From Sphingomonas sp. 32-66-10 (lineage in GTDB: Bacteria > Pseudomonadota > Alphaproteobacteria > Sphingomonadales > Sphingomonadaceae): a stretch of DNA of 64,000 nt. The translations under genes were made by a program, and so were the position numbers. The notes under the pieces are model-generated. The model made no database searches, had not been told where the DNA came from, and worked only from the letters and a program-made list of their open reading frames with translations. Within the stretch, counting starts at the first letter, position 1, and every line of letters starts with the position of its first letter. Below, in pieces: positions 1 through 64,000 of this stretch. The stretch is taken from NCBI GenBank assembly GCA_002280565.1, contig NCEF01000019.1:1-64000 (forward strand), in the 5' to 3' direction.

Positions 1-2460
1 ACGCAGCGCGAACTCGAGCCCCTTGGTACGGCGCGACCCGATATTGTCGGCGGTCAGATCGACCTGCGTGATCGTGCCGCCGGTCCGGATGATCCGGTCT
101 CCGAAGAACTGGTAATTGTCAAACAGCTGGCGGAGGGTCAGCGAGCCGATCGTGTCATCCACCGCAATCGACCAGAAATCGACCGAGGCGCTGAACCGCG
201 GCATCGGACGGAACACGACGCCGAACGAATATTGCTCCGACGTCTCCGGACCGACATTGGGATTGCCGCCGCTCAGCGTGTCCGGATTGATCGCCGCGCA
301 GTTCGGATCGGTGGTGCTTACAACACCGGTCGGGCAGGTCGACGGATCAACCAGCGAGTTGGTGGTCGGGTTCGGACTCAGCGTCTGGCCGTTGAAGATC
401 TGATTGAACGTCGGCACGCGGAAGCCGGTGTTGTACGAACCACGGATCATCAGCCAATCGACCGGGGTGAACCGCGCGGTGACCTTTGGATTAAACGTGC
501 TGCCAAAGCCGGTATAGTCATCGACGCGGCCCGCTACCGAGACTTCGAGCGCATCGAAGATCGGCACCAGAACTTCGGCATAGGCCGCCTTCACGTCGCG
601 ATGCTTGCTCGTCAGCGCGTTGACGTTGTCGAATGCAACGTTGAAGATTTCCGGACGGTTAAGCTCGGCTTCGGCCGATCCATTGAAGCTGTAGCTTTCG
701 CGGCGATAATCGATGCCTGCCGCGACCTGGACTGTACCGCCGGGAAGCTCGAAGAGCGATCCCGAGATCGAGGCGTCGAACTGACGAACCTCGTAACGAC
801 CACCATATAGGGTCACGCCCTCAGCCGAAATGGCATCAAGCGCAGCCAAAGCCTCCGGCGTCTGCACGACCGAGAACGGGTTCAGAATACCGCTGTTGAG
901 CAACCCGACGATACCCGGTGCGGTCGCGCCCGGCGCGATGGGCGCACGCGTATCAAATCCGCCCGAGACTGCGCCCGGAATACCCGACGCATTGGCACGC
1001 GCGGACGAGGAGAAAACGCCGCGATAGTGGTAGCCAGACCCAAGGACCGAGGTCGACTCGCTGCGCGCAAAGGACGCGCCCGCGCGATAATCCCACCCGT
1101 CGAACAACGGGCCTTCCAGACCGATGGCGCCGCGCAGCGTCTTGGTATTCGTCTGATATTCGCGCGGGCCGCACGAGGTACAGCGCCAGCGATAGGAGAT
1201 CGGCCGACCATAATTGGCCGCGATCGACGGGAATACCGCGACCATCGCATTATAGACCTGGTTATAGGTCGGCGCAGTCAGCGAATTGAGCGGATAGTAG
1301 AGCGGCAGCGTCGAGGTGTTGCCGGCATATTGGTTCGACGAAAACTGCTTCGACGAATCCGCGTCCGATCCGGTAAATTCAACAAAGGCGCGGTGATTGC
1401 CCAACGCCACCGTTCCACGCGCATAATAGGTCAGCGTTTCCAAAGGCTGCTGCAGGATCGCAGCCCGACCCGTATCCCAGGCGCAGGCATAGCGCGCGCT
1501 GGCATTCGCCCACAGCGCATCGTCATAGGCCATGCCGCCGTCGAACGACTCACAGCCCGCCTGCCCCGGCAGGTCGAGATAGTTGATGCCGCCATTGGCG
1601 GTGATGGTCGTGCCGGGGATCAGCAGCGGCACGCCGCTGAGCAGACTTCCCGACGGGGCGAACAACGCGTTGGCACCATTGGCGAACGCGGTCGCGATCG
1701 GCGTACCGCGCGTGTCGACCGACAGGCCGCGATTGGGCTGGTTGCCGTTGACGAAATCGCGGTTCTGACCGCGCAGGATGCCGTTCCAGCTTTTGCTGAC
1801 CGCGGCCATCACGTTAAATCCGTCGGCCTTGATGTCGCCATAGCCGGCGGTCGCCGACAGGCGGTAAATCGGCGAATCCCCGCGCTCGGTAATGTCGGTA
1901 AAGCCGTTCAGCGCCAGCCCCTCGAAATCGGTCTTGGTGATGAAGTTCATCACGCCGCCGATCGCGTCGGTTCCATAGATCGCCGACGCGCCGTCCTTGA
2001 GCACCTCGACCCGCTCGATCGCGGCAAAGGGGATCTGGTTCACGTCGACGGCAGAGCCCTGAAGGCCATGGGCGGCGACGCGACGGCCATTAAGCAGGAT
2101 CAACGTCGCAGCGCTGCCCTGACCGCGCAGGTTCGCTGCCGACAGGCCGTTCGTGCCGCGCTGCGCGCCGCTGACCACATCGGTGTTTGAAGCCAGGTTG
2201 TCGGCACCGTTGCCGTTCGTGCTGAGCAGCGAAACAAGTTGCTCAGGGCTGTTGATACCCTCGCGCGCGAAATCCTCAGTGGTGAAGATCTCCAGCGGCA
2301 GCGCGCTCTTGCTCGGGTCCTGCTTGATCCGCGAGCCGGTGATCAGCACCTCGCGCTCGCTGCTTTCCTCCTGCGCGGGCGGCGATGTCGGTGCATCCTG
2401 TGCGAATGCCGGACCCGCGATGCAGCACGCCGTCACGAACAATGCGGTCTTGAACTTCAT
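1..2460 (-). CDS. TonB-dependent receptor, 5' part (3' end outside window)
   Basis: An open frame runs from the ATG at 2460 to the window edge, at least 820 codons. The protein begins with a signal peptide (MKFKTALFVTACCIAGPAFA). The plug domain follows at about residues 45-170, with the typical phrases LNGRRVAA, IERVEVLKDGASAIYG and GGVMNF. The visible end reads DNIGSRRTKGLEFALR, which resembles the late beta-barrel of this family, so only the last strands should be missing. Such receptors take up siderophores, vitamins, glycans or peptides across the outer membrane using TonB-ExbBD energy. The substrate cannot be told. It is transcribed divergently from ctrA. Confidence 0.9.
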   Translation of the reverse strand, partial: MKFKTALFVTACCIAGPAFAQDAPTSPPAQEESSEREVLITGSRIKQDPSKSALPLEIFTTEDFAREGINSPEQLVSLLSTNGNGADNLASNTDVVSGAQRGTNGLSAANLRGQGSAATLILLNGRRVAAHGLQGSAVDVNQIPFAAIERVEVLKDGASAIYGTDAIGGVMNFITKTDFEGLALNGFTDITERGDSPIYRLSATAGYGDIKADGFNVMAAVSKSWNGILRGQNRDFVNGNQPNRGLSVDTRGTPIATAFANGANALFAPSGSLLSGVPLLIPGTTITANGGINYLDLPGQAGCESFDGGMAYDDALWANASARYACAWDTGRAAILQQPLETLTYYARGTVALGNHRAFVEFTGSDADSSKQFSSNQYAGNTSTLPLYYPLNSLTAPTYNQVYNAMVAVFPSIAANYGRPISYRWRCTSCGPREYQTNTKTLRGAIGLEGPLFDGWDYRAGASFARSESTSVLGSGYHYRGVFSSSARANASGIPGAVSGGFDTRAPIAPGATAPGIVGLLNSGILNPFSVVQTPEALAALDAISAEGVTLYGGRYEVRQFDASISGSLFELPGGTVQVAAGIDYRRESYSFNGSAEAELNRPEIFNVAFDNVNALTSKHRDVKAAYAEVLVPIFDALEVSVAGRVDDYTGFGSTFNPKVTARFTPVDWLMIRGSYNTGFRVPTFNQIFNGQTLSPNPTTNSLVDPSTCPTGVVSTTDPNCAAINPDTLSGGNPNVGPETSEQYSFGVVFRPMPRFSASVDFWSIAVDDTIGSLTLRQLFDNYQFFGDRIIRTGGTITQVDLTADNIGSRRTKGLEFALR

Positions 2461-2668
2461 ACCCCAACCCCCTTTTTGATCCGGCGCGCATTTTTGTGTC
2501 GGCTTCGCCGGAAACCACGAAATTAATCACGCATATTCGTTGTTAGCAAATGCAAAATATCAGCCAAGGCTATAACCTCGGGATATATCACGCAACGTTG
2601 ATCTTGACAGGATTTCGCTGAAATCACCCTTGCTGCGACCCCAGCGCAGCGCCATCTCGATCCCCCGC

Positions 2669-2738
2669 GACTCGTGGAGTCAGGCCGGTTAGGGCAAAAT
2701 TAACCTTTTGCCTTCATACCAGCTTAGGTTAATGAATC
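2669..2738 (+). promoter_or_regulatory. ctrA upstream region: GANTC sites and CtrA-box-like motif
   Basis: Upstream of ctrA are three GANTC motifs, the methylation site of the alphaproteobacterial cell-cycle methylase CcrM: GACTC at 2669-2673, GAGTC at 2677-2681 and GAATC at 2734-2738. The first two form a perfect inverted repeat with a 3-nt spacer. Between them and the third lies TTAG-N7-TTAA at 2689-2703, one mismatch from the CtrA box TTAA-N7-TTAA. A further TTAA is at 2729-2732. In Caulobacter, ctrA transcription responds both to GANTC methylation and to CtrA itself, so this is a likely autoregulated, cell-cycle-timed promoter region. The rest of the divergent interval, 2461-2668, shows nothing else I can name. 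Confidence 0.6.
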
Positions 2739-2791
2739 AGTCGTGTTGTGTGCCACAGGGGGCCTGCAACCGGCACAGGGGAAATCAGCCG

Positions 2792-3499
<708 letters not shown>

Positions 3500-3526
3500 C
3501 ACACGTTCGTTGCGTGGGGCAAAAGC

Positions 3527-3562
3527 GGGCCGCGTCTTCCGGGGGGATGACGCGGCCCATTT
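3527..3562 (+). terminator. Probable terminator after ctrA
   Basis: A 10-bp perfect stem (3527-3536 with 3549-3558, GGGCCGCGTC and its complement) is followed by ATTTTG, 27 nt after the ctrA stop. It separates ctrA from the oppositely oriented tRNA-Ser gene. Confidence 0.65.
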
Positions 3563-3619
3563 TGCATGCGCGTGTGGGCGCGCATCAGCTGTGCCAACTA
3601 CCTGAATCGAATGGATAAG

Positions 3620-3709
3620 TGGCGGAGAGGGTGGGATTCGAACCCACGTTACGGTTCCCCGTAAACCGCATTTCGAGTGCGGCGCGATCGACCACTCTGC
3701 CACCTCTCC
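3620..3709 (-). tRNA. tRNA-Ser (anticodon CGA)
   Basis: Reading the minus strand, a 7-bp acceptor stem GGAGAGG/CCTCTCC encloses a 90-nt molecule with an encoded 3' CCA. The anticodon arm is CCGCA-CTCGAAA-TGCGG, giving anticodon CGA (reads UCG serine codons). The long variable arm expected of serine tRNAs and the T-arm GGTTCGAATCC are present. It lies between ctrA and hspQ. Confidence 0.95.
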
Positions 3710-3842
3710 GCGAGGGGTCCGCAGGGCAATTGCATGCCGCTCCGTCCGGTCGAGCGCGGGCCTCTAGACCAAGGTTCGCGGGCTTGCAAGCGCCTTGCCG
3801 CACTCTTCTTGTGCATACGCGAAAGCACACTAGATTGTATGC

Positions 3843-4223
3843 ATGACTCGCGCCTCCGACCCGCTCGATCTGGCGATTGCCGGTGTCCCCTTCCCTCCGG
3901 TCGCGCATGCGCGCTTCAATCTGGGCGAAGTGGTGCGGCACCGGCTGTTCGATTTTCGCGGGGTGATCTTCGACATCGATCCGGTCTTCGCCAATACCGA
4001 CGAATGGTATGAAGCGATCCCGGAGGATGTCCGCCCGCGCAAGGACCAGCCCTTCTATCACCTGCTCGCCGAAAATGCTGAGTCGAGCTATGTCGCCTAT
4101 GTCAGCCAGCAAAATCTGGTTGCGGACGATAGCGACGAACCGGTCGATCACCCGGCGATCAATGGGCTGTTCGATGAGCTCAGTGATGGACGCTACCAGC
4201 TCAAGCGCGAACACCGGCATTGA
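3843..4223 (+). CDS. hspQ: Heat shock protein HspQ
   Basis: The product has 126 residues and matches the HspQ (YccV-like) family, with the core phrases [20 protein letters not shown] and [11 protein letters not shown] and the C-terminal VSQQNL. HspQ binds hemimethylated DNA in E. coli and acts as a specificity-enhancing factor for the Lon protease. Its length is usual for alphaproteobacteria. It stands alone, followed by a large hairpin before rplU. No heat-shock promoter could be recognised. Confidence 0.85.
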
Positions 4224-4257
4224 TTTGCTGAGCGCGCACGGAAGAGCGCGCTCAGGT

Positions 4258-4340
4258 GGTTCCAGCCCGCTCCCCCTCCCGGCCACCCATTCCAGAATAT
4301 CCTGTAGATGGGTGGCCGGGAGGGGGAGCGGGCTGGAACC
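4258..4340. repeat. Perfect 33-bp inverted repeat (long hairpin)
   Basis: Arms 4258-4290 and 4308-4340 are perfectly complementary over 33 bp around a 17-nt loop. The arms are rich in C or G runs (CTCCCCCTCCCGGCCACCC). No T-run follows, so it is not a plain intrinsic terminator. It sits between hspQ and rplU and may act as a boundary, as an mRNA-stabilising structure, or be a small dispersed repeat. No second copy was seen in the window. Confidence 0.75.
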
Positions 4341-4370
4341 GCAACCGGACCGAAAGGTCCGCAACAAAAC

Positions 4371-4398
4371 TTGACTTCCCCGACCGAATCCCATAACC
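4371..4398 (+). promoter_or_regulatory. Candidate promoter for rplU-rpmA
   Basis: TTGACT (4371-4376) is followed, 15-16 nt on, by CATAAC/ATAACC (4392-4398), a tolerable sigma-70 type arrangement about 65 nt upstream of rplU. A GNRA-loop hairpin (4346-4361) lies just upstream, and one GANTC (4386-4390) lies inside the spacer. This is weak evidence by eye. Confidence 0.35.
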
Positions 4399-4462
4399 GC
4401 GCCGTTCCTCCCGCCGGGCTTGTCCTGCGCGGGCACATGCTTTTGAAATTGAGATGAGGCCC

Positions 4463-4831
4463 ATGTTCGCTATCGTGCGCACGGGCGGCAAGCAGTATCG
4501 CGTTGCCGCAGGAGACAAGATCGTCGTCGAGAAGCTCGACGGCGAAGCCGGTTCGACGATCACCCTGGGTGACGTGCTGCTCGCTGGCGAAGGTTCGGAT
4601 CTGAAGTCGACCGACGGCCTGACCGTTTCGGCCGAGATCGTCGCCCAGCAGAAGGGCGAGAAGATCGTGGTCTTCAAGAAGCGCCGCCGGCACAATTATC
4701 GCCGTAAGAACGGCCATCGCCAGAACCACACGATCCTGAAGATCACCGCCATCGGTGCGCAGGAGACCAAGAAGAAGGCCGCTAAGGCCAAGGCGACCGA
4801 GGGCGATGCCCCGGCGGCCGCGGAAGCGTAA
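4463..4831 (+). CDS. rplU: 50S ribosomal protein L21
   Basis: The product begins [14 protein letters not shown], the hallmark of L21, and contains the RNA-binding stretch [18 protein letters not shown] basic/alanine-rich tail extends the usual core by about 20 residues, as is common in sphingomonads. An ATG three codons upstream (4454) is in frame, but this start fits the family and has GATGAGG just before it. L21 binds 23S rRNA in the large subunit. rpmA follows 13 nt downstream, the universal rplU-rpmA pairing. Confidence 0.95.
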
Positions 4832-4844
4832 GGAGTAATCCGAA

Positions 4845-5114
4845 ATGGCACATAAGAAGGCAGGCGGCTCTTCGCGCAACGGTCGCGACTCGCAGTCCAA
4901 GCGTCTCGGCGTGAAGAAGTTCGGTGGCGAAGTCGCCATTGCCGGCAACATCCTCGTGCGTCAGCGCGGCACGAAATATTATCCGGGCGTCAATGTCGGC
5001 ATCGGCAAGGACCACACCCTGTTTGCGCTCACCGACGGCCGCGTGCGATTCCACGACGGCAAGCTCGGTCGCAAATTCTGCTCGGTAGAAATGATTGCGG
5101 CTGCGGCCGAATAA
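4845..5114 (+). CDS. rpmA: 50S ribosomal protein L27
   Basis: The 89-residue product begins [16 protein letters not shown] and contains the L27 core [10 protein letters not shown] and [15 protein letters not shown]27 lies near the peptidyl transferase centre, with its N-terminus reaching the tRNA ends. It is co-transcribed with rplU, with AAGGAG before the ATG. A strong terminator follows. Confidence 0.97.
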
Positions 5115-5171
5115 GCTGGGCACCGTTCGGGTTGCCCGCCAGGGTGACCCGGGTCTCCAACAGGAGACCGC

Positions 5172-5207
5172 AAAAGGGAGACGGGTCACCCCGGTCTCCC
5201 TTTTTTA
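5172..5207 (+). terminator. Rho-independent terminator of rplU-rpmA
   Basis: An 11-bp perfect stem (5172-5182 with 5194-5204) is followed by a T-rich run ending TTTTTTATT. A second small hairpin (5152-5158 with 5163-5169) lies directly upstream, and 5142-5158 can also pair with 5177-5192. Two mutually exclusive folds are therefore possible. Confidence 0.85.
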
Positions 5208-5282
5208 TTGCTCCCTCCCCACCCCAACTGTCGCGCTCCGGTCATTAACCCGGGGCATCGGCGGGACCGCGAGGAGAGTAAG

Positions 5283-5837
5283 ATGTTCGCACGTACACAG
5301 CGGCTGATGCTGCGGCCCGGCTGGATCGAGGATGCGCCCGAACTGGCGCGCGCGATCGGCCATCACGAGGTTGTCCGCAACCTCAGCCGCGCCCCCTGGC
5401 CCTATGCGGTGAGCGACGCCGAAGAATTTCTGATGATCGAGCGCAAGGCGAGCGACCTGCCCGTCTTCCTGATCTGCGCGCTGGAAGACGCCTCCAGCCG
5501 CATTGTCGGCTGCATCGGGCTCGACCGGATGGAGCGCGGCGGCGTCGAACTCGGCTATTGGATCGCACCCGAAGCCTGGGGTCGCGGCTATGCGACCGAG
5601 GCTGGCCGCGCGGTGATCGACATCGCCCGCACGCTGCGCGTCCCCGCCCTCACCGCCAGCCACTTCGCCGACAATCCGGCATCGGGCCGCGTCCTGCGCA
5701 AGCTCGGCTTCCGCCCGACGGGCCGGACGGTCCAGCGCCACTCGCTGGGTCGCGGCGGCGCAGATGTCACGGTGGAGTTCGAACAACGCCTGTCGGACTC
5801 GGATTGCACCGACCCGTGGGACCGAATGGCGGCGTGA
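5283..5837 (+). CDS. GNAT family N-acetyltransferase (RimJ/RimL-like)
   Basis: The 184-residue product has the GNAT fold of the RimJ/RimL branch. GVELGYWIAPEAWGRGYATEA holds the acetyl-CoA binding loop (W-G-R-G-Y-A), and NPASGRVLRKLGFRP is the typical C-terminal motif. It should transfer an acetyl group from acetyl-CoA to an amine. The substrate (protein N-terminus, small molecule or drug) cannot be inferred. The start was chosen at the ATG preceded by GAGGAGAG. An upstream in-frame start would run into the rpmA terminator. Confidence 0.8.
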   Translation: MFARTQRLMLRPGWIEDAPELARAIGHHEVVRNLSRAPWPYAVSDAEEFLMIERKASDLPVFLICALEDASSRIVGCIGLDRMERGGVELGYWIAPEAWGRGYATEAGRAVIDIARTLRVPALTASHFADNPASGRVLRKLGFRPTGRTVQRHSLGRGGADVTVEFEQRLSDSDCTDPWDRMAA

Positions 5838-5860
5838 AGGGCGCTTAGCCGAGACTGTAA

Positions 5861-5972
5861 TCGTCATCTCCGCGAAAGCGGGGACCATCTCGTGCCATCG
5901 CCGCGGTTCGGCACGACTGTTGTGCGCGTGGACAGTTCCGGAAATGGGTCCCCGCTTTCGTGGGGATGACGA
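5861..5972. repeat. Imperfect inverted repeat, dispersed sphingomonad type
   Basis: A 26-nt arm at 5861-5886 (CGTCATCTCCGCGAAAGCGG core) is repeated inverted at 5947-5972 with two mismatches. A smaller hairpin (TCGTGCC/GGCACGA) lies inside. Segments of the form CGTCATCCCCGCGAAAGCGGGGACC are frequent intergenic repeats in alphaproteobacteria. It separates two converging genes and fills most of the gap 5838-6067. Confidence 0.65.
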
Positions 5973-6067
5973 AGGTGGAGTGCTCGCGGGGAAGCTCAGC
6001 TCCGCCCCGCAAAAGATGATCGGACGGAGCCAGTTACGCAACACGGCTCCGCCCGAAACTCTGGACC

Positions 6068-7522
6068 TCAGTTGGCGGCAGCAGCCTCGCGCCGCAGCGC
6101 ATCGGGCGCGGTTTCCCAGCCACCGCCGAGCGCCTTGAACAGCGCCACCTGCGCCTCCGCCAGCGCGGCATTCGACTGGGCCAGCGCAGCACGCGCTCCT
6201 GCCCGCTCGCGCTCGGCGTCAATCCGCTGGAGCAGGCTGTCGCGCCCTGCCTCGAACCGCAGGATCGCGATCCGCGCGGCGTTGGTCGCTGACGCATCGG
6301 CGCGACGCAGCGCGACATTGCGCTCGATCTCACCCGAATAGCGCGCCAGCGCCTGTTCGACCTCACGCAATGCGGTCAGCACCGTGCCGTCGAACGCGGC
6401 GAGCGAACCCTCCGCCCCCGCCTCGGCCTGACGAATCCGCGCACGCGCGGTGGTCAGGTTCGGGAAGTTCCAGCTGAGCAGCGGCCCGAGCGAGAAGTTG
6501 AACGACGAACTCTTGCCCAGATCCTCGATATTCTGCGCGCCCAGCGACACCGAACCGCCCAGCGTGATCGACGGATAGAGCGCCGCAGTCGCCACCCCCA
6601 CCCGCGCGGTATCGGCGGCCAGCTGCCGCTCGGCCTGACGGACATCGGGGCGGCGGGCGAGCAAGGCCTGGCCGTCGCCCACGGGAATCAGCGCCGACAC
6701 GCCCGGCGGCGTCGCGCAGGCATCCGCCTGCCCGTCCAGCTCCGCCGGCGGCTTGCCGGTCAGCGTCGCCAGCGCATAGAGCGCCGCACGCCGCTCCGCC
6801 TCGAACGCCGGCACCTGCGCGCGGGCATTCTCCGCCAGCACACGCGCCTGATCGACATCGCGGATCGTGCCGCGCCCGGCATCGACCAGCCGCTGGGTCA
6901 GGTCGAGCGTGCGGGTCTGGAGCTGCACCGTCTCACGCGCCACCGCCGCCTGCGCGGCAAAGCCGCACGCCGCGGCATAGGTCCGCGCCGTTTCCGCCGC
7001 GATCGCCACGCGCGCGCCGTCGAGCGCCGCCTGCGCCGCATCGACATCGCCGCGCGCGGCCTCGATCGATCGGCTCACCCGACCGAACAGATCGACCTCA
7101 TAGGATGCGTCCAGCCCGACCCGGAAGAAGTCGCCCTCGACCCCGTCCACGCCAGCGGGCAGCGCGCCCTGCGCACTCTCCGCCCCGGTGCGCGACCGGG
7201 TATAGCCGGCACCAACGCTGGTCCCCGGCAGCCGCGCCCCACGCGATTCCGACAGGATCGCGCGTGCGCGCTTCAGGTTCGCCGATGCCTGGCGGATGTC
7301 GGTGTTGTAGGTCAGTGCCTCGACCACCAGCCGGTCGAGCACCGGGTCCTTGAACAGCCGCCACCATTCGCCCTCGACCGCGCCCGGCGACACTTTGGTC
7401 ATGCCGGGATCGACGAACGCCGCCGCCGCAGCCGGCGGGGTTTCGGGCCGCTGGTAGCTCGGACCGACCGAACAGCCCGCCAGCAACGCCGCGGTCGCGC
7501 TCAGGATGAAAAGGCGCTTCAT
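6068..7522 (-). CDS. RND efflux outer membrane factor (NodT/OprM family lipoprotein)
   Basis: The 484-residue product starts with a lipoprotein signal (LLAGCSVGPSYQRP, lipobox Cys17) and carries the two outer membrane efflux repeats. Family phrases include PGAVEGEWWRLFKDPVLDRLV, DASYEVDLFGRVSRSIEAA and RRPDVRQAERQLAA. It would form the TolC-like trimeric channel for the pump encoded upstream. Its start overlaps the stop of the RND permease gene by 4 nt (ATGA), so the two are translationally coupled. It is the last gene of a three-gene minus-strand operon. The exported substrates are not predictable from sequence. Confidence 0.92.
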   Translation of the reverse strand: MKRLFILSATAALLAGCSVGPSYQRPETPPAAAAAFVDPGMTKVSPGAVEGEWWRLFKDPVLDRLVVEALTYNTDIRQASANLKRARAILSESRGARLPGTSVGAGYTRSRTGAESAQGALPAGVDGVEGDFFRVGLDASYEVDLFGRVSRSIEAARGDVDAAQAALDGARVAIAAETARTYAAACGFAAQAAVARETVQLQTRTLDLTQRLVDAGRGTIRDVDQARVLAENARAQVPAFEAERRAALYALATLTGKPPAELDGQADACATPPGVSALIPVGDGQALLARRPDVRQAERQLAADTARVGVATAALYPSITLGGSVSLGAQNIEDLGKSSSFNFSLGPLLSWNFPNLTTARARIRQAEAGAEGSLAAFDGTVLTALREVEQALARYSGEIERNVALRRADASATNAARIAILRFEAGRDSLLQRIDAERERAGARAALAQSNAALAEAQVALFKALGGGWETAPDALRREAAAAN

Positions 7523-10500
7523 GCTGCAGGCTCCGTCACAGGGTCATGGGGTTTGCTGCGGAACCGGGCGCTCTGCGCGCTCGCCCAGATCCCGAACTTG
7601 CGGCTGATGACATAGAAGGCCGGGGTGAAGATCAGGCCAAAGATCGTCACGCCGATCATGCCAAAGAACACCGCGACACCCAGCGCCTGGCGCAGCTCCG
7701 CCGCCGCCCCGCTCGCGATCACCAGCGGCAGCACGCCGAGGATGAAGGCGATCGACGTCATCACGATCGGGCGCATACGCTGGCTCGCGGCGTGCTTGGC
7801 GGCCTCGAACATGTCCATGCCCGCATCCTCGTTCTGCCGGGCGAATTCGACGATCAGGATCGCGTTCTTCGCCGCCAGCCCGATCAGCACCACCAGACCG
7901 ATCTGCGTCAGGATATTATTGTCCATCCCCATCACATTGACCCCAAGGATCGCGGCGAGCAGGCACATCGGCACGATCAGGATCACCGCCAGCGGCAGCA
8001 CCAAGCTCTCATAGAGCGCGGCGAGCAGCAGGAAGACGAACACCACCGCCAGGCCAAAGGCGATCACGCCGGTATTGCCCGCCGATTTCTGCTCCAGCGC
8101 CAGCTCGGTCCATTCGAAGCTCATCCCCTGCGGCAGCGTCTGTGCCGCGAGGGCCTCCATCGAATCCAGCGTCTGGCCGGTCGAATAGCCGGGCTTGGAA
8201 TCGCCCTGCAATTCCGCCGCCGGATAGAGGTTGTGGCGCACCACGCGATACGGCCCGCTGTCGTTCTTCAACGTCATCACCGAACTCATCGGCACCATCT
8301 CGCCCGACGCCGACCGGGTCTTGAGGCCCTGAATGTCGGTGGCATCGTCGCGATAGGGTGCGTCGGCCTGTGCCGTCACGCGGAAGGTGCGACCGAGATA
8401 GTTGAAGTCGTTGACATAGGACGAGCCGAGATAGGCACCCAGTGTCGAGAAGACGTTGGACACCGGCACGCCCATCCGCTCCGCCCGCTCGCGATCGACA
8501 TCCGCGGTCAGCCGCGGCGTGCCGGTGTTGAACAGGGTGAAGGCACCCGCGACGCTTTCCTGCTGGTTCGCGCCCATCATCATGCCGAATGCCGACTGCG
8601 CTAGCGCGTTATAGCCCAGCCCCTCACGGTCCTGGATCATCATCTTGAACCCGCCACCGGTGCCGATGCCCGGAACCGGGGGCGGCGCAATGACGAGGAT
8701 GTCGCCACCCTTGATCGGGGCGAGCGCACCATAGAGCGCCCCCTGGATTTCGTCTGCGGTCGCATCGCGCTCGGCATGCGGGGCAAGGCCGAAGAACAGC
8801 ACGCCGGTGTTGGGCGCGGTCGAGAAGCTCGCGCCGTCCAGACCGGCAAAGCCGACGACATATTTGACGCCGGGAAGCTTGCGCGCCTCGGTGATTGCCT
8901 GCTGCACCACCGCATCGGTGCGGTTCAGCGACGAACCCGGCGGCAGCTGCACCGCGCCGATCAGATAGCCCTGATCCTGCGGTGGGATGAAGCCCGACGG
9001 GGTTGAGGTGAAGCGCCAGCCGGCGACGAGGATCAGCGCGACATAGACCACGCCGACCACCATCAGCATGCGCACCAGCTTCGCGGTCAGCTTGCCGTAA
9101 TTCTCGGACAGCCGGTTGAAGCCGCGGTTGAACGCCGCCCCCGCCCGCGCGGGCAGACCACGCCAGCCGGGCGCGATCTCGCTGTGATGCCCCTTATGCT
9201 TCAGCACCAGCGCGCACAGCGCGGGCGAGAGCGTGAGCGACACGAACGCCGAGATCAACGTCGCCGAAGCGATGGTGATCGCAAACTGCTGGTAAAAGGC
9301 GCCCGAAATACCCGGAATGAACATCGTCGGCACGAACACGCCGACCAGCACCAGGCTGATCGCGATGATCGCACCCGACACTTCGTCCATCGTCTTGTGC
9401 GCGGCTTCCTTGGGGGACAGCCCCTCCTCTGCCATCAATCGCTCGACATTCTCGACTACCACGATCGCGTCGTCGACGACGATGCCGATGGCGAGGACCA
9501 GGCCGAACAGCGACAGCGTGTTGAGCGAATAGCCGAACGCCAACAGCACCGCGAACGCGCCGACCAGCGAGATCGGGATCGCGACAATCGGCACCACCGC
9601 CGCGCGCCAGCTCTGGAGGAAGATGATGACGACCAACACCACCAGCACCAGCGCCTCGATCAGCGTGTGCTCGACCGCGGTGATCGACTCGGCGATATAT
9701 TCGGTCGGGTTGTAATCGATCGAATAGGTCATCCCCGGGGGGAAGTCCTTGGCCAGGCTGTCGAGTTCGGCCTTCACCGCATCGGCAGTCGCCAGTGCGT
9801 TCGATCCGGGCAGCTGGAAAATGCCCATGCCGACCGCGCGCTTGTCGTTGAGATAGCCGTTGAAATTATAGTCCTGCGCACCGAGTTCGACTCGCGCCAC
9901 ATCGCGCAGATGCGTCAGGCGGCCGGTGGTGTCGCGCTTGATCACGATCGCGCCGAATTCGTCGGTGGTGGTGAGGCGGCCCTTGGTCTGCACGCCCAGC
10001 TCGAACGCGGGGCTGGCATTGCCATAGGGCGGCGCGCCGACGGTGCCGGCTGCGACCTGGACGTTCTGGCCACGGATCGCATTGACCACTTCGTCCACGG
10101 TCATGTCGCGCGCAGCGGCAAGGCCGGGGTCGATCCACACGCGCATGTTATAATCGCGCCCGCCAAATGCCTGTGCCTGACCGACGCCCGGAATACGCGC
10201 GATGCGGTCCTGAACCTGCAGCGTGACGTAGTTGGAGATATACTGGATATCGAGGCTGTTGTCGGGCGAGGTGAAGAACGCGACCATCAGGAAGTCGGGC
10301 GAGCTCTTGTTCACCGTCACGCCGATGCGCCGGACATCCTCGGGCAGGCGCGGCTCGGCGGTCGCGACCTTGTTCTGCACCAGCACCTGTGCCTGATCGA
10401 CATTGGTGCCCTGTTTGAACGCGACCGTGATCTGCGTCTGACCGTTCCCGGTCGACGACGACGTCATGTAGAGCATGTTGTCGACGCCGTTGATCGCCTG

Positions 10501-10704
10501 TTCGATCGGCGCGGCAACGGTTTCGGCGACGGTTTCGGCGCTCGCGCCGGGATAGGCGGCGGTCACGACCACTGTCGGCGGGGCAATGTTGGGATATTGC
10601 GCGATCGGCAGCGACGGATAGGCAATGGCGCCGACGATCACGATCAGGATCGACATGACGGCGGCAAAGATCGGCCGCTCGATGAAGAAATGCGGGAATT
10701 TCAT
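7519..10704 (-). CDS. RND multidrug efflux permease (AcrB/MexB, HAE1 family)
   Basis: The product of 1061 residues is of normal length for the HAE1 family. It begins MKFPHFFIERPIFAAVMSI, with first TM helix at about 10-30. The proton-relay aspartates are visible in GIVVDDAIVVVENVERLM (TM4), and the docking and porter domains are intact, with the second half repeat starting near FTSTPSGFIPPQDQG. It pumps amphiphilic compounds from the inner membrane and periplasm using the proton gradient. It lies between the adaptor gene (12 nt upstream) and the outer membrane factor gene (4-nt overlap), giving a complete tripartite system. Confidence 0.95.
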   Translation of the reverse strand: MKFPHFFIERPIFAAVMSILIVIVGAIAYPSLPIAQYPNIAPPTVVVTAAYPGASAETVAETVAAPIEQAINGVDNMLYMTSSSTGNGQTQITVAFKQGTNVDQAQVLVQNKVATAEPRLPEDVRRIGVTVNKSSPDFLMVAFFTSPDNSLDIQYISNYVTLQVQDRIARIPGVGQAQAFGGRDYNMRVWIDPGLAAARDMTVDEVVNAIRGQNVQVAAGTVGAPPYGNASPAFELGVQTKGRLTTTDEFGAIVIKRDTTGRLTHLRDVARVELGAQDYNFNGYLNDKRAVGMGIFQLPGSNALATADAVKAELDSLAKDFPPGMTYSIDYNPTEYIAESITAVEHTLIEALVLVVLVVIIFLQSWRAAVVPIVAIPISLVGAFAVLLAFGYSLNTLSLFGLVLAIGIVVDDAIVVVENVERLMAEEGLSPKEAAHKTMDEVSGAIIAISLVLVGVFVPTMFIPGISGAFYQQFAITIASATLISAFVSLTLSPALCALVLKHKGHHSEIAPGWRGLPARAGAAFNRGFNRLSENYGKLTAKLVRMLMVVGVVYVALILVAGWRFTSTPSGFIPPQDQGYLIGAVQLPPGSSLNRTDAVVQQAITEARKLPGVKYVVGFAGLDGASFSTAPNTGVLFFGLAPHAERDATADEIQGALYGALAPIKGGDILVIAPPPVPGIGTGGGFKMMIQDREGLGYNALAQSAFGMMMGANQQESVAGAFTLFNTGTPRLTADVDRERAERMGVPVSNVFSTLGAYLGSSYVNDFNYLGRTFRVTAQADAPYRDDATDIQGLKTRSASGEMVPMSSVMTLKNDSGPYRVVRHNLYPAAELQGDSKPGYSTGQTLDSMEALAAQTLPQGMSFEWTELALEQKSAGNTGVIAFGLAVVFVFLLLAALYESLVLPLAVILIVPMCLLAAILGVNVMGMDNNILTQIGLVVLIGLAAKNAILIVEFARQNEDAGMDMFEAAKHAASQRMRPIVMTSIAFILGVLPLVIASGAAAELRQALGVAVFFGMIGVTIFGLIFTPAFYVISRKFGIWASAQSARFRSKPHDPVTEPAA

Positions 10705-10716
10705 GGCTTGCGCCCC

Positions 10717-11901
10717 TTACTGGACGGTCGCCTGGCCCGAAGCCGGCGGATCGATGGGACGCGTGGGTGCGGCCTGCTTGGTCGCGTCGGGCGTGATCTT
10801 GCCCGCCTTGGGCGTCACCGGAGCACCCGGCTGAAGCCGCCCGACCCCGGTCAGGATCACCTTGTCGGTGGGCGCAAGCCCGTCGCGGACGATGCGCAGC
10901 CCCTCAGCCTTGGCACCGATCTCGACGACACGCGGGGTCGCCTTGTTGTCCTTGCTCACGACATAGACGAGGCGCCGGGTCTGGTCGGTGACGATCGCCT
11001 CATCGGGGACCAGCATCGCACGATAGCTGCCCGATCCAAGCAGGCGCGCGCGACCGAACATGCCGGGCGTCAGGAAGCCGGTCGGGTTGGGAACCACGGC
11101 ATGCGCGCGGATCGTGCCCGAATTGGGATCGACCGCATTGTCGAGGAACGCCATGCGGCCGTTCCAGCGATACTCATTTTCGTCGGCCAGCTGGATCTGC
11201 ACCGGGTTGGCGGTGGTGCGCGACGACCCGCGCTCGCCGCGCTGATCCTGACGGAGGTTCTTGAGGTAAAAGGCTTCGGCCCCCTCAAACTCGAACCAGA
11301 TCGGGTTGAGCGACACGACGCGGGTCAGGACGGTCTGCCCCTCTGCCACGAAATCGCCGATGCTGACCTTCCGGTCCGAAACCCGGCCACTGAAAGGCGC
11401 GCGCACGGTCGTAAAGCCCAGGTTGAGCATCGCCTGCGAAGCGGCGGCGCGCCCCGCGGCCAGGTCGGCCGCGGCGCTGCGTTCAGCCGCGACGTTCGCC
11501 TCCAGCTCCTCGGCGCTCACCGCCTGGGCACTCGCCAGCGCGCGGCTGCGTGCGGTGACCTGACGGGCATTGTTGAGCGCCGCCTGCGCCCGCGCAATCT
11601 GCGCCTGCGCCTGCATCAGCTGCGCGCGATAGGGGCGCGGATCGATCGTGAAGAGCGCCTGCCCCTTGCGGACATCCTGGCCGTCGCGGAAATGGACCAC
11701 GGTGATGACACCGTTGACGCGCGCGCGCAGCTCGACATCCTCAGGCGCGACGAAACGGCCGGTATAATCGTCCCAGTCGACCACTTCGCGCTGGAGCGGC
11801 GTTGCGACCATCACTTCGGGCGGGGGCGGCGCGGCGGGCGGCTGTCCGCCACCACAAGCACTCAAAGCCGCCAGCGCCACAAAGCCTGCCAGGACACGCA
11901 T
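10717..11901 (-). CDS. RND efflux periplasmic adaptor subunit (membrane fusion protein)
   Basis: The 394-residue lipoprotein (MRVLAGFVALAALSAC, lipobox Cys16) has the AcrA/MexA layout: lipoyl/barrel-sandwich half-motifs (ELRARVNGVI; TTVRAPFSGRVSD), an alpha-helical hairpin between them, and a membrane-proximal domain. The adaptor bridges the inner membrane pump and the outer membrane channel. The start was set at the ATG followed by the signal sequence. It has AGGGG nine bases upstream, and an in-frame ATG 44 codons earlier lacks such support. No local regulator gene accompanies the operon. The nearest TetR gene is 1.1 kb away and divergent from another gene. Confidence 0.92.
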   Translation of the reverse strand: MRVLAGFVALAALSACGGGQPPAAPPPPEVMVATPLQREVVDWDDYTGRFVAPEDVELRARVNGVITVVHFRDGQDVRKGQALFTIDPRPYRAQLMQAQAQIARAQAALNNARQVTARSRALASAQAVSAEELEANVAAERSAAADLAAGRAAASQAMLNLGFTTVRAPFSGRVSDRKVSIGDFVAEGQTVLTRVVSLNPIWFEFEGAEAFYLKNLRQDQRGERGSSRTTANPVQIQLADENEYRWNGRMAFLDNAVDPNSGTIRAHAVVPNPTGFLTPGMFGRARLLGSGSYRAMLVPDEAIVTDQTRRLVYVVSKDNKATPRVVEIGAKAEGLRIVRDGLAPTDKVILTGVGRLQPGAPVTPKAGKITPDATKQAAPTRPIDPPASGQATVQ

Positions 11902-12129
11902 ATAGTATTTCCCCTTATTGCACCGCAGCAATTGGGGAGGCCGAAAAGCGGTTTCAACCCCGGAACGGATAATTTCTGATATTTTCCGTTCAGTAATTGA
12001 AAGTGGGTCAGGGCCCGCTTGAAAATGCAGCACAGGCCCGCTCCTCCACCCTGCCCCAAATGAGGGCGGGTGGGGAAGCAGGCCGGTGCCGTACGGAATT
12101 GGCGCTTGCGCCAGTTCCAGACCAGATTT

Positions 12130-12993
12130 TCAGGCGGCGACGGTTCCGCGCGGCATCACCGCCGCTTCATAGTCGCTTTCCACCTTCTGGATCAGCGCGC
12201 GATCGTCATGATTCCACGGGTGGAACCCGGGCATGAAGTAGCTCAGCCACGCCGGAATCATCCGCGTGACAATGCCCGGCGAGACCAGCAGATACTTCGC
12301 CACCATCGCCTTGGCGCGCCACCCGGTGACGCCATCCTGCGCCATCAGGTCAAGCGTCCCTTCGATCCGGTGCTTCCAGAAGGTCACCGTGATCAGCAAC
12401 ATCGTCAGCGACTTGATCTTCCAGCGCTTCCACCGGGTCATGCCGCGCGTCGCGTGGAGATAGGTGTCATAGGCGACGCCCTTATGCTCGATCTCTTCCA
12501 GCGCATGCCAGCGCCACAGATCGGCATTCTCCCTGTCCGCGCCGTCCAGGTGGCGGGGGTTCTTGATCAACTCCGACGCGAGGATCGCAGTGTAGTGTTC
12601 CAGCGCCATGGTCGCGGCGAGCTGGACGATCTTGGGCCGCGACCGGGCGATCTCCAGCACCTGATCGACGCGCGCGTCCAGTCGGCTGACGTCATAGCCA
12701 TGATCCAGCACGCGCTTGTTGAACGCGACATGCTCGCGGCTATGGACGACCTCCTGCACCGTGAACGCCTTGATCTCGCGCGCCAGCTTCTCGTCAACGC
12801 CGTCGCGGAACGCCTTCACGCTCTCGATGAAATAGGCTTCACCCTTGGGGAAGGTGACCGACAGCGCGTTGTAGAATGCGGTCGCGGTCACGTCCCCGCC
12901 CAGCCACAGGCGGTCCTGCAGCTGTCCGCGCCCAAACCGGCGGTCGCGCGGTGTGATGGTTAGATCAGCGGGAGTCTTTGCGTTCGACATCAT
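12130..12993 (-). CDS. Metal-dependent hydrolase (PF10118-like)
   Basis: The product of 287 residues resembles the PF10118 predicted metal-dependent hydrolases, a ferritin-like four-helix family. Potential metal ligands lie in FTVQEVVHSREHVAFN, ALEHYTAI and WHALEEIEHKGVAYD (E-x-x-H patterns). Substrate and reaction are unknown. Members often sit beside TetR regulators, as here: a TetR gene is divergent, 44 nt away. That gap would be shared promoter and operator space, with AT-rich TTACTTACAC near its middle. The start was chosen at the ATG preceded by TTGGAG. Confidence 0.75.
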   Translation of the reverse strand: MMSNAKTPADLTITPRDRRFGRGQLQDRLWLGGDVTATAFYNALSVTFPKGEAYFIESVKAFRDGVDEKLAREIKAFTVQEVVHSREHVAFNKRVLDHGYDVSRLDARVDQVLEIARSRPKIVQLAATMALEHYTAILASELIKNPRHLDGADRENADLWRWHALEEIEHKGVAYDTYLHATRGMTRWKRWKIKSLTMLLITVTFWKHRIEGTLDLMAQDGVTGWRAKAMVAKYLLVSPGIVTRMIPAWLSYFMPGFHPWNHDDRALIQKVESDYEAAVMPRGTVAA

Positions 12994-13037
12994 TTTGCTC
13001 CAAGGCACTGAGAGGGACCTAGCGCTTACTTACACGA

Positions 13038-14722
<1,685 letters not shown>

Positions 14723-14800
14723 ATCGCGGCCCTCCCGCACGACGCTATTTTCGCGCGCGAGTGACTGGCGCTCGTGCCGCAATCGCCTAGATTGAGCGCC

Positions 14801-15583
14801 ATGCTGTATCGCGTCGCCCCACTCGCCCTCATCGCCATCGCCCTGCCCGCCACCGCGCAGGAGCAGAAACCGGAGCGCGAGCCACTGCGCACCCGCGTCT
14901 ATATCGGGCCGCAGCTGTCGCCCAAGACGCCCGGCGCCAAGGACCTCTCGTTCGGCCCCTTCTTCGAAGTCTCCCGCGCGCGCGGCGACGACCCGTTCGA
15001 GTTCGAAGCGCCCGATGAGAGCTTCGGCTTTCCGGTCGTGAAAGCCGGCGGCGTCGAATTCGGCCCAGCGCTCGGCTTCAAGGGCAAGCGCAAGGCGACG
15101 GATATCGGCATCCCGCTGCACGAGGTCGGGTTCAGCTTCGAAATCGGCGGCTTTGCCCAGACCTATCTCGCCAGGAACATCCGCGTGCGCGCCGAAGCGC
15201 GTCAGGCGGTCAGCGGCCATGACGGCCTGGTCGGTGAGCTCAGCGCCGATTACATCGCGCGCGATGGCGACAAATGGCTGGTCTCGATCGGCCCGCGCGT
15301 GACGCTGGCGGACGCCAGATATCACCGCGCCTGGTACGGCATCACCGCAGCGGACAGCGCGGCATCCGGCCTCGCCCAGTTCAACCCCGACGGCGGGATC
15401 GAGGGCGTCGGACTGGCCGCCGGCTATCTGCGCCAGCTCAACAAGCGCATCGGCATCAGCGCCTATGCCCGCTACGACCATCTGGTCGGCGATGCCGGGC
15501 GCTCGCCCTATGTCCGTAGCGCGGGGTCGCGCAGCCAGCCTTCGGTCGGCCTCGCGCTCAGCTATACCTTCGGGGGACAGTAA
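14801..15583 (+). CDS. MipA/OmpV family outer membrane protein
   Basis: The 260-residue product has a short signal peptide (LALIAIALPATAQ) and the MipA/OmpV pattern: an N-terminal YIGPQLSPKTPG, ARYHRAWYGI in the middle, and a C-terminal strand ending in aromatic/hydrophobic residues (GLALSYTFGGQ). Family members are outer membrane beta-barrels. E. coli MipA scaffolds MltA and PBP1B. A role in murein synthesis here is only a possibility. The start was set at the ATG giving a proper signal peptide. Confidence 0.75.
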   Translation: MLYRVAPLALIAIALPATAQEQKPEREPLRTRVYIGPQLSPKTPGAKDLSFGPFFEVSRARGDDPFEFEAPDESFGFPVVKAGGVEFGPALGFKGKRKATDIGIPLHEVGFSFEIGGFAQTYLARNIRVRAEARQAVSGHDGLVGELSADYIARDGDKWLVSIGPRVTLADARYHRAWYGITAADSAASGLAQFNPDGGIEGVGLAAGYLRQLNKRIGISAYARYDHLVGDAGRSPYVRSAGSRSQPSVGLALSYTFGGQ

Positions 15584-15653
15584 CCACGCCCGGAAAGTTG
15601 CGGTTCAGCAACGATCTGGCACGCCTTCGCGCAAATTCAGCTGGAGGATGGGT

Positions 15654-16568
15654 ATGATCCGGGTGATTCTGGGTGTCGCGGGACTGGCGCTGGTTGCAGT
15701 TCCAGTGGCGGAAGCGCAGCGATTGCGCGAGCGACTGGCAGAACGCATGGCCGAACGCGCCGCCGCCCGCGGTGCAGAGGCGCCCGCCCCCGGCATGGTC
15801 GAACACAGCTTCGACAGCGACCCGCTGCAGAAACTCGATTTCTGGGCGGCGAAGGACAAGGCGAAACCCGCGCCGATCGTGATCTTCGTCCATGGCGGCG
15901 GGTGGAAGCGCGGCGACAAGCGCAACGCGACCGGCGCGGACAAGGTGACCCATTTCCGCGAACAGGGCTATGCCGTCGCCTCGGTCAACTACCGCCTCGT
16001 CCCCGCCGCAAAGGTCGAGGATCAGGCTGCCGATGTCGCCGCCGCCTTCGCCTGGCTGCGCAGCAATGCGACCAAACTCAACATCGATCCCGCCCGCATG
16101 GTGTTGATGGGCCACAGCGCAGGCGCGCACCTCGTCGCCCTCGTCGGCACCGACCCCGCCTATTCCCGGGCCGCCGGCTTTGCGCTCAGCGACATTCGCG
16201 GCGTGATCCCGCTCGACGGCGCGGCCTATGACGTTCCCGCCCAGATCGCCGACGGTGGGCGGTTCATGCAGGACACCTATGCCCAGGCCTTCGGCAGCGA
16301 CCCCGCACGGCAAAAATCGCTATCCCCCACCCTCCACGCCGCCGGCCCCAACGCCCCCGCCTTCCTGATCCTCCATGTCGACCGCGACGACGGCAAGCGC
16401 CAGTCCGAAGCCCTCGCCGCCGCGCTGCGCAAGGCCGGCACCCCGGCCCAGGTCACGCGGATCGAGGGGCGGGGACTGACCGGCCATATGGAGATCAATC
16501 GCAAGCTGGGCCAGCCCGACTATCCGGCAACCCCGGTCGTCGATGCGTGGCTGAAGACGCGGTTTTAG
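15654..16568 (+). CDS. Secreted alpha/beta hydrolase (esterase/lipase-like)
   Basis: The 304-residue product has a signal peptide (ends near VAEAQ), then an arginine/alanine-rich linker. The alpha/beta hydrolase domain follows, with oxyanion HGGGW, nucleophile elbow GHSAG, an acid in HVDRDD and a histidine in LTGHME. This layout matches BD-FAE/carboxylesterase-like enzymes acting on short-chain esters. GGAGG six bases before this ATG supports the start. It stands alone on the plus strand. Confidence 0.8.
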   Translation: MIRVILGVAGLALVAVPVAEAQRLRERLAERMAERAAARGAEAPAPGMVEHSFDSDPLQKLDFWAAKDKAKPAPIVIFVHGGGWKRGDKRNATGADKVTHFREQGYAVASVNYRLVPAAKVEDQAADVAAAFAWLRSNATKLNIDPARMVLMGHSAGAHLVALVGTDPAYSRAAGFALSDIRGVIPLDGAAYDVPAQIADGGRFMQDTYAQAFGSDPARQKSLSPTLHAAGPNAPAFLILHVDRDDGKRQSEALAAALRKAGTPAQVTRIEGRGLTGHMEINRKLGQPDYPATPVVDAWLKTRF

Positions 16569-16626
16569 GCTGGAACCCATGAATGACCGCTTTTGGCGCG
16601 ATGGCTGAACGGCATAAATTGGATGT

Positions 16627-17181
16627 TTAGCTGCCCTTGCCCAAAGCTCGGTTGAAAGCCGTCCGAGCCGTGTCGGTGTCGAAAGGCGCCCCGTTCAACT
16701 CGGGGAAGGTCCGATCCTTGCGAGCCGCGTCATTCAGCCGGGCCGCAGTCGCTCCAACCCGCCAACATGCGACAACCGTTTCATCGTTCTGGGATGGCAT
16801 ATCATGCCCTGCAAAGCCCGTAAAGAAGGCCTGAAATACACGGTCTCGCGCCGCGAGATAACCGATGGCCGGTTCTAGGCTTTCCACTGTTTCGTCGAGA
16901 AGCAACGCGTCGGCTTCTGCGCCCATTCTATAGAGCCAAATCCGGGCGAGCATGAGTGCTTCGTCAACGCGCTTGTCGCTTTCCAAGATGACCTCTACCG
17001 ATGCGTCACCCTCCTCGTCCCAGATCGTCACCCAATCGCGGGCAACGTCAATCGAGTGTGGGCGGCCGTCAGCGAGCCGAACAATCGCCTCACCGCCGAC
17101 CGGAACTTCGAACTGGTCGCACTGCAGCTCAACGAACAGGGTCAGGGGGCTTTCGCCCTTGTTGCGTATGGGTATTCGCAT
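16627..17181 (-). CDS. Hypothetical protein
   Basis: The 184-residue protein is unrecognised. The N-terminal half (about 1-70) is beta-rich and could be a small sandwich (ESPLTLFVELQCDQFEVPVGGEAIVR). The C-terminal half is helical and contains three Trp and a single internal Cys. There is no signal peptide or membrane segment, so it is probably cytoplasmic. Its codon use is less GC-extreme than that of its neighbours, which may hint at acquisition. It is flanked by a 280-nt gap before the broken proB in which I see no feature. Confidence 0.6.
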   Translation of the reverse strand: MRIPIRNKGESPLTLFVELQCDQFEVPVGGEAIVRLADGRPHSIDVARDWVTIWDEEGDASVEVILESDKRVDEALMLARIWLYRMGAEADALLLDETVESLEPAIGYLAARDRVFQAFFTGFAGHDMPSQNDETVVACWRVGATAARLNDAARKDRTFPELNGAPFDTDTARTAFNRALGKGS

Positions 17182-17462
17182 CGCGCCCTTCTATGCTCGT
17201 TAAGGCCAGCGTGACACGGTAACCGAATGGCGGCAATGGGGTCGCTTGCAGCCCGTCCGCTTACTCTACGACTCAGTTTGGCAAGTGCTCAACCGCAAGC
17301 AACCCAAACCGTTTGCCCTAAATTATCGAACGGCCGCAATCATCCCACGGGCGCCACTGGTGTTTCGACAAGCCCCGCACAAAGGGGCTGAAGGTTGAGC
17401 TTCGGCCCCACACACACTTCCCCACTTCCCACATCGCCCGCCGCGCCTGTATGCCGCGCGCG

Positions 17463-18427
17463 ATGAACCTGTTCCCGCCCGCCTCCTGCCCGCGCCTCGT
17501 CGTCAAGATTGGATCGGCCTTGCTCGTCGACCCCGATGGCGGCGTGCGGCGCGGCTGGCTTGAGGGGATGCGACCGGTCAGATCGCGCTCAGCCAGGTCT
17601 GGGCCGAGGTACTGGCGGCCAACGGCCTCACCGCCGCGCAGATGCTGGTGACGCTCGACGATCTCGAGGATCGCCGCCGCTACCTCAACGCCGCCGCGAC
17701 GCTGGGCCGCCTGCTCAGCCTCGGCGTGGTGCCGATCATCAACGAAAATGACAGCGTCGCCACCGCCGAAATCCGCTTCGGCGACAATGACCGCCTCGCC
17801 GCCCGCGTCGCGCAAGCCGCCGACGCGAACGGCGTCGTGCTGCTCAGCGACATCGACGGCCTCTACGACCGCAACCCCGCCCTCCCCGGCGCGCAGCACA
17901 TCGCGCAGGTGACCCAGATCGACGCGCGGATCGAGGGGATGGCCGATCGCGGCTCCGCTTCCGGCATGGGATCGGGCGGCATGGTGTCGAAGATCGAAGC
18001 AGCGCGGATCGCGGCCAGCGCCGGGGTCAGCCTCGCCATCGCCAGCGGCCGCATCGACCGCCCGCTGTCCGCCGACGCACGCCACACCATCTTCCTCCCC
18101 GAAAAACGCACCCGCGCCCGAAAAGCCTGGCTGGCGGGTCGCCTCACCGCCAAGGGCAGCATCGCAATCGACGCCGGCGCCGCCGCCGCGCTCGCCGAAG
18201 GCCGCAGCCTGCTCGCGATCGGCGCGACCAGCGTGCGGGGCATGTTCTTTCGCGGCGACCTCGTCACGATCGAGGGCCCCAACGGCCCGATCGCGCGCGG
18301 CCTCGCCGAATATGATGCGGGCGAAGCGCAGGCGATCCTCGGTACCCGCAGCGAGGACCAAAGCGAGATCCTCGGCTACGCCCCCCGCGCGGCGTTGGTC
18401 CATCGCAACCATATGGTGCTGCTGTGA
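17463..18427 (+). pseudogene. proB: Glutamate 5-kinase, disrupted by internal deletion and frameshift
   Basis: The N-terminus is intact (CPRLVVKIGSALLVDPDGGVRRGWLEG), ending near 17570. The next ProB sequence, ATGQIALSQVWAEVL, resumes near 17577 in another frame and continues to 18427 through NENDSVATAEIRFGDND, GMGSGGMVSKI and a C-terminal PUA domain. About 44 codons are missing between them, including the VSSGAIA segment of the substrate site, and the frame is shifted. As written no active kinase can be made. ProB performs the first step of proline synthesis. Either it is a real loss covered by another copy or proline uptake, or it is an assembly error. The gene ends inside the start of cerR (GTGA overlap). 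Confidence 0.85.
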
Positions 18428-19332
18428 CCCTGACCCTCGCCCTCACCGGCGCCACCGGCTTCGTCGGCAAGGCGACCGTCGACCACGCCCTCTCCAGCGG
18501 CCACCGAGTCCGCGCGCTCACCCGCCGCGACCAGCCGCCGCGCGACGGCGTCACCTGGATTCCCGGCAGCCTCGACGACGAAGCCGCGCTCGCACGCCTC
18601 GCCGAGGGTGCCGACGCGGTCCTCCACATTGCCGGCGTCGTCAACGCGCCGACCCCCGCCGGCTTCATCAGCGGCAATGTCGACGGCACGCGCCGCATGG
18701 TCGCTGCCGCTGCGGGACAAGGCGTGCGCCGCTTCGTCCATGTCTCGTCGCTGTCCGCGCGCGAACCGGACCTGTCGCTCTATGGCAAGTCCAAGGCGCT
18801 GGCCGAGGACGAAGTGCGCAAATCCGGCCTCGACTGGACGATGATCCGCCCACCCGGCGTCTACGGCCCGGGCGACATGGAGATGCGCGACATCTTCCGC
18901 ATGGCGAAGTTCGGCTTCGTAGTGCTGCCTCCCGCAGGCCGCGTGTCGTTGGTCCATGTCCACGACCTCGCCCGGCTGCTGGTGGCGATGGCGGAGAGCG
19001 ACACCGGCCGCCACACCTATGAATGCGATGACGGGGTCGACGGCGGCTACAGCCATGCCGAATTCGCCCGTCTTGTCGGCGGCGCGGTCGGCAAGCGGCC
19101 GATCCCGCTCCACGTCCCCCGCGCGCTGCTCCACTTCGTCGGCCATGCTGATCGCTTCCTGCGCGAGGCGAATGCCAAGCTCACCCCCGATCGCGCCGCC
19201 TATTTGAGCCACCCTGACTGGACGGCAACCCCGCACCACCGCCCGCCCGCAAGCCTGTGGACGCCACAGATCGCCACGCTCGACGGCGTGATCCAGACCG
19301 CCGACTGGTATCGGTCGAACGGATTGCTTTAG
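18424..19332 (+). CDS. cerR: NAD(P)-dependent SDR, probable ceramide reductase CerR
   Basis: This extended/atypical short-chain dehydrogenase of 302 residues begins with the Rossmann motif GATGFVG, has a catalytic Ser-Tyr-Lys arrangement (HVSSLSARE, YGKSKA), and resembles NDUFA9-like epimerases. In Caulobacter a gene of this class (CC_1164, cerR), next to acp and spt, reduces the keto group of 3-oxo-ceramide. The same order cerR-acp-spt occurs here, which supports the name. The start is GTG, overlapping the proB stop by 4 nt. Confidence 0.7.
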   Translation: MTLTLALTGATGFVGKATVDHALSSGHRVRALTRRDQPPRDGVTWIPGSLDDEAALARLAEGADAVLHIAGVVNAPTPAGFISGNVDGTRRMVAAAAGQGVRRFVHVSSLSAREPDLSLYGKSKALAEDEVRKSGLDWTMIRPPGVYGPGDMEMRDIFRMAKFGFVVLPPAGRVSLVHVHDLARLLVAMAESDTGRHTYECDDGVDGGYSHAEFARLVGGAVGKRPIPLHVPRALLHFVGHADRFLREANAKLTPDRAAYLSHPDWTATPHHRPPASLWTPQIATLDGVIQTADWYRSNGLL

Positions 19333-19557
19333 GCACCCAGACCAGCCTTGAAATGTTGGATTTTCGCTGCTTGGGTCAGGCGATGGTTCCGGCCCGCCCC
19401 CTCCCGTCATCGCGTCGCTCGGACAGCCTGACACGCGTATGACAACCCCGCAAAATTGTCAGCTTCCCCTCCACGGGGTGTCAGGCACCGCCCCGCTCTC
19501 CCCGCAATTCCGCCGCAATCGCTTGGCAGTGCCAACCCACACCAGTAAGGACCGCGC

Positions 19558-19800
19558 ATGAGCGACCGTAACGACATCTTCGCAACCATCTCGGCCCAGA
19601 TCGAACCCTTCAACAAAAAGGGTGTCGCGCTGACCGATTCCACCACCTTTGCCGGCGATCTCGAATGGGACAGCCTGACGGTGATGGATTTCGTCGCGGC
19701 GATCGAGGACGAATTCGACATCATCATCACCATGAACATGCAGGCGGAGATCGAAACCGTCGGCCAGCTGGTCGATGCGGTCCAGAAGCTGAAGGGCTAA
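19558..19800 (+). CDS. Acyl carrier protein of the sphingolipid pathway
   Basis: The 80-residue product carries the ACP phosphopantetheine site at Ser39 in EWDSLTVMDF and an acidic helix II/III (AAIEDEFDIII). It differs from housekeeping AcpP and is 6 nt upstream of spt, like the dedicated ACP of Caulobacter, which supplies the acyl chain to serine palmitoyltransferase. AAGGA precedes the ATG. A 13-nt palindrome (TTGGCAGTGCCAA, 19523-19535) lies in the 225-nt gap upstream and could be an operator. Nothing else was seen in that gap. Confidence 0.85.
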   Translation: MSDRNDIFATISAQIEPFNKKGVALTDSTTFAGDLEWDSLTVMDFVAAIEDEFDIIITMNMQAEIETVGQLVDAVQKLKG

Positions 19801-19806
19801 ACCCAC

Positions 19807-21060
19807 GTGACCGACGCCATTGCCACTTCCGACGCTCCGGCTCCGATGACCGGCCACAAGCCCGATCTGATGAGCAAGTTCGACGCCATCATCGCCGAGC
19901 GCAGGGCGCTGCTCGATGCCGGCTTCACCGATCCCTATGCGGTCGTGATGGAACAGGTGAAATCGCCGACCGAGGCGGTAATCAAGGGCAAGGACACGAT
20001 CCTGCTCGGCACCTACAATTACATGGGCATGACCTTCGACCCCGACGTGATCGCGGCGGGCAAGGCGGCGCTGGACCAGTTCGGCAGCGGTACGAACGGC
20101 AGCCGCATGCTCAACGGCACCTTCCGCGACCATATGGAGGTCGAACAGGCGCTGCGCGACTTCTACGGCACGACCGGCGCGATCGTGTTCTCGACCGGCT
20201 ATATGGCCAATCTCGGTATGATCTCGACCCTCGCGGGCAAGGGTGACTACATCATCCTCGACGCCGACAGCCACGCGTCGATCTATGACGGGTGCAAGCA
20301 GGGCGTCGCCGAAATCGTCCGCTTCCGCCACAACAGCGTCGAGGATCTCGACAAGCGCCTCGGTCGCTTGCCCGCTGAAGCGGGTAAGCTGGTGGTGCTT
20401 GAGGGCGTCTATTCGATGCTCGGCGACATCGCTCCCCTCAAGGAAATGGTCGCCGTCGCCAAGAAGCATGGCGCGATGGTCCTGTCCGACGAAGCGCATT
20501 CGATGGGCTTTTACGGCCCCAATGGCCGCGGCGTGTATGAGGCGCTGGGCTGCGAGGATGACGTCGACTTCATCGTCGGCACCTTCAGCAAGTCGGTCGG
20601 CACCGTCGGCGGCTTCTGCGTGTCGAACCACCCGAAGTTCGAGGCGATCCGCCTCACCTGCCGCCCCTACATCTTCACCGCCAGCCTGCCGCCCAGCGTC
20701 GTCGCCACCGCCGCGACCTCGATCCGCAAGCTGATGACCGCGACCAAGAAGCGCGAGCAGCTTTGGGACAATGCCCGCACGCTGCACGCGGGGCTCAAGG
20801 ACATGGGCTTCAAGCTCGGCACCGAACAGGCCGACAGCGCGATCATCGCCATCATCCTGACCGATCAGGTGCAGGGCGCGGCAATGTGGCAGACGCTGCT
20901 GGAAAACGGCCTCTACGTGAACCTCGCCCGTCCGCCCGCGACCCCGGCCGGCACCTTCCTGCTGCGCTGCTCGCTGTGCGCGGAGCATACGCCCGAGCAG
21001 ATCCAGCGCATCCTGGGCATGTTCAAGGCGGCGGGCCAGGCGGTCGGCGTCATCGCCTGA
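19807..21060 (+). CDS. spt: Serine palmitoyltransferase
   Basis: The 417-residue PLP enzyme of the alpha-oxoamine synthase family is very close to the Sphingomonas paucimobilis SPT. The Schiff-base lysine is Lys262 (GTFSKSVGTVGG), the PLP-stacking histidine His156 (DADSHASIYDG), and the PLP-pairing aspartate Asp228 (LSDEAHSMGF). It condenses L-serine with an acyl thioester to 3-oxo-sphinganine, the committed step of sphingolipid synthesis, in the cytoplasm. The start is GTG 6 nt after acp. Sphingolipids replace or supplement LPS in this group. Confidence 0.95.
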   Translation: MTDAIATSDAPAPMTGHKPDLMSKFDAIIAERRALLDAGFTDPYAVVMEQVKSPTEAVIKGKDTILLGTYNYMGMTFDPDVIAAGKAALDQFGSGTNGSRMLNGTFRDHMEVEQALRDFYGTTGAIVFSTGYMANLGMISTLAGKGDYIILDADSHASIYDGCKQGVAEIVRFRHNSVEDLDKRLGRLPAEAGKLVVLEGVYSMLGDIAPLKEMVAVAKKHGAMVLSDEAHSMGFYGPNGRGVYEALGCEDDVDFIVGTFSKSVGTVGGFCVSNHPKFEAIRLTCRPYIFTASLPPSVVATAATSIRKLMTATKKREQLWDNARTLHAGLKDMGFKLGTEQADSAIIAIILTDQVQGAAMWQTLLENGLYVNLARPPATPAGTFLLRCSLCAEHTPEQIQRILGMFKAAGQAVGVIA

Positions 21061-21100
21061 CCGCTGGTGCCGGTCGCCGCCCGGGCCTAGACAGTCGCGC

Positions 21101-23059
21101 ATGAGCGAGACCAGCTATTACCGTCTGATCCGCCGCTTGCCGGCGCTGGACTGGCGGGTCGGATTGATGCTCGTGGTCGCGCTGCTCGGCTGCAGCGTGC
21201 TCGTGCTGCTCGTGGTCAACCAACGCGATGCCGACGCCCGGCATCAAGCCGCGCTCGCCCGCCAGTCACAAAGCTACGAAGTGATGGTGCTGTCGCAGAG
21301 CTTCGCCGCCAGCATGGCGCGCGCAGAGGCGACGCTGGGCCGTTATGTCGTTGCCGGCGAGCGCGCGGTAGGCCGTGATTTCGTCGCCGAATGGCAGCGC
21401 GCGAGCGGCCAGCTTGGCCTGCTGGAGCGGCACGTGCGCGGCAATCCAGCACAGGTCGATCGTGCCATGCGCTTGCGCGAGGCTTATGCGGCGCGCGGAC
21501 TCGAACTCGCACAAATTGCCCGGAGCACCGATCGCGGCCGCAACGCCGCAGCCTATGCCTATTACAATGAAGCGCGCCGGTCGCCGCATCTTGCCGCGCT
21601 GTCGCTACAAACACGCGCGATTTTCGATGCCGAGCGCCTGTTGCTGAGCGCCCGGGCAGAAGAGGCGCGGCTGACCGCCGTCGGCGCGGCGGAGGAGACC
21701 CGCAACCTTGTCCTGTTCGGCGCATTGCTGGCCGCTGGCGCGATCGCGCTTGGCTGGCTCAACGTCCGTGCAATCCGCGACCGCGCCGCTGCCGCCGCCG
21801 AGGCCGAGGCGCAGCGCGCGCGATCGGAAGAGCTGCAGGCTGCCGTCACCACCGCTACTGCCGGGCTGAAGGCGGAGGCGCGCGAACGCGCGGCCGCCGA
21901 GGACAAGCTGCGTCAGGCGCAGAAAATGGAGGCGGTGGGCCAGCTAACCGGCGGAATTGCGCATGATTTCAATAATATGCTCGCCGTCGTCCTGGGCGGA
22001 ATCGAACTCGCCCGGCACAACCTGCCCGACGGCGCGGAGGCAGCGCTGCGCCATATCGACAATGCTGCAGAAGGCGCCAACCGCGCCGCCGCATTGACCC
22101 GGCAGCTGCTCGGTTTCGCCCGATCAGAAGCCTTGGCGCCCGAAGCGATCGAGCCGACCGAGCTGATCGAAGGCATGTCGATCCTGCTCGATCGGACGCT
22201 GGGCGAAGGCATCACTGTCGAAACGCATAGCGAAGGGACGCAGTGGAAAGTCTGGGCCGACCGGGTGCAGCTTGAAAATGCGCTGCTCAACCTTGCAGTC
22301 AACGCGCGTGACGCGATGGACGGACGCGGCACGATCACGATCGCCTCGGGCCATGTCGCGCTTGACGGCGACGATGCCGGCGAATGCGCGCCGGGCGACT
22401 ATGTCCGCATCGCGGTCGGCGATACCGGCACGGGCATGACCCGCGAAGTGATGGACCGGGTGTTTGAGCCGTTTTTCACCACCAAGCCGGTCGGCAAGGG
22501 CACCGGCCTCGGCCTCAGCCAGATTTTCGGCTTTGTCCGCCAGTCGGGGGGTGAGGTGCGGATCGACTCGACCGTTGGTGTCGGTACCACGGTGACCATG
22601 TTCCTCCCCTGCCATGCCGCGACCACAAGCGCCGCTCCGCTGATCGAACAGGTGGGGCCACGGGCCGGGCCACATCGCGCGCTCGACATTCTGGTGGTCG
22701 AGGATGATCCGCGCGTCCTCACCGCCACGCTGGCCGCGCTGGAGGAGCTCGGGCACCGGCCCGTCGCGTGCACTGACCCGCTGACCGCGCCGCGCATCGT
22801 AGCCGGGCTGCGCACGCTTGACCTGGTGATCAGCGATGTGCTGATGCCGGGCCAGACCGGGCCGGAAATGGTCGCCGCGCTCGAACCGCAACTGCGATCC
22901 GTCGCGATCCTGTATGTTACGGGCTATGCCGGCGAGGGGGATGAGGATCGGTTCGCCGGCCGTCCGGTGCTCCGCAAGCCCTTCACCCTCGCGGGCCTGG
23001 AGCAGGCGCTGGCGGACGCGATCGCGGTCCAAAGGCATACCGACGCGGCCACAGGCTAG
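21101..23059 (+). CDS. Membrane hybrid histidine kinase with C-terminal receiver
   Basis: The product has 652 residues: TM1 (about 20-40), a helical CHASE3-like periplasmic domain (about 45-200), TM2 (about 202-222), a coiled coil (about 225-275), HisKA with His288 (LTGGIAHDFNNML), and HATPase (LLNLAVNARDAM, GDTGTGM, GTGLGLSQIFGF). The receiver domain (from about 530) has its aspartate in LVISDVLMPGQTG and lysine in LRKPF. It lies 40 nt after spt and 85 nt before lptF. The signal and output partner are unknown. A link to envelope or sphingolipid status is suggested by position only. Confidence 0.85.
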   Translation: MSETSYYRLIRRLPALDWRVGLMLVVALLGCSVLVLLVVNQRDADARHQAALARQSQSYEVMVLSQSFAASMARAEATLGRYVVAGERAVGRDFVAEWQRASGQLGLLERHVRGNPAQVDRAMRLREAYAARGLELAQIARSTDRGRNAAAYAYYNEARRSPHLAALSLQTRAIFDAERLLLSARAEEARLTAVGAAEETRNLVLFGALLAAGAIALGWLNVRAIRDRAAAAAEAEAQRARSEELQAAVTTATAGLKAEARERAAAEDKLRQAQKMEAVGQLTGGIAHDFNNMLAVVLGGIELARHNLPDGAEAALRHIDNAAEGANRAAALTRQLLGFARSEALAPEAIEPTELIEGMSILLDRTLGEGITVETHSEGTQWKVWADRVQLENALLNLAVNARDAMDGRGTITIASGHVALDGDDAGECAPGDYVRIAVGDTGTGMTREVMDRVFEPFFTTKPVGKGTGLGLSQIFGFVRQSGGEVRIDSTVGVGTTVTMFLPCHAATTSAAPLIEQVGPRAGPHRALDILVVEDDPRVLTATLAALEELGHRPVACTDPLTAPRIVAGLRTLDLVISDVLMPGQTGPEMVAALEPQLRSVAILYVTGYAGEGDEDRFAGRPVLRKPFTLAGLEQALADAIAVQRHTDAATG

Positions 23060-23144
23060 ATTTACCTGCAACCTTCGATATAGCAGACCTATTCCCGTCG
23101 GCGCGGCCGGCATGTGATCAGTTTGAAGGCGCGAACCCAATTCG

Positions 23145-24344
23145 ATGACCGCACTCGACCGGTACATGGCGCGCCTGATCGCGGTCCCGTTGATCTCCAC
23201 GCTGCTGATCTCGGCGATGCTGCTGGTGCTCGACCGGATGCTGCGCCTGTTCGACTTCGTGGCGAGCGAGGGCGGGCCGGTCAGCGTGGTGTGGCAGATG
23301 CTCGCCAATCTGCTCCCCGAATATCTCGGCCTTGGCATTCCGATCGGGCTGATGCTCGGTATCCTCCTCGCCTTCCGCCGCCTCGCCACCACGTCGGAGC
23401 TCGACGTGCTGCGTGCGGTCGGCATGAGCTATGGCCGGATGCTGCGCGTCCCGTTCATGTACGCCATCGCGCTCGCCGCGCTGAACCTAGCGATTGTCGG
23501 CTATATTCAGCCGCTTGCTCGCTACAATTATGAAGGGTTGCGGTTCGAGCTGCGCACCGGCGCGCTCGGCGCGTCGATCAAGGTCGGTGAGTTCACCAAT
23601 CTCGGCGACCGCATGACGCTGCGGATCGAGGAGAGCAAGAATGAGGGGCGCGACCTATCCGGCATCTTCGTCAGCGCGCGCGCACCGGGCGGCGACATCG
23701 TTTCCGCGACCGCCGAAAAGGGCCAGTTCCTGCGCACCGATGATCCCGACGTCATCATCTTCCGCCTGACCAAGGGCACGCTGATCCACCAGTCGCCCAA
23801 ATTTCAGGTGCCACGCGTCCTGACGTTCGACGCGCACGACCTGCCCATCGACCTCCCCAAATTCGAGCAATTCCGCCAGCGCGGCGAGAACAAGCTGGAA
23901 CTGACGCTACCTCAGCTCGCCAAGATCGGCAGCGACCCCGCGGCGAGCGAGCAGGAGCGCGACGCCAGCCGGTCGACCTTCCACTTCCGCGTGGTGGAGG
24001 TTGCGACGATGCTGCTGCTGCCCTTCCTCGCCCTGGCGCTGGGTGTCCCGCCCAAGCGATCGACGTCCGCGCTCGGCGTCTTTTTGTCGATCGTGATGAT
24101 CGTCACCTATCACAAGGTCAACGAATATGCCCAATCGATCGGCAGCCTGGGCCGGATCGACCCACTGATCGCGTTATGGGGTCCATTCCTGATCTTCTCG
24201 GGGCTGGTGTTCTGGATGTATTACACGATCGCCTTCGTCCCCGGCGGACAACCGATCGGCGCGCTTGAGAAGTTCTTTGCCAAGGCATGGAAGGGAGTCG
24301 CGAAATATCTGCCCGGCCGCCGCAAGCGGAAGGCGGCGGCATGA
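23145..24344 (+). CDS. lptF: LPS export permease LptF
   Basis: The 399-residue product has the LptF/LptG (YjgP/YjgQ) layout: three N-terminal TM helices, a periplasmic beta-jellyroll region (about 125-260), and three C-terminal TM helices. LptF with LptG and LptB2 forms the ABC transporter that extracts LPS from the inner membrane. In sphingomonads, which carry glycosphingolipids, the cargo could differ. Its stop overlaps the lptG start (ATGA). The gene is complete, unlike lptG. Confidence 0.92.
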   Translation: MTALDRYMARLIAVPLISTLLISAMLLVLDRMLRLFDFVASEGGPVSVVWQMLANLLPEYLGLGIPIGLMLGILLAFRRLATTSELDVLRAVGMSYGRMLRVPFMYAIALAALNLAIVGYIQPLARYNYEGLRFELRTGALGASIKVGEFTNLGDRMTLRIEESKNEGRDLSGIFVSARAPGGDIVSATAEKGQFLRTDDPDVIIFRLTKGTLIHQSPKFQVPRVLTFDAHDLPIDLPKFEQFRQRGENKLELTLPQLAKIGSDPAASEQERDASRSTFHFRVVEVATMLLLPFLALALGVPPKRSTSALGVFLSIVMIVTYHKVNEYAQSIGSLGRIDPLIALWGPFLIFSGLVFWMYYTIAFVPGGQPIGALEKFFAKAWKGVAKYLPGRRKRKAAA

Positions 24345-25319
24345 TCCACGCACTCACCGATTTCTTCCCGTCGCGGACCGTGTCGCTCTACATGGCGCGG
24401 TCGTTCCTCATTAACACCTTCGCCTTTCTGATCGGGCTGGTGCTGATCCTGCAGACGCTGGATCTGCTCAGCGAATCCGGGCGCATCCTCGCCTATCCTG
24501 GCAATGGCGATGCGCAGGTGTGGCGCTATGTCAGCCTGCGCGTGCCGCAGATCATCGCGACCTTCCTGCCCTTTTCGGTGCTGCTCGGCACGATCATCAC
24601 CTTCAGCACGATGAACCAGAATAGCGAGATCATCGCGCTGAAGGCGTCGGGCCTGTCGGCGCATCAGGTGCTAGCACCGCTGATGATCGCGGGGCTGGGC
24701 GTCGCCGTCATCTCGTTCAACTTCAACGACCGCATCGTCTCGCGCGCCAGCACGACGCTGGCGGCATGGAAGAAGGTCGAATATGGCCCCCTGCCGATCG
24801 ATCGTGGCGACCGTTCCAACGTGTGGGTGCGCGATGGAAGCCATCTGATCCATGCCCAACAGATCAAGGGCCGCGGCGATGCCGCGATCCTGGGCGGCGT
24901 CACCATTTACGAGCGTAACGGCGCCGCTCTGAAATCTCTGGTGCGCGCCAAGACCGGGCGGCGCGAGGGCGATGGCTGGCGCGTCGCGGGGGCCGAGCGG
25001 TTCGACGTCGGGACCGGCAAGCTGACCCCGCTGGGGAGCGTGGTGGTCGCACAGGGCGTCCGCCCCGATCAGTTCACCCTGTCCAATGTCGATGCCGAAA
25101 GCATGTCGTTCGGCGCATTGTCTGAAGCGATCGACGACCTGCGCGCCGCCGGCCGCCCCGGTGATGGGGATGGGCCTCGGCTTCCTCTACTTCGTCGCCG
25201 ACAATTTTGCGCTGGCGATGGGTAATCTCGGTGCCTACCCACCCTTCCTCGCCGCCTGGGCGCCATTCCTGCTGTTCGCGATGATCGGCGAAGCGGTGCT
25301 GCTCAAGAGCGAGGAATAG
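24341..25319 (+). pseudogene. lptG: LPS export permease LptG, disrupted by internal deletion and frameshift
   Basis: The frame from the ATG at 24341 encodes a normal LptG up to EAIDDLRAAGRP (about 25160), then reads into out-of-frame sequence and stops at 25225. The true C-terminus, MGMGLGFLYFVADNFALAMG to LLKSEE, is present in another frame and ends at 25319. About 43 codons that should link them (the segment with the loop and TM helix before the last two) are missing. LptG is normally essential with LptF, so either a sequence error or a second lptG elsewhere is expected. Confidence 0.85.
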
Positions 25320-25848
25320 CGCGCGCGCGCACGAATAGCACGACGGCAAAAATCAGTTCGAGCGCGCCGACGCAGATCGCAACATTTATCGGGGCGTGTT
25401 GGCCGGCGATCGCAAAGCCGATGCCCGTTGCGAATAGCACGCCTCCCAAAGCCCAGTAGGTGCGGTCGCGGTACAAGGTAGCGAAAGAGAAATAGCGTGC
25501 GCCGACGATGACGGCGAACAGGGCAAAGGAAAGTGCCGGGACAATGGGCAACATCGCATAGGCGACGAAAATTCCGGCGAACAGCGGCACGGTTACTTCA
25601 AACCCAAGTGCGCCGAGCGGATTGGTCTTCGACGCCGGCCGGGCACCAAACATCAGACGGGCAATCAGGGAGCCCATCGGAAAGATCGACATACCTCCAA
25701 GAAAGAGCACGAGAAACGCCCGTTCCGGCCCCATCGAGTACCATATGGCCCCAGAGGCGAGCCAGACCAAACCGGAAACGAGTACGCCCGGCGCACCAAA
25801 AGCATAGGCTAAGCGCAGCTCATCTTGCGCATCTGAAATCGCGACCAT
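25303..25848 (-). CDS. Predicted integral membrane protein, function unknown
   Basis: The 181-residue product has about six hydrophobic segments (for example LVWLASGAIWYS, AFLVLFLGGMSIFPMG, ALSFALFAVIVGARYFSF, VAICVGALELIFAVVLF) and short loops. It may belong to the DUF7010-type membrane proteins, but I am not certain. It converges on lptG and overlaps its restored 3' end by 17 nt. Upstream is the desaturase on the same strand, though an operon would run desaturase to this gene with only an 18-nt gap. No catalytic motif is visible. Confidence 0.6.
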   Translation of the reverse strand: MVAISDAQDELRLAYAFGAPGVLVSGLVWLASGAIWYSMGPERAFLVLFLGGMSIFPMGSLIARLMFGARPASKTNPLGALGFEVTVPLFAGIFVAYAMLPIVPALSFALFAVIVGARYFSFATLYRDRTYWALGGVLFATGIGFAIAGQHAPINVAICVGALELIFAVVLFVRARAIPRS

Positions 25849-25866
25849 GCTTCCCCCGTTGAAGCG

Positions 25867-27018
25867 CTACTCAGCCCGCACCTTCATCGTGCTCGCCGCC
25901 AGCCGCGCCATCAGGCCACGCAGCGTCGGGTAGTTGGCCCCCTGATAGGTCGACTCCGCCCCCAGCGCGTCCGACAGCCGCCGGTGCGCCTCGCCCAGCG
26001 AGTGATAGGGCAGGCTCGGCAGCAGATGGTGCAGCGCGTGGAAGCGCAGACCCACCGGCGCCCATAGATAGGGCAGGAACCCGCCCGGTACGTTGACGCT
26101 GTCGAGATATTGCGCGGTCACCGTCAGCGGCTCGCCCTCATTCTCCCACAGATGCGCGACCAGCGTGCGCACCTGATTGAGCACCGCGACGCCCGAGATC
26201 ACGACCATGTAGGTCAGGAACGCCTTGAGCGGCAGCACGCCGGTCACAGCCGTGGCGATCAGCGTCACCGCGACGATGCTCGCACCGATCTCCTGCCAGC
26301 GCCACTGCTTCGCGAACTCGCCCTCGGGCGACTTGCGTTCGAACTTCGGATTGATCTGCAGGCCCGAATAGCGACCGACGACGGTGCGGCGCAGCGTCTT
26401 CGACAGCAGCGACAGTGGCCCCAGCACGCCGAAGCGCAGCAGCAACCCGACCGGCATCAGCGTCGAAACCAGCAGGAACACCGGCAGCGTCCACGGCTTC
26501 ATCAGCGCGAGCGGCAGATATTCGGGATCCTCTACCGTGCCATAGCGGGTGCGCGTATGGTGGATGGTGTGAATGCCCTCATACATGAAGCTCGGCAGCA
26601 TCATCGGGATGCCGAGCAGCAGGTTCCAGCCCACGCGGAACCCCGGCAGCAGCGAATGTTTGAGGTGCGTAATCTCATGGATGAACAGGCTCGCGCGATA
26701 GAGCGCGAGCACGGCGAGCACCCCGCTCGCCAGCGCCCAGCCCAGCGACGGGGCAAGGATCGCCCCGGCCAGCGCGGAATAGCCAACCGCCGCCGACCCC
26801 AGAAAATCGGTCCAGTAAATCCGCGGGCTCGGCGTCTGCAGATCGCGCGTCAGTTCGGCCGCTGCGCGCAGCATCGCCTTGTCATCGGCCATGCCCGACA
26901 GGCGGATCTTTGCCGACGCGGCGGGCGCGTCAGCCACGCGGTCCTGCACGGCCGCATCAAGGGCAAGAGTATTCATAGGGTACGGCATTGCCAACAGATC
27001 GTGGCCATTGCGTGGCAT
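25867..27018 (-). CDS. Fatty acid desaturase
   Basis: The 383-residue membrane di-iron desaturase has three histidine boxes: HEITHLKH, HTIHHTR and HALHHLLP (H-x-x-H-H type). TM helices occur around residues 85-130 and 175-275. It would introduce a double bond into an acyl chain or sphingoid base using O2 and an electron donor. It is divergent from the ceramide synthase-like gene with about 95 nt between, which makes a lipid substrate tied to ceramide or membrane fluidity plausible. The start is uncertain: this ATG has GGGGAG nine bases upstream, and alternative in-frame ATGs lie 10 and 14 codons inside. Confidence 0.8.
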   Translation of the reverse strand: MPRNGHDLLAMPYPMNTLALDAAVQDRVADAPAASAKIRLSGMADDKAMLRAAAELTRDLQTPSPRIYWTDFLGSAAVGYSALAGAILAPSLGWALASGVLAVLALYRASLFIHEITHLKHSLLPGFRVGWNLLLGIPMMLPSFMYEGIHTIHHTRTRYGTVEDPEYLPLALMKPWTLPVFLLVSTLMPVGLLLRFGVLGPLSLLSKTLRRTVVGRYSGLQINPKFERKSPEGEFAKQWRWQEIGASIVAVTLIATAVTGVLPLKAFLTYMVVISGVAVLNQVRTLVAHLWENEGEPLTVTAQYLDSVNVPGGFLPYLWAPVGLRFHALHHLLPSLPYHSLGEAHRRLSDALGAESTYQGANYPTLRGLMARLAASTMKVRAE

Positions 27019-27113
27019 TTCAACAGTCTCCCCATGGCACGCGCTCATCCGGTTGACTTGTGCCGATGTTGGCGTGACTGCTTTGACCAAGATCAACGAT
27101 AAGGTGCCATTCC

Positions 27114-28274
27114 GTGGCCAATGCCCCGCTCGCCATCCGTCCGGTTTCCAGCAAGGCGGACACGCGCGATTTCATCGAACTCGCCTACCGCCTCAACCGC
27201 GGCGACCCCAATTGGGTACCGCCACTGCGCAGCGAGGTCGCTGCCGCGATCAATCCGAAGAAGAATGGCTGGTTCAGCCATGCCGAGGCGCAACTGTTCC
27301 TGGCCGAGCGCGACGGACGCCCGGTGGGACGGATCGCCGCGCATATCGACCGGCTGGCGCTGGAAATGCCGGCCGAACAGGGCTTTGGTCCCGGCACCGG
27401 CTTTTTCGGACTGTTCGAGGCAGAGGACGCCAATGTCGCCCGGGCACTGATGAACACCGCGCAGGATTGGCTGCGCAAAAAGGGCATGACCCGCGTGGTC
27501 GGCCCCGTGTCGCTGTCGATCTGGGAAGAGCCTGGGCTGTTGGTCCAGGGTCATGACCATCCACCAACGGTGATGATGGGTCATCACAAGCCGGCCTATC
27601 GCAATTACATCGAGGATGCCGGCTTCGCTCCCGTCAAACAGCTCAAAACCTATGAGCTCGACATCACCCACGAATTTCCGCCTTTGGTCCAACGCATCAT
27701 CGCGCTGGGCGAGAAGAATGATCGCATCCGCATCCGCACCGTCGACAAGTCGCGCTTTGCGGAAGAGGCGGCGATCATCCTCGCCATCCTCAACGATGCA
27801 TGGTCGGACAATTGGGGCTTTGTCCCCCTGACTCCGCCCGAAATCGACGATGTCGGAAAGAAGCTGAAGCCGATCGTGTTCGAAAAGCTGATCCGCATTG
27901 CCGAGCTGGATGGCGAACCCGTTGCGTTCATGATCACGCTGCCCGATCTCAATGAAGCCATTGCACCGCTCCAGGGTAACCTCTTCCCGCTTGGCTGGGC
28001 AAAGCTGCTCTGGTGGCTCCGCCGGGGGAAGGCGCGGACGATGCGCGTCCCGCTGATGGGCGTGCTCAAAAAGCTGCAGGGGTCGCGCATGGCGAGCCAG
28101 CTCGCCTTCATGATGATCGAATATATCCGCCGCGATGCCGTTGCCGATTTCGGCGCGTCGCGCGGCGAGATCGGCTGGGTGCTTGACGATAATCAGGGGA
28201 TGAACGCCATCGCCGAGACGATCGAGAGCCGGGTCAACCGGGTCTACCAGATTTATGCCAAGGAACTTGGCTAG
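27114..28274 (+). CDS. bcerS: GNAT-like acyltransferase, probable bacterial ceramide synthase
   Basis: The 386-residue product belongs to the long GNAT-superfamily proteins that include Caulobacter bCerS (CCNA_01212/CC_1154). Recognisable parts are LAYRLNRGDPNWVPPLRSEV near the N-terminus, AQLFLAERDGRPVGRIAA, and GPVSLSIWEEPGLLVQG. bCerS N-acylates 3-oxo-sphinganine to oxo-ceramide, using product of Spt. Its presence 6 kb from cerR-acp-spt mirrors the dispersed Caulobacter set and supports the role. The start is GTG with AAGGTG upstream. Family membership is by eye, so a general N-acetyltransferase remains possible. Confidence 0.65.
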   Translation: MANAPLAIRPVSSKADTRDFIELAYRLNRGDPNWVPPLRSEVAAAINPKKNGWFSHAEAQLFLAERDGRPVGRIAAHIDRLALEMPAEQGFGPGTGFFGLFEAEDANVARALMNTAQDWLRKKGMTRVVGPVSLSIWEEPGLLVQGHDHPPTVMMGHHKPAYRNYIEDAGFAPVKQLKTYELDITHEFPPLVQRIIALGEKNDRIRIRTVDKSRFAEEAAIILAILNDAWSDNWGFVPLTPPEIDDVGKKLKPIVFEKLIRIAELDGEPVAFMITLPDLNEAIAPLQGNLFPLGWAKLLWWLRRGKARTMRVPLMGVLKKLQGSRMASQLAFMMIEYIRRDAVADFGASRGEIGWVLDDNQGMNAIAETIESRVNRVYQIYAKELG

Positions 28275-28329
28275 AGCCTATTCGGGCTGGTGCCGCGATC
28301 CAGAGCAGATGAATCCAACTCTAGGAAAT

Positions 28330-28363
28330 GCGGCCCGCGGCGATAGGGGGCACCGCGGGCCGC
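28330..28363. terminator. Hairpin between converging genes, probable bidirectional terminator
   Basis: Arms 28330-28340 (GCGGCCCGCGG) and 28353-28363 are perfectly complementary with a 12-nt loop, between the bcerS-like gene and the converging small secreted protein gene. There is no T-run on either side. Confidence 0.5.
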
Positions 28364-28370
28364 GCCCTCG

Positions 28371-28616
28371 TTACCGTTCCGGGGCGAGGGGATCGAAATT
28401 GTCGTCGGACATCCATTCCGCGCGGGTCTTGCAGAGCTTTTTCGCCAGGCGCGAACCGGTGGTCTTGGTCGCGACGCAATAGCGCTTGGTGTCCGCCTTC
28501 GGGGCCGACACTTCGTCCGATTGCGTCGATGCCGACGGGGCGGTGTCGCGGGCCATGGCGGGCGCGGCGGTGGCGATGATCAGGCTGGCTGCGGCGGCGG
28601 TGATGAACTTACGCAT
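28371..28616 (-). CDS. Small secreted hypothetical protein
   Basis: The 81-residue product has a clear signal peptide (MRKFITAAAASLIIATAAPAMA) and a short mature part with two cysteines (RYCVATKT, LCKTRAEW) that may form a disulfide. The motif TGSRLAKKLCKTRAEW is common in small sphingomonad exported proteins with no known role. The start was set at the signal peptide. The frame extends 32 codons further without support. Confidence 0.65.
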   Translation of the reverse strand: MRKFITAAAASLIIATAAPAMARDTAPSASTQSDEVSAPKADTKRYCVATKTTGSRLAKKLCKTRAEWMSDDNFDPLAPER

Positions 28617-28812
28617 GTTGGGTCTCCTCGGGAAATTGCTTGGGGGCTTGCGGGCCGGCTGGCTGCTCTGCTCTACCCGCAGCTGTGTTAGTGCATTAGC
28701 CATGCCAAACACTCGATCTGAGGAATATCAATGATTTAGCTCGTCACGAACGTGACGAACTGGAAATTATTCACCGACTATCGGGAAATTTTGCCAATTT
28801 CCGGCGGCGGAT

Positions 28813-29586
28813 TTAGCTGCGGAGTTTCGCCCAGGTCGGGGCGTGATCGCTGGCCTTTTCGCGCCCGCGATAGTCCTTGTCGACGCCCGCATCGGCAAAG
28901 CGATCCGCGGCAATCGGGCTGAGCAACAGATGGTCGATGCGAAAGCCCGCATCGCGCTGCCACGCGCCTGCCTGATAGTCCCAAAAGGTCCACACCCGCC
29001 CCGCCGGGAAGCGGGTGCGCAACGCGTCGGTCCAGCCCTGTGCCAGCAATGCGCGATAGCCCTGTCGCGATTCCGGTTGCATCAGCGCGTCATCGGCCAT
29101 CGCCCTGACCGAATAGACATCATCGTCATTGGGAATGACGTTATAATCGCCCGCCAGCACCACCGGCCGCTCCTCGGCCAGCAAATCGCGCGCATGTGCC
29201 GACAGACGCTCGATCCAGCGCAGCTTGTAATCGAATTTCGGCCCCGGCACCGGATTGCCATTGGGCAGGTAGATCGACGCGATCACCACGCCGTTCACCT
29301 CGGCTTCGATATAGCGGCTATGCTCGTCCTCGGGCTCACCCGCCAGGCCGCGCTTGCGCTCGACCGGATCCGCGCCCTTGGCCAGGATCGCGACACCGTT
29401 GAAGCCCTTTTGCCCATGCCACACCGCGCCATAGCCGGCGGCGCGGATGTCCGCTTCAGGAAAGCCCTCGTCCGCCGACTTCAATTCCTGCAGGCACACC
29501 ACATCCGGCTGCTGCTCGGTCAGGTATTCGATCAGGCGCGGCAGGCGCGCCTTGATCCCGTTCACATTGTAGCTGACGATCTTCAA
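28813..29586 (-). CDS. xth: Exodeoxyribonuclease III
   Basis: The 257-residue product is an AP endonuclease family 1 member with all active-site blocks: SYNVNGIKARLPRL (Asn), CLQELKSADE (metal Glu), AGDYNVIPNDDD (Asp/Asn pair), and the C-terminal KASDHAPTW (catalytic His). It removes 3' blocks and incises abasic sites in base excision repair. The start was the ATG with MKIVSYNVNG. It is 7 nt downstream of erpA on the same strand, so probably co-transcribed. Confidence 0.93.
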   Translation of the reverse strand: MKIVSYNVNGIKARLPRLIEYLTEQQPDVVCLQELKSADEGFPEADIRAAGYGAVWHGQKGFNGVAILAKGADPVERKRGLAGEPEDEHSRYIEAEVNGVVIASIYLPNGNPVPGPKFDYKLRWIERLSAHARDLLAEERPVVLAGDYNVIPNDDDVYSVRAMADDALMQPESRQGYRALLAQGWTDALRTRFPAGRVWTFWDYQAGAWQRDAGFRIDHLLLSPIAADRFADAGVDKDYRGREKASDHAPTWAKLRS

Positions 29587-29593
29587 GGCGCGA

Positions 29594-29935
29594 TCAGACG
29601 GCGAAGCTGGTGCCGCAGCCGCATCCGGACGCAGCGTTGGGATTGGTCACCCGGAATGCCGCACCGCCCAGCGATTCGACGAAATCGACGCTGGCGCCGC
29701 GCACCAAGTCGAGGCTGATCGGATCGACCAGCAACGTCACGCCATCGGTTTGCGCGATTGCGTCGTCGTCCGCTGGCGCATCGGCCAGCTCGAACTTGTA
29801 CTGAAACCCCGAACACCCGCCACCCTCGACCGACAAACGCAACGTTGCAGGCTTGCCCTGCTTCGCCGCAATCGCGGCAACGCGTGCGGCGGCAGAGGCG
29901 GTGAGGCCGATCTCTTCGGAAAGTGCAGTTGCCAT
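29594..29935 (-). CDS. erpA: Iron-sulfur cluster insertion protein ErpA
   Basis: The 113-residue A-type carrier has three conserved cysteines, GGGCSGFQY and SGCGCGTSF, and the usual FVESLGGAAFRVTNPNA. It transfers Fe-S clusters to apoproteins. An N-terminal extension in the same frame exists but lacks family similarity, so the start was set at MATALSEEIGLT. ErpA and IscA cannot be fully separated by eye. Confidence 0.85.
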   Translation of the reverse strand: MATALSEEIGLTASAAARVAAIAAKQGKPATLRLSVEGGGCSGFQYKFELADAPADDDAIAQTDGVTLLVDPISLDLVRGASVDFVESLGGAAFRVTNPNAASGCGCGTSFAV

Positions 29936-30026
29936 AGAGGGCAGATAGGCGTGCGCGGCGCTGGTCGCAACCGCCCTTCGCAGGACCGCTTGACCAAGCG
30001 CAACGGCGCGCGCACCCTCGGCGGGA

Positions 30027-30442
30027 TTGTTGCCATGGACCACGCCGGGCGACGCCAACGACTCGATCACGATCAACGCCGATCCCGGTGCGGCGCTGGG
30101 CTGGCAGCACGAAAAGCTGTTTCTCGCGCAGCTTGTCCCCGTCGCCACGGCGGCCGAAACGGTGGTGGCGTGGCCCAACGGCTATTTCGTTGGCGATCTA
30201 AACCCGATGCAGAATCTGGCATTGGCGCGGCATCTGGAAACCGGTTCGCCCTCCGGCTTTGCGCCATCGGCGCGGGTCGCCTTGCCTTTGTTTCCGATAC
30301 CCCACTCGATGCCGGGACCGCCGCTCAGGCGGCCGCAGACATCGTCAGTCTCTATGCCGATGCGCCATCCAACGCCGCCGACCGCTTCGCCGCGTGGCTC
30401 AGCACCCATGACACGTTGCTGATCCGCTACACCGAAAGCTGA
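30027..30442 (+). pseudogene. Hypothetical protein gene with apparent frameshift
   Basis: One frame encodes DPGAALGWQHEKLFLAQLVP to NPMQNLALARHLETG (to about 30245). The next frame continues smoothly with FALRLCAIGAGRLAFVSDTP to HDTLLIRYTES at 30442. Joining them needs one extra base near CCGGTTC (30241-30247). The joined protein would have about 135 residues, soluble, with no known domain. Even then the start is poor (TTG at 30027), so a second small error is possible. It is divergent from erpA. Confidence 0.5.
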
Positions 30443-30456
30443 TCACAAACGGAAAA

Positions 30457-30484
30457 GGGCCGCCCGGTTCTCCCGGTGCGGCCC
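30457..30484. terminator. Hairpin terminator between converging genes
   Basis: The stem GGGCCGC/GCGGCCC (30457-30463 with 30478-30484) encloses an inner CCGG/CCGG pair. It is located just after the preceding plus-strand gene and before the 3' end of the M23 peptidase gene. Confidence 0.5.
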
Positions 30485-30512
30485 CCGTCCCTCTCCTGTT
30501 ATCTCGTCTGGA

Positions 30513-31688
30513 TCAGTTGCCGCCGACGGCGGTCAGCTGCAGTCGCGCAGCGCTCTGCTGAACCTGTTCGATCACGCTGGTGTTCTGCATGAACGGCATC
30601 GGGTTCAGCGCCTTGCCATCGACGCGCACTTCATAGTGAAGGTGGCTGCCGGTGGAACGGCCGGTCGACCCCATCAGGCCGATCAGCTGGCCGCGACGCA
30701 CGCGGCTGTTCGGCGCAACCAGAATTTTGGACAGGTGGCCATAGCGGGTCTCGATGCCCTTGCCATGGTTGATGGTGATCAGGTTGCCGTAGCCGCCGAA
30801 GCGACCGGTGCGGCCCGTCACGCCATCGGCGGTGGCATAGATCGGCGTGCCGACCGGGCCAGGAATGTCGATGCCGGCATGCATCGCCGCCGTGCCGTGG
30901 AACGGATCGGAGCGGACGCCGAAGCTGCTGGTCAGGCGCATATTCTCGACCGGCTGGAGCGACGGGATGGCGATCACCGACTGTTCGAGCACGTCGAGCT
31001 TCTGCCACGTCTGGAACAGCGACCGGAACTGCGCATCCGCGCTCGCCTCGCCCGCCGCTGCTGCACCCTCAGGCGCCGCCTCATAGGGGCCGCCCATACC
31101 GCCAGCGACGAAGCGCTCGGGCTGAATGCCCATCTTGCGCAGCTGCTGCTGGGTCAGGTGGAGGCGGATTTGCGCGGTGCGCTGCGCCTTGGCGGCCAGC
31201 TTGGCCTGCCGCGCTTCGACCTGACGGAGCGGGGCGAGCACTTCACGGGCCATCGCGCTGTCGGCGTCGACCGAAACATTCTCGATCGGCATGCCGACGT
31301 CGGCGGGCGAACCCTTGCCGCTCAGCACGCCAGCGATGATCTTCTGGCGCTGCTCGACGCGCGCGGCATGAACCTTGGCGGCTTCCTTGATGGCGGCGAC
31401 GTCGGCCTCGAGCCGGTTCATCTCGGCGCGCATCTTTTCCATCCGCGCTTCGGGGGTCGCGGCGGTGCCGGCGACGCCGGTCGCCATGATCGCGCCAAAC
31501 GCGGCTTGCGAGACACCATAGGCGGAGAAGGTGACCGTGATCGCGGCGACACCGGCGAGGATCGCCTGGGTCCGACCGGCGACGCTGAACCGCTTGAGGT
31601 CGCGACCGTCATGAAAGATGAAATCACGGGTCGTGAAGAGATCGCGGAACCGCGATACCAAATTCGCGTTGAGTGTAGTGCTGACCAT
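30513..31688 (-). CDS. M23 family metallopeptidase (cell wall endopeptidase)
   Basis: The 391-residue product has one TM helix (about 43-63), a coiled coil (about 80-190, rich in Glu/Lys/Arg) and a C-terminal LytM domain with zinc ligands in HAGIDIPGPVG (H-x3-D) and SHLHYEVRVDG (H-x-H). These intact ligands suggest an active glycyl/D,D-type endopeptidase acting on periplasmic peptidoglycan, tethered to the inner membrane. The start was chosen at MVSTTLNANL. A further upstream in-frame start adds only 10 residues. A GANTC site overlaps the start region (31689-31693). Confidence 0.88.
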   Translation of the reverse strand: MVSTTLNANLVSRFRDLFTTRDFIFHDGRDLKRFSVAGRTQAILAGVAAITVTFSAYGVSQAAFGAIMATGVAGTAATPEARMEKMRAEMNRLEADVAAIKEAAKVHAARVEQRQKIIAGVLSGKGSPADVGMPIENVSVDADSAMAREVLAPLRQVEARQAKLAAKAQRTAQIRLHLTQQQLRKMGIQPERFVAGGMGGPYEAAPEGAAAAGEASADAQFRSLFQTWQKLDVLEQSVIAIPSLQPVENMRLTSSFGVRSDPFHGTAAMHAGIDIPGPVGTPIYATADGVTGRTGRFGGYGNLITINHGKGIETRYGHLSKILVAPNSRVRRGQLIGLMGSTGRSTGSHLHYEVRVDGKALNPMPFMQNTSVIEQVQQSAARLQLTAVGGN

Positions 31689-31786
31689 GAGTCCCCGGCA
31701 ACCACAGACACGCGCCAATTCACCGGCACACGCCTTCGTTAAGCAATCACGTCCGGAAGCAGCCCCTCCGCATCCGACGCATTGGG

Positions 31787-32649
31787 TTAGAGACTGATCG
31801 GGCCGGATACGGCAAGGCTTTCGTAATAGTCGCGCGTTAGACCGGCTGTCTCGCGCGCCGAGTCGTTGAACGGAGGCTTAACCGTTCCGCGAAAATAACG
31901 ATTCAACAGTGCGCGCCATTCCGCCCGCGAATCGATTCGCCGCGCCGCACAGAGTGATTCGAACCACCGCGTCCCTGCGCGGACATGCACGATCTCGTCC
32001 CGGAAAATCCGTCCCAGGATTGCGGCGGTAGCGTGGTCGCCGACCGCTTCGAACCGCTCGATGGTCGCGGGTGTCACATCCAGCCCGCGCGCCTCCAGCA
32101 CCATCGGCACCACCGCCAGCCGCGCGGCCGCGTCGCCCGCAGTCGCCACCGCCGCCTCCCACAGGCCGGCATGGGCGGGCATCGCGCCATAATGGCTGCC
32201 CAGCTGTTTGAGCCGCCGATCGAGCAGGGCAAAGTGCATCGCCTCATCCGCGCCGACCTTCATCCAGTCATCGGTGAAAGCGCGCGGAAACTGCCCGCCG
32301 AACCGTCCGATCAGGTCGAACGCCAGGTCGATCGCAACGAATTCGATATGTGCCAGCGCATGGATCAGCGCCACGCGCCCCCGCTCCGACCCGCCCTTGC
32401 CGCGCTTGGGCATGCGGTTAGGCGGCAACAGCTCCGGCGTCGCCGGACGCGCGGGTTCCTCCGGCATCGCCACGTCGAACGCGAAGTCGAGCCGCCCGAG
32501 CCGCCAGTCGCGCGCGGCCTGTCGTGCCGCCGCGACCTTTGCCAGCGGATCGCGGCGGCGAGCACCGCCCGCGCCGCCTTGGCTACGCTTGGCTTTGTGT
32601 TCATCTCCGCTGAACCGGCGCCGTCGCTCTGAAAAGAGCGCTTGTTCAC
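31787..32649 (-). pseudogene. DUF455 family protein, disrupted by an apparent single-base frameshift
   Basis: The C-terminal 228 residues (from AMPEEPARP) form a typical DUF455 ferritin-like protein with helices containing E-x-x-H patterns (ALAHIEFVAIDLA, GADEAMHFALL, RDEIVHV). Upstream, the family sequence DPLAKVAAARQAARDWRLGRL is in the same frame. The preceding SVAKAARAVLAA lies in the neighbouring frame, which opens with a GTG at 32649 overlapping the bcp stop (GTGA). A missing base near 32550-32560 would join them. If translated only from the internal ATG at 32473, the protein would lack its N-terminus. Confidence 0.7.
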
Positions 32650-33122
32650 GCCGAACCCAGCTCCTTCACGGCCTCCAGCACTTCGATCACATGGCCGGGC
32701 ACGCGCACCTTGCGCCATGCCCGCACCAGCGCGCCATCGGCGTCGAACAGGAAGGTCGACCGGTCGATCCCCATATATTTCTTGCCGTACATCGATTTCT
32801 CGACCCACGATCCGAACGCCTCCAGCGCCTTGCCATCGGGGTCTGTGGCCAGCGGGACGGTCAGGTCATATTTGGTGACGAACTTCTGGTGCTTGATCGT
32901 GTTATCGCGCGAAACGCCGAGCAGCCGCACGCCCAGTGCATCGAACTGGCTTCTAAACGCGCTGAAATCCTGCGCTTCGCGGGTGCAGCCAGCGGTGTCA
33001 TCCTTGGGGTAGAAATAAAGCACCAGTGGCGCCCCGATCATCCCGTCCAGCCGAAAGCCGTTGCCGTCGAGACCGATCAGCTCGACCGCCGGAATCGTGT
33101 CACCTTCCTCAATCCGCATCAT
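32646..33122 (-). CDS. bcp: Thioredoxin-dependent peroxiredoxin (Bcp/PrxQ)
   Basis: The 158-residue AhpC/TSA-fold peroxiredoxin has peroxidatic Cys in DDTAGCTREAQDF and FYPKDDT upstream. The position of the resolving Cys found five residues later in many PrxQ enzymes holds Gln (CTREAQ), so it is likely a 1-Cys type or uses another cysteine. It reduces hydroperoxides. The start (ATGATG) follows the glnE stop by 8 nt with GGGAG, so it is co-transcribed with glnE and the DUF455 gene. Confidence 0.88.
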   Translation of the reverse strand: MMRIEEGDTIPAVELIGLDGNGFRLDGMIGAPLVLYFYPKDDTAGCTREAQDFSAFRSQFDALGVRLLGVSRDNTIKHQKFVTKYDLTVPLATDPDGKALEAFGSWVEKSMYGKKYMGIDRSTFLFDADGALVRAWRKVRVPGHVIEVLEAVKELGSA

Positions 33123-33130
33123 CCGCTCCC

Positions 33131-35806
33131 TTACCCCTGCGCCGCCATGGCCCAAGCCCCGGCGACCTCCTGCCGATGCCGGTCGAGCGACGCAACCACA
33201 TCATTCCATTCCGCCGCGCCGACCGCATGCGCCACCATCGCCCGCGTCGCCTCGCCCGGAGGCTGCGCATCGGGCGCCACCAGCCGCATCGTCACCAGCA
33301 AGCGCGTGAGAAAGTCATGCGCTGGACCGATCCTGGGCGACAGCAGCCCTGCGGCGGACAATGCATCCGCGGCTTCCCGCAGTCCCGGCGTGAACGCCGT
33401 GCGGTGCACCAGCTGAAGCGTGTGGACCGCAAATTCCAGGTCGACCAGACCGCCAGGCAACAGCTTGGCGTCGAGCGGCCCCTGTGGCGGCTTGTGCGCC
33501 GCCATGTCGGCGCGCATTTTCGCCGCCTCAGCCGCAATGTTCCGCTCTGGCCGATTACCCGCAAGCACGTCGGCGATCACCCCCGCCACCGCGTCGCGCC
33601 CAGCTGTCGACCCGAACACCGTGCGCGCACGGGTCAGCGCCATATGCTCCCAGGTCCACGCCTCCTCACGCTGGTAGCGGGCAAAGCCGTCGAGCGAGAC
33701 CACCACCGGCCCCTGCGCGCCCGACGGACGCAGCCGCGTATCGACCTCGTACAGCGCCCCCGCCGCCGTCGCGACCGACAGTGCCGCAATCACGCGCTGG
33801 GCGAGGCGGTTATAATAGGTCACCGCGCCCAGCGGCTTTTCGCCATTGGATTCGGCGAGGTGATCGCCAGTGAACAGGAAGATGAGGTCAAGGTCGCTGG
33901 CATGGGTCAGCGCCCCGCCGCCGAACCGCCCGAGCGCCAGAATCACCAGCTCGCTGTCCGGCACCCGCCCATGCCGCACCGCAAATTCGGCGACGGTCGC
34001 TTCGGCCAGCACCGCCAGCGCCGCCTCCGCCACCCGCGCATAGCCGGCCGAGACATCGAGCGGATCGCTCGCCCCCGCCACGATTTGCGCGCCCAGCGCA
34101 AAGCGCTTCTCGCCCACGATCTGACGGACATGGTCGAGCAGTCGCTGATAATCGTCCCCAGCCTCGCGCCGCGCCATGTCCCGCGCCAGCTCCGCCACCG
34201 ACCCGACCGGTGCCAACGCGCTCGCATCGATCAGCCCGTCGAGTAGCTCGACCCGCCGCGCCAGCGCATCCGCCAGTGTCGGCGCATGGCTGAGGATCGT
34301 CGCGAGCAATTGCGCCAGCGTCGGCCGCGCCTCGAGCAAATGGAACAGGTTGAGCGCGGTCGGTAATCGCGACAGGATCGTGTCGAGCCGCGCCAGCGCC
34401 GCTCCCGGATCGGGCGACTGGCCGATGGCTGCGATCAACGGCGGCAGCGCCGCCTCCATCGCCGCCTGCGCCGGGGCACTGCGCAATGCGCCATAACGCC
34501 CGCTGCGCCACCCCTCGATCAGTCGGGTCGCGCTTGCGGGATCGGCAAATCCGGCTTCGGCAAGCCCCGTTTCGGCCACGACTGCACCGGGCGTGCCGCG
34601 TCCGCCATCGTCGCTGTCGAGCGCGTCGTAAATCTGTCCCACCGCCTCGACATGCGGACGCAACAGATCGAGCAGGTCGTCGCCGCGGTCGAGCCCGTGC
34701 AGCCGGGCGACGGCATCCAGCGCTTCGCCATGCGGCAGGGCATGGGTCTGGCGGTCGTCGATCATCTGCACGCGATGCTCGATCGTGCGGAACAGGATAT
34801 AGGCGTCGCTTAGCTGCGCGGACGCCTCCGCATCGATCCGCCCCGCCGCCGCCAGCGCGGCAAGCGCATCCAGCGTCGCGGGTGCCCGCAGCGCCGGATC
34901 GCGCCCGCCATGAATCAGCTGGTGGATCTGCGCGAAAAACTCGACCTCGCGAATGCCGCCGCGCCCGCGCTTGAGGTCGAACCCCGGCCCAAATGCCTGG
35001 CCCTGCGCATGGTGATCGCGAATGCGGCGCGAAATGCCGCGGATCTCGCGGATCGTGCCGTAATCGAGTGCGCGCCGCCACACGAACGGACGGATCGTAT
35101 CGAGAAACCCTTGCCCCAGCGTGCAATCCCCAGCCGCCGCGCGGGCGCGGATGAATGCGGCGCGCTCCCACGGCAGCGCCTGCGATTCATAATAGCTGAT
35201 TGCCGCCACGGCCGGGAGCACGATCGGCGTTACCTCGGGCGACGGCCGCAGCCGCAGGTCGATGCGCAGCACATAGCCATCGGCATCGCGCGCCTGCAGA
35301 ATTTCGACCACGCGTCGCCCGATCCGCACCGCCGACTCCTCCACCGCGTCGCGCTCGCGATGCGGCAATGTCGCGGGATCGAAGATCAGGATCGGGTCGA
35401 TGTCGGAGGAGTAATTGAGCTCATGGCTGCCCTGTTTGCCCAGCGCAATCGCCGCCAGCCCGCGCGGTTCCGCTCCCGGCACGCGCTCGACAATGGCTCC
35501 GCCGATCGCGGCGTCCAGCGCATAGTCCGCAAAATCCGACAGCGCGCGCGTGACCGTGACGAAATCGCGCTGCCCCGAAAGATCGCCGATCGCCGCCGCC
35601 AGCGCCAGCCGCCGCCGCTCGATCCGCAATCGGCGAGACAGCGGCATGGCCGGATCGTCGATCCGCGCGGCACCAATGGGATCGCGGACCGCATTCGCAA
35701 TGTCGGCGATCAGTGCATGCTCACGCTCGATCAGGTGGGCCAGGAACGGTGCATTTCGCGACGCGCGTTCGATCGCGTCGCTGATCGCAGTATCGGCTTC
35801 AGCCAT
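33131..35806 (-). CDS. glnE: Bifunctional glutamine synthetase adenylyltransferase/deadenylase
   Basis: The 891-residue product has duplicated nucleotidyltransferase domains: N-terminal deadenylase with LGKQGSHELNYSSDID and C-terminal adenylylase with LGRFGGGALTHASDLDLIF, the acidic D-x-D metal ligands intact in both. Helical domains with GlnE-specific stretches (RGRGGIREVEFFAQIHQL, LLPGGLVDLEFAVHTLQL) join them. GlnE adjusts glutamine synthetase activity in response to PII state and glutamine. Its length is close to the usual 890-950. It leads a probable operon with bcp and the DUF455 gene. Confidence 0.95.
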   Translation of the reverse strand: MAEADTAISDAIERASRNAPFLAHLIEREHALIADIANAVRDPIGAARIDDPAMPLSRRLRIERRRLALAAAIGDLSGQRDFVTVTRALSDFADYALDAAIGGAIVERVPGAEPRGLAAIALGKQGSHELNYSSDIDPILIFDPATLPHRERDAVEESAVRIGRRVVEILQARDADGYVLRIDLRLRPSPEVTPIVLPAVAAISYYESQALPWERAAFIRARAAAGDCTLGQGFLDTIRPFVWRRALDYGTIREIRGISRRIRDHHAQGQAFGPGFDLKRGRGGIREVEFFAQIHQLIHGGRDPALRAPATLDALAALAAAGRIDAEASAQLSDAYILFRTIEHRVQMIDDRQTHALPHGEALDAVARLHGLDRGDDLLDLLRPHVEAVGQIYDALDSDDGGRGTPGAVVAETGLAEAGFADPASATRLIEGWRSGRYGALRSAPAQAAMEAALPPLIAAIGQSPDPGAALARLDTILSRLPTALNLFHLLEARPTLAQLLATILSHAPTLADALARRVELLDGLIDASALAPVGSVAELARDMARREAGDDYQRLLDHVRQIVGEKRFALGAQIVAGASDPLDVSAGYARVAEAALAVLAEATVAEFAVRHGRVPDSELVILALGRFGGGALTHASDLDLIFLFTGDHLAESNGEKPLGAVTYYNRLAQRVIAALSVATAAGALYEVDTRLRPSGAQGPVVVSLDGFARYQREEAWTWEHMALTRARTVFGSTAGRDAVAGVIADVLAGNRPERNIAAEAAKMRADMAAHKPPQGPLDAKLLPGGLVDLEFAVHTLQLVHRTAFTPGLREAADALSAAGLLSPRIGPAHDFLTRLLVTMRLVAPDAQPPGEATRAMVAHAVGAAEWNDVVASLDRHRQEVAGAWAMAAQG

Positions 35807-35886
35807 CCAATTATCGTTTCGGCTGGCGATCAGACAGTTTCTGATCTGTCAAGCAACAAAATGCAAAAAGAGACGTTCTGTATCGC

Positions 35887-36087
35887 ATGGGTTTCAAAGC
35901 ACCTCGATCGCCCGCTGGGCAACGCGATAGCGGCTATTGGGTGGAAGCGCCACGGGCGACCGACCCGATTGGCTTCGCGCTACGCGAAACCTATGGCGAT
36001 GATCGCGACTTGCCGTCGGACATGCAGGAATTGCTGAGCCAGTTGAGCACGGTAAAAAATGCCGCAGGGCGCAGCAGTCACGGCTGA
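35887..36087 (+). CDS. NepR-like protein (second anti-sigma candidate)
   Basis: The 66-residue product contains IGFALRETYGDDRDLPSDM followed by QELLSQLSTV. This lines up with the NepR encoded at 38025 (IGDALRRVYQDAAGEDIPDD, then LLDLLRKLD): same A-L-R-x-x-Y, P-x-D and L-L-x-x-L spacing, two residues shorter in the loop. NepR proteins bind EcfG sigma factors until phospho-PhyR displaces them. It converges on ecfG, 17 nt from its stop. No EcfG promoter was seen upstream and the RBS is weak. Family membership is by eye. Confidence 0.6.
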   Translation: MGFKAPRSPAGQRDSGYWVEAPRATDPIGFALRETYGDDRDLPSDMQELLSQLSTVKNAAGRSSHG

Positions 36088-36104
36088 CCGGCCCCGCAGC
36101 GGCC

Positions 36105-36719
36105 TCATTCCCGACTGAGTTCGTCGACCTCATCCATGATGGTATCGAGTGCGCTGCGCCCGTCCGTGACGCTGTCCGCCCGCGAGGGAAGATCGCCGCC
36201 GCTCATCAACGCCTCCAGCGCAACGCGACCACGCGCGACGCGGCTCTTGATCGTTCCGACTGCCACACCGCAAATTTCGGCGGCTTCCTCATAGGCAAAG
36301 CCGCCGGCACCAACCAGGATCAGCGCCTCACGCTGCGGCTGAGGAAGATGCAGCAGTGCGCGCTGCATATCGGCCAGCTCGACATGGCGGTCCTGGCTGG
36401 CCGGTGCCGCCAGAATGCGGTCGGCAACCAGATCGTCCCATTCGCCCTTGAAGCGCGCGCGTCGCATCTGGCTCAGATACAGGTTGCGCAGGATGATGAA
36501 GGTCCATGCACGCATATTCGTTCCAGCCTGAAACCGCTGGCGCGCAGCCCACGCCTTCATCAGCGTTTCCTGAACCAGGTCATCGGCGAGATCGCGGCTT
36601 CCCGACAACGAACGGCCGAACGCGCGCAGATGCGGGATCACGACCGCGAGCTGTTTCTTGAACTCGGGGTCAGAGAGCGCAACATGCTCCACTGGCGCGT
36701 ATTCGTCGGTGTCGCTCAT
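36105..36719 (-). CDS. ecfG: ECF sigma factor EcfG (general stress response)
   Basis: The 204-residue ECF sigma factor has region 2 (LADDLVQETLMKAWAARQRF, AWTFIILRNLYLSQMRRAR) and region 4 (LPQPQREALILVGAGGFAYEEAAEICGV, GTIKSRVARGR). In this locus it should be EcfG, which directs the alphaproteobacterial general stress regulon at GGAAC-N16/17-CGTT type promoters. It is held by NepR and freed through PhyR. The start was set at MSDTDEY. The small membrane protein gene and phyR lie upstream on the same strand. Confidence 0.9.
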   Translation of the reverse strand: MSDTDEYAPVEHVALSDPEFKKQLAVVIPHLRAFGRSLSGSRDLADDLVQETLMKAWAARQRFQAGTNMRAWTFIILRNLYLSQMRRARFKGEWDDLVADRILAAPASQDRHVELADMQRALLHLPQPQREALILVGAGGFAYEEAAEICGVAVGTIKSRVARGRVALEALMSGGDLPSRADSVTDGRSALDTIMDEVDELSRE

Positions 36720-36798
36720 TAGAATCCGTTCGTCTTGCGCAGCATAGTGCCGCACCGCAGGAGATTGGCACGCCGTGCGCACCGACCACGCCGATGCA

Positions 36799-36936
36799 TC
36801 AGATCAGCAGGAAAACCGCAAAGATCACAATGATCAACGTCAGCGAGATTGCCAGGATATACCGCGTCATGTGCGGGGTCGCCCCGGCACGCACGCGATC
36901 GGTCTCGATATGAAGGGGGTCGTTTTGATCAGCCAT
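36799..36936 (-). CDS. Small single-pass membrane protein in the stress locus
   Basis: A 45-residue frame between phyR and ecfG begins MADQNDPLHIETDRVRAGAT and ends in one hydrophobic helix (YILAISLTLIIVIFAVFLLI). It lies 49 nt after phyR and 79 nt before ecfG, on the same strand. Topology should be N-in, with an acidic/basic cytoplasmic head. The family is unknown to me. Coding is supported by sense of the helix and position only. Confidence 0.55.
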   Translation of the reverse strand: MADQNDPLHIETDRVRAGATPHMTRYILAISLTLIIVIFAVFLLI

Positions 36937-36985
36937 GACCGCACAACCCCCCAGAACCGTTTTAGGTCCGTAAGAAATGGAACTT

Positions 36986-37792
36986 TCAGGTCGCCGGGAC
37001 GGTCGCCTGATCGAAAAACAGCGCCTGGCTGATCGCCGCCTTGACCGTCGAACGCTGGAACGGCTTGGTGATCAGGAAGGTCGGTTCGGGCCGTTCACCG
37101 GTCAGCAGCCGCTCGGGGAACGCGGTGATGAAGATCACCGGGACATCGAACTGCGCCAGGATATCCTTCACCGCGTCGATGCCCGAACTGTCGTCCGCCA
37201 GCTGGATATCGGCCAGCACCAGCCCAGGGCGATCCTCCATCGCCAGCGCGACCGCTTCGTCACGGGTGACCGCCACGCCGGTCACATCATGCCCCTGATC
37301 GCGCACGATGGTTTCCAGATCCATCGCGATCAGCGGCTCATCCTCGATGATCAGCACGCGCGCGCGGGTCTGGCGTTCGATTTCGGACAGGGCATGCGAC
37401 ACCAGGTCCTCGACTGCGTCTGCCGATTCATCCAGCAGATAGGCCGCGTCCTCGCTGGTGAAGCCTTCCATCGCCGTCAGCAGCAGCGCCTGACGCGACC
37501 GCGGCGCAAGCCGCGCGAGCCGGGCACGGGCAATCGCCTCATTCTCGGTTGGATTGCCGACATCGCCGGGATCGCGGTCAGCGTCGAGGTGGGTCGAACC
37601 CCAGATCGCCTGAAAGGTGCGATACAGCCCCAGCCGCGGATCGACACCGCGCGGAAACTCCTCTGGTGCCGCAACGATGGCCTCGAGCGTGGCACGCACA
37701 TAACGGTCGCCCTCGGTCTGGCTGCCGGTGAGCGCGCGGCCATAGCGGCGCAGAAAAGGCAGGTGAGGCGCGAGCTGCTGTCCTAACGACAT
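36986..37792 (-). CDS. phyR: Anti-anti-sigma response regulator PhyR
   Basis: The 268-residue product joins an N-terminal sigma-factor-like domain (about 1-135, mimic of EcfG regions 2 and 4) to a C-terminal receiver. The receiver has Asp195 as phosphoacceptor (LVLADIQLAD), the acidic pair in LIIEDEPLIAMD and Lys243 (LITKPF). Phosphorylated PhyR binds NepR and so releases EcfG. It is divergent from nepR. The start was chosen at MSLGQQLAPHLPFLRRYGR, with AAGGAG 11 bases upstream. No EcfG-type promoter was found upstream on this strand. Confidence 0.95.
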   Translation of the reverse strand: MSLGQQLAPHLPFLRRYGRALTGSQTEGDRYVRATLEAIVAAPEEFPRGVDPRLGLYRTFQAIWGSTHLDADRDPGDVGNPTENEAIARARLARLAPRSRQALLLTAMEGFTSEDAAYLLDESADAVEDLVSHALSEIERQTRARVLIIEDEPLIAMDLETIVRDQGHDVTGVAVTRDEAVALAMEDRPGLVLADIQLADDSSGIDAVKDILAQFDVPVIFITAFPERLLTGERPEPTFLITKPFQRSTVKAAISQALFFDQATVPAT

Positions 37793-37901
37793 GGGAACAT
37801 ATTCTCCTTCGGCGATACCCGCTGTTTGGCTAGGGTATCGGTGCATTACAAGGCGTATGCTGATCCAAAGGAAGCCCCTCCCCGGATTTCGCATCGCCTG
37901 T

Positions 37902-37926
37902 GGAACAAACGAGCTTGGGATTGGTT
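37902..37926 (+). promoter_or_regulatory. Candidate EcfG-dependent promoter of nepR
   Basis: GGAAC (37902-37906), a 16-nt spacer and GGTT (37923-37926) give a match one base off the EcfG consensus GGAAC-N16/17-CGTT. It lies about 100 nt upstream of the nepR start, on the correct strand. This would give the usual feedback of EcfG on its own anti-sigma factor. Confidence 0.5.
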
Positions 37927-38024
37927 TCATCCCCGCTGTTCGATCCTGTGTCGTGTGGCCGATGGCTTGCAGCCGTCGCAAATTTTGTGCATCCGCCCGT
38001 ATCCCGGGCAATCAGGGGGACGAG

Positions 38025-38210
38025 GTGTTTCCGGCCGACGACAAAAACAAGGCTACGCCGTCAAACGGCGCGGACCAGCCGCCGCCAAAGAGCGGCGCGG
38101 CGCCGCAGTCCGATCGCAATATCGGCGATGCGCTGCGGCGCGTTTATCAGGATGCCGCGGGTGAGGATATTCCCGACGACCTGCTCGACTTGCTACGCAA
38201 GCTCGACTGA
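38025..38210 (+). CDS. nepR: Anti-sigma factor NepR
   Basis: The product has about 61 residues. The disordered N-terminal half is followed by the NepR core IGDALRRVYQDAAGEDIPDD and LLDLLRKLD (two helices that clamp EcfG). NepR sequesters EcfG in unstressed cells. The start is taken as GTG with GGGGGACGAG before it. An in-frame ATG 18 codons upstream is possible. Divergent from phyR and 17 nt before the phyP-like kinase gene. Confidence 0.85.
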   Translation: MFPADDKNKATPSNGADQPPPKSGAAPQSDRNIGDALRRVYQDAAGEDIPDDLLDLLRKLD

Positions 38211-38227
38211 ACTGCGCGTGCACGGCG

Positions 38228-39793
38228 GTGGATGAGCTGAAGCGCCAGGGCGGCGCTGGCCTCATGGTCGCCGTCGCCCGCATGCCGACCGGGGCCAAGG
38301 TCTTTCTGATCCTGAGCGCCGCGCTCCTGCCGCTCGCGCTCATCGCATTTCTCGCGTCGCTGCAAACAACGCGAATCGCCGACCAGGAGGTGCGCGCGCG
38401 CCTGCGGATCGCCACCAACGAGGCCGCCCGCTCGCTGCGCAGCGAACTTGCCTGGGAGCTGCGCGAGGTGCGCGGTGCCCTTCCTGCGGGCCCGGACCAG
38501 GCACCGAATTGCGGACGGCTGGCCGGCCTGTTCGAACCCCAGGCAGATCAGGGCGTGCGCTATGCAGTACTCGACCCGTCGTTGCGACTGATCTGCGGCC
38601 AACCCATCCCCTCGGCCGCATCGCCGGCCGCACCCAACGATCCCTCGCCCATCCGGTTGCTGCCCGGAACCGGCGCGCAAATCGAGGTGACCGGACCGGC
38701 GGGCCATATTGCGCGCGCGTTTTTCCCGACCGACTTTCTTGCCAGGTCGGCCGCACCGACGGGCATGGCGAGCGATTACGGCATGGAGCTGATCAGCTCG
38801 GATCGCGCCCTGGTCCTGCGTGAGTTCAGCGCGCAGTCGCTGCTGGCGCGCACCGAAAGCCAGATCGTCGATCTGGATATTGAGGATTTGCAGCTGCAGA
38901 TGACGGTGCCGAGCGCGCCGGTCACGTCCTCGGCCATCATCGCGGCCTTGTCGCCCTTTCTGATGTGGTTCCTTGCCGCTGCCATCGCCTGGTTCGTGGT
39001 CGATCGGCTGCTGATTCGCCCGTTGCGCCAATTGCGCACCACGGTCGGCGCGTATCAACCGGGCGAGGTGATCGATCCCGTCGGCGGCAGCGATATCCCG
39101 GCCCAGGAAATTCGCGCACTCGGCGACACCTTCCGTCAGTTGAGCCAGACCGTCCAGCTGCACGAGCGCGATCTCGCCGAAGGCTTGTCACGCCAGACCA
39201 AATTGACGCGCGAAGTGCATCACCGGGTCAAGAACAACCTCCAGGTGATCGCCAGCCTGATCAACTTCCACGCCCGGGTCGCCGCCGAGCCGGGCGCGCT
39301 CGAAGCCTATGCCTCGATCCAGCGCCGCGTCGATGCACTCGCGGTGGTGCATCGCCACCATTATGCCGGATTCGAGGATACGCGCGGGATCGAGATCCGC
39401 GCCGTGATCGGAGAGCTCGCCTCGAACATCCGCGCGACCGCGCCCGAGCGCAACGCGGTGGGCATCATGCTCAATATCGAGCCGCTGCTGGTTTCGCAGG
39501 ACGCGGCGGTCGCGGTCTCGTTCCTGATTACCGAGATCGTCGAACTGGCGATGCTCGCGTCGCCGGGCGCCCAGATCAACATTTCGACCCAAAGCGACCC
39601 GGCCAAACCTGACAGCACTACGTTGCGTATCAGTTCGCCGGCACTGACCGACTCAGCCGAGTTTGCGGCCCTGTACGAGCATCGTTATGGGCGCGTGATC
39701 GGCGGGCTCGTGCGCCAGCTGCGGTCGCAATTGCATCACGATCCGTTGATCGGCGCCTTCGAACTCGCCATCGCGATCACCGGCCGGACCTGA
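38228..39793 (+). CDS. phyP: HisKA_2-type sensor kinase of the PhyR locus (PhyP-like)
   Basis: The 521-residue product has TM1 (about 22-44), a periplasmic domain (about 45-235), TM2 (about 237-260), HAMP-like region, and a HisKA_2 H-box REVHHRVKNNLQVIASL (His331/332). In the ATP-binding domain the N-box reads LITEIVELAMLASPG, with Glu where Asn is expected, and no DNGxG block is seen. In Sphingomonas melonis the equivalent protein PhyP acts negatively on PhyR, which fits a phosphatase-like role. The start may be later (ATG 38264 or 38282). Confidence 0.75.
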   Translation: MDELKRQGGAGLMVAVARMPTGAKVFLILSAALLPLALIAFLASLQTTRIADQEVRARLRIATNEAARSLRSELAWELREVRGALPAGPDQAPNCGRLAGLFEPQADQGVRYAVLDPSLRLICGQPIPSAASPAAPNDPSPIRLLPGTGAQIEVTGPAGHIARAFFPTDFLARSAAPTGMASDYGMELISSDRALVLREFSAQSLLARTESQIVDLDIEDLQLQMTVPSAPVTSSAIIAALSPFLMWFLAAAIAWFVVDRLLIRPLRQLRTTVGAYQPGEVIDPVGGSDIPAQEIRALGDTFRQLSQTVQLHERDLAEGLSRQTKLTREVHHRVKNNLQVIASLINFHARVAAEPGALEAYASIQRRVDALAVVHRHHYAGFEDTRGIEIRAVIGELASNIRATAPERNAVGIMLNIEPLLVSQDAAVAVSFLITEIVELAMLASPGAQINISTQSDPAKPDSTTLRISSPALTDSAEFAALYEHRYGRVIGGLVRQLRSQLHHDPLIGAFELAIAITGRT

Positions 39794-39873
39794 CCGCGCG
39801 ATCCGCATTTTGCTTGATCGGCTGCACCAGCAGCGGGGCGATCAATAAAAAAAGAAAAAAGTTGATCGTCGCT

Positions 39874-39900
39874 GGAACCCCGGATCGGGTTGGGTGTTTT
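39874..39900 (+). promoter_or_regulatory. Possible EcfG-type promoter after the phyP-like gene
   Basis: GGAAC at 39874-39878, then TGTT/GTTT at spacing 16-17, on the plus strand, 225 nt upstream of the entericidin gene. A hairpin (39951-40000) lies between it and that gene, so a short or leader RNA is possible. Confidence 0.3.
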
Positions 39901-39950
39901 TTACTTCGGATAGTGACCTTTTGCCCCCCCGCTCTCGCTATCCACGACAC

Positions 39951-40000
39951 AGGCCCGGAAGCGTCAACCCCTCCCCCCCCCCGGTGACGCTTCCGGGCCT
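39951..40000. terminator. 16-bp perfect hairpin with C-rich loop
   Basis: Arms 39951-39966 and 39985-40000 (AGGCCCGGAAGCGTCA and complement) enclose an 18-nt loop containing a run of C residues. TTATT follows. It may terminate transcription from the stress locus. It lies in the 308-nt gap 39794-40102, which otherwise holds the promoter-like motifs listed separately and an A-rich patch at 39846-39860. Confidence 0.55.
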
Positions 40001-40043
40001 TATTCGTCCAAGCGACGCCACCTAAAGCACTGAAATCATAGGC

Positions 40044-40068
40044 GGAACGATGTCGCGCGCCGGGCATT
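40044..40068 (+). promoter_or_regulatory. Candidate EcfG-type promoter of the entericidin gene
   Basis: GGAAC (40044-40048), a 16-nt spacer and CATT (40065-40068), one base from CGTT, lies 34 nt before the ATG of the small lipoprotein. Entericidin-type genes are frequent members of EcfG regulons. Confidence 0.45.
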
Positions 40069-40102
40069 TCCCTCTCGCACAACTGCACAGTGGAGAAGCG
40101 TA

Positions 40103-40237
40103 ATGCGCAAGATTCTGACGATAGCGATGCTCGCGGGCGGTCTTGCCCTGTCGGCCTGCAACACGGTCGAAGGTCTGGGCCGCGACGTTGAGTCGGCTGG
40201 CGATACCGTCGCCAAGACCGCCGAAGACGCCAAATAA
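40103..40237 (+). CDS. Entericidin A/B family small lipoprotein
   Basis: The 44-residue product has lipobox ALSAC and the family tail NTVEGLGRDVESAGDTVAKTAEDAK. In E. coli the entericidins are an antidote/toxin lipoprotein pair. In alphaproteobacteria single copies are typical stress-induced envelope proteins. TGGAGAAG precedes the ATG. Converges with tatC, 13 nt apart. Confidence 0.85.
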   Translation: MRKILTIAMLAGGLALSACNTVEGLGRDVESAGDTVAKTAEDAK

Positions 40238-40250
40238 GCCTAAGCTCTTC

Positions 40251-41033
40251 TTATCCTTCAGCGGCGGCTTCGGCCGCCGTTTCCTTTTCGCGGCTTCGCC
40301 GGGTGATCTTGATGGCGATCAGCGACAGGAAATACAGTCCGCACAACGGCCCGGCGAGCAGCAGCTGCGACCCGATATCCGGCGGGGTCAGCACCGCCGC
40401 AATGGCGAACGCCGCGACCACCGCATAGCGCCACGCGCTTTTCAGCTGTTCATAGGTCACGATCCCGGCCCGCTCGAGCAGCATCAGCAGCACCGGCAAC
40501 AGGAACGAGATTCCAAACGCAAAGATGAACTGCATCACGAAATCGAGATAATTGCCGACCGCAGGAAGGGCTTCCTGCTTCACCCCGCCGCCCAGATCTC
40601 CCTCCAGCCCGAGCAGGAAGTTGAGCGCCACGGGAATCGCGAAATAATAGGCCATCGCCGCGCCCGAACAGAACAGCACGGGGGTTGCCAGCAGGAATGG
40701 CAACAGCGCGCGCTTCTCCTTGCGGTACAGACCCGGGGCGACGAACTGCCACAGCTGGTTGGCGATGATCGGAAACGACAGCATCAGCGCGCCGAAAAAT
40801 CCGACCTTGATCTGGACCAGGAACGCCTCGAAAATCTGGGTGAAGATCAGCCGATCCTGTCCCGCAGCCGCCAGCGGGTGCACGAGAAACCCGAAAATCG
40901 GTCGCGCGAAATAGAAGCAGGCGGCAAAGGTCAAAACCAGCGCCACCACGCAATAGAGCAGCCGCCGACGCAGCTCGATCAGATGGTCGAGCAGCGGCGC
41001 TTCGGTATTTGCGAGTTCATCGGTGTCGCTCAC
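40251..41033 (-). CDS. tatC: Twin-arginine translocase subunit TatC
   Basis: The 260-residue product has six TM helices and the TatC signature MSDTDELANTEAPLLDHLIEL with RRRLL near the N-terminus, then PGLYRKEKRALLPF. It recognises the twin-arginine signal of folded precursors. Its start overlaps the tatB stop by 4 nt. With tatA and tatB it forms a complete Tat operon. The alanine/glutamate-rich C-tail is usual. Confidence 0.95.
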   Translation of the reverse strand: MSDTDELANTEAPLLDHLIELRRRLLYCVVALVLTFAACFYFARPIFGFLVHPLAAAGQDRLIFTQIFEAFLVQIKVGFFGALMLSFPIIANQLWQFVAPGLYRKEKRALLPFLLATPVLFCSGAAMAYYFAIPVALNFLLGLEGDLGGGVKQEALPAVGNYLDFVMQFIFAFGISFLLPVLLMLLERAGIVTYEQLKSAWRYAVVAAFAIAAVLTPPDIGSQLLLAGPLCGLYFLSLIAIKITRRSREKETAAEAAAEG

Positions 41034-41470
41034 GACTCCGCCTTCTTCTTGCGCGGGGCGCGCGGCTTGCGCGTCGGTGTTGCCGGCGCATCCGGCACCG
41101 CGTCGGCCGGATCAGCGCGCAGCGCCGGAGCCTCGGTCATCACGGGTGCCGCATCCTCGTCCGGCTCGGCCACGCTCGCCGGTTCCGCCCCTTGCGGATT
41201 GGGATCATAGACCGGCGCGGGCAGCATCTTCTCGGGCGGATGCTCGCGCATGATCCGCGCATTTTCCTCCGCCCATTTCTTCTCCATCTCGGCCAGCTCG
41301 GCCTCGCGGACCATATTGTCGAATCCGCTGCGGAACTGGCTCGCGACGCGACGTGCCTTGCCGACCCACTGGCCGACAAAGCGCATCGCCTTTGGCAAAT
41401 CCTTCGGCCCGATCACCAGCAGGGCGACGATGCCCACCACCAGAAATTCGGGTGCGTTGAAATCGAGCAT
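41030..41470 (-). CDS. tatB: Twin-arginine translocase subunit TatB
   Basis: The 146-residue product begins with a short TM helix (MLDFNAPEFLVVGIVALLVIGPKDLPKAM) typical of TatB, with the invariant Glu in the N-terminal segment and the G-P hinge, followed by an amphipathic helix and a basic proline-rich tail. TatB with TatC forms the signal-peptide receptor. Start preceded by ATCAG only, but family length fits. Confidence 0.92.
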   Translation of the reverse strand: MLDFNAPEFLVVGIVALLVIGPKDLPKAMRFVGQWVGKARRVASQFRSGFDNMVREAELAEMEKKWAEENARIMREHPPEKMLPAPVYDPNPQGAEPASVAEPDEDAAPVMTEAPALRADPADAVPDAPATPTRKPRAPRKKKAES

Positions 41471-41517
41471 CGATCAGCCGACCCGCAAGGCTGCGGCGCA
41501 AGGCCGCAGCGGATAAT

Positions 41518-41763
41518 TCAGCGCTCGTCCTGCGCCGGACGCGCTTCGGTCGATGCCTGGGGCTGAGGCTGCGGGTCGTTGACGCGCTTCGCCTCGATTT
41601 CGGCGGGCTTGGCCGGCGTCTCGTCGTCGTCCGCCATGCCCTTCTTGAACTGCTTGATGCCCTTGGCGACGTCACCCATCATGTTCGAGAAGCGGCTGCC
41701 GCCGAACAGAAGAATTACGAGGACACCGACGATCAGCCAGTGAACCAGACTCATGCTACCCAT
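41518..41763 (-). CDS. tatA: Twin-arginine translocase subunit TatA
   Basis: The 81-residue product has one TM helix ([17 protein letters not shown]) followed by the F-G hinge and an amphipathic helix ([16 protein letters not shown]). TatA oligomerises to form the pore during transport. GGAG seven bases upstream supports this ATG. A second ATG is three codons inside. First gene of tatABC, 28 nt downstream of scpB. Confidence 0.92.
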
Positions 41764-41791
41764 CGGAACTCTCCGTTGATTCCCCGGCTAT

Positions 41792-42394
41792 CTAGTCGTC
41801 TTCGTCGGCAGTTTCCACCGCTTCCGGGTCTGCGCCCTCCGAATGTGCCGCCTCGAACGCCAGATCGACCGGATCGAGCAGCCCGGCGGCGCGCAAATCG
41901 TCGATCCCGGGCAGGTCGCGGCGGCTCGCCAGCCCGAAATGGCTGAGAAATTCGGGCGTCGTCGCATACATCAGCGGCCGCCCCGGAACTTCGCGCCGTC
42001 CCGCGGGGCGGATCCACCCCGCCTCCATCAGCACGTCGAGCGTGCCTTTCGATATCTGCACGCCCCGGATCGCCTCGATCTCCGCGCGCGTCACCGGCTC
42101 GTGATAGGCGATGATCGCCAACGTCTCGATCCCCGCCCGGCTCAGCTTGCGGCTGTCCTCGCGGTCGCGGCGCAGGAAATTGGCCAGGTCCGGCGCAGTC
42201 TGGAAATGCCAGCGCCCACCGCGCTCGACCAGTTCGACCCCGCGCCCGGTGTAGGTGTCGGCCAGCGCCGCCAGCGCTGCGGCGATATCCGCCTCCTCCC
42301 CGACATAGGCGCGCAGGTCCGCCAGCGTCAGCGGCTGCTCCGCCGCGAACAGCACCGCCTCGACTGCACGCATCGTTTCATCCGGCGGAGTCAT
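41792..42394 (-). CDS. scpB: Segregation and condensation protein ScpB
   Basis: The 200-residue product has two winged-helix domains with ScpB phrases AVEAVLFAAEQPLTL, ETLAIIAYHEPVTRAEIEAIRG and GRPLMYATTPEFLSHFGL. ScpB dimers join ScpA to SMC in the condensin-like complex for chromosome compaction. Start overlaps the scpA stop (ATGA). Confidence 0.93.
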   Translation of the reverse strand: MTPPDETMRAVEAVLFAAEQPLTLADLRAYVGEEADIAAALAALADTYTGRGVELVERGGRWHFQTAPDLANFLRRDREDSRKLSRAGIETLAIIAYHEPVTRAEIEAIRGVQISKGTLDVLMEAGWIRPAGRREVPGRPLMYATTPEFLSHFGLASRRDLPGIDDLRAAGLLDPVDLAFEAAHSEGADPEAVETADEDD

Positions 42395-43122
42395 GCCTCG
42401 ATCCCACGAAGGTAGAGCGGCGCAAAGGCCGATTTCTGGCGGATCTCGACCCGCCCCTGCTTGGCCAGCTCCAGCGCCGCGACGAACGAGCTGGCCAGCG
42501 CCGACTTGCGATACGAACCGCTGGCATCTGCGGGCAGGAAACTCTCGATCGTGCTCCATTCGATCCGCTGCCCGATCAGCTCGGACACGCGGTGGATCGC
42601 GTCCTCCAGCGTCATCACCGGGCGCACCGCGACAATGTGCATCACTGGCCGCGTGCGCGCACTGATCTGCCCATAGGCAGAAATCAGGTCATAGATTTCC
42701 GCCTGCCAGCGCGATTTGCGCACAGTCTTCAGCCCCTCCGGCGCGCCGCGCGTGAACACGTCACGCCCCAACCGGTCGCGCGCCACCAACCGCGCGCCCG
42801 CCTCGCGCATCGCGCTCAGCCGCTCCAGCCGCAATTGCAGCCGCAGCGCCATTTCCTCCGGGCTCGGCTCGATCTCGGGATCGCGCGGCAGCAGCAGTGC
42901 GGACTTGAGATAGGCCAGCCACGCCGCCATCACGAGGTAATCGGCGGCCAGCTCAAGCTTCAGCTCGCGCGCCTCGTTCACATAGGTCAGATACTGGTCG
43001 ACCAGCTGCAGGATCGACAGCTGGCGCAGATCGACCTTCTGGCTCCGCGCCAGCGCCAGCAACAGGTCCAGCGGCCCTTCCCAGCCGTCAATATCGATGG
43101 TGAGGGGCGCAGGGTCGGTCAT
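42391..43122 (-). CDS. scpA: Segregation and condensation protein ScpA
   Basis: The 243-residue kleisin has its typical N-terminus (IDGWEGPLDLLLALARSQKVDL), a helix YLVMAAWLAYLKSALLLP and the C-terminal winged helix. It bridges SMC heads. Start and stop overlap neighbours by 4 nt on both sides (nagZ upstream, scpB downstream). Confidence 0.94.
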   Translation of the reverse strand: MTDPAPLTIDIDGWEGPLDLLLALARSQKVDLRQLSILQLVDQYLTYVNEARELKLELAADYLVMAAWLAYLKSALLLPRDPEIEPSPEEMALRLQLRLERLSAMREAGARLVARDRLGRDVFTRGAPEGLKTVRKSRWQAEIYDLISAYGQISARTRPVMHIVAVRPVMTLEDAIHRVSELIGQRIEWSTIESFLPADASGSYRKSALASSFVAALELAKQGRVEIRQKSAFAPLYLRGIEA

Positions 43123-44120
43123 GCCAGCGCCAGCAACGCCTCCCGCTTGGTGATCAGTGCGTCGATCTCGCCCGCCTCAGGCCGCACACTCGCCATCGCC
43201 CGCTCCAGCCGCGCCAGCGTCACCGGCGGGGCATCGCTGAGCCGCCCGACAATCTCCTCCATCTCACCCATCCGCGCCCAGCAATCGAGCGCGACATCGC
43301 ATCCCGCCGCAATCGCCTGCGCGGCCTTCTCGCCCGCCGATCCGCTCAGCGCCTTCATGTCGATATCGTCGGTCATCAGCAGCCCGTCGAACCCGATCCG
43401 CCCACGGATCACGTCGCGGATCACGGTCGGCGAGAGCGTCGCGGGGTTCTCCGCATCCCACGCCTTGAACACGACATGGCAAGTCATCGCCATCGGCGCA
43501 TCCTTCAGCGTGCGGAACGGCGCGATGTCGCGCTCCAGCGCCGCATCGTCCGCATCGACCACGGGCAGCTCATAATGGCTGTCGACCACCCCGCGCCCAT
43601 GCCCCGGCATATGCTTGACCACGCCGACCACGCCGCCCTTCGCCATCCCGTCGAGCATCGCACGGCCCAACGCCGCCACCCGCATCGGATCGCTGCCGAA
43701 CGTCCGCCCGCCCACCGCCGGGGTCGTCTCCGGCATGCGCACGTCGAGCAACGGCGCGCAGTTCACATTGACTCCGACCTCCGCCAGCATCAGCGCCAGC
43801 GCCTGCCCATTGGCGCGCGCCGCCTCGATCGCCGAAGACGGCGCGACTTCATAGAGCGCGTCAAAAGCGGGACCGGCAGGAAAGGCGGGCCATTCCGGCG
43901 GCGCCATCCGTGCGACGCGCCCGCCCTCCTGATCGATCAGGATCGGCACATCGTCGCGGCCTGACAGCGCGCGCAAGCTGTCGGTCAGCGCGCGCATCTG
44001 GGCGCGGTCGACGCAGTTGCGCCCAAACAGGATATAGCCAAGCGGATTCGCCTCGCGAAAGAACGCGGCTTCGTCAGCGGTGAGGACAGGGCCGGACAGG
44101 CCGAAAATCACGGGCTTCAT
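43119..44120 (-). CDS. nagZ: Beta-N-acetylhexosaminidase NagZ
   Basis: The 333-residue glycoside hydrolase family 3 enzyme has the motif KHMPGHGRGVVDSH, carrying the His/Asp catalytic dyad region, and the nucleophile Asp in LLMTDDIDMKAL. NagZ removes GlcNAc from anhydromuropeptides in peptidoglycan recycling, in the cytoplasm. A stop/start overlap joins it to scpA. Upstream lies a repeat element and the SPOR gene. Confidence 0.93.
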   Translation of the reverse strand: MKPVIFGLSGPVLTADEAAFFREANPLGYILFGRNCVDRAQMRALTDSLRALSGRDDVPILIDQEGGRVARMAPPEWPAFPAGPAFDALYEVAPSSAIEAARANGQALALMLAEVGVNVNCAPLLDVRMPETTPAVGGRTFGSDPMRVAALGRAMLDGMAKGGVVGVVKHMPGHGRGVVDSHYELPVVDADDAALERDIAPFRTLKDAPMAMTCHVVFKAWDAENPATLSPTVIRDVIRGRIGFDGLLMTDDIDMKALSGSAGEKAAQAIAAGCDVALDCWARMGEMEEIVGRLSDAPPVTLARLERAMASVRPEAGEIDALITKREALLALA

Positions 44121-44170
44121 GGCGCGGTTAGAACAGGGGCGAGACCAAGATTCCAGAGGCCACCGTCAAA

Positions 44171-44301
44171 AAATCCTCCCCGGAACGGGGAGGTGGCAGC
44201 GCGCAGCGCTGACGGAGGGGGCCCGACGCGCCGGAATCCCTTGCCTCGGGCCCCCTCCACCATGCTCCGCATGGTCCCCCTCCCCGTTCCGGGGAGGATT
44301 T
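44171..44301. repeat. Nested inverted repeat element, dispersed intergenic type
   Basis: Outer arms 44171-44193 and 44279-44301 are perfectly complementary over 23 bp (AATCCTCCCCGGAACGGGGA core). Inner arms 44214-44226 and 44246-44258 pair over 13 bp. A small hairpin (ACCATGC/GCATGGT) lies near 44259-44275. The whole would fold into a large cruciform between nagZ and the SPOR gene. Elements of this form (CTCCCC/GGGGAG with a CCGGAACGG core) recur between sphingomonad genes. Confidence 0.7.
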
Positions 44302-44307
44302 AGGAAG

Positions 44308-45018
44308 TCATCCCCCCGCCAGGAAACACCCCTCGCCTGCCGCCTTCAGCTTGCCGCACAGCTCGCGCGCCTGCCCGTTGCTGCCCGCATTGACGCGCAG
44401 CCGGTAAAAGGTCTTGCCGTTCACATCCGCCCTGGCGATCCCCTTGCCCAGCGGCGCAAGGTAGGAAAAGCGCTTCGACAACCGCGCCCAGGCGGCGTTC
44501 GCCTCTGCCTCGGTCGGGAAGGAGCCGAGCTGGATCGTCGCGCTCCCCGCCGACGGCCCGGGTGCAGCCTGGGTCGGCGCAGCGGCCTTGGGCACCGCGC
44601 CAGTCGGGATCGGTGCCACGACGCGGCTCGCGCCCTTGACCTGGGTCGGGCTTGCCTTTGGCGCAGCCTTGCCGTCCACTGGCGTCTCCGGCACCGCCAA
44701 AACATCGACCGACCCGTTGGTGGTCGCGCCTTCGCTCGCGGCAAAGACGGTGTCGCCCTCGCCCTCGACCTTCATCCCGCCGGGCTCGTCCGGCTTGACC
44801 TTGTAATCGCCGTCCTGCGCGTTGATCAGCGCGCCGGTGCCTTCCCCCGTCGCCGTGCGCTGATACCACCACCAGCCAAAGGCCGCCGCGGCGATGATCG
44901 CCAGTCCGACCAGCACCAGCAGGATGATGCGCAGGACCGACGGCCCCTCGCTATAATCATCCTCGACCGTCTCCAGCCACGGCAGCCGGTCGTCATTATA
45001 ATCCTCGCCTGCGTTCAT
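44308..45018 (-). CDS. SPOR domain protein, single-pass membrane
   Basis: The 236-residue protein has a TM helix (ILLVLVGLAIIAAAAFGWWWY, about 31-51), a long Pro/Ala/Thr linker and a C-terminal SPOR domain (about 155-236) with IQLGSFPTEAEANAAWARL. SPOR domains bind denuded glycan strands at division septa. Directly downstream of argS (start abutting the argS stop) and upstream of nagZ, the order conserved in alphaproteobacteria. Confidence 0.88.
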   Translation of the reverse strand: MNAGEDYNDDRLPWLETVEDDYSEGPSVLRIILLVLVGLAIIAAAAFGWWWYQRTATGEGTGALINAQDGDYKVKPDEPGGMKVEGEGDTVFAASEGATTNGSVDVLAVPETPVDGKAAPKASPTQVKGASRVVAPIPTGAVPKAAAPTQAAPGPSAGSATIQLGSFPTEAEANAAWARLSKRFSYLAPLGKGIARADVNGKTFYRLRVNAGSNGQARELCGKLKAAGEGCFLAGG

Positions 45019-46746
45019 TCAGCTCAGCTCCTGAACCGCCTCGACCCCCATGATGTTGAGACCGTTACGAATAACCTGCCCGATTGCGTCGGCAAGGGAA
45101 AGGCGCGCGCGAGTCAGCGGCACATTGTCGGGCAGGATGAAGCGGCGCGACGGATCATCATTGCCCATATTCCACCAGGCGTGGAACTCGGCGGCCAAGT
45201 CATAGAGATAAAAGGCAATCCGATGCGGCTCGCGCGCTGCCGCCGCCCCCTCGACCACGCGCGGATATTGCGCAGCGAGCTTCACCAGCGCCAGCTCGCG
45301 TGTATCAAGCAGGGACAGGTCCGCGTCGCCCGACAGGTCCAGCCCGGCGTCCGCCGCGCGCCGATGCAGCGAGGCGACCCGGGCATGGGCGTACTGGACA
45401 TAGAAAACCGGATTGTCCTTCGACGCCTCGACCACCTTGGCGAAGTCGAAATCCATCTGCGCATCGGCCTTGCGCGTCAGCATGGTGAAGCGGACCACAT
45501 CCTTGCCCACTTCCTGCACGACATCCGCCAGCGTGACGAAATTGCCCGAGCGCTTGGACATCTTCACCGGCTCGCCCGCGCGCAGCAGGCGCACCATCTG
45601 CACCAGCTTGACGTCGAACCGCGTCTTGCCCTCGGTCAGCGCAGTGACGGCGGCGACGATCCGCTTGACTGTCCCGGCATGGTCCGCGCCCCAGATGTCG
45701 ATCAGCTGGTCGGCCGATTGCGCCTTCTGGAAATGATACGCCATGTCCGCGCCGAAATAGCTCCATTGCCCGTTCGACTTCTTGATCGGCCGGTCCTGAT
45801 CATCACCGAACTGCGTCGAACGGAACAGCGGCAGCTCGACGGGTTCCCAATCATCGGGCAGCTCGCCCTTGGGCGCTTCCAGCACGCCGTCATAGATCAG
45901 GTCGCGCGCGCGCAGCCACGCCTCGGCCTCTTCGGGCTTGCCCGCCGCCTGCAGCTCGGCCTCGGACGAGAACAGGTCGTGATGGATGCCAAGCAGCGCG
46001 AGGTCGTTGCGGATCATCACCAGCATGTCGGCGACCGCTTCCTTGCGGAACAATGCCAGCCACGCGCCCTCGTCCTTGCCGATGGACGCATCGCCATGCT
46101 CGCGCGCCAGCCGCTCGCCGACCGGCTTCAGATACTCGCCCGGATACAGGCCCTCGGGGATCTCGATCGTCTCGCCCAGCGCCTCGCGGTAGCGCAGGTG
46201 CGCCGAGCGGGCGAGGACATCGACCTGCCCGCCCGCGTCGTTGACATAATATTCGCGGATCACCGTGTGCCCGACCGCTTCGAGCAGGCTGGCAAGCGCA
46301 TCGCCCACCACTGCGCCGCGGCAATGGCCCATATGCATCGGCCCGGTCGGGTTGGCGGAGACATATTCGATGTTCACCGTAACGCCCGCGCCGCCCTGCG
46401 ACCGGCCATAGGCATCACCCGCCGCGTGGATCGCGCTCAGCTCGTCGCGCCAGGTGCCATCGGTCAGGCTCATATTGATGAAGCCCGGCCCGGCGACCGA
46501 CACCGAAGACACCGCGTCGATCTTCTCGAGTTCGGCGGCGATCTTTTCCGCCAGCGCGCGCGGATTGGTGCCCGCCGGCTTGGCCAGCACCATCGCGGCG
46601 TTGGTGGCCAGGTCGCCATGCGTCACATCGCGCGGCGGCTCCACCGTCACCGAACGTCGCTCCAGCCCAGCCGGCAGATCGCCGGATGCGACCAGGGCAT
46701 CCAGCGCGGCGTCGAGATGGGCAGCGAAACGGGGATAGAGCGTCAT
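45019..46746 (-). CDS. argS: Arginyl-tRNA synthetase
   Basis: The 575-residue class I synthetase has HIGH-like motif (GPMHMGHCRGAVVGD), KMSKS-like VKMSKRSGNFV and the DALR anticodon-binding C-terminal domain (ELALVKLAAQYPRVVEGAA). Length is normal. It is the first gene of the argS-SPOR pair. The start MTLYPRFAAHL is typical of alphaproteobacterial ArgS. Confidence 0.96.
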   Translation of the reverse strand: MTLYPRFAAHLDAALDALVASGDLPAGLERRSVTVEPPRDVTHGDLATNAAMVLAKPAGTNPRALAEKIAAELEKIDAVSSVSVAGPGFINMSLTDGTWRDELSAIHAAGDAYGRSQGGAGVTVNIEYVSANPTGPMHMGHCRGAVVGDALASLLEAVGHTVIREYYVNDAGGQVDVLARSAHLRYREALGETIEIPEGLYPGEYLKPVGERLAREHGDASIGKDEGAWLALFRKEAVADMLVMIRNDLALLGIHHDLFSSEAELQAAGKPEEAEAWLRARDLIYDGVLEAPKGELPDDWEPVELPLFRSTQFGDDQDRPIKKSNGQWSYFGADMAYHFQKAQSADQLIDIWGADHAGTVKRIVAAVTALTEGKTRFDVKLVQMVRLLRAGEPVKMSKRSGNFVTLADVVQEVGKDVVRFTMLTRKADAQMDFDFAKVVEASKDNPVFYVQYAHARVASLHRRAADAGLDLSGDADLSLLDTRELALVKLAAQYPRVVEGAAAAREPHRIAFYLYDLAAEFHAWWNMGNDDPSRRFILPDNVPLTRARLSLADAIGQVIRNGLNIMGVEAVQELS

Positions 46747-46801
46747 GTGCAGGTCCGATGGTTTCAGGAGGCGGACCCTCTAGCGCAGCCCGCGCGGTTC
46801 G

Positions 46802-47619
46802 TCACGCAATGACGCGGCGTCTCCGCGCAGCCAACAATCCGTCGGCGGCGTAAATCGCAAGACCCGTCCAGATCAGCGCGAAACAGATCACCGCCGCGCC
46901 GCGCCCGCAAATAGCAGCAACGGCACCGCCGTCACTACGCCCGACAGCACCAGCAACGTCGTCGCCAACGCCTCATTGCCGAACTCCAGCCCGCCATGGG
47001 TCGACAGCCAGAACAGATAGCCAAGGCCGAACGGCGCGAGGATCGCGGTTTCCAGCGTCAGCCCCTCCAGCGCGCCGACCGGCGCGACCTTGCGCACCAG
47101 CCCGTAAAAGCCGAACGAAAAGGCGAGCGTCAGGCTGATCCAGATGCCCTGCCCCGCACCCACCGCCAGCACCGCGACCCCGATCCCGGCGAGCGCAACC
47201 GCCACCATCTGCGCCCGCCCGAGCTTCTCGCGCAGCAGCACGATCCCCAGCAGCACATTGACCAGCGGGTTGAGGAAATAGCCTAGGCTCCCCTCAAGCA
47301 CATGCCCGTTCTGCACCGCCCAGATATAGACCAGCCAGTTGACCGAAATCAGCGCCGCGCTGGCGCTCAGCAACAGCATCGCGCGGCGACTGCGCAGCGC
47401 CGCCATGATCGCCGAGGTCCGGCCCAATGCCATAATGACGATCGCAAGCAGCCCCAGCGACCACAGGACGCGCCCGGCAACCACTTCACCCGCGCCAACG
47501 CCCTTCAGGGCAAAGAAGAACAGCGGCAGCACGCCCCAGATGCCATAGGCGCCCAGCCCCTGCACCAGCCCGGCGCGGTCGAGGCGCTCGGGCGCTGGGG
47601 GCGGATCGGACCGGGCCAT
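46802..47619 (-). pseudogene. rarD: RarD-type EamA transporter, disrupted by internal deletion and frameshift
   Basis: The frame from 47619 encodes RarD/EamA TM helices up to LLLFAGAARR, then stops at 46888. The expected C-terminus, CFALIWTGLAIYAADGLLAARRRR, follows directly in another frame and ends at 46802. Roughly 35 codons with the conserved TLGxxQYIxPT segment and the following TM helix are missing. Without them the ten-helix drug/metabolite transporter cannot be complete. This is the third similar lesion in the window. Confidence 0.8.
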
Positions 47620-47715
47620 GCGCGGGAGATAGGCGTTTTGCTGCGCTGCGGAAAGGCAGGCATCCGAAAGTTTTCGTTTCCGGAGCGCCGCGATCCCGCG
47701 CCGCGCAAGCCCGGG

Positions 47716-48870
47716 TCAGGCGCGCACCAGTCCGTCCATCACCCGCGCGCTCTTCTGCCCCGGGAACAGCGCCGGCATCGCCCGCGCCGGATCGACCCCG
47801 AAATGCGCCGCCACCGCGCTGCCGATCACCGCGTCCAGCCCGGCGGTGGGCTTGAGATCGCGCCCTTCATACAGCGCCGCATCGCTCAGCCCCGGCCAGT
47901 CGGCGACGACGCGCCCGCCCTGCACCGCGCCGCCCAACAGCCAGGCGACCGATCCGGTGCCGTGATCGGTGCCCTGCGTGCCATTGACCTTCACCGTCCG
48001 CCCGAATTCGGTCGCGACCAGCACCATCGTCTTGCCCCATAGCGGGCCGAGGCCGGTCTTGAGCGCCGCGATCATCTGATCGAGCCCGTTCAACTGAGCA
48101 CCCAGTCGCCCGCGCTGCCCGGCGTGCGTGTCCCAGCCGCCGGTTTCGATCATCGCGATCCGCGCGCCATTGTCTGCCGCCAGCAGCCGCGCGGCGAGCG
48201 CACCCGTCGCCGCTGCATTGCGCCCGTTATTCGCCGCCAGATCGCCGGTCAGCGTCCGCGTCGCCGTCGCCTGTTCCCAGATCGCGTGCAGCTGCGGATC
48301 CGGCGCATACAGCATCGCCACCCGCCCGAGCAGGTCGTCCGACGCATCGGGCAGGACCGACGGCGCATAGGACGCGACCTCCACCTTGCCGCGCAACGCC
48401 ATCGGGATCGTCGCGGCGATCGCAATGCCCTTGCGTTCGTCATCGGGCAGCACGGACAGCAGGCGGTTCATCCACCCGTCCTTGAGTTGGTACGCGGCCA
48501 CACCGCCCGTCTCGAGCACATTCTGCGCATCGAAATGCGATCGGTCGCGATAGGGCGAGGCAACCGCATGGACGAACAGCGCCTCTTTCGCCGCGTACAT
48601 CTGCGCAACGTTCTTCAGGTTCGGATGCAGCGCAAACATCGCGTTCAGCTTAGCCGCGTCGGCGAAATCCTGCGCCAGCACCCCGCGCTGTGCGGCAAAG
48701 GCTGGATCGCCCACCGGCGCGAGCGTTCCAAGCCCATCGGCTGCCCCGCGCTGGATAATGAACACGAACCGGCGGTCGCTCGCCGCCTGCGCAAAGGCAA
48801 GGCGCGGCGCAAAGCCGAGCGACAGCGCACCCGCGGCGCCAGTCAGGACAAGATTGCGGCGGTTGATCAT
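47716..48870 (-). CDS. DUF1501 family protein, Tat-exported
   Basis: The 384-residue product has a twin-arginine type signal (INRRNLVLTGAAGALSLG, cleavage near AFAQA) and the DUF1501 fold with GGWDTHAGQRG (metal-type Asp/His) and TEFGRT, features of the alkaline-phosphatase-like superfamily. Members pair with DUF1800 proteins, as here 5 nt upstream. Function is unknown. Start could be the GTG just before. Confidence 0.85.
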   Translation of the reverse strand: MINRRNLVLTGAAGALSLGFAPRLAFAQAASDRRFVFIIQRGAADGLGTLAPVGDPAFAAQRGVLAQDFADAAKLNAMFALHPNLKNVAQMYAAKEALFVHAVASPYRDRSHFDAQNVLETGGVAAYQLKDGWMNRLLSVLPDDERKGIAIAATIPMALRGKVEVASYAPSVLPDASDDLLGRVAMLYAPDPQLHAIWEQATATRTLTGDLAANNGRNAAATGALAARLLAADNGARIAMIETGGWDTHAGQRGRLGAQLNGLDQMIAALKTGLGPLWGKTMVLVATEFGRTVKVNGTQGTDHGTGSVAWLLGGAVQGGRVVADWPGLSDAALYEGRDLKPTAGLDAVIGSAVAAHFGVDPARAMPALFPGQKSARVMDGLVRA

Positions 48871-48874
48871 CACA

Positions 48875-50365
48875 TTATCTCCGCATGAATTCGGGGGCGA
48901 CGAGCATCAGCGCGACGCCTTGAGACGCGCTTTCGGCGCGCGCGATGGCCTGGCTCGTCGTCGCACTCAGCGTGCCGGGGAACAGCACCGCCGCCCGCGC
49001 CCGCGCGTCGATCGTATCGCGGGTCCGCGCTGCCATCCGCTCCGCCGCCTCAACCCGGCGCATCACCGCGTCCGGCCCGGCCCAGCTCGCCGCAATATCG
49101 TCAAAGCCCGCTGGCGATCCCGGCCTCCACACCGGTTGGCCGAGCTGGTTCATCAGCCCCAGCACCGCCTGACCGGGAATCTCGCGGGTGCCGAGCGCGC
49201 GCATCGCGGCGATCGACCATTCCCATGGCGTGCGGAACTTGACCGGCTGCGCCCCCCACGCCTCGGGCGCCTCGATCAGCACGCGATACAGCGTCGGCAG
49301 GTCGCCGCCCGATTTCAGGAACGCCGCCTCCAGCTTGCCGACCAGCGACGCGGGCGGTTCATCGCCGGCGAAATGCCGCGCCAGCTTGACTGCGATATGC
49401 TTCGCCGTCGCCGGATGCACGGCGAGGTCGTCGAGCACCGCGGCCGCCTGCCGCTCGCCCTGCTGAGCATAGCTCTTGCCCAAGATCGTCCGCGTACCGG
49501 GCTCATGGATCCGCCCGGCAAAGACGAAGCTCCCCGGCTTGCCCTCAAGCCCGGCAAAGCGCGCCGCCGGGCCACGCGTAATCCCCGCAACGCTCCACCC
49601 GGTCATGGCGCGGGCAAATTCGGTCACGTCCGCCTGCGTATATCCCGTCCGCACGCCCAGCGTGTGCAGCTCCAGAATCTCGCGCGCAAGATTTTCGTTG
49701 AGGCCCACGCGCTGCGGCCCGCCGCGCCGCGCGGCCGCCTGCCCCGCAATGCTGCCCGGCCCGACCGACTGCGCCTGATCCAGATACAGCAGCATCGCCG
49801 GATGCCGCTCGACCGCGTGCAGCATGTCGCGGAACTTGCCCAGCACATGCGGTCGGATCGCATCGAATTCGAATGCGCCGGCCAGACCGATCATCGTGAT
49901 CTTGTCGGCCGACACCGCAAAATGGTTCGACCAGAAATGGACGAGCCGTTCGACGAACGGCGTCTCGCTCGCCACCGCGACCTGCGCGCGTGCGCCGACT
50001 GCGGTCTGGTAGAAGTCGCGTCCCTGCTGCCGCCCGAACTGACGAGCACGGCGGACCGGATCATTCTCCGGCTCACTCTCGGCCATCGCAGGCCCCCCGG
50101 TGGCATCGGCGGGTGCGCGCATTGCATCGTCAGCGTCACCGCGCCGATCCTGCCGCTGGTCCCGCTGCGCCATCCGCAATTCTTCGAGATAATCGGCGAT
50201 CTGACCCGCCACCACCGGCGTCGCTGGCAAGGCAGCAATCGCGCTGGGCCGCGCATCGAACCGCGCCATCTGGTCGATCAGCGCGCGGCGCGGGTCGGCG
50301 GTCGCGGGTGCATCCGCCCTTCCGCCTAGTCCGAACCGGTTAAGGGCAATGCTCGCGTCCGACAT
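48875..50365 (-). CDS. DUF1800 family protein
   Basis: The 496-residue product has DUF1800 signature segments: ALNRFGLGGR, FWSNHFAVSADK, NENLAREILELHTLGV and GYTQADVTEFARAMTGW. No clear N-terminal signal peptide is seen in this start, and an arginine/aspartate-rich insertion lies around 70-90. DUF1800 and DUF1501 genes travel together in many bacteria, often exported, of unknown function. Together they interrupt the usual dgt-argS proximity. Confidence 0.85.
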   Translation of the reverse strand: MSDASIALNRFGLGGRADAPATADPRRALIDQMARFDARPSAIAALPATPVVAGQIADYLEELRMAQRDQRQDRRGDADDAMRAPADATGGPAMAESEPENDPVRRARQFGRQQGRDFYQTAVGARAQVAVASETPFVERLVHFWSNHFAVSADKITMIGLAGAFEFDAIRPHVLGKFRDMLHAVERHPAMLLYLDQAQSVGPGSIAGQAAARRGGPQRVGLNENLAREILELHTLGVRTGYTQADVTEFARAMTGWSVAGITRGPAARFAGLEGKPGSFVFAGRIHEPGTRTILGKSYAQQGERQAAAVLDDLAVHPATAKHIAVKLARHFAGDEPPASLVGKLEAAFLKSGGDLPTLYRVLIEAPEAWGAQPVKFRTPWEWSIAAMRALGTREIPGQAVLGLMNQLGQPVWRPGSPAGFDDIAASWAGPDAVMRRVEAAERMAARTRDTIDARARAAVLFPGTLSATTSQAIARAESASQGVALMLVAPEFMRR

Positions 50366-50596
50366 GGGCAATATCCCGAAAAGTGACCATCGAACGCTAC
50401 GCCCGCTTTGTCGCAAATCTGTGCCAGCAATGCGTTTCGTCGCATTCAGCGCGCAGTTCGTCCCCGATGCGTCGCGCGCAACCGCGCTTGCATCCTTCGC
50501 GCTTGGCATTGCTGCGGCGCAGCATATCAATGAGCGCAAGAACAGAACAATATTGGATGCCGATCTGGCCCTTCAAATCTTCAAGGGAGAAAGATC

Positions 50597-50872
50597 GTGA
50601 TCAAGACCTTCATCACCGCCGCCGTCCTCCTCAGCCTCCCGGTCGCCGCCTATGCGAGCGAGCGTAGCTTCAAGCGTGACGGCGTCACCTATGTCTACAC
50701 CAGCAAGCAGGATGGCGACGCCACCGTGCTTGAGGGCAAGGCATTCCCTGGCGGCTCGGCCTATACGCTGGTCGTTCGCGGCAAGCAGGTCACCGGCCGC
50801 GTCGGCGGCACCCCGGTGTCGTTCCGCATCGCCAAGCCGCTGGCACCCACCGTCCAGACGGCTTCGCGCTAA
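50597..50872 (+). CDS. Small secreted hypothetical protein
   Basis: The 91-residue product has a signal peptide (FITAAVLLSLPVAAYA) and a mature region of alternating beta strands (FKRDGVTYVYTSKQDGDATVLEG) with no Cys. Similar small proteins are common in sphingomonads without a known role. The start is GTG with GGGAGAAAG before it. The 230-nt gap upstream (50366-50596) shows no clear feature. Confidence 0.7.
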   Translation: MIKTFITAAVLLSLPVAAYASERSFKRDGVTYVYTSKQDGDATVLEGKAFPGGSAYTLVVRGKQVTGRVGGTPVSFRIAKPLAPTVQTASR

Positions 50873-50887
50873 GCGAGCCACTCCATT

Positions 50888-50913
50888 CCTCCCCTGAGCT
50901 TGCTTAGGGGAGG
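50888..50913. terminator. Hairpin between converging genes
   Basis: CCTCCCCT (50888-50895) pairs with AGGGGAGG (50906-50913) around a 10-nt loop, between the small secreted protein gene and the 3' end of dgt. It may serve both strands. Confidence 0.5.
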
Positions 50914-50924
50914 ACTAGGATCAC

Positions 50925-52091
50925 CTAAAACCCCTCCGGCAATTCGATCGGCCCCACCGCCTCGCGATAACGTGAAATCGCATACCGGTCGGTCATCCCC
51001 GCGATGAAATCGGCGATATGCCGGCTCCGCCACGGCTCGTCATCAGGTAGCGTCGCGCGCCACGCTTCGGGCATCAGGCACGGGTCCGCCGCATAGGCCG
51101 CGTATAGCCCTGCGACCACGCCATGCGCCATGTCCGCCGCCGCCAGCTGGTGCGGATGGTGATAGAGATTGGCGTACATGAAGCGCTTGAGCGCCCGCTC
51201 CTCCTCGCGCATCGCGTCGGAAAAGCCGCACAGCGCCCGCCCAGCCGCACGCACATCCTGCGCTGTCTCGATCCCCGCCTCGGATATCCGCCGCCGCGTC
51301 TCGTCGAGCAGGTCGTTGACCATCACCCCGATTTGCGCGCGGACCAGCTCGCGCATCAGCCGCTTGGGCGAACCATCCGGAAACCGCGCCCGCACCGCAT
51401 CCCATCCGCGCGCCACCAGCGGCACCGCTAGCAGCTGATCGAGCGTCAGCAGCCCCGCGCGCAGCCCGTCATCGATGTCGTGATTGTCATAGGCGATGTC
51501 GTCGGCAATCGCCGCGACCTGCGCCTCGAGCGAGCTATGCTGCGTGAGCTCCAACGGAAAGGCCGCATCCGCCGCCGCCAATGCCCAGCCCGGCGCCGTC
51601 ACCGGCCCATTATGCTTGGCCAGCCCCTCCAGCGTCTCCCAGCTCAGGTTCAGCCCGTCCCATCCGGGATAGGGGCAGTCGATGACCATCAGCGCGCGCA
51701 GCGTGTTGCCATTATGGTCGAACCCGCCTTGGCCGCTCAGCGCTTCCTCCAGCGCACGTTCCCCGGCATGGCCGAAGGGCGGGTGGCCGATGTCGTGCGC
51801 CAGGCACAAGGCCTCGGTCAGATCCTCGTTCAGCCCCAATGTCCGCGCCACCGTCCGCCCGATCTGCGCCACCTCCAGGCTGTGGGTCAGCCGAACGCGG
51901 AAATGGTCGCCATCGGGCGCCATGAACACTTGGGTCTTGTGGCGCAGGCGGCGAAAGCTGATCGAATGCACGATGCGGTCGCGATCACGCTGAAACGCAT
52001 CGCGCGGCCCGCGCGCGGTCCCCTGCCCTTCGTCATGCAACCGCCCACGGCTGCGCGCGGGATCACTGGCATAAGGGGCAAGGATGGTCAT
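50925..52091 (-). CDS. dgt: Deoxyguanosinetriphosphate triphosphohydrolase-like protein
   Basis: The 388-residue HD-domain dNTPase has [28 protein letters not shown] (H-D metal pair) and [16 protein letters not shown]. It hydrolyses dGTP or other dNTPs to deoxynucleosides and triphosphate. In alphaproteobacteria dgt normally lies next to argS. Here 4 kb separate them. Confidence 0.9.
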
Positions 52092-52131
52092 GCGGCAAAC
52101 GTCAGGCGAATCGACATGGCGCCCGCATAGA

Positions 52132-54006
52132 TCAATTTACCGGCAGCTTCTCGATCTTCTGTCCCGCCTCGCTGGTCCACGCAAAGGACTCGACGCCCTT
52201 CTTGCGGATCGCGTTGACAAACTCCTGCGCCGCGGTGGCCGTCTTGAACGGTCCGGCCAGCAACCGGTTGGTGAAACGCAGCGGCGTCGTCCACGCCTGT
52301 TTGCCGCGGAACTCGGCCGGAGCATCGGCGACCGCAGCCTTCCACGCCCGGGGCAGCGCCTTCAAGTCCGCCCCGCCCGCGACCTGCACCCAATGACGGG
52401 CCGGCTCCGCCTTGGCAGGATCGATCTTGGGTTTAGCCTTGGACGCCGCCTTCGCCTTCGGATCACTCTTTGCCTTGGGATCCGTTTTTGTCACCGCGGC
52501 CGACTTGGCCACCGGCTCGGGCTTCGGCTTGGCAGCCTCGACCACCGGCGCAGGTGCAGCGGCAGGCGCAGGAACCGGCTCGGGTTCAGGAGCCCGCCCG
52601 GGTAGCGGGTCGACGCCCAGCTCCGACGCGGGAATAGTGATGCCCGCCATGATCCGGGCGATGACATTGTCCTCGCTCCCCACGCGCGGCGCTGGTTGGC
52701 GCGGAGCCGGCTGGGGCGCGACCTCGGGTGCGGGCGCGCGGGCCACTTCGACCGGCGCAGCCGGCGGCGGTGGGGCAGCAGCGGATGCGGTCGCGGCTTC
52801 GGCCGCTCGCCGCGCGTCGGCCTCCCGCGTTGCACGCTCCTGCGCCGCTCGGGCATCCGCCTCGCGCTGCGCCTGCGCCGCACGTTCGGCGTCCGCCAGC
52901 CGCCGCGCTTCGGCCTGGCGCTGCGCCTCGGCGACGCGTTCCATCTCCAGCCGTTGCTGCTCGGCAAGCCGTGCGGCCTCGGCGCGCCGTTGCGCCTCTG
53001 CCGCCTCCGCCGCGCGCGCATCGGCGATCCGCTTCGCCTCGGCATCCGCCGCCGCCTGGCGCGCGGCAGCCGCTTCCTGAGTCCGCCGCTCGCGCGCGCT
53101 CAGCCCGCGCTCCGAACTGCCCGCTACCGGCTGCGAACCGGTTGCACGCGCGCGCGGTTGCGGGGGCGGGGGCGGCGCGGCCGCCACCTGGACCGGTGCG
53201 ATCGCGGGAAAGGGCGGCGCAACCTGCGCATCGGCGATGCGCGAAGGGGTGCGGCGCAGCTCGCCGAAATGCACCGCAAATGCCTTGTCGGCGGGGGCAA
53301 GGCTCGGCAGACGCCGGAAGAATGGTGCCAATGCCGTCCCGACGCCACCCATCATGCTCGCCGCAATCCGGTCGGCTCCGGCGGCATCGCCATTCATCGC
53401 CAGAATAAACGCGCGCGCGCGCCACGCCGCGCGGTCGCTCCGGCGCAGCAGCGGATCGAGGACTTTCATCGCCTCATCGGTGCGCCCGCTGATCCCCAGC
53501 GAATAGGCGAAACGGCGGGCGGTTTCATCATCCGCCCCCTGCGCCATCGCAATACGATGCTCACGCTCGGCATGCGGCTGCGCGCCGAGCAGGTCAAAGG
53601 CCAGCCCGCGGTCCGAAGCATAGGGCGCCATCGCCACCCCGCCGCGCTCGGCCAGCGCGAACAGCCGCAACGCCTCGCCCGGCCGCTCGGCCCGCACCAT
53701 CACCATCGCCTGCCCCGCCGCAACGCGCGGATTGCCGGGTGCCAGCGCCTGTGCACGGGCAAAGAACCCTGCCGCCGCCGCCGGATCGTTCAGTCGTGCG
53801 CTCAGCTCGCCCGCTGCCAATAACGCGGGCACGTTGCGCGGATCGGTGGCCAGAATGCGCATCTGCTCCGCCAGCCGATCGGCATTGGGCGTCGGCGGTG
53901 GCGCCACTTCTTGAGCCACCGCATTGGACGCGAGCGCAGGGGCCACCAGGCCGAGCGTGGCGCTCAGGAGCAAGGAAAGGCGGATGGATCGGGCTGCGCG
54001 TGTCAT
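52132..54006 (-). CDS. SPOR domain protein with TPR-like N-terminus and coiled coil
   Basis: The 624-residue exported protein has a signal peptide (about 1-31). Helical tetratricopeptide-like repeats (about 40-200) follow, then a strongly Ala/Arg/Glu-rich coiled coil (about 305-400) and a Pro/Ala linker. A C-terminal SPOR domain (about 545-624, [20 protein letters not shown]) completes it. It should be periplasmic or outer-membrane-facing and bind septal peptidoglycan. Located next to ftsZ, consistent with a divisome role, but separate from the dcw operon by 130 nt. Confidence 0.8.
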
Positions 54007-54136
54007 GGGAGTCCGCAGGCTACACCATCCGGGGTCTGAATATCAGCTGTCGTTGCGCGGTGCCGGGGACAGGACGGGGCACATGCGCGATGGGATGACG
54101 GGGCTCCGGACGCCGCATGCGCGGAGCCCCGTCGGA

Positions 54137-55621
54137 TTACTGGTTGTTCTGGCGGTTAAGGAACCGCGGAATGTCCAGCGGATCCTTGTCGTCATCGTCC
54201 TTCGACCCGTTGCGCGCCGCTGCCATGCGTTCGAACAGCGTGCCGCCGGTCTTGGCCTTGGGCGATTCGGCGGGCGCTGGTGCGGGTGCGGCAACTTCCT
54301 CGTCATCGCCACCGGTCAGCCAGCGGCGACGGATGGTCGGCTCACGCGGCGGCTCCTGCGCAGCCGGTGCCTCGGGCACCACCGCATCGGACCCCAGCAC
54401 CAGCTCGTCGGTTTCGTCGGCGGGCAACGCGGTCGGCGCTTCTAACGTGAATTCGTCCTCATCCGCCGCGACTGGCGCCGATACGGGCGCTTCCGGCTCG
54501 GGCGCGACCTGCTCTACGGGTTCGGGCTGCGGCTCGGGCGCAGCGGCTGCGGGCGCTTCCGCCGGGGCAGCGGCGCCGAGCGGGCGACGCACGGTACCGA
54601 ACGAGAAGCTGCGGCTCGTCTCCGGCGCGGCAGGTGCGGCCGGCTTGGCCGACGTATCCGCCTCGATGCCGGTCGCGACGACCGACACGCGGATCTTGCC
54701 TTCCAGCTCGGGGTTGAACGCCGAACCCCAGATGATGTTGGCATTGTCGTCGACCAGCTCGCGGATATGGTTCGCGGCCTCGTCGACTTCGAGCAGGCGC
54801 ATATCCTCGCCGCCGGTGATCGACACGATGACGCCCTTCGCGCCGTCGAGCGACACGCCGTCGAGCAGCGGGTTGGCGATCGCCTGCTGTGCCGCCTCGA
54901 TCGCGCGGTTGTCGCCGCTCGACTCGCCGGTGCCCATCATCGCCTTGCCCATCTCGCTCATGACGGCGCGAACGTCGGCAAAGTCGAGGTTGATCAGGCC
55001 CGGCATGACCATCAGGTCGGTGATGCCGCGAACGCCCTGCTGCAGCACCTCGTCCGCCATCTCGAACGCTTCCTTGAACGTCGTGTTGGCGTTGGCGACC
55101 AGGAACAGGTTCTGGTTGGGGATCACGATCAGCGTGTCGACGAACTTCTGCAGTTCCTCGATGCCCGCTTCCGCCGACATTGCGCGCTTCTTGCCTTCGA
55201 ACGCGAACGGCTTGGTCACCACGCCGACGGTCAGAATGCCCATGTCGCGCGCCGCCTTGGCGATCACCGGGGCCGCACCGGTGCCGGTGCCGCCGCCCAT
55301 GCCGGCCGCGATGAAGCACATATGCGCACCCTTCAGCGCTTCCTGCACATGCTCGATCGTCTCTTCGGCGGCGGCGCGGCCGATTTCCGGCCGACTGCCT
55401 GCACCCAGACCCTGCGTGATCTTGGCACCCAGCTGGATGCGCTGCCCCGCGCTCGACTGTTTCAGCGCCTGCGCGTCGGTGTTGGCGACCAGGAATTCGA
55501 CGCCCTGGACTTCGGCGCGGATCATGTTCGCGATCGCGTTGCCGCCCGCACCGCCGACACCGATCACCGTGATGCGCGGCGTCAGTTCATCCAGGTCGGG
55601 CGGAAGGAAGTCGATGCTCAT
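54137..55621 (-). CDS. ftsZ: Cell division GTPase FtsZ
   Basis: The 494-residue tubulin homologue has [13 protein letters not shown], the T4 loop [13 protein letters not shown], and a long acidic Pro/Ala-rich linker (about 320-475). The C-terminal peptide [12 protein letters not shown] binds FtsA. The Z-ring is the scaffold of division. A strong AGGAGACAC precedes the ATG. It lies 113 nt downstream of ftsA, so may have its own promoter in that gap. Confidence 0.97.
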
Positions 55622-55689
55622 CTTCTTTGTGTCTCCTCAGGCGCGCACCCCAAGCGACACCTGTTTGTAACGTTGTTTCTGCACCATCG

Positions 55690-55728
55690 CTGTGGGCCAT
55701 TCCAGCGATATCCGCCGATCGCCCACAG
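55690..55728. promoter_or_regulatory. Inverted repeat in the ftsA-ftsZ gap
   Basis: CTGTGGGC at 55690-55697 is repeated inverted (GCCCACAG) at 55721-55728. On the minus strand TTGACA (just upstream, near 55730-55737) and GGATAT inside the repeat could serve as a loosely spaced promoter for ftsZ. No CtrA box or GANTC was seen here. Confidence 0.35.
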
Positions 55729-55734
55729 GAAATG

Positions 55735-56997
55735 TCAATAATTGGCTCGAAACGCCGCGATCATGCGCTGGATCAGCGCTTTCGGGTTGCTCCGGATCAC
55801 CAATTGCCCGCTCGACGGCTCCAGCGTGCGCAGATCGACCGGATCGGCTGCCGCGAACGTCGCCAGCCCCGCCAGCGTCGCAAAGGCCGGCCCGGCATGC
55901 GCCTCGGGCAGCGCGGTCAAGCCGCGCGGACGCCCGACGCGGACCGACCGGCCCAGCGCCTGCTGTGCATAATCCGCCACGCCCTTCAGCTCCGCGCCGC
56001 CGCCGGTCAGCACGATCTGCCGCCCCACCGGATCCTCGAAATTGAGCCGCGCCAGCTCGCGGGTGATCTCCGCCATCAGCCGGTCGAGCCGCAGGCGGAT
56101 CACCGCGATCAGCTGCGCCCGCGTGATCCGCGCGCCATCGCCCTCTTCCTCCAGGCTCGCCGGCGCGATGTCGATCATGTCGTGATTGTCGCGCGGCGTC
56201 ATGTTGGCGCTGCCATAGAAGCACTTCATCCGCTCGGCCTGGCCGCGCCGCGTGCCGAACGCGCTCGCGATATCGTCGGTAATGTCCGCCGACCCCTGCT
56301 GGATCGACGACAGGCCGGTCAGCACGCCGTCCTTGTACACCGAGACGTTGGTGACACCCGCGCCGATCTCCACCAAAGCCACGCCCAGCTCGCGCTCTTC
56401 CTCGGACAGGCAGGCCAGGCCCGTCGCGACTGGCGCGGCGATGATCGATCGCACCTCCAGATGCGCCGAGCGAACACACAGATCGAGGTTGCGCACCGGC
56501 GCGCCCTCGGTCGACACGACATGGATGTCGACCCCCAGCCGCTCGGCATGCAGCCCGCGCGGCTGCTTGACGCCCGCGAGGCCATCGAGCGTGTAGCGCG
56601 TCGGCTGCGCATGCAGCACCATCCGCCCGCCCGGATTGATCGCCTCACGCCCGGCGCGCAGCAGATCATCGATGTCCGACTGTTCGACGCGATGCCCGCC
56701 CAGATCGACCTCGAGCCGCAGGATATTGGACTCCAGCCCGCCGGCGGAGAAGCTGACCCACACATCCTCGATATTGGTGCCCGCGATCCGCTCGGCCTGC
56801 TCGACCGCCTCGCGCACCGCAACTTCGGTCGCGGCCATGTCGGCGATATAACCGCGCTGCACGCCCCGGCTCTCGCGCTGGCCAGTGCCGAGCACGACCA
56901 GTTCGCCGCCATCGCCCTTTTGCGCGATCAGCGCCGACACTTTCGACGACCCGATATCGAGTGCGGTAATCAGTCCCTCGGGCGCGGTCTTGGCCAT
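55735..56997 (-). CDS. ftsA: Cell division protein FtsA
   Basis: The 420-residue actin-like ATPase begins ITALDIGSSKVSALIAQ and has VLTGGGAELKGV near the C-terminal part, plus a C-terminal amphipathic membrane-targeting helix (PKALIQRMIAAFRANY). FtsA tethers FtsZ filaments to the inner membrane. Start 3 nt after the ftsQ stop. Length is usual. Confidence 0.96.
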   Translation of the reverse strand: MAKTAPEGLITALDIGSSKVSALIAQKGDGGELVVLGTGQRESRGVQRGYIADMAATEVAVREAVEQAERIAGTNIEDVWVSFSAGGLESNILRLEVDLGGHRVEQSDIDDLLRAGREAINPGGRMVLHAQPTRYTLDGLAGVKQPRGLHAERLGVDIHVVSTEGAPVRNLDLCVRSAHLEVRSIIAAPVATGLACLSEEERELGVALVEIGAGVTNVSVYKDGVLTGLSSIQQGSADITDDIASAFGTRRGQAERMKCFYGSANMTPRDNHDMIDIAPASLEEEGDGARITRAQLIAVIRLRLDRLMAEITRELARLNFEDPVGRQIVLTGGGAELKGVADYAQQALGRSVRVGRPRGLTALPEAHAGPAFATLAGLATFAAADPVDLRTLEPSSGQLVIRSNPKALIQRMIAAFRANY

Positions 56998-57000
56998 GTC

Positions 57001-57912
57001 TTATTCCCCCTGCACCTTCACACTGGCAGTTTCTGCCGTCGATTCAATCTCTTTGCGGACCACCTGCCCCGGCATCCGCACCACCAGCCGCGTCGGATCG
57101 CGCAGGTCGAAGCGCAGGTAACCGCGCCCCAGCAACCGATCCGCCCCGTCCAGCTCGGCGAACTTGACCAGTGCCTTGGCCGCAGCCTCTTCGCCTTCGG
57201 GCAGCGCCAGCCGCTCGCCGGTGTTGAACGACAGGTCCCAGCGGCGATTGCCGATCCATGTCGCTGCCTTGACCAGCGGGCGCAGCGCAGGTGCCGCCGC
57301 CAGCAACCGCTGATAAGCCGGCTGCTGCGCATAGGCGCCATCCCCGATCACCAGCGGCAGGTCCGGCATCGCCTCGGCGGACACCGGCTCCAGCAACACG
57401 CCCTCGGCATCGATCAGCATCAGCTGCCCCTGATGCTGCCACACCGCCGCCGCCTTGCGCTCGACGATATCGACCACCAGCGTGTCGGGCAGGCGGCGCG
57501 ACACGCGCGCATCGGCGACCCAGCCGATCGTCATCAACCGCGCGCGCACCTCGTCCAGATCGACCAGCGGCATCGCGCGGCTCTTCTCGTCCAGCGCGTA
57601 ATTATACACCGTCATCTTGTCGGCGCGCTTGATCCCGGTCACCTCGACCTGCTGCACGCGAAAGCCCGCCTGCCCCACGCCTTCGGCCAGCGCCGTCCCG
57701 ACCGCGCCGGGCACGCCGAACAGCGTCGCCACGCCGATCAGCGACGCGACGGCAATACCGGTGATGCTCCACGCGATGATCCGGTGCAGCGTCGCCTCGC
57801 TCACCGGCATCGCCGCGACCATCCGGTCGAGCAGATGCGGCTGCTTGCGCTTCGATTGCGCGCGGCGCTTGGGCTTGACCGTAGGGCGCTTGGTGGCGGG
57901 CTTGCGGCTCAT
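57001..57912 (-). CDS. ftsQ: Cell division protein FtsQ
   Basis: The 303-residue bitopic protein has a basic cytoplasmic tail (1-35, Lys/Arg-rich), a TM helix (about 43-63), a POTRA domain (VQQVEVTGIKRADKMTVYNY) and a beta domain. FtsQ recruits FtsB/FtsL to the septum. Start overlaps the ddl stop (ATGA). Confidence 0.93.
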   Translation of the reverse strand: MSRKPATKRPTVKPKRRAQSKRKQPHLLDRMVAAMPVSEATLHRIIAWSITGIAVASLIGVATLFGVPGAVGTALAEGVGQAGFRVQQVEVTGIKRADKMTVYNYALDEKSRAMPLVDLDEVRARLMTIGWVADARVSRRLPDTLVVDIVERKAAAVWQHQGQLMLIDAEGVLLEPVSAEAMPDLPLVIGDGAYAQQPAYQRLLAAAPALRPLVKAATWIGNRRWDLSFNTGERLALPEGEEAAAKALVKFAELDGADRLLGRGYLRFDLRDPTRLVVRMPGQVVRKEIESTAETASVKVQGE

Positions 57913-58856
57913 CCGGCCTCGTCCCGCCCAGATTCTTTCAGCGCTTCATCGACGATCGCCTGCACCAGCTGCGGATAGCTCATCCCCAGCGCCTTGGCCT
58001 GTTCGGGCACCAGGCTCAGCGGCGTCATCCCCGGCTGGGTGTTGACCTCCAGCAGGAACAGCCCGTCCAGCCCCTTCTCGTCGTCCCAGCGGAAGTCCGA
58101 CCGCGACGCACCCTTGCACCCCAGCAGCCGATGCGCCTCGAGCGCCAGCCGCTTGCACGCCTCGGTGATCTCGTCCGGAATCTCCGCCGGACAGATATGG
58201 TCGGTCATGCCGTCAGTATATTTGGCGTCGAAGTCGTAAAACCCGCTCTTGGGCTTCAGCTCCGTCACCAACAACGCCGCGTCGCCCAGCACCGCCGTGG
58301 TCAGCTCGCGCCCGCGAATGAACGGCTCGGCGAGCAGTTCGTCGAACTCCTGCCATGGACCCTTGGCCTCGGCGGAAATCGGGTTGCCGTAATTGCCCTC
58401 GGCCGTGACGATCGCCACGCCCACCGACGATCCTTCGTTGACGGGCTTCAACACATAAGGTCGCGGCATCGGATCGGCTTCGTACAGCGACGCGGTCGAC
58501 ACGATCTGTCCCCCCGGCATCGGAATCCCATGCGGCACCAAAGCCTGTTTGGTCAGCACCTTGTCGATCGCGATCACCGACGTGACCATGCCGGAGTGCG
58601 TATAACGCAGCCCCATCAGGTCGAGCATCCCCTGCACTGTCCCGTCCTCGCCGGGCGTCCCGTGCAGCGCATTGAACACGACATCGGGCTTCGCCGCCGC
58701 CAGCTTCGCCGCAACATCGCGATCCATGTCGATCCGCGTGACGCGATGGCCGAGCGACTCCAGCGCCTCGGATATCCCCGCACCCGACATCAGCGACACC
58801 GGCCGCTCGGCCGACCAGCCACCCATCAGGACTGCGACGTGGAGGGGCTTCACCAT
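57909..58856 (-). CDS. ddl: D-alanine--D-alanine ligase
   Basis: The 315-residue ATP-grasp ligase has LMGGWSAERPVSLMSG (N-terminal), a catalytic region with NALHGTPGEDGTVQG and the metal ligands in LEVNTQPGMTPLSLVP. It makes the D-Ala-D-Ala dipeptide for peptidoglycan. A GTG three codons earlier (58865) overlaps the murB stop and has GGAG seven bases upstream, so it is an equally possible start. Confidence 0.95.
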   Translation of the reverse strand: MVKPLHVAVLMGGWSAERPVSLMSGAGISEALESLGHRVTRIDMDRDVAAKLAAAKPDVVFNALHGTPGEDGTVQGMLDLMGLRYTHSGMVTSVIAIDKVLTKQALVPHGIPMPGGQIVSTASLYEADPMPRPYVLKPVNEGSSVGVAIVTAEGNYGNPISAEAKGPWQEFDELLAEPFIRGRELTTAVLGDAALLVTELKPKSGFYDFDAKYTDGMTDHICPAEIPDEITEACKRLALEAHRLLGCKGASRSDFRWDDEKGLDGLFLLEVNTQPGMTPLSLVPEQAKALGMSYPQLVQAIVDEALKESGRDEAG

Positions 58857-58861
58857 ATCGC

Positions 58862-59755
58862 TCACTTCGCCACTCCCACGCGCTGAATTTCCCATTCCAG
58901 GTCAACCCCGCTCGCGGCCTTCACCCGCGCGCGGACATCATCCCCCAGCCCTTCGATATCCGCACTGGTGGCGTCACCGGTATTGATCAGGAAGTTGGTA
59001 TGCTTCTCGCTCACCTGCGCCCCGCCGCGCATGAGGCCACGACAGCCCGCTGCATCGACCAGCCGCCACGCCTTGTCACCCTCGGGGTTCTTGAAGGTCG
59101 ATCCGCCGGTCTTGCTGCGCAACGGCTGCGACGCCTCACGTGCGGCGGCGATGCGGTCCATCTCGGCCTGGATCGCGGCCGGCTCGCCCGGCTGGCCGCG
59201 AAAGGTCGCGCTCACCACGATCGCCCCCTCGGGCAGTTCGGAATGGCGATAGCTATAGCCCAGCGCATCGCCCGGCAGCGTCACGCGCTCGCCCGACCGC
59301 AGCACCACGTCGCAATCGATCAACACATCCTTGGTCTCGCGCCCATAAGCGCCGCCATTCATCCGCACGAACCCACCGACCGTCCCGGGGATCGACCGCA
59401 GAAACTCGACGCCAGCGATCCCCGCGTCACGCGCGGTCGACGAAACCAGAATCCCGCTTGCCCCGCCGCCACAGGTCAGCGTCTGCCCCTCGGCCTGAAC
59501 CTTGGCAAACGCCTTGCCCAGCCGCACCACCACGCCCGGCACCCCGCCATCGCGCACGATCAGGTTCGACCCCAGCCCCAGTGCCATCACCGGCACCGCC
59601 GGATCGAGATCGCGCAGGAACTCGGTCAAATCCGCGACATCGGCCGGCTCGAACAGCCACTCCGCCGTCCCGCCGCTCTTGAACCAGACCAGCGGCGCCA
59701 GCGGCGCATCGGGGGTCAGCTTCCCCCGCACCTTGGGGAGAAGCGTTACGCTCAC
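58862..59755 (-). CDS. murB: UDP-N-acetylmuramate dehydrogenase MurB
   Basis: The 297-residue flavoenzyme has the FAD-binding ALGLGSNLIVRDGGVPGVVV, the catalytic GAYGRETKD and the Ser/Glu region EKHTNFLINTGDATSADI. It reduces UDP-GlcNAc-enolpyruvate with NADPH to UDP-MurNAc. The GTG start overlaps the stop of the small upstream gene (GTGA). Residues upstream of it exist in frame but are unsupported. Confidence 0.94.
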   Translation of the reverse strand: MSVTLLPKVRGKLTPDAPLAPLVWFKSGGTAEWLFEPADVADLTEFLRDLDPAVPVMALGLGSNLIVRDGGVPGVVVRLGKAFAKVQAEGQTLTCGGGASGILVSSTARDAGIAGVEFLRSIPGTVGGFVRMNGGAYGRETKDVLIDCDVVLRSGERVTLPGDALGYSYRHSELPEGAIVVSATFRGQPGEPAAIQAEMDRIAAAREASQPLRSKTGGSTFKNPEGDKAWRLVDAAGCRGLMRGGAQVSEKHTNFLINTGDATSADIEGLGDDVRARVKAASGVDLEWEIQRVGVAK

Positions 59756-59946
59756 TTCATCCCCCACAATTTCGCCCATTGCTTCCAGTAGGACAGGTTC
59801 GCCTCTGCGGCCTTCACCCCCGCCTCCTGCAGCTTCGCGACGTCCTTGCCCGCGTCGAGCATCGTCTTCGCCGCGTCCATCTGCGCCTGTTGCGCGCGCA
59901 GGATCTCGCGCTGCATATCGGTGGCGAGGGTGAACCAGTCGCTCAT
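59752..59946 (-). CDS. Small conserved-position protein between murC and murB
   Basis: The 64-residue product ([20 protein letters not shown], then [27 protein letters not shown], ending [11 protein letters not shown]) is almost wholly helical with heptad spacing and tryptophan-rich ends, faintly phasin-like. It has 4-nt overlaps with murC (upstream) and murB (downstream), so it is translated as part of the cluster. No TM or signal. Function unknown. Confidence 0.65.
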
Positions 59947-61373
59947 GCCGCCACGCTCCGCTTGGCGTCGACCGCTTCGGCGAGGCCAGCGGCCCATTTG
60001 GTGATGTCGCCCGCGCCCAGACACACGATCAGATCGCCCGGTAGCGCGACTTCCGCGATGCGCGCCGCCAGCGCCTCCGCATCGGCAACACTTTCCGCCA
60101 GTCGGTGCCCGCGCGCCAGCGTCCGCTCGACCAAGGCCTCGCCGCTCACGCCCTCGACCGGCGCCTCACCTGCGGCATAGACCGGCGTCACCAGCACCAT
60201 GTCAGCGTCGTTGAACGCCTGCGCAAAGTCATCCATCAGATTGCCGAGCCGCGAGTAACGATGCGGCTGGACCACCGCGATCACCCGCCCCTGCGCGCTC
60301 TCCCGCGCCGCCGACAGCACCGCGCGGATCTCGACCGGGTGATGGCCATAATCGTCGATCACCACCGCCGGCAACTGGCCCTCGAACGCGATCTCGCCGA
60401 CCTTGGTAAAGCGCCGTTTGACCCCGCCAAACTTGGCAAAGCCGTTCTGGATCGTCGCGTCGTCAATGCCCATTTCCAGCGCCACGCCAATCGCGGCCAG
60501 CGCATTCTGGACATTGTGGCGCCCCGGCATCGGCAGCTCGATCCCCTCGATCGACCGCGTCGTGCCGTCGCGGTGCCGAATGATCGCCTCGAACTTGTTG
60601 CCGCCCGGATAGGGCTGAACATTCACCCCGCGCACGTCCGCGCTCGCCGCAAAGCCATAGGTCACGATCCGCCGGTCGCGCACGCGCGGGATGATCGCCT
60701 GCACCTCGGGATGGTCGAGGCACAGCAGCGCCGCGCCATAGAAGGGCACATTCTCGACGAACTCGACATAAGCGTCCTTGGCGCGCTCGAAGCTGCCGTA
60801 GTGATCGAGATGCTCGGGATCGATGTTGGTCACTACCGCGATCGTGCCGTCGAGCCGCAGGAAGCTGCCGTCGCTCTCATCGGCCTCGACCACCATCCAC
60901 TCGCTGTCGCCCAGCCGCGCGTTGGAACCATACTGGTTGATGATGCCGCCATTGATCACGGTCGGGTCGATCCCGCCCGCATCGAGCAGCGCCGCGATCA
61001 TCGACGTGGTGGTCGTCTTGCCATGCGTCCCCGCCACCGCAACGGTGGACTTGAGCCGCATCAGCTCCGCGAGCATCTCCGCGCGCCGCACCACCGGAAT
61101 GCGCGCGGCATAGGCGGCCTGAACCTCCGGGTTGTCGCGCTTGATCGCGGTCGAGGTGACAACCACCGCCGCATCGCCCAGATTGTCCGCGCTCTGCCCG
61201 ATGGTGATCGCAATGCCACGCTTGCGCAGACCTTCAACGACATAGCCCTCGGCGCTATCGCTGCCCTGCACCTTGTAACCCAGGTTATGCATCACCTCGG
61301 CAATGCCCGACATGCCGATCCCGCCGATGCCGACGAAATGGATCGTGCCGATATCCTTGGCGACACCCTTCAC
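59943..61373 (-). CDS. murC: UDP-N-acetylmuramate--L-alanine ligase MurC
   Basis: The 476-residue Mur ligase has [15 protein letters not shown]-loop [23 protein letters not shown] and [12 protein letters not shown]. It adds the first L-Ala to UDP-MurNAc. The GTG start overlaps the murG stop by 4 nt. The longer in-frame upstream extension lies inside murG and lacks similarity. Confidence 0.96.
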
Positions 61374-62533
61374 GCAAACGCCTCCCCGCCCTGCGCGATC
61401 TTCACCGGCGCGGCATGTCCCATTCCTGCCGACGCCCAGTCGGCGTCGATCGATTCCACCAGATCCGCCAGATCGCGGACGGCATCGGGCCGCCCGACGC
61501 TGCGCGCGCACGCCGCGGCATGCGCCAGCCCCTCGGGGTCCAGCCCCAGCTTCTGGATCTGCTTGGCCAGTTCCTGCGCCGTGAACGCCCGCTGCGCGAT
61601 CGTCCGCGCGCCACCGGCCGCGCTGATCTCACGCGCGTTCACAGTCTGATGATCGTCGGTCGCGCTCGGCAGCGGCACCAAAATCGCCGGACGCCCCGCC
61701 GCAGTCAGCTCGGCAATGGTCGAAGCCCCCGCGCGCGCGATCACGATATGCGCCCATGCCAGCCGCTCGGGCAGGTCGGGCAGATACGTCGCAATCTCCG
61801 CCGGAATGCCATGATAGGCATATTTGCGGCGCACCTCGTCGATATCCTCGACCCGCGCCTGATGCGTCACCTGCAACCGGCGGCGGAAATGCACGGGCAG
61901 CAGCGCGAGGCCATCGGGGACGACCTGCGACAGTACCGAAGCGCCCTGACTTCCCCCGGTCACCAGCACCCGGAAAATGCCATCCTCCTCCAACGGCGGA
62001 TAGGGCCGCAGCCGCAGGTCAAGCACCGCCTCACGCACCGGATTGCCGGTCAGATGAGTCTTGTTGGCATAGGCCGGCTTCAACCGCGCCACCTCGGCAT
62101 AGCTGGTGGCGATGGCCCCCACCTTGCCCGCGACCAGCCGGTTGACCCGGCCCAGCACGGCATTCTGCTCATGGATCACCGTCGGCACCTTCGCCGCGAA
62201 CGCCGCCGACAGCGCGGGCATCGACGCATAGCCGCCAAACGCCACCACCGCCGCGGGGCGCAACTGGCGATACAGTTTCCGCGCCTGCGCCCGCCCCTTG
62301 GCCATGGTGCGCAGCGCCTTCAGCCACCCGATCGGCCCGCCGGCAAAACGCGATGCCGGAACGACATGCGTCTCGATCCCGTCGAACAGATCTGGGAAGC
62401 GTACCCCGCGCTCGTCGGAAATCAGCGCGACCTTGTGCCCGCGCCGCATCAGTTCCGCCGCGAGCGCCGCCGCTGGAACCATATGTCCGCCGGTACCCCC
62501 GGCGGCGAGGACGTATTGCCGTCCCGATGTCAT
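61370..62533 (-). CDS. murG: UDP-GlcNAc transferase MurG
   Basis: The 387-residue GT28 glycosyltransferase has [33 protein letters not shown] and the donor site [23 protein letters not shown]. It adds GlcNAc to lipid I making lipid II on the inner membrane's cytoplasmic face. Overlaps ftsW by 4 nt (ATGA). Confidence 0.96.
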
Positions 62534-63759
62534 TTATTGCTTCCTCGAACCGTATAGCTTGAGCGCTTCAGATACGGGTTCCGCCGCGTGAAAGCGAGCA
62601 GCAGTCCCATCCCGATCGACAGCGCCACCATCGACGATCCGCCATAGGAAATGAAGGGCAAGGTCATCCCCTTGGACGGGGCAAGGCCGGTGTTGACCGC
62701 CATGTTGATCACCGCCTGAATCCCGAATTGGGCCGCCAGCCCCGCCGCCGCGAGCAGACGGAACGAGTCCTCCTCGTCCAGCAGCTTGATCAGCACCCGT
62801 ACGACGATGGCGAGGTAGATCAGCGCGATAACGATGCACGCGATCAGCCCGAACTCCTCGCCCACGACCGAAAAGATATAGTCGGTATGCGCCTCGGGCA
62901 GCTTGAACTTGACCGTGCCACCGCCGGGGCCAGTGCCGGTCGCGCCGCCACCGGTCAGCACCGCATGCGCCATATCGGTCTGGTAATGCTCCGCCTGCGC
63001 CTTTTCCGGGTCAGGGAACAGGAAGCTGTCGATGCGCGTGCGCGCGGTGTCGTAGAACAGATAGGCTGCGACCACCCCGGCCACGCCCGCGCCGCCCAGG
63101 AACCCGATCGCACGCGTCGAAATCCCCGCCAGCATCAACAGCACCACCCACACCGCGGCAAAGATCATCGTCTGCCCGAAATCGGGCTGCTTCATCAGCA
63201 ATGCAGCGATCACGATGGTCAGCACGCCGGTCACCGGGATCACCGGCAGGCTTGGGTCCTTGGCGCGCAGCGACAACAGCCAGGCGGTGGTGACGATATA
63301 GAGGGGTTTCAGAAACTCCGAAGGCTGGAACGACGCGATGCCAAAGCCGATCCAACGCCGCGCGCCATTGACCTCGGTGCCAAAGAAGGCCGCAAGCCCG
63401 ACCAGCAGCACACAGATCGCGGTGCCCAGTATCGCGCCGCGCCGCGCCAACCCGACCGGCAGCATCGACACGATCAGCAGCACCGGGATCGACAGGCCGA
63501 TCCACAGCGCCTGTCGCCAGAAATAATGCATCGACGCGAACTGCTTGGTCGCGTCCGAATAGCGCTCGGCCGATGCCGGCGACGCCGCCGCCACCGCGAC
63601 CAGTCCGATGCCGATCAGCAGGAACGCGAGCAGCAACAGGATGCGGTCGATTTCCCAGAACCACAGACCCAGCGGCGTCTTGCTGCCCCGGCTCAGCTGG
63701 TCCTCGAACCGCTCGCGCAGCGGCTTGCGCTTGGTCGTCGCGCGGATCACCTCGCTCAT
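62530..63759 (-). CDS. ftsW: Septal peptidoglycan glycosyltransferase FtsW
   Basis: The 409-residue SEDS protein has about ten TM helices, the periplasmic [10 protein letters not shown] loop and the conserved [17 protein letters not shown]. FtsW polymerises lipid II at the septum with FtsI. Its cytoplasmic N-terminus (about 1-38) is basic. Overlaps murD by 4 nt (ATGA). Confidence 0.95.
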
Positions 63760-64000
63760 GACAACGCCTCCACCGCCGCGCGGAACTGGTCGCCGCGATC
63801 CTCATAATCGCGGAACTGGTCGAACGATGCACAGGCCGGGGACAGCAACACCGTCTCCCCCGCCACCGCATTGGCCGCCGCCGCACGCACCGCCTCAGCC
63901 AATGTGCCAGAGCGTTCGACCGGCATCGCGTCCTTCAGGATTTCCGCAAACATCTCCGTCGCTTCGCCGATGGTATAGGCGCGGACAATATGGGGGAAAC
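63756..64000 (-). CDS. murD: UDP-N-acetylmuramoylalanine--D-glutamate ligase MurD, 3' part
   Basis: Only the last about 81 codons are inside the window. They read [19 protein letters not shown] and then [22 protein letters not shown], the C-terminal block characteristic of MurD. MurD adds D-Glu to UDP-MurNAc-L-Ala. The start is outside the window. It continues the dcw cluster. Confidence 0.92.

Follow-up and report, generated by a model that had tools for sequence, protein, structure and literature searches.

The window analysed here, a 64,000-nucleotide stretch of the Sphingomonas sp. 32-66-10 genome, contains a second NepR-like gene, nepR2, beside the general stress sigma factor gene ecfG. 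With a probability of roughly 80%, this gene is the orthologue of NepR2 from Sphingomonas melonis Fr1, which is induced by EcfG and limits the general stress response by negative feedback. The gene, its homology to NepR, its promoter sequence and its conserved position are established in the present work. An orthologue was published in 2019 and nepR2 is not new in kind; what is new here is modest, namely the breadth of its conservation, a uniform arrangement of promoter and start codon, and the probable misassignment of one residue.

The nepR2 gene and its neighbours

The nepR2 gene occupies positions 35887-36087 on the plus strand, runs from ATG to TGA and encodes 66 amino acids. Its product contains DPIGFALRETYGDD..LPSDM..LLSQL, the pattern from which an earlier note had proposed a second NepR-like gene beside ecfG, and the core reads DPIGFALRETY-x6-PSDM-x3-LLSQL. 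This proposal was borne out by an ORF with exactly the proposed ends, by its coding character, by synteny and by profile homology to NepR. In a comparison with the closest relative (L003, 74% amino acid identity), dN was 0.170 and dS 0.625, with 9, 10 and 24 changes at codon positions 1, 2 and 3; dN was 0.283 and dS 0.605 against the relative L004. This substitution pattern indicates that nepR2 is a real gene with a coding frame under purifying selection. A chance ORF at 35887-36087 was ruled out by dN/dS and synteny. The reading of nepR2 as a relic or a young copy of the adjacent nepR was likewise rejected, because its family is conserved and distinct, marked by a promoter class and an invariant P-x3-D not shared with nepR.

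Upstream of nepR2 lies the divergent glnE (33131-35806, minus strand, identified by domain and family search), with the two start codons 80 bp apart. Downstream lies ecfG (36105-36719, minus strand), convergent with nepR2, with the stop codons 17 bp apart. It is followed by a 45-amino-acid ORF with one hydrophobic stretch (36799-36936, minus strand), by phyR (36986-37789, minus strand; PhyR family, 371 bits), which encodes the anti-anti-sigma response regulator expected to be the partner of NepR2, and by the first nepR (38025-38210, plus strand), which matches PF18557 and, by comparison with relatives, probably starts at the GTG at 38025. With PF18557, the nepR core at 38115-38210 scored 46.3 bits when the genome was searched and 43.5 bits as a protein, which confirms the NepR core that had been noticed 2 kb away. 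A HisKA_2 histidine kinase gene (38228-39793, plus strand), found by domain search, holds the position of phyT according to the Fr1 gene numbers.

In Fr1 these numbers are #1443 for phyT, which encodes a PhyR phosphotransferase, #1444 for nepR, #1445 for phyR, #1447 for ecfG and #1448 for nepR2 (PMC6599016). The window neighbourhood of phyT, nepR, phyR, the small ORF, ecfG and nepR2 agrees with Fr1 #1443-#1448 in gene order. By this order the 45-amino-acid ORF is the counterpart of Fr1 #1446, which appears in the list of the top EcfG-dependent genes (PMC6599016). In the window an EcfG-like GGACC-N16-GGTT was seen by eye before this ORF (36945-36969, minus strand), ending 8 nt before its ATG.

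An inverted repeat, GATCAG-N7-CTGATC, lies between glnE and nepR2 at 35828-35846; by eye it is intact in L004 and almost intact in L003, and it is possibly a regulator site. A small lipoprotein-like ORF at 40103-40237, which from its appearance we take to be entericidin-like, corresponds by position to Fr1 #1442, an EcfG-regulated 'predicted small secreted protein'. The source assembly comprises 2.68 Mb and is 83% complete. One full-length PhyR was found in this incomplete assembly, together with a second EcfG-like sigma factor gene (L131, C9:1134-1646) that is 39% identical over residues 13-184.

Homology of NepR2 to NepR

The earlier note had recommended a profile search with NepR, to be read as a refutation if nothing matched, and its result was divided: the single window sequence gave no match, whereas its family did. 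Taken alone, the window NepR2 had no Pfam or NCBIfam match at E values up to 1 and did not reach the PF18557 family cut-off. A PF18557 search of its own genome at E up to 10 returned nepR as the sole match and missed nepR2, and a single-sequence search of the PDB at E up to 10 returned only the unrelated Darcin (E = 0.89). The family as a whole was linked to NepR, with a probability of 95-97%. Two profiles were used: A1, made from 30 NepR2 orthologues without any NepR, and A3, made from the 65 aligned orthologues, an alignment that includes the window sequence itself (L002) and excludes L015 and L017. When the 65 orthologues were searched singly at E up to 0.1, PF18557 matched 13 of them, with 1.7e-4 as the lowest E value. 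A1 matched the nepR of the source genome with E = 2.6e-6, and profile-profile comparison with 27 NepR sequences gave probabilities of 96.5% (A1) and 95.2% (A3) over 28 columns. The top PDB match of A3 was S. melonis NepR (2lfw_B), with E = 0.013, weak by itself.

AlphaFold2 predicted two loop-joined helices in the window NepR2, residues 26-36 and 44-60, with low-confidence ends and a mean pLDDT of 72.6. The best PDB match that Foldseek gave for this short model of medium confidence had E = 5. NepR, both that of the window and that of S. melonis (PDB 2LFW, chain B), and NepR2 have in common the helix pair [IM]G-x-ALR-x2-Y ... P-x2-[ML]-x3-LL-x-[QK]L. From these sequence comparisons we conclude that the two-helix core of NepR2 is homologous to NepR. 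The two families differ in that the inter-helix loop is two residues shorter in NepR2 (10 residues from Tyr to Met/Leu, against 12 in NepR) and in that P-x3-D before helix 1, in contrast to NepR, is invariant in NepR2 (65/65 rows).

Conservation and synteny

The A3 profile detected nepR2 in 98 of the 101 genus genomes searched, with a best E value of at most 3.6e-9 in each; cross-matches to nepR began at about 1e-5, and the profile was built in part from the very genomes it searched. With E values up to 0.01, a single tblastn query gave a match in 76 of the 101 genomes, although some of the weaker matches may be due to chance. Of 61 genus genomes searched with PF18557 at E up to 0.001, 60 gave a single match and one gave none; when compared by eye, none of these matches was at the NepR2 place, so that annotation is likely to overlook nepR2.

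The position of the gene is equally regular. Among the first 30 nepR2 loci, the window's own included, glnE was adjacent in all 30 and ecfG in 29. In a set of 41 named loci fetched with the Fr1 NepR fragment, nepR2 lay between glnE and ecfG in 37, and its site was cut by a contig end in two (L119 and L121). In the remaining two, Sphingomonas sp. RIT328 (L085) and S. melonis AS2.3 (L089), nepR2 was absent beside ecfG and present beside glnE elsewhere. Our literature search found nothing joining NepR with glnE.

An order-wide search at E up to 1e-5 covered 118 genomes and found nepR2 in 7, each of them a Sphingomonas genome; its reach beyond the genus is therefore patchy, or the profile is too narrow. 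A search of the family at E up to 1e-3 gave matches in 86 of 298 genomes, with nepR and nepR2 matches mixed. At the 14 best-scoring loci from other genera of the family, which are not a random draw, glnE was adjacent in 14 and ecfG in 11. One member of the genus (G080) has a further NepR-like match at C1:3044696-3044824 (E = 5.5e-7), far from the nepR2 place, which is perhaps a moved nepR or a third NepR-type gene.

Promoter and start codon of nepR2

Feedback by NepR2 requires an EcfG-type promoter, and such a promoter was found at 35853-35877: GCAAC (35853-35857), 16 nt, CGTT (35874-35877), followed after 9 nt by the ATG. The pattern G(C/A)AAC-N16/17-NGTT precedes nepR2 in 65/65 aligned orthologues, which are mutually related, so that the following counts are not independent events. 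The -35 box is GCAAC in 49 rows and GAAAC in 16, and GGAAC in none; the -10 box is CGTT in 55, GGTT in 4, TGTT in 4 and AGTT in 2; and the spacer is 16 nt in 54 rows and 17 nt in 11. From the end of the promoter to the start codon there are 8 nt in 33 rows and 9 nt in 32. The start codons of the 65 orthologues had been chosen with the promoter in view; in the 32 rows that offer a single ATG candidate, the strict rule holds for 31, with the promoter 8-9 nt upstream, which removes most of the circularity. As a control, a looser promoter rule applied to ATGs at large in the DNA examined picked out 179 of 20285, the nepR2 genes themselves included.

A distance of 8-9 nt leaves scant room for a leader, and the nepR2 mRNA is thus probably leaderless or nearly so. 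Only 6 of the 65 rows have a Shine-Dalgarno-like string before the start codon. A literature search joining Sphingomonas, leaderless mRNA and transcription start site found nothing. The promoter class of nepR is different: GGAAC with a leader, as against GCAAC or GAAAC directly before the start in nepR2. In the window the nepR promoter was read by eye as GGAAC-N16-GGTT at 37902-37926, and GGAAC-N15/17-NGTT was present upstream of nepR in 41/41 named loci, separated from the matched core by 147 nt or more. In Fr1 the nepR promoter lies 92 nt before the coding sequence (PMC6599016).

This difference could mean that the conserved promoter sets the timing of nepR2. An off-consensus -35 box and a leaderless mRNA would make NepR2 a late brake acting at high EcfG, with delayed shut-off, and nepR2 would be translated under stress by another route than nepR. 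We regard this as a tentative suggestion. It is weakened because GGAAC and GCAAC, which outnumber all other -35 boxes in Sphingopyxis granuli, showed no difference in vitro there (PMC7083833), and because GCAAC promoters occur in the table of the Fr1 genes that depend most on EcfG (PMC6599016).

Comparison with NepR2 of S. melonis Fr1

The name NepR2 was given to Fr1 #1448 by Gottschlich et al. 2019 (PMC6599016). It resembles the window gene in its place beside ecfG, its NepR-like C-terminal core and its EcfG-linked promoter. In Fr1, nepR2 is a member of the EcfG regulon and acts as a negative feedback regulator: reporter activity rose in the knock-out and fell on overexpression, and overexpression lowered salt resistance (PMC6599016). 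Stress induction of the gene was modest (log2 about 0.9) and under the authors' cut-off (PMC6599016). PhyR co-precipitated with NepR2, which the authors propose to be a PhyR antagonist (PMC6599016). NepR2 and EcfG were both unstable on co-expression, which according to the authors ('data not shown') might suggest that they form no complex (PMC6599016).

Identification of the Fr1-type protein among our sequences was based on residue numbers. The NepR fragment of L082 is 100% identical to residues 15-55 of 2lfw_B, and the NepR2 of L082 has L31, R32, F35 and M46, in accordance with the published numbering, while that of S. aquatilis (L081) shares L31, R32 and F35; the L082 NepR2 is therefore probably of the Fr1 type. 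The record of L082 is titled Arthrobacter sp. TPD3018, yet it carries a Sphingomonas-type stress locus, and the label is probably wrong. The L082 protein is 32% identical to the window NepR2 over the alignment. The residues L31, R32 and F35 tested in Fr1 are L32, R33 and Y36 in the window protein, with Tyr for Phe as in NepR itself.

Two of the published substitutions, R32A and M46A, had no effect, M46 being said to correspond to NepR M48 (PMC6599016). The R32A result implies that not all conserved positions matter in vivo. When the sequences were anchored on the conserved Pro, PDEM48 of NepR aligned with PEDF44 of the Fr1-type NepR2 and with PSDM46 of the window protein, so that the position of NepR Met48 is held by Met46 in the window protein and by Phe44 in the Fr1-type protein. 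If Fr1 is as L082, the published M46 appears to be displaced by two residues and the counterpart of NepR M48 would be F44.

Proposed function and alternatives

By analogy with Fr1, the product of the window gene would depend on EcfG for its expression, bind PhyR and form no stable complex with EcfG. Under stress, PhyR would be phosphorylated and would pull NepR off EcfG. The freed EcfG would transcribe its regulon, nepR2 included, from the promoter at 35853-35877. NepR2 would then occupy PhyR through its NepR-like helix pair, NepR would be returned to EcfG, and the response would be limited or switched off. We prefer this role as an EcfG-induced PhyR decoy because Fr1 NepR2 co-precipitates PhyR and belongs to the EcfG regulon. 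A protein of another alphaproteobacterium, MexAM1_META2p0735 of Methylobacterium extorquens, is similar by description: it too is a NepR homologue that co-precipitates PhyR, it showed no EcfG interaction in two-hybrid assays, it has an EcfG-type promoter and it acts as a negative regulator on overexpression (PMC4814048). The extra layer on the stress switch that the earlier note had expected from a second NepR-like protein beside ecfG is supported by these data.

The main rival is direct binding of EcfG: NepR2 would be a genuine anti-sigma factor beside NepR, and PhyR would antagonise both. The homology of its helix pair to NepR over 28 columns and the adjoining ecfG are consistent with this, and RsiA1 and RsiA2 of Sinorhizobium meliloti, both said to be of this kind, provide a precedent (PMC4814048). 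However, the instability seen in Fr1 on co-expression with EcfG affected NepR2 and not NepR (PMC6599016), and in two-hybrid assays no binding to any EcfG was seen for three NepR homologues of M. extorquens, of which two co-precipitated PhyR (PMC4814048). Moreover, nepR2 lies beside glnE and away from ecfG in L085 and L089. We consider direct binding unlikely.

The earlier note had offered two examples of such a layer, a basal brake that PhyR does not free and an anti-sigma factor with a different sigma partner. The second EcfG-like gene of the source genome could provide such a partner, and the Fr1 knock-out raised reporter activity already in low-stress medium (PMC6599016). Nevertheless, the Fr1 protein co-precipitates PhyR, and Fr1 has only one EcfG (PMC6599016). 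The EcfG-type promoter and the place of the Fr1 gene in the EcfG regulon imply that expression follows the response, which makes the control a feedback and not basal. Both examples are thus disfavoured, and we hold them to be very improbable in comparison with an EcfG-induced PhyR decoy.

That the convergent layout itself regulates, through ecfG and nepR2 transcripts that overlap tail to tail and interfere with each other, is hardly credible: the stop codons are close (median gap 18 bp over 64 loci, with overlapping frames in 8) and the sole minus-strand terminator-like site in 35800-36800, a stem at 36076-36060 beyond the end of ecfG, falls within the 3' part of nepR2, so that the mRNAs may overlap, but gaps between -44 and 532 bp occur, the neighbourhood is lost in L085 and L089, the terminator scan is weak evidence (2 sites against 0.7 in shuffles), and overexpression from a plasmid suffices for the effect in Fr1 (PMC6599016).

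This NepR2 is known to us from one strain, Fr1, and one paper, and its gene is present in nearly all Sphingomonas genomes sampled here. Should this conservation hold, two NepR-type proteins whose promoters differ systematically would be the rule in the Sphingomonas stress switch, and both should figure in models of how the response is limited and brought to an end. We give rather less than an even chance to the joint statement that NepR2 belongs to this switch almost universally, though unnoticed, and is also the late brake suggested by its promoter. The name itself is in double use, since the 'nepR2' of Sphingopyxis granuli TFA is a gene in an operon with ecfG1, a different arrangement (PMC7083833).
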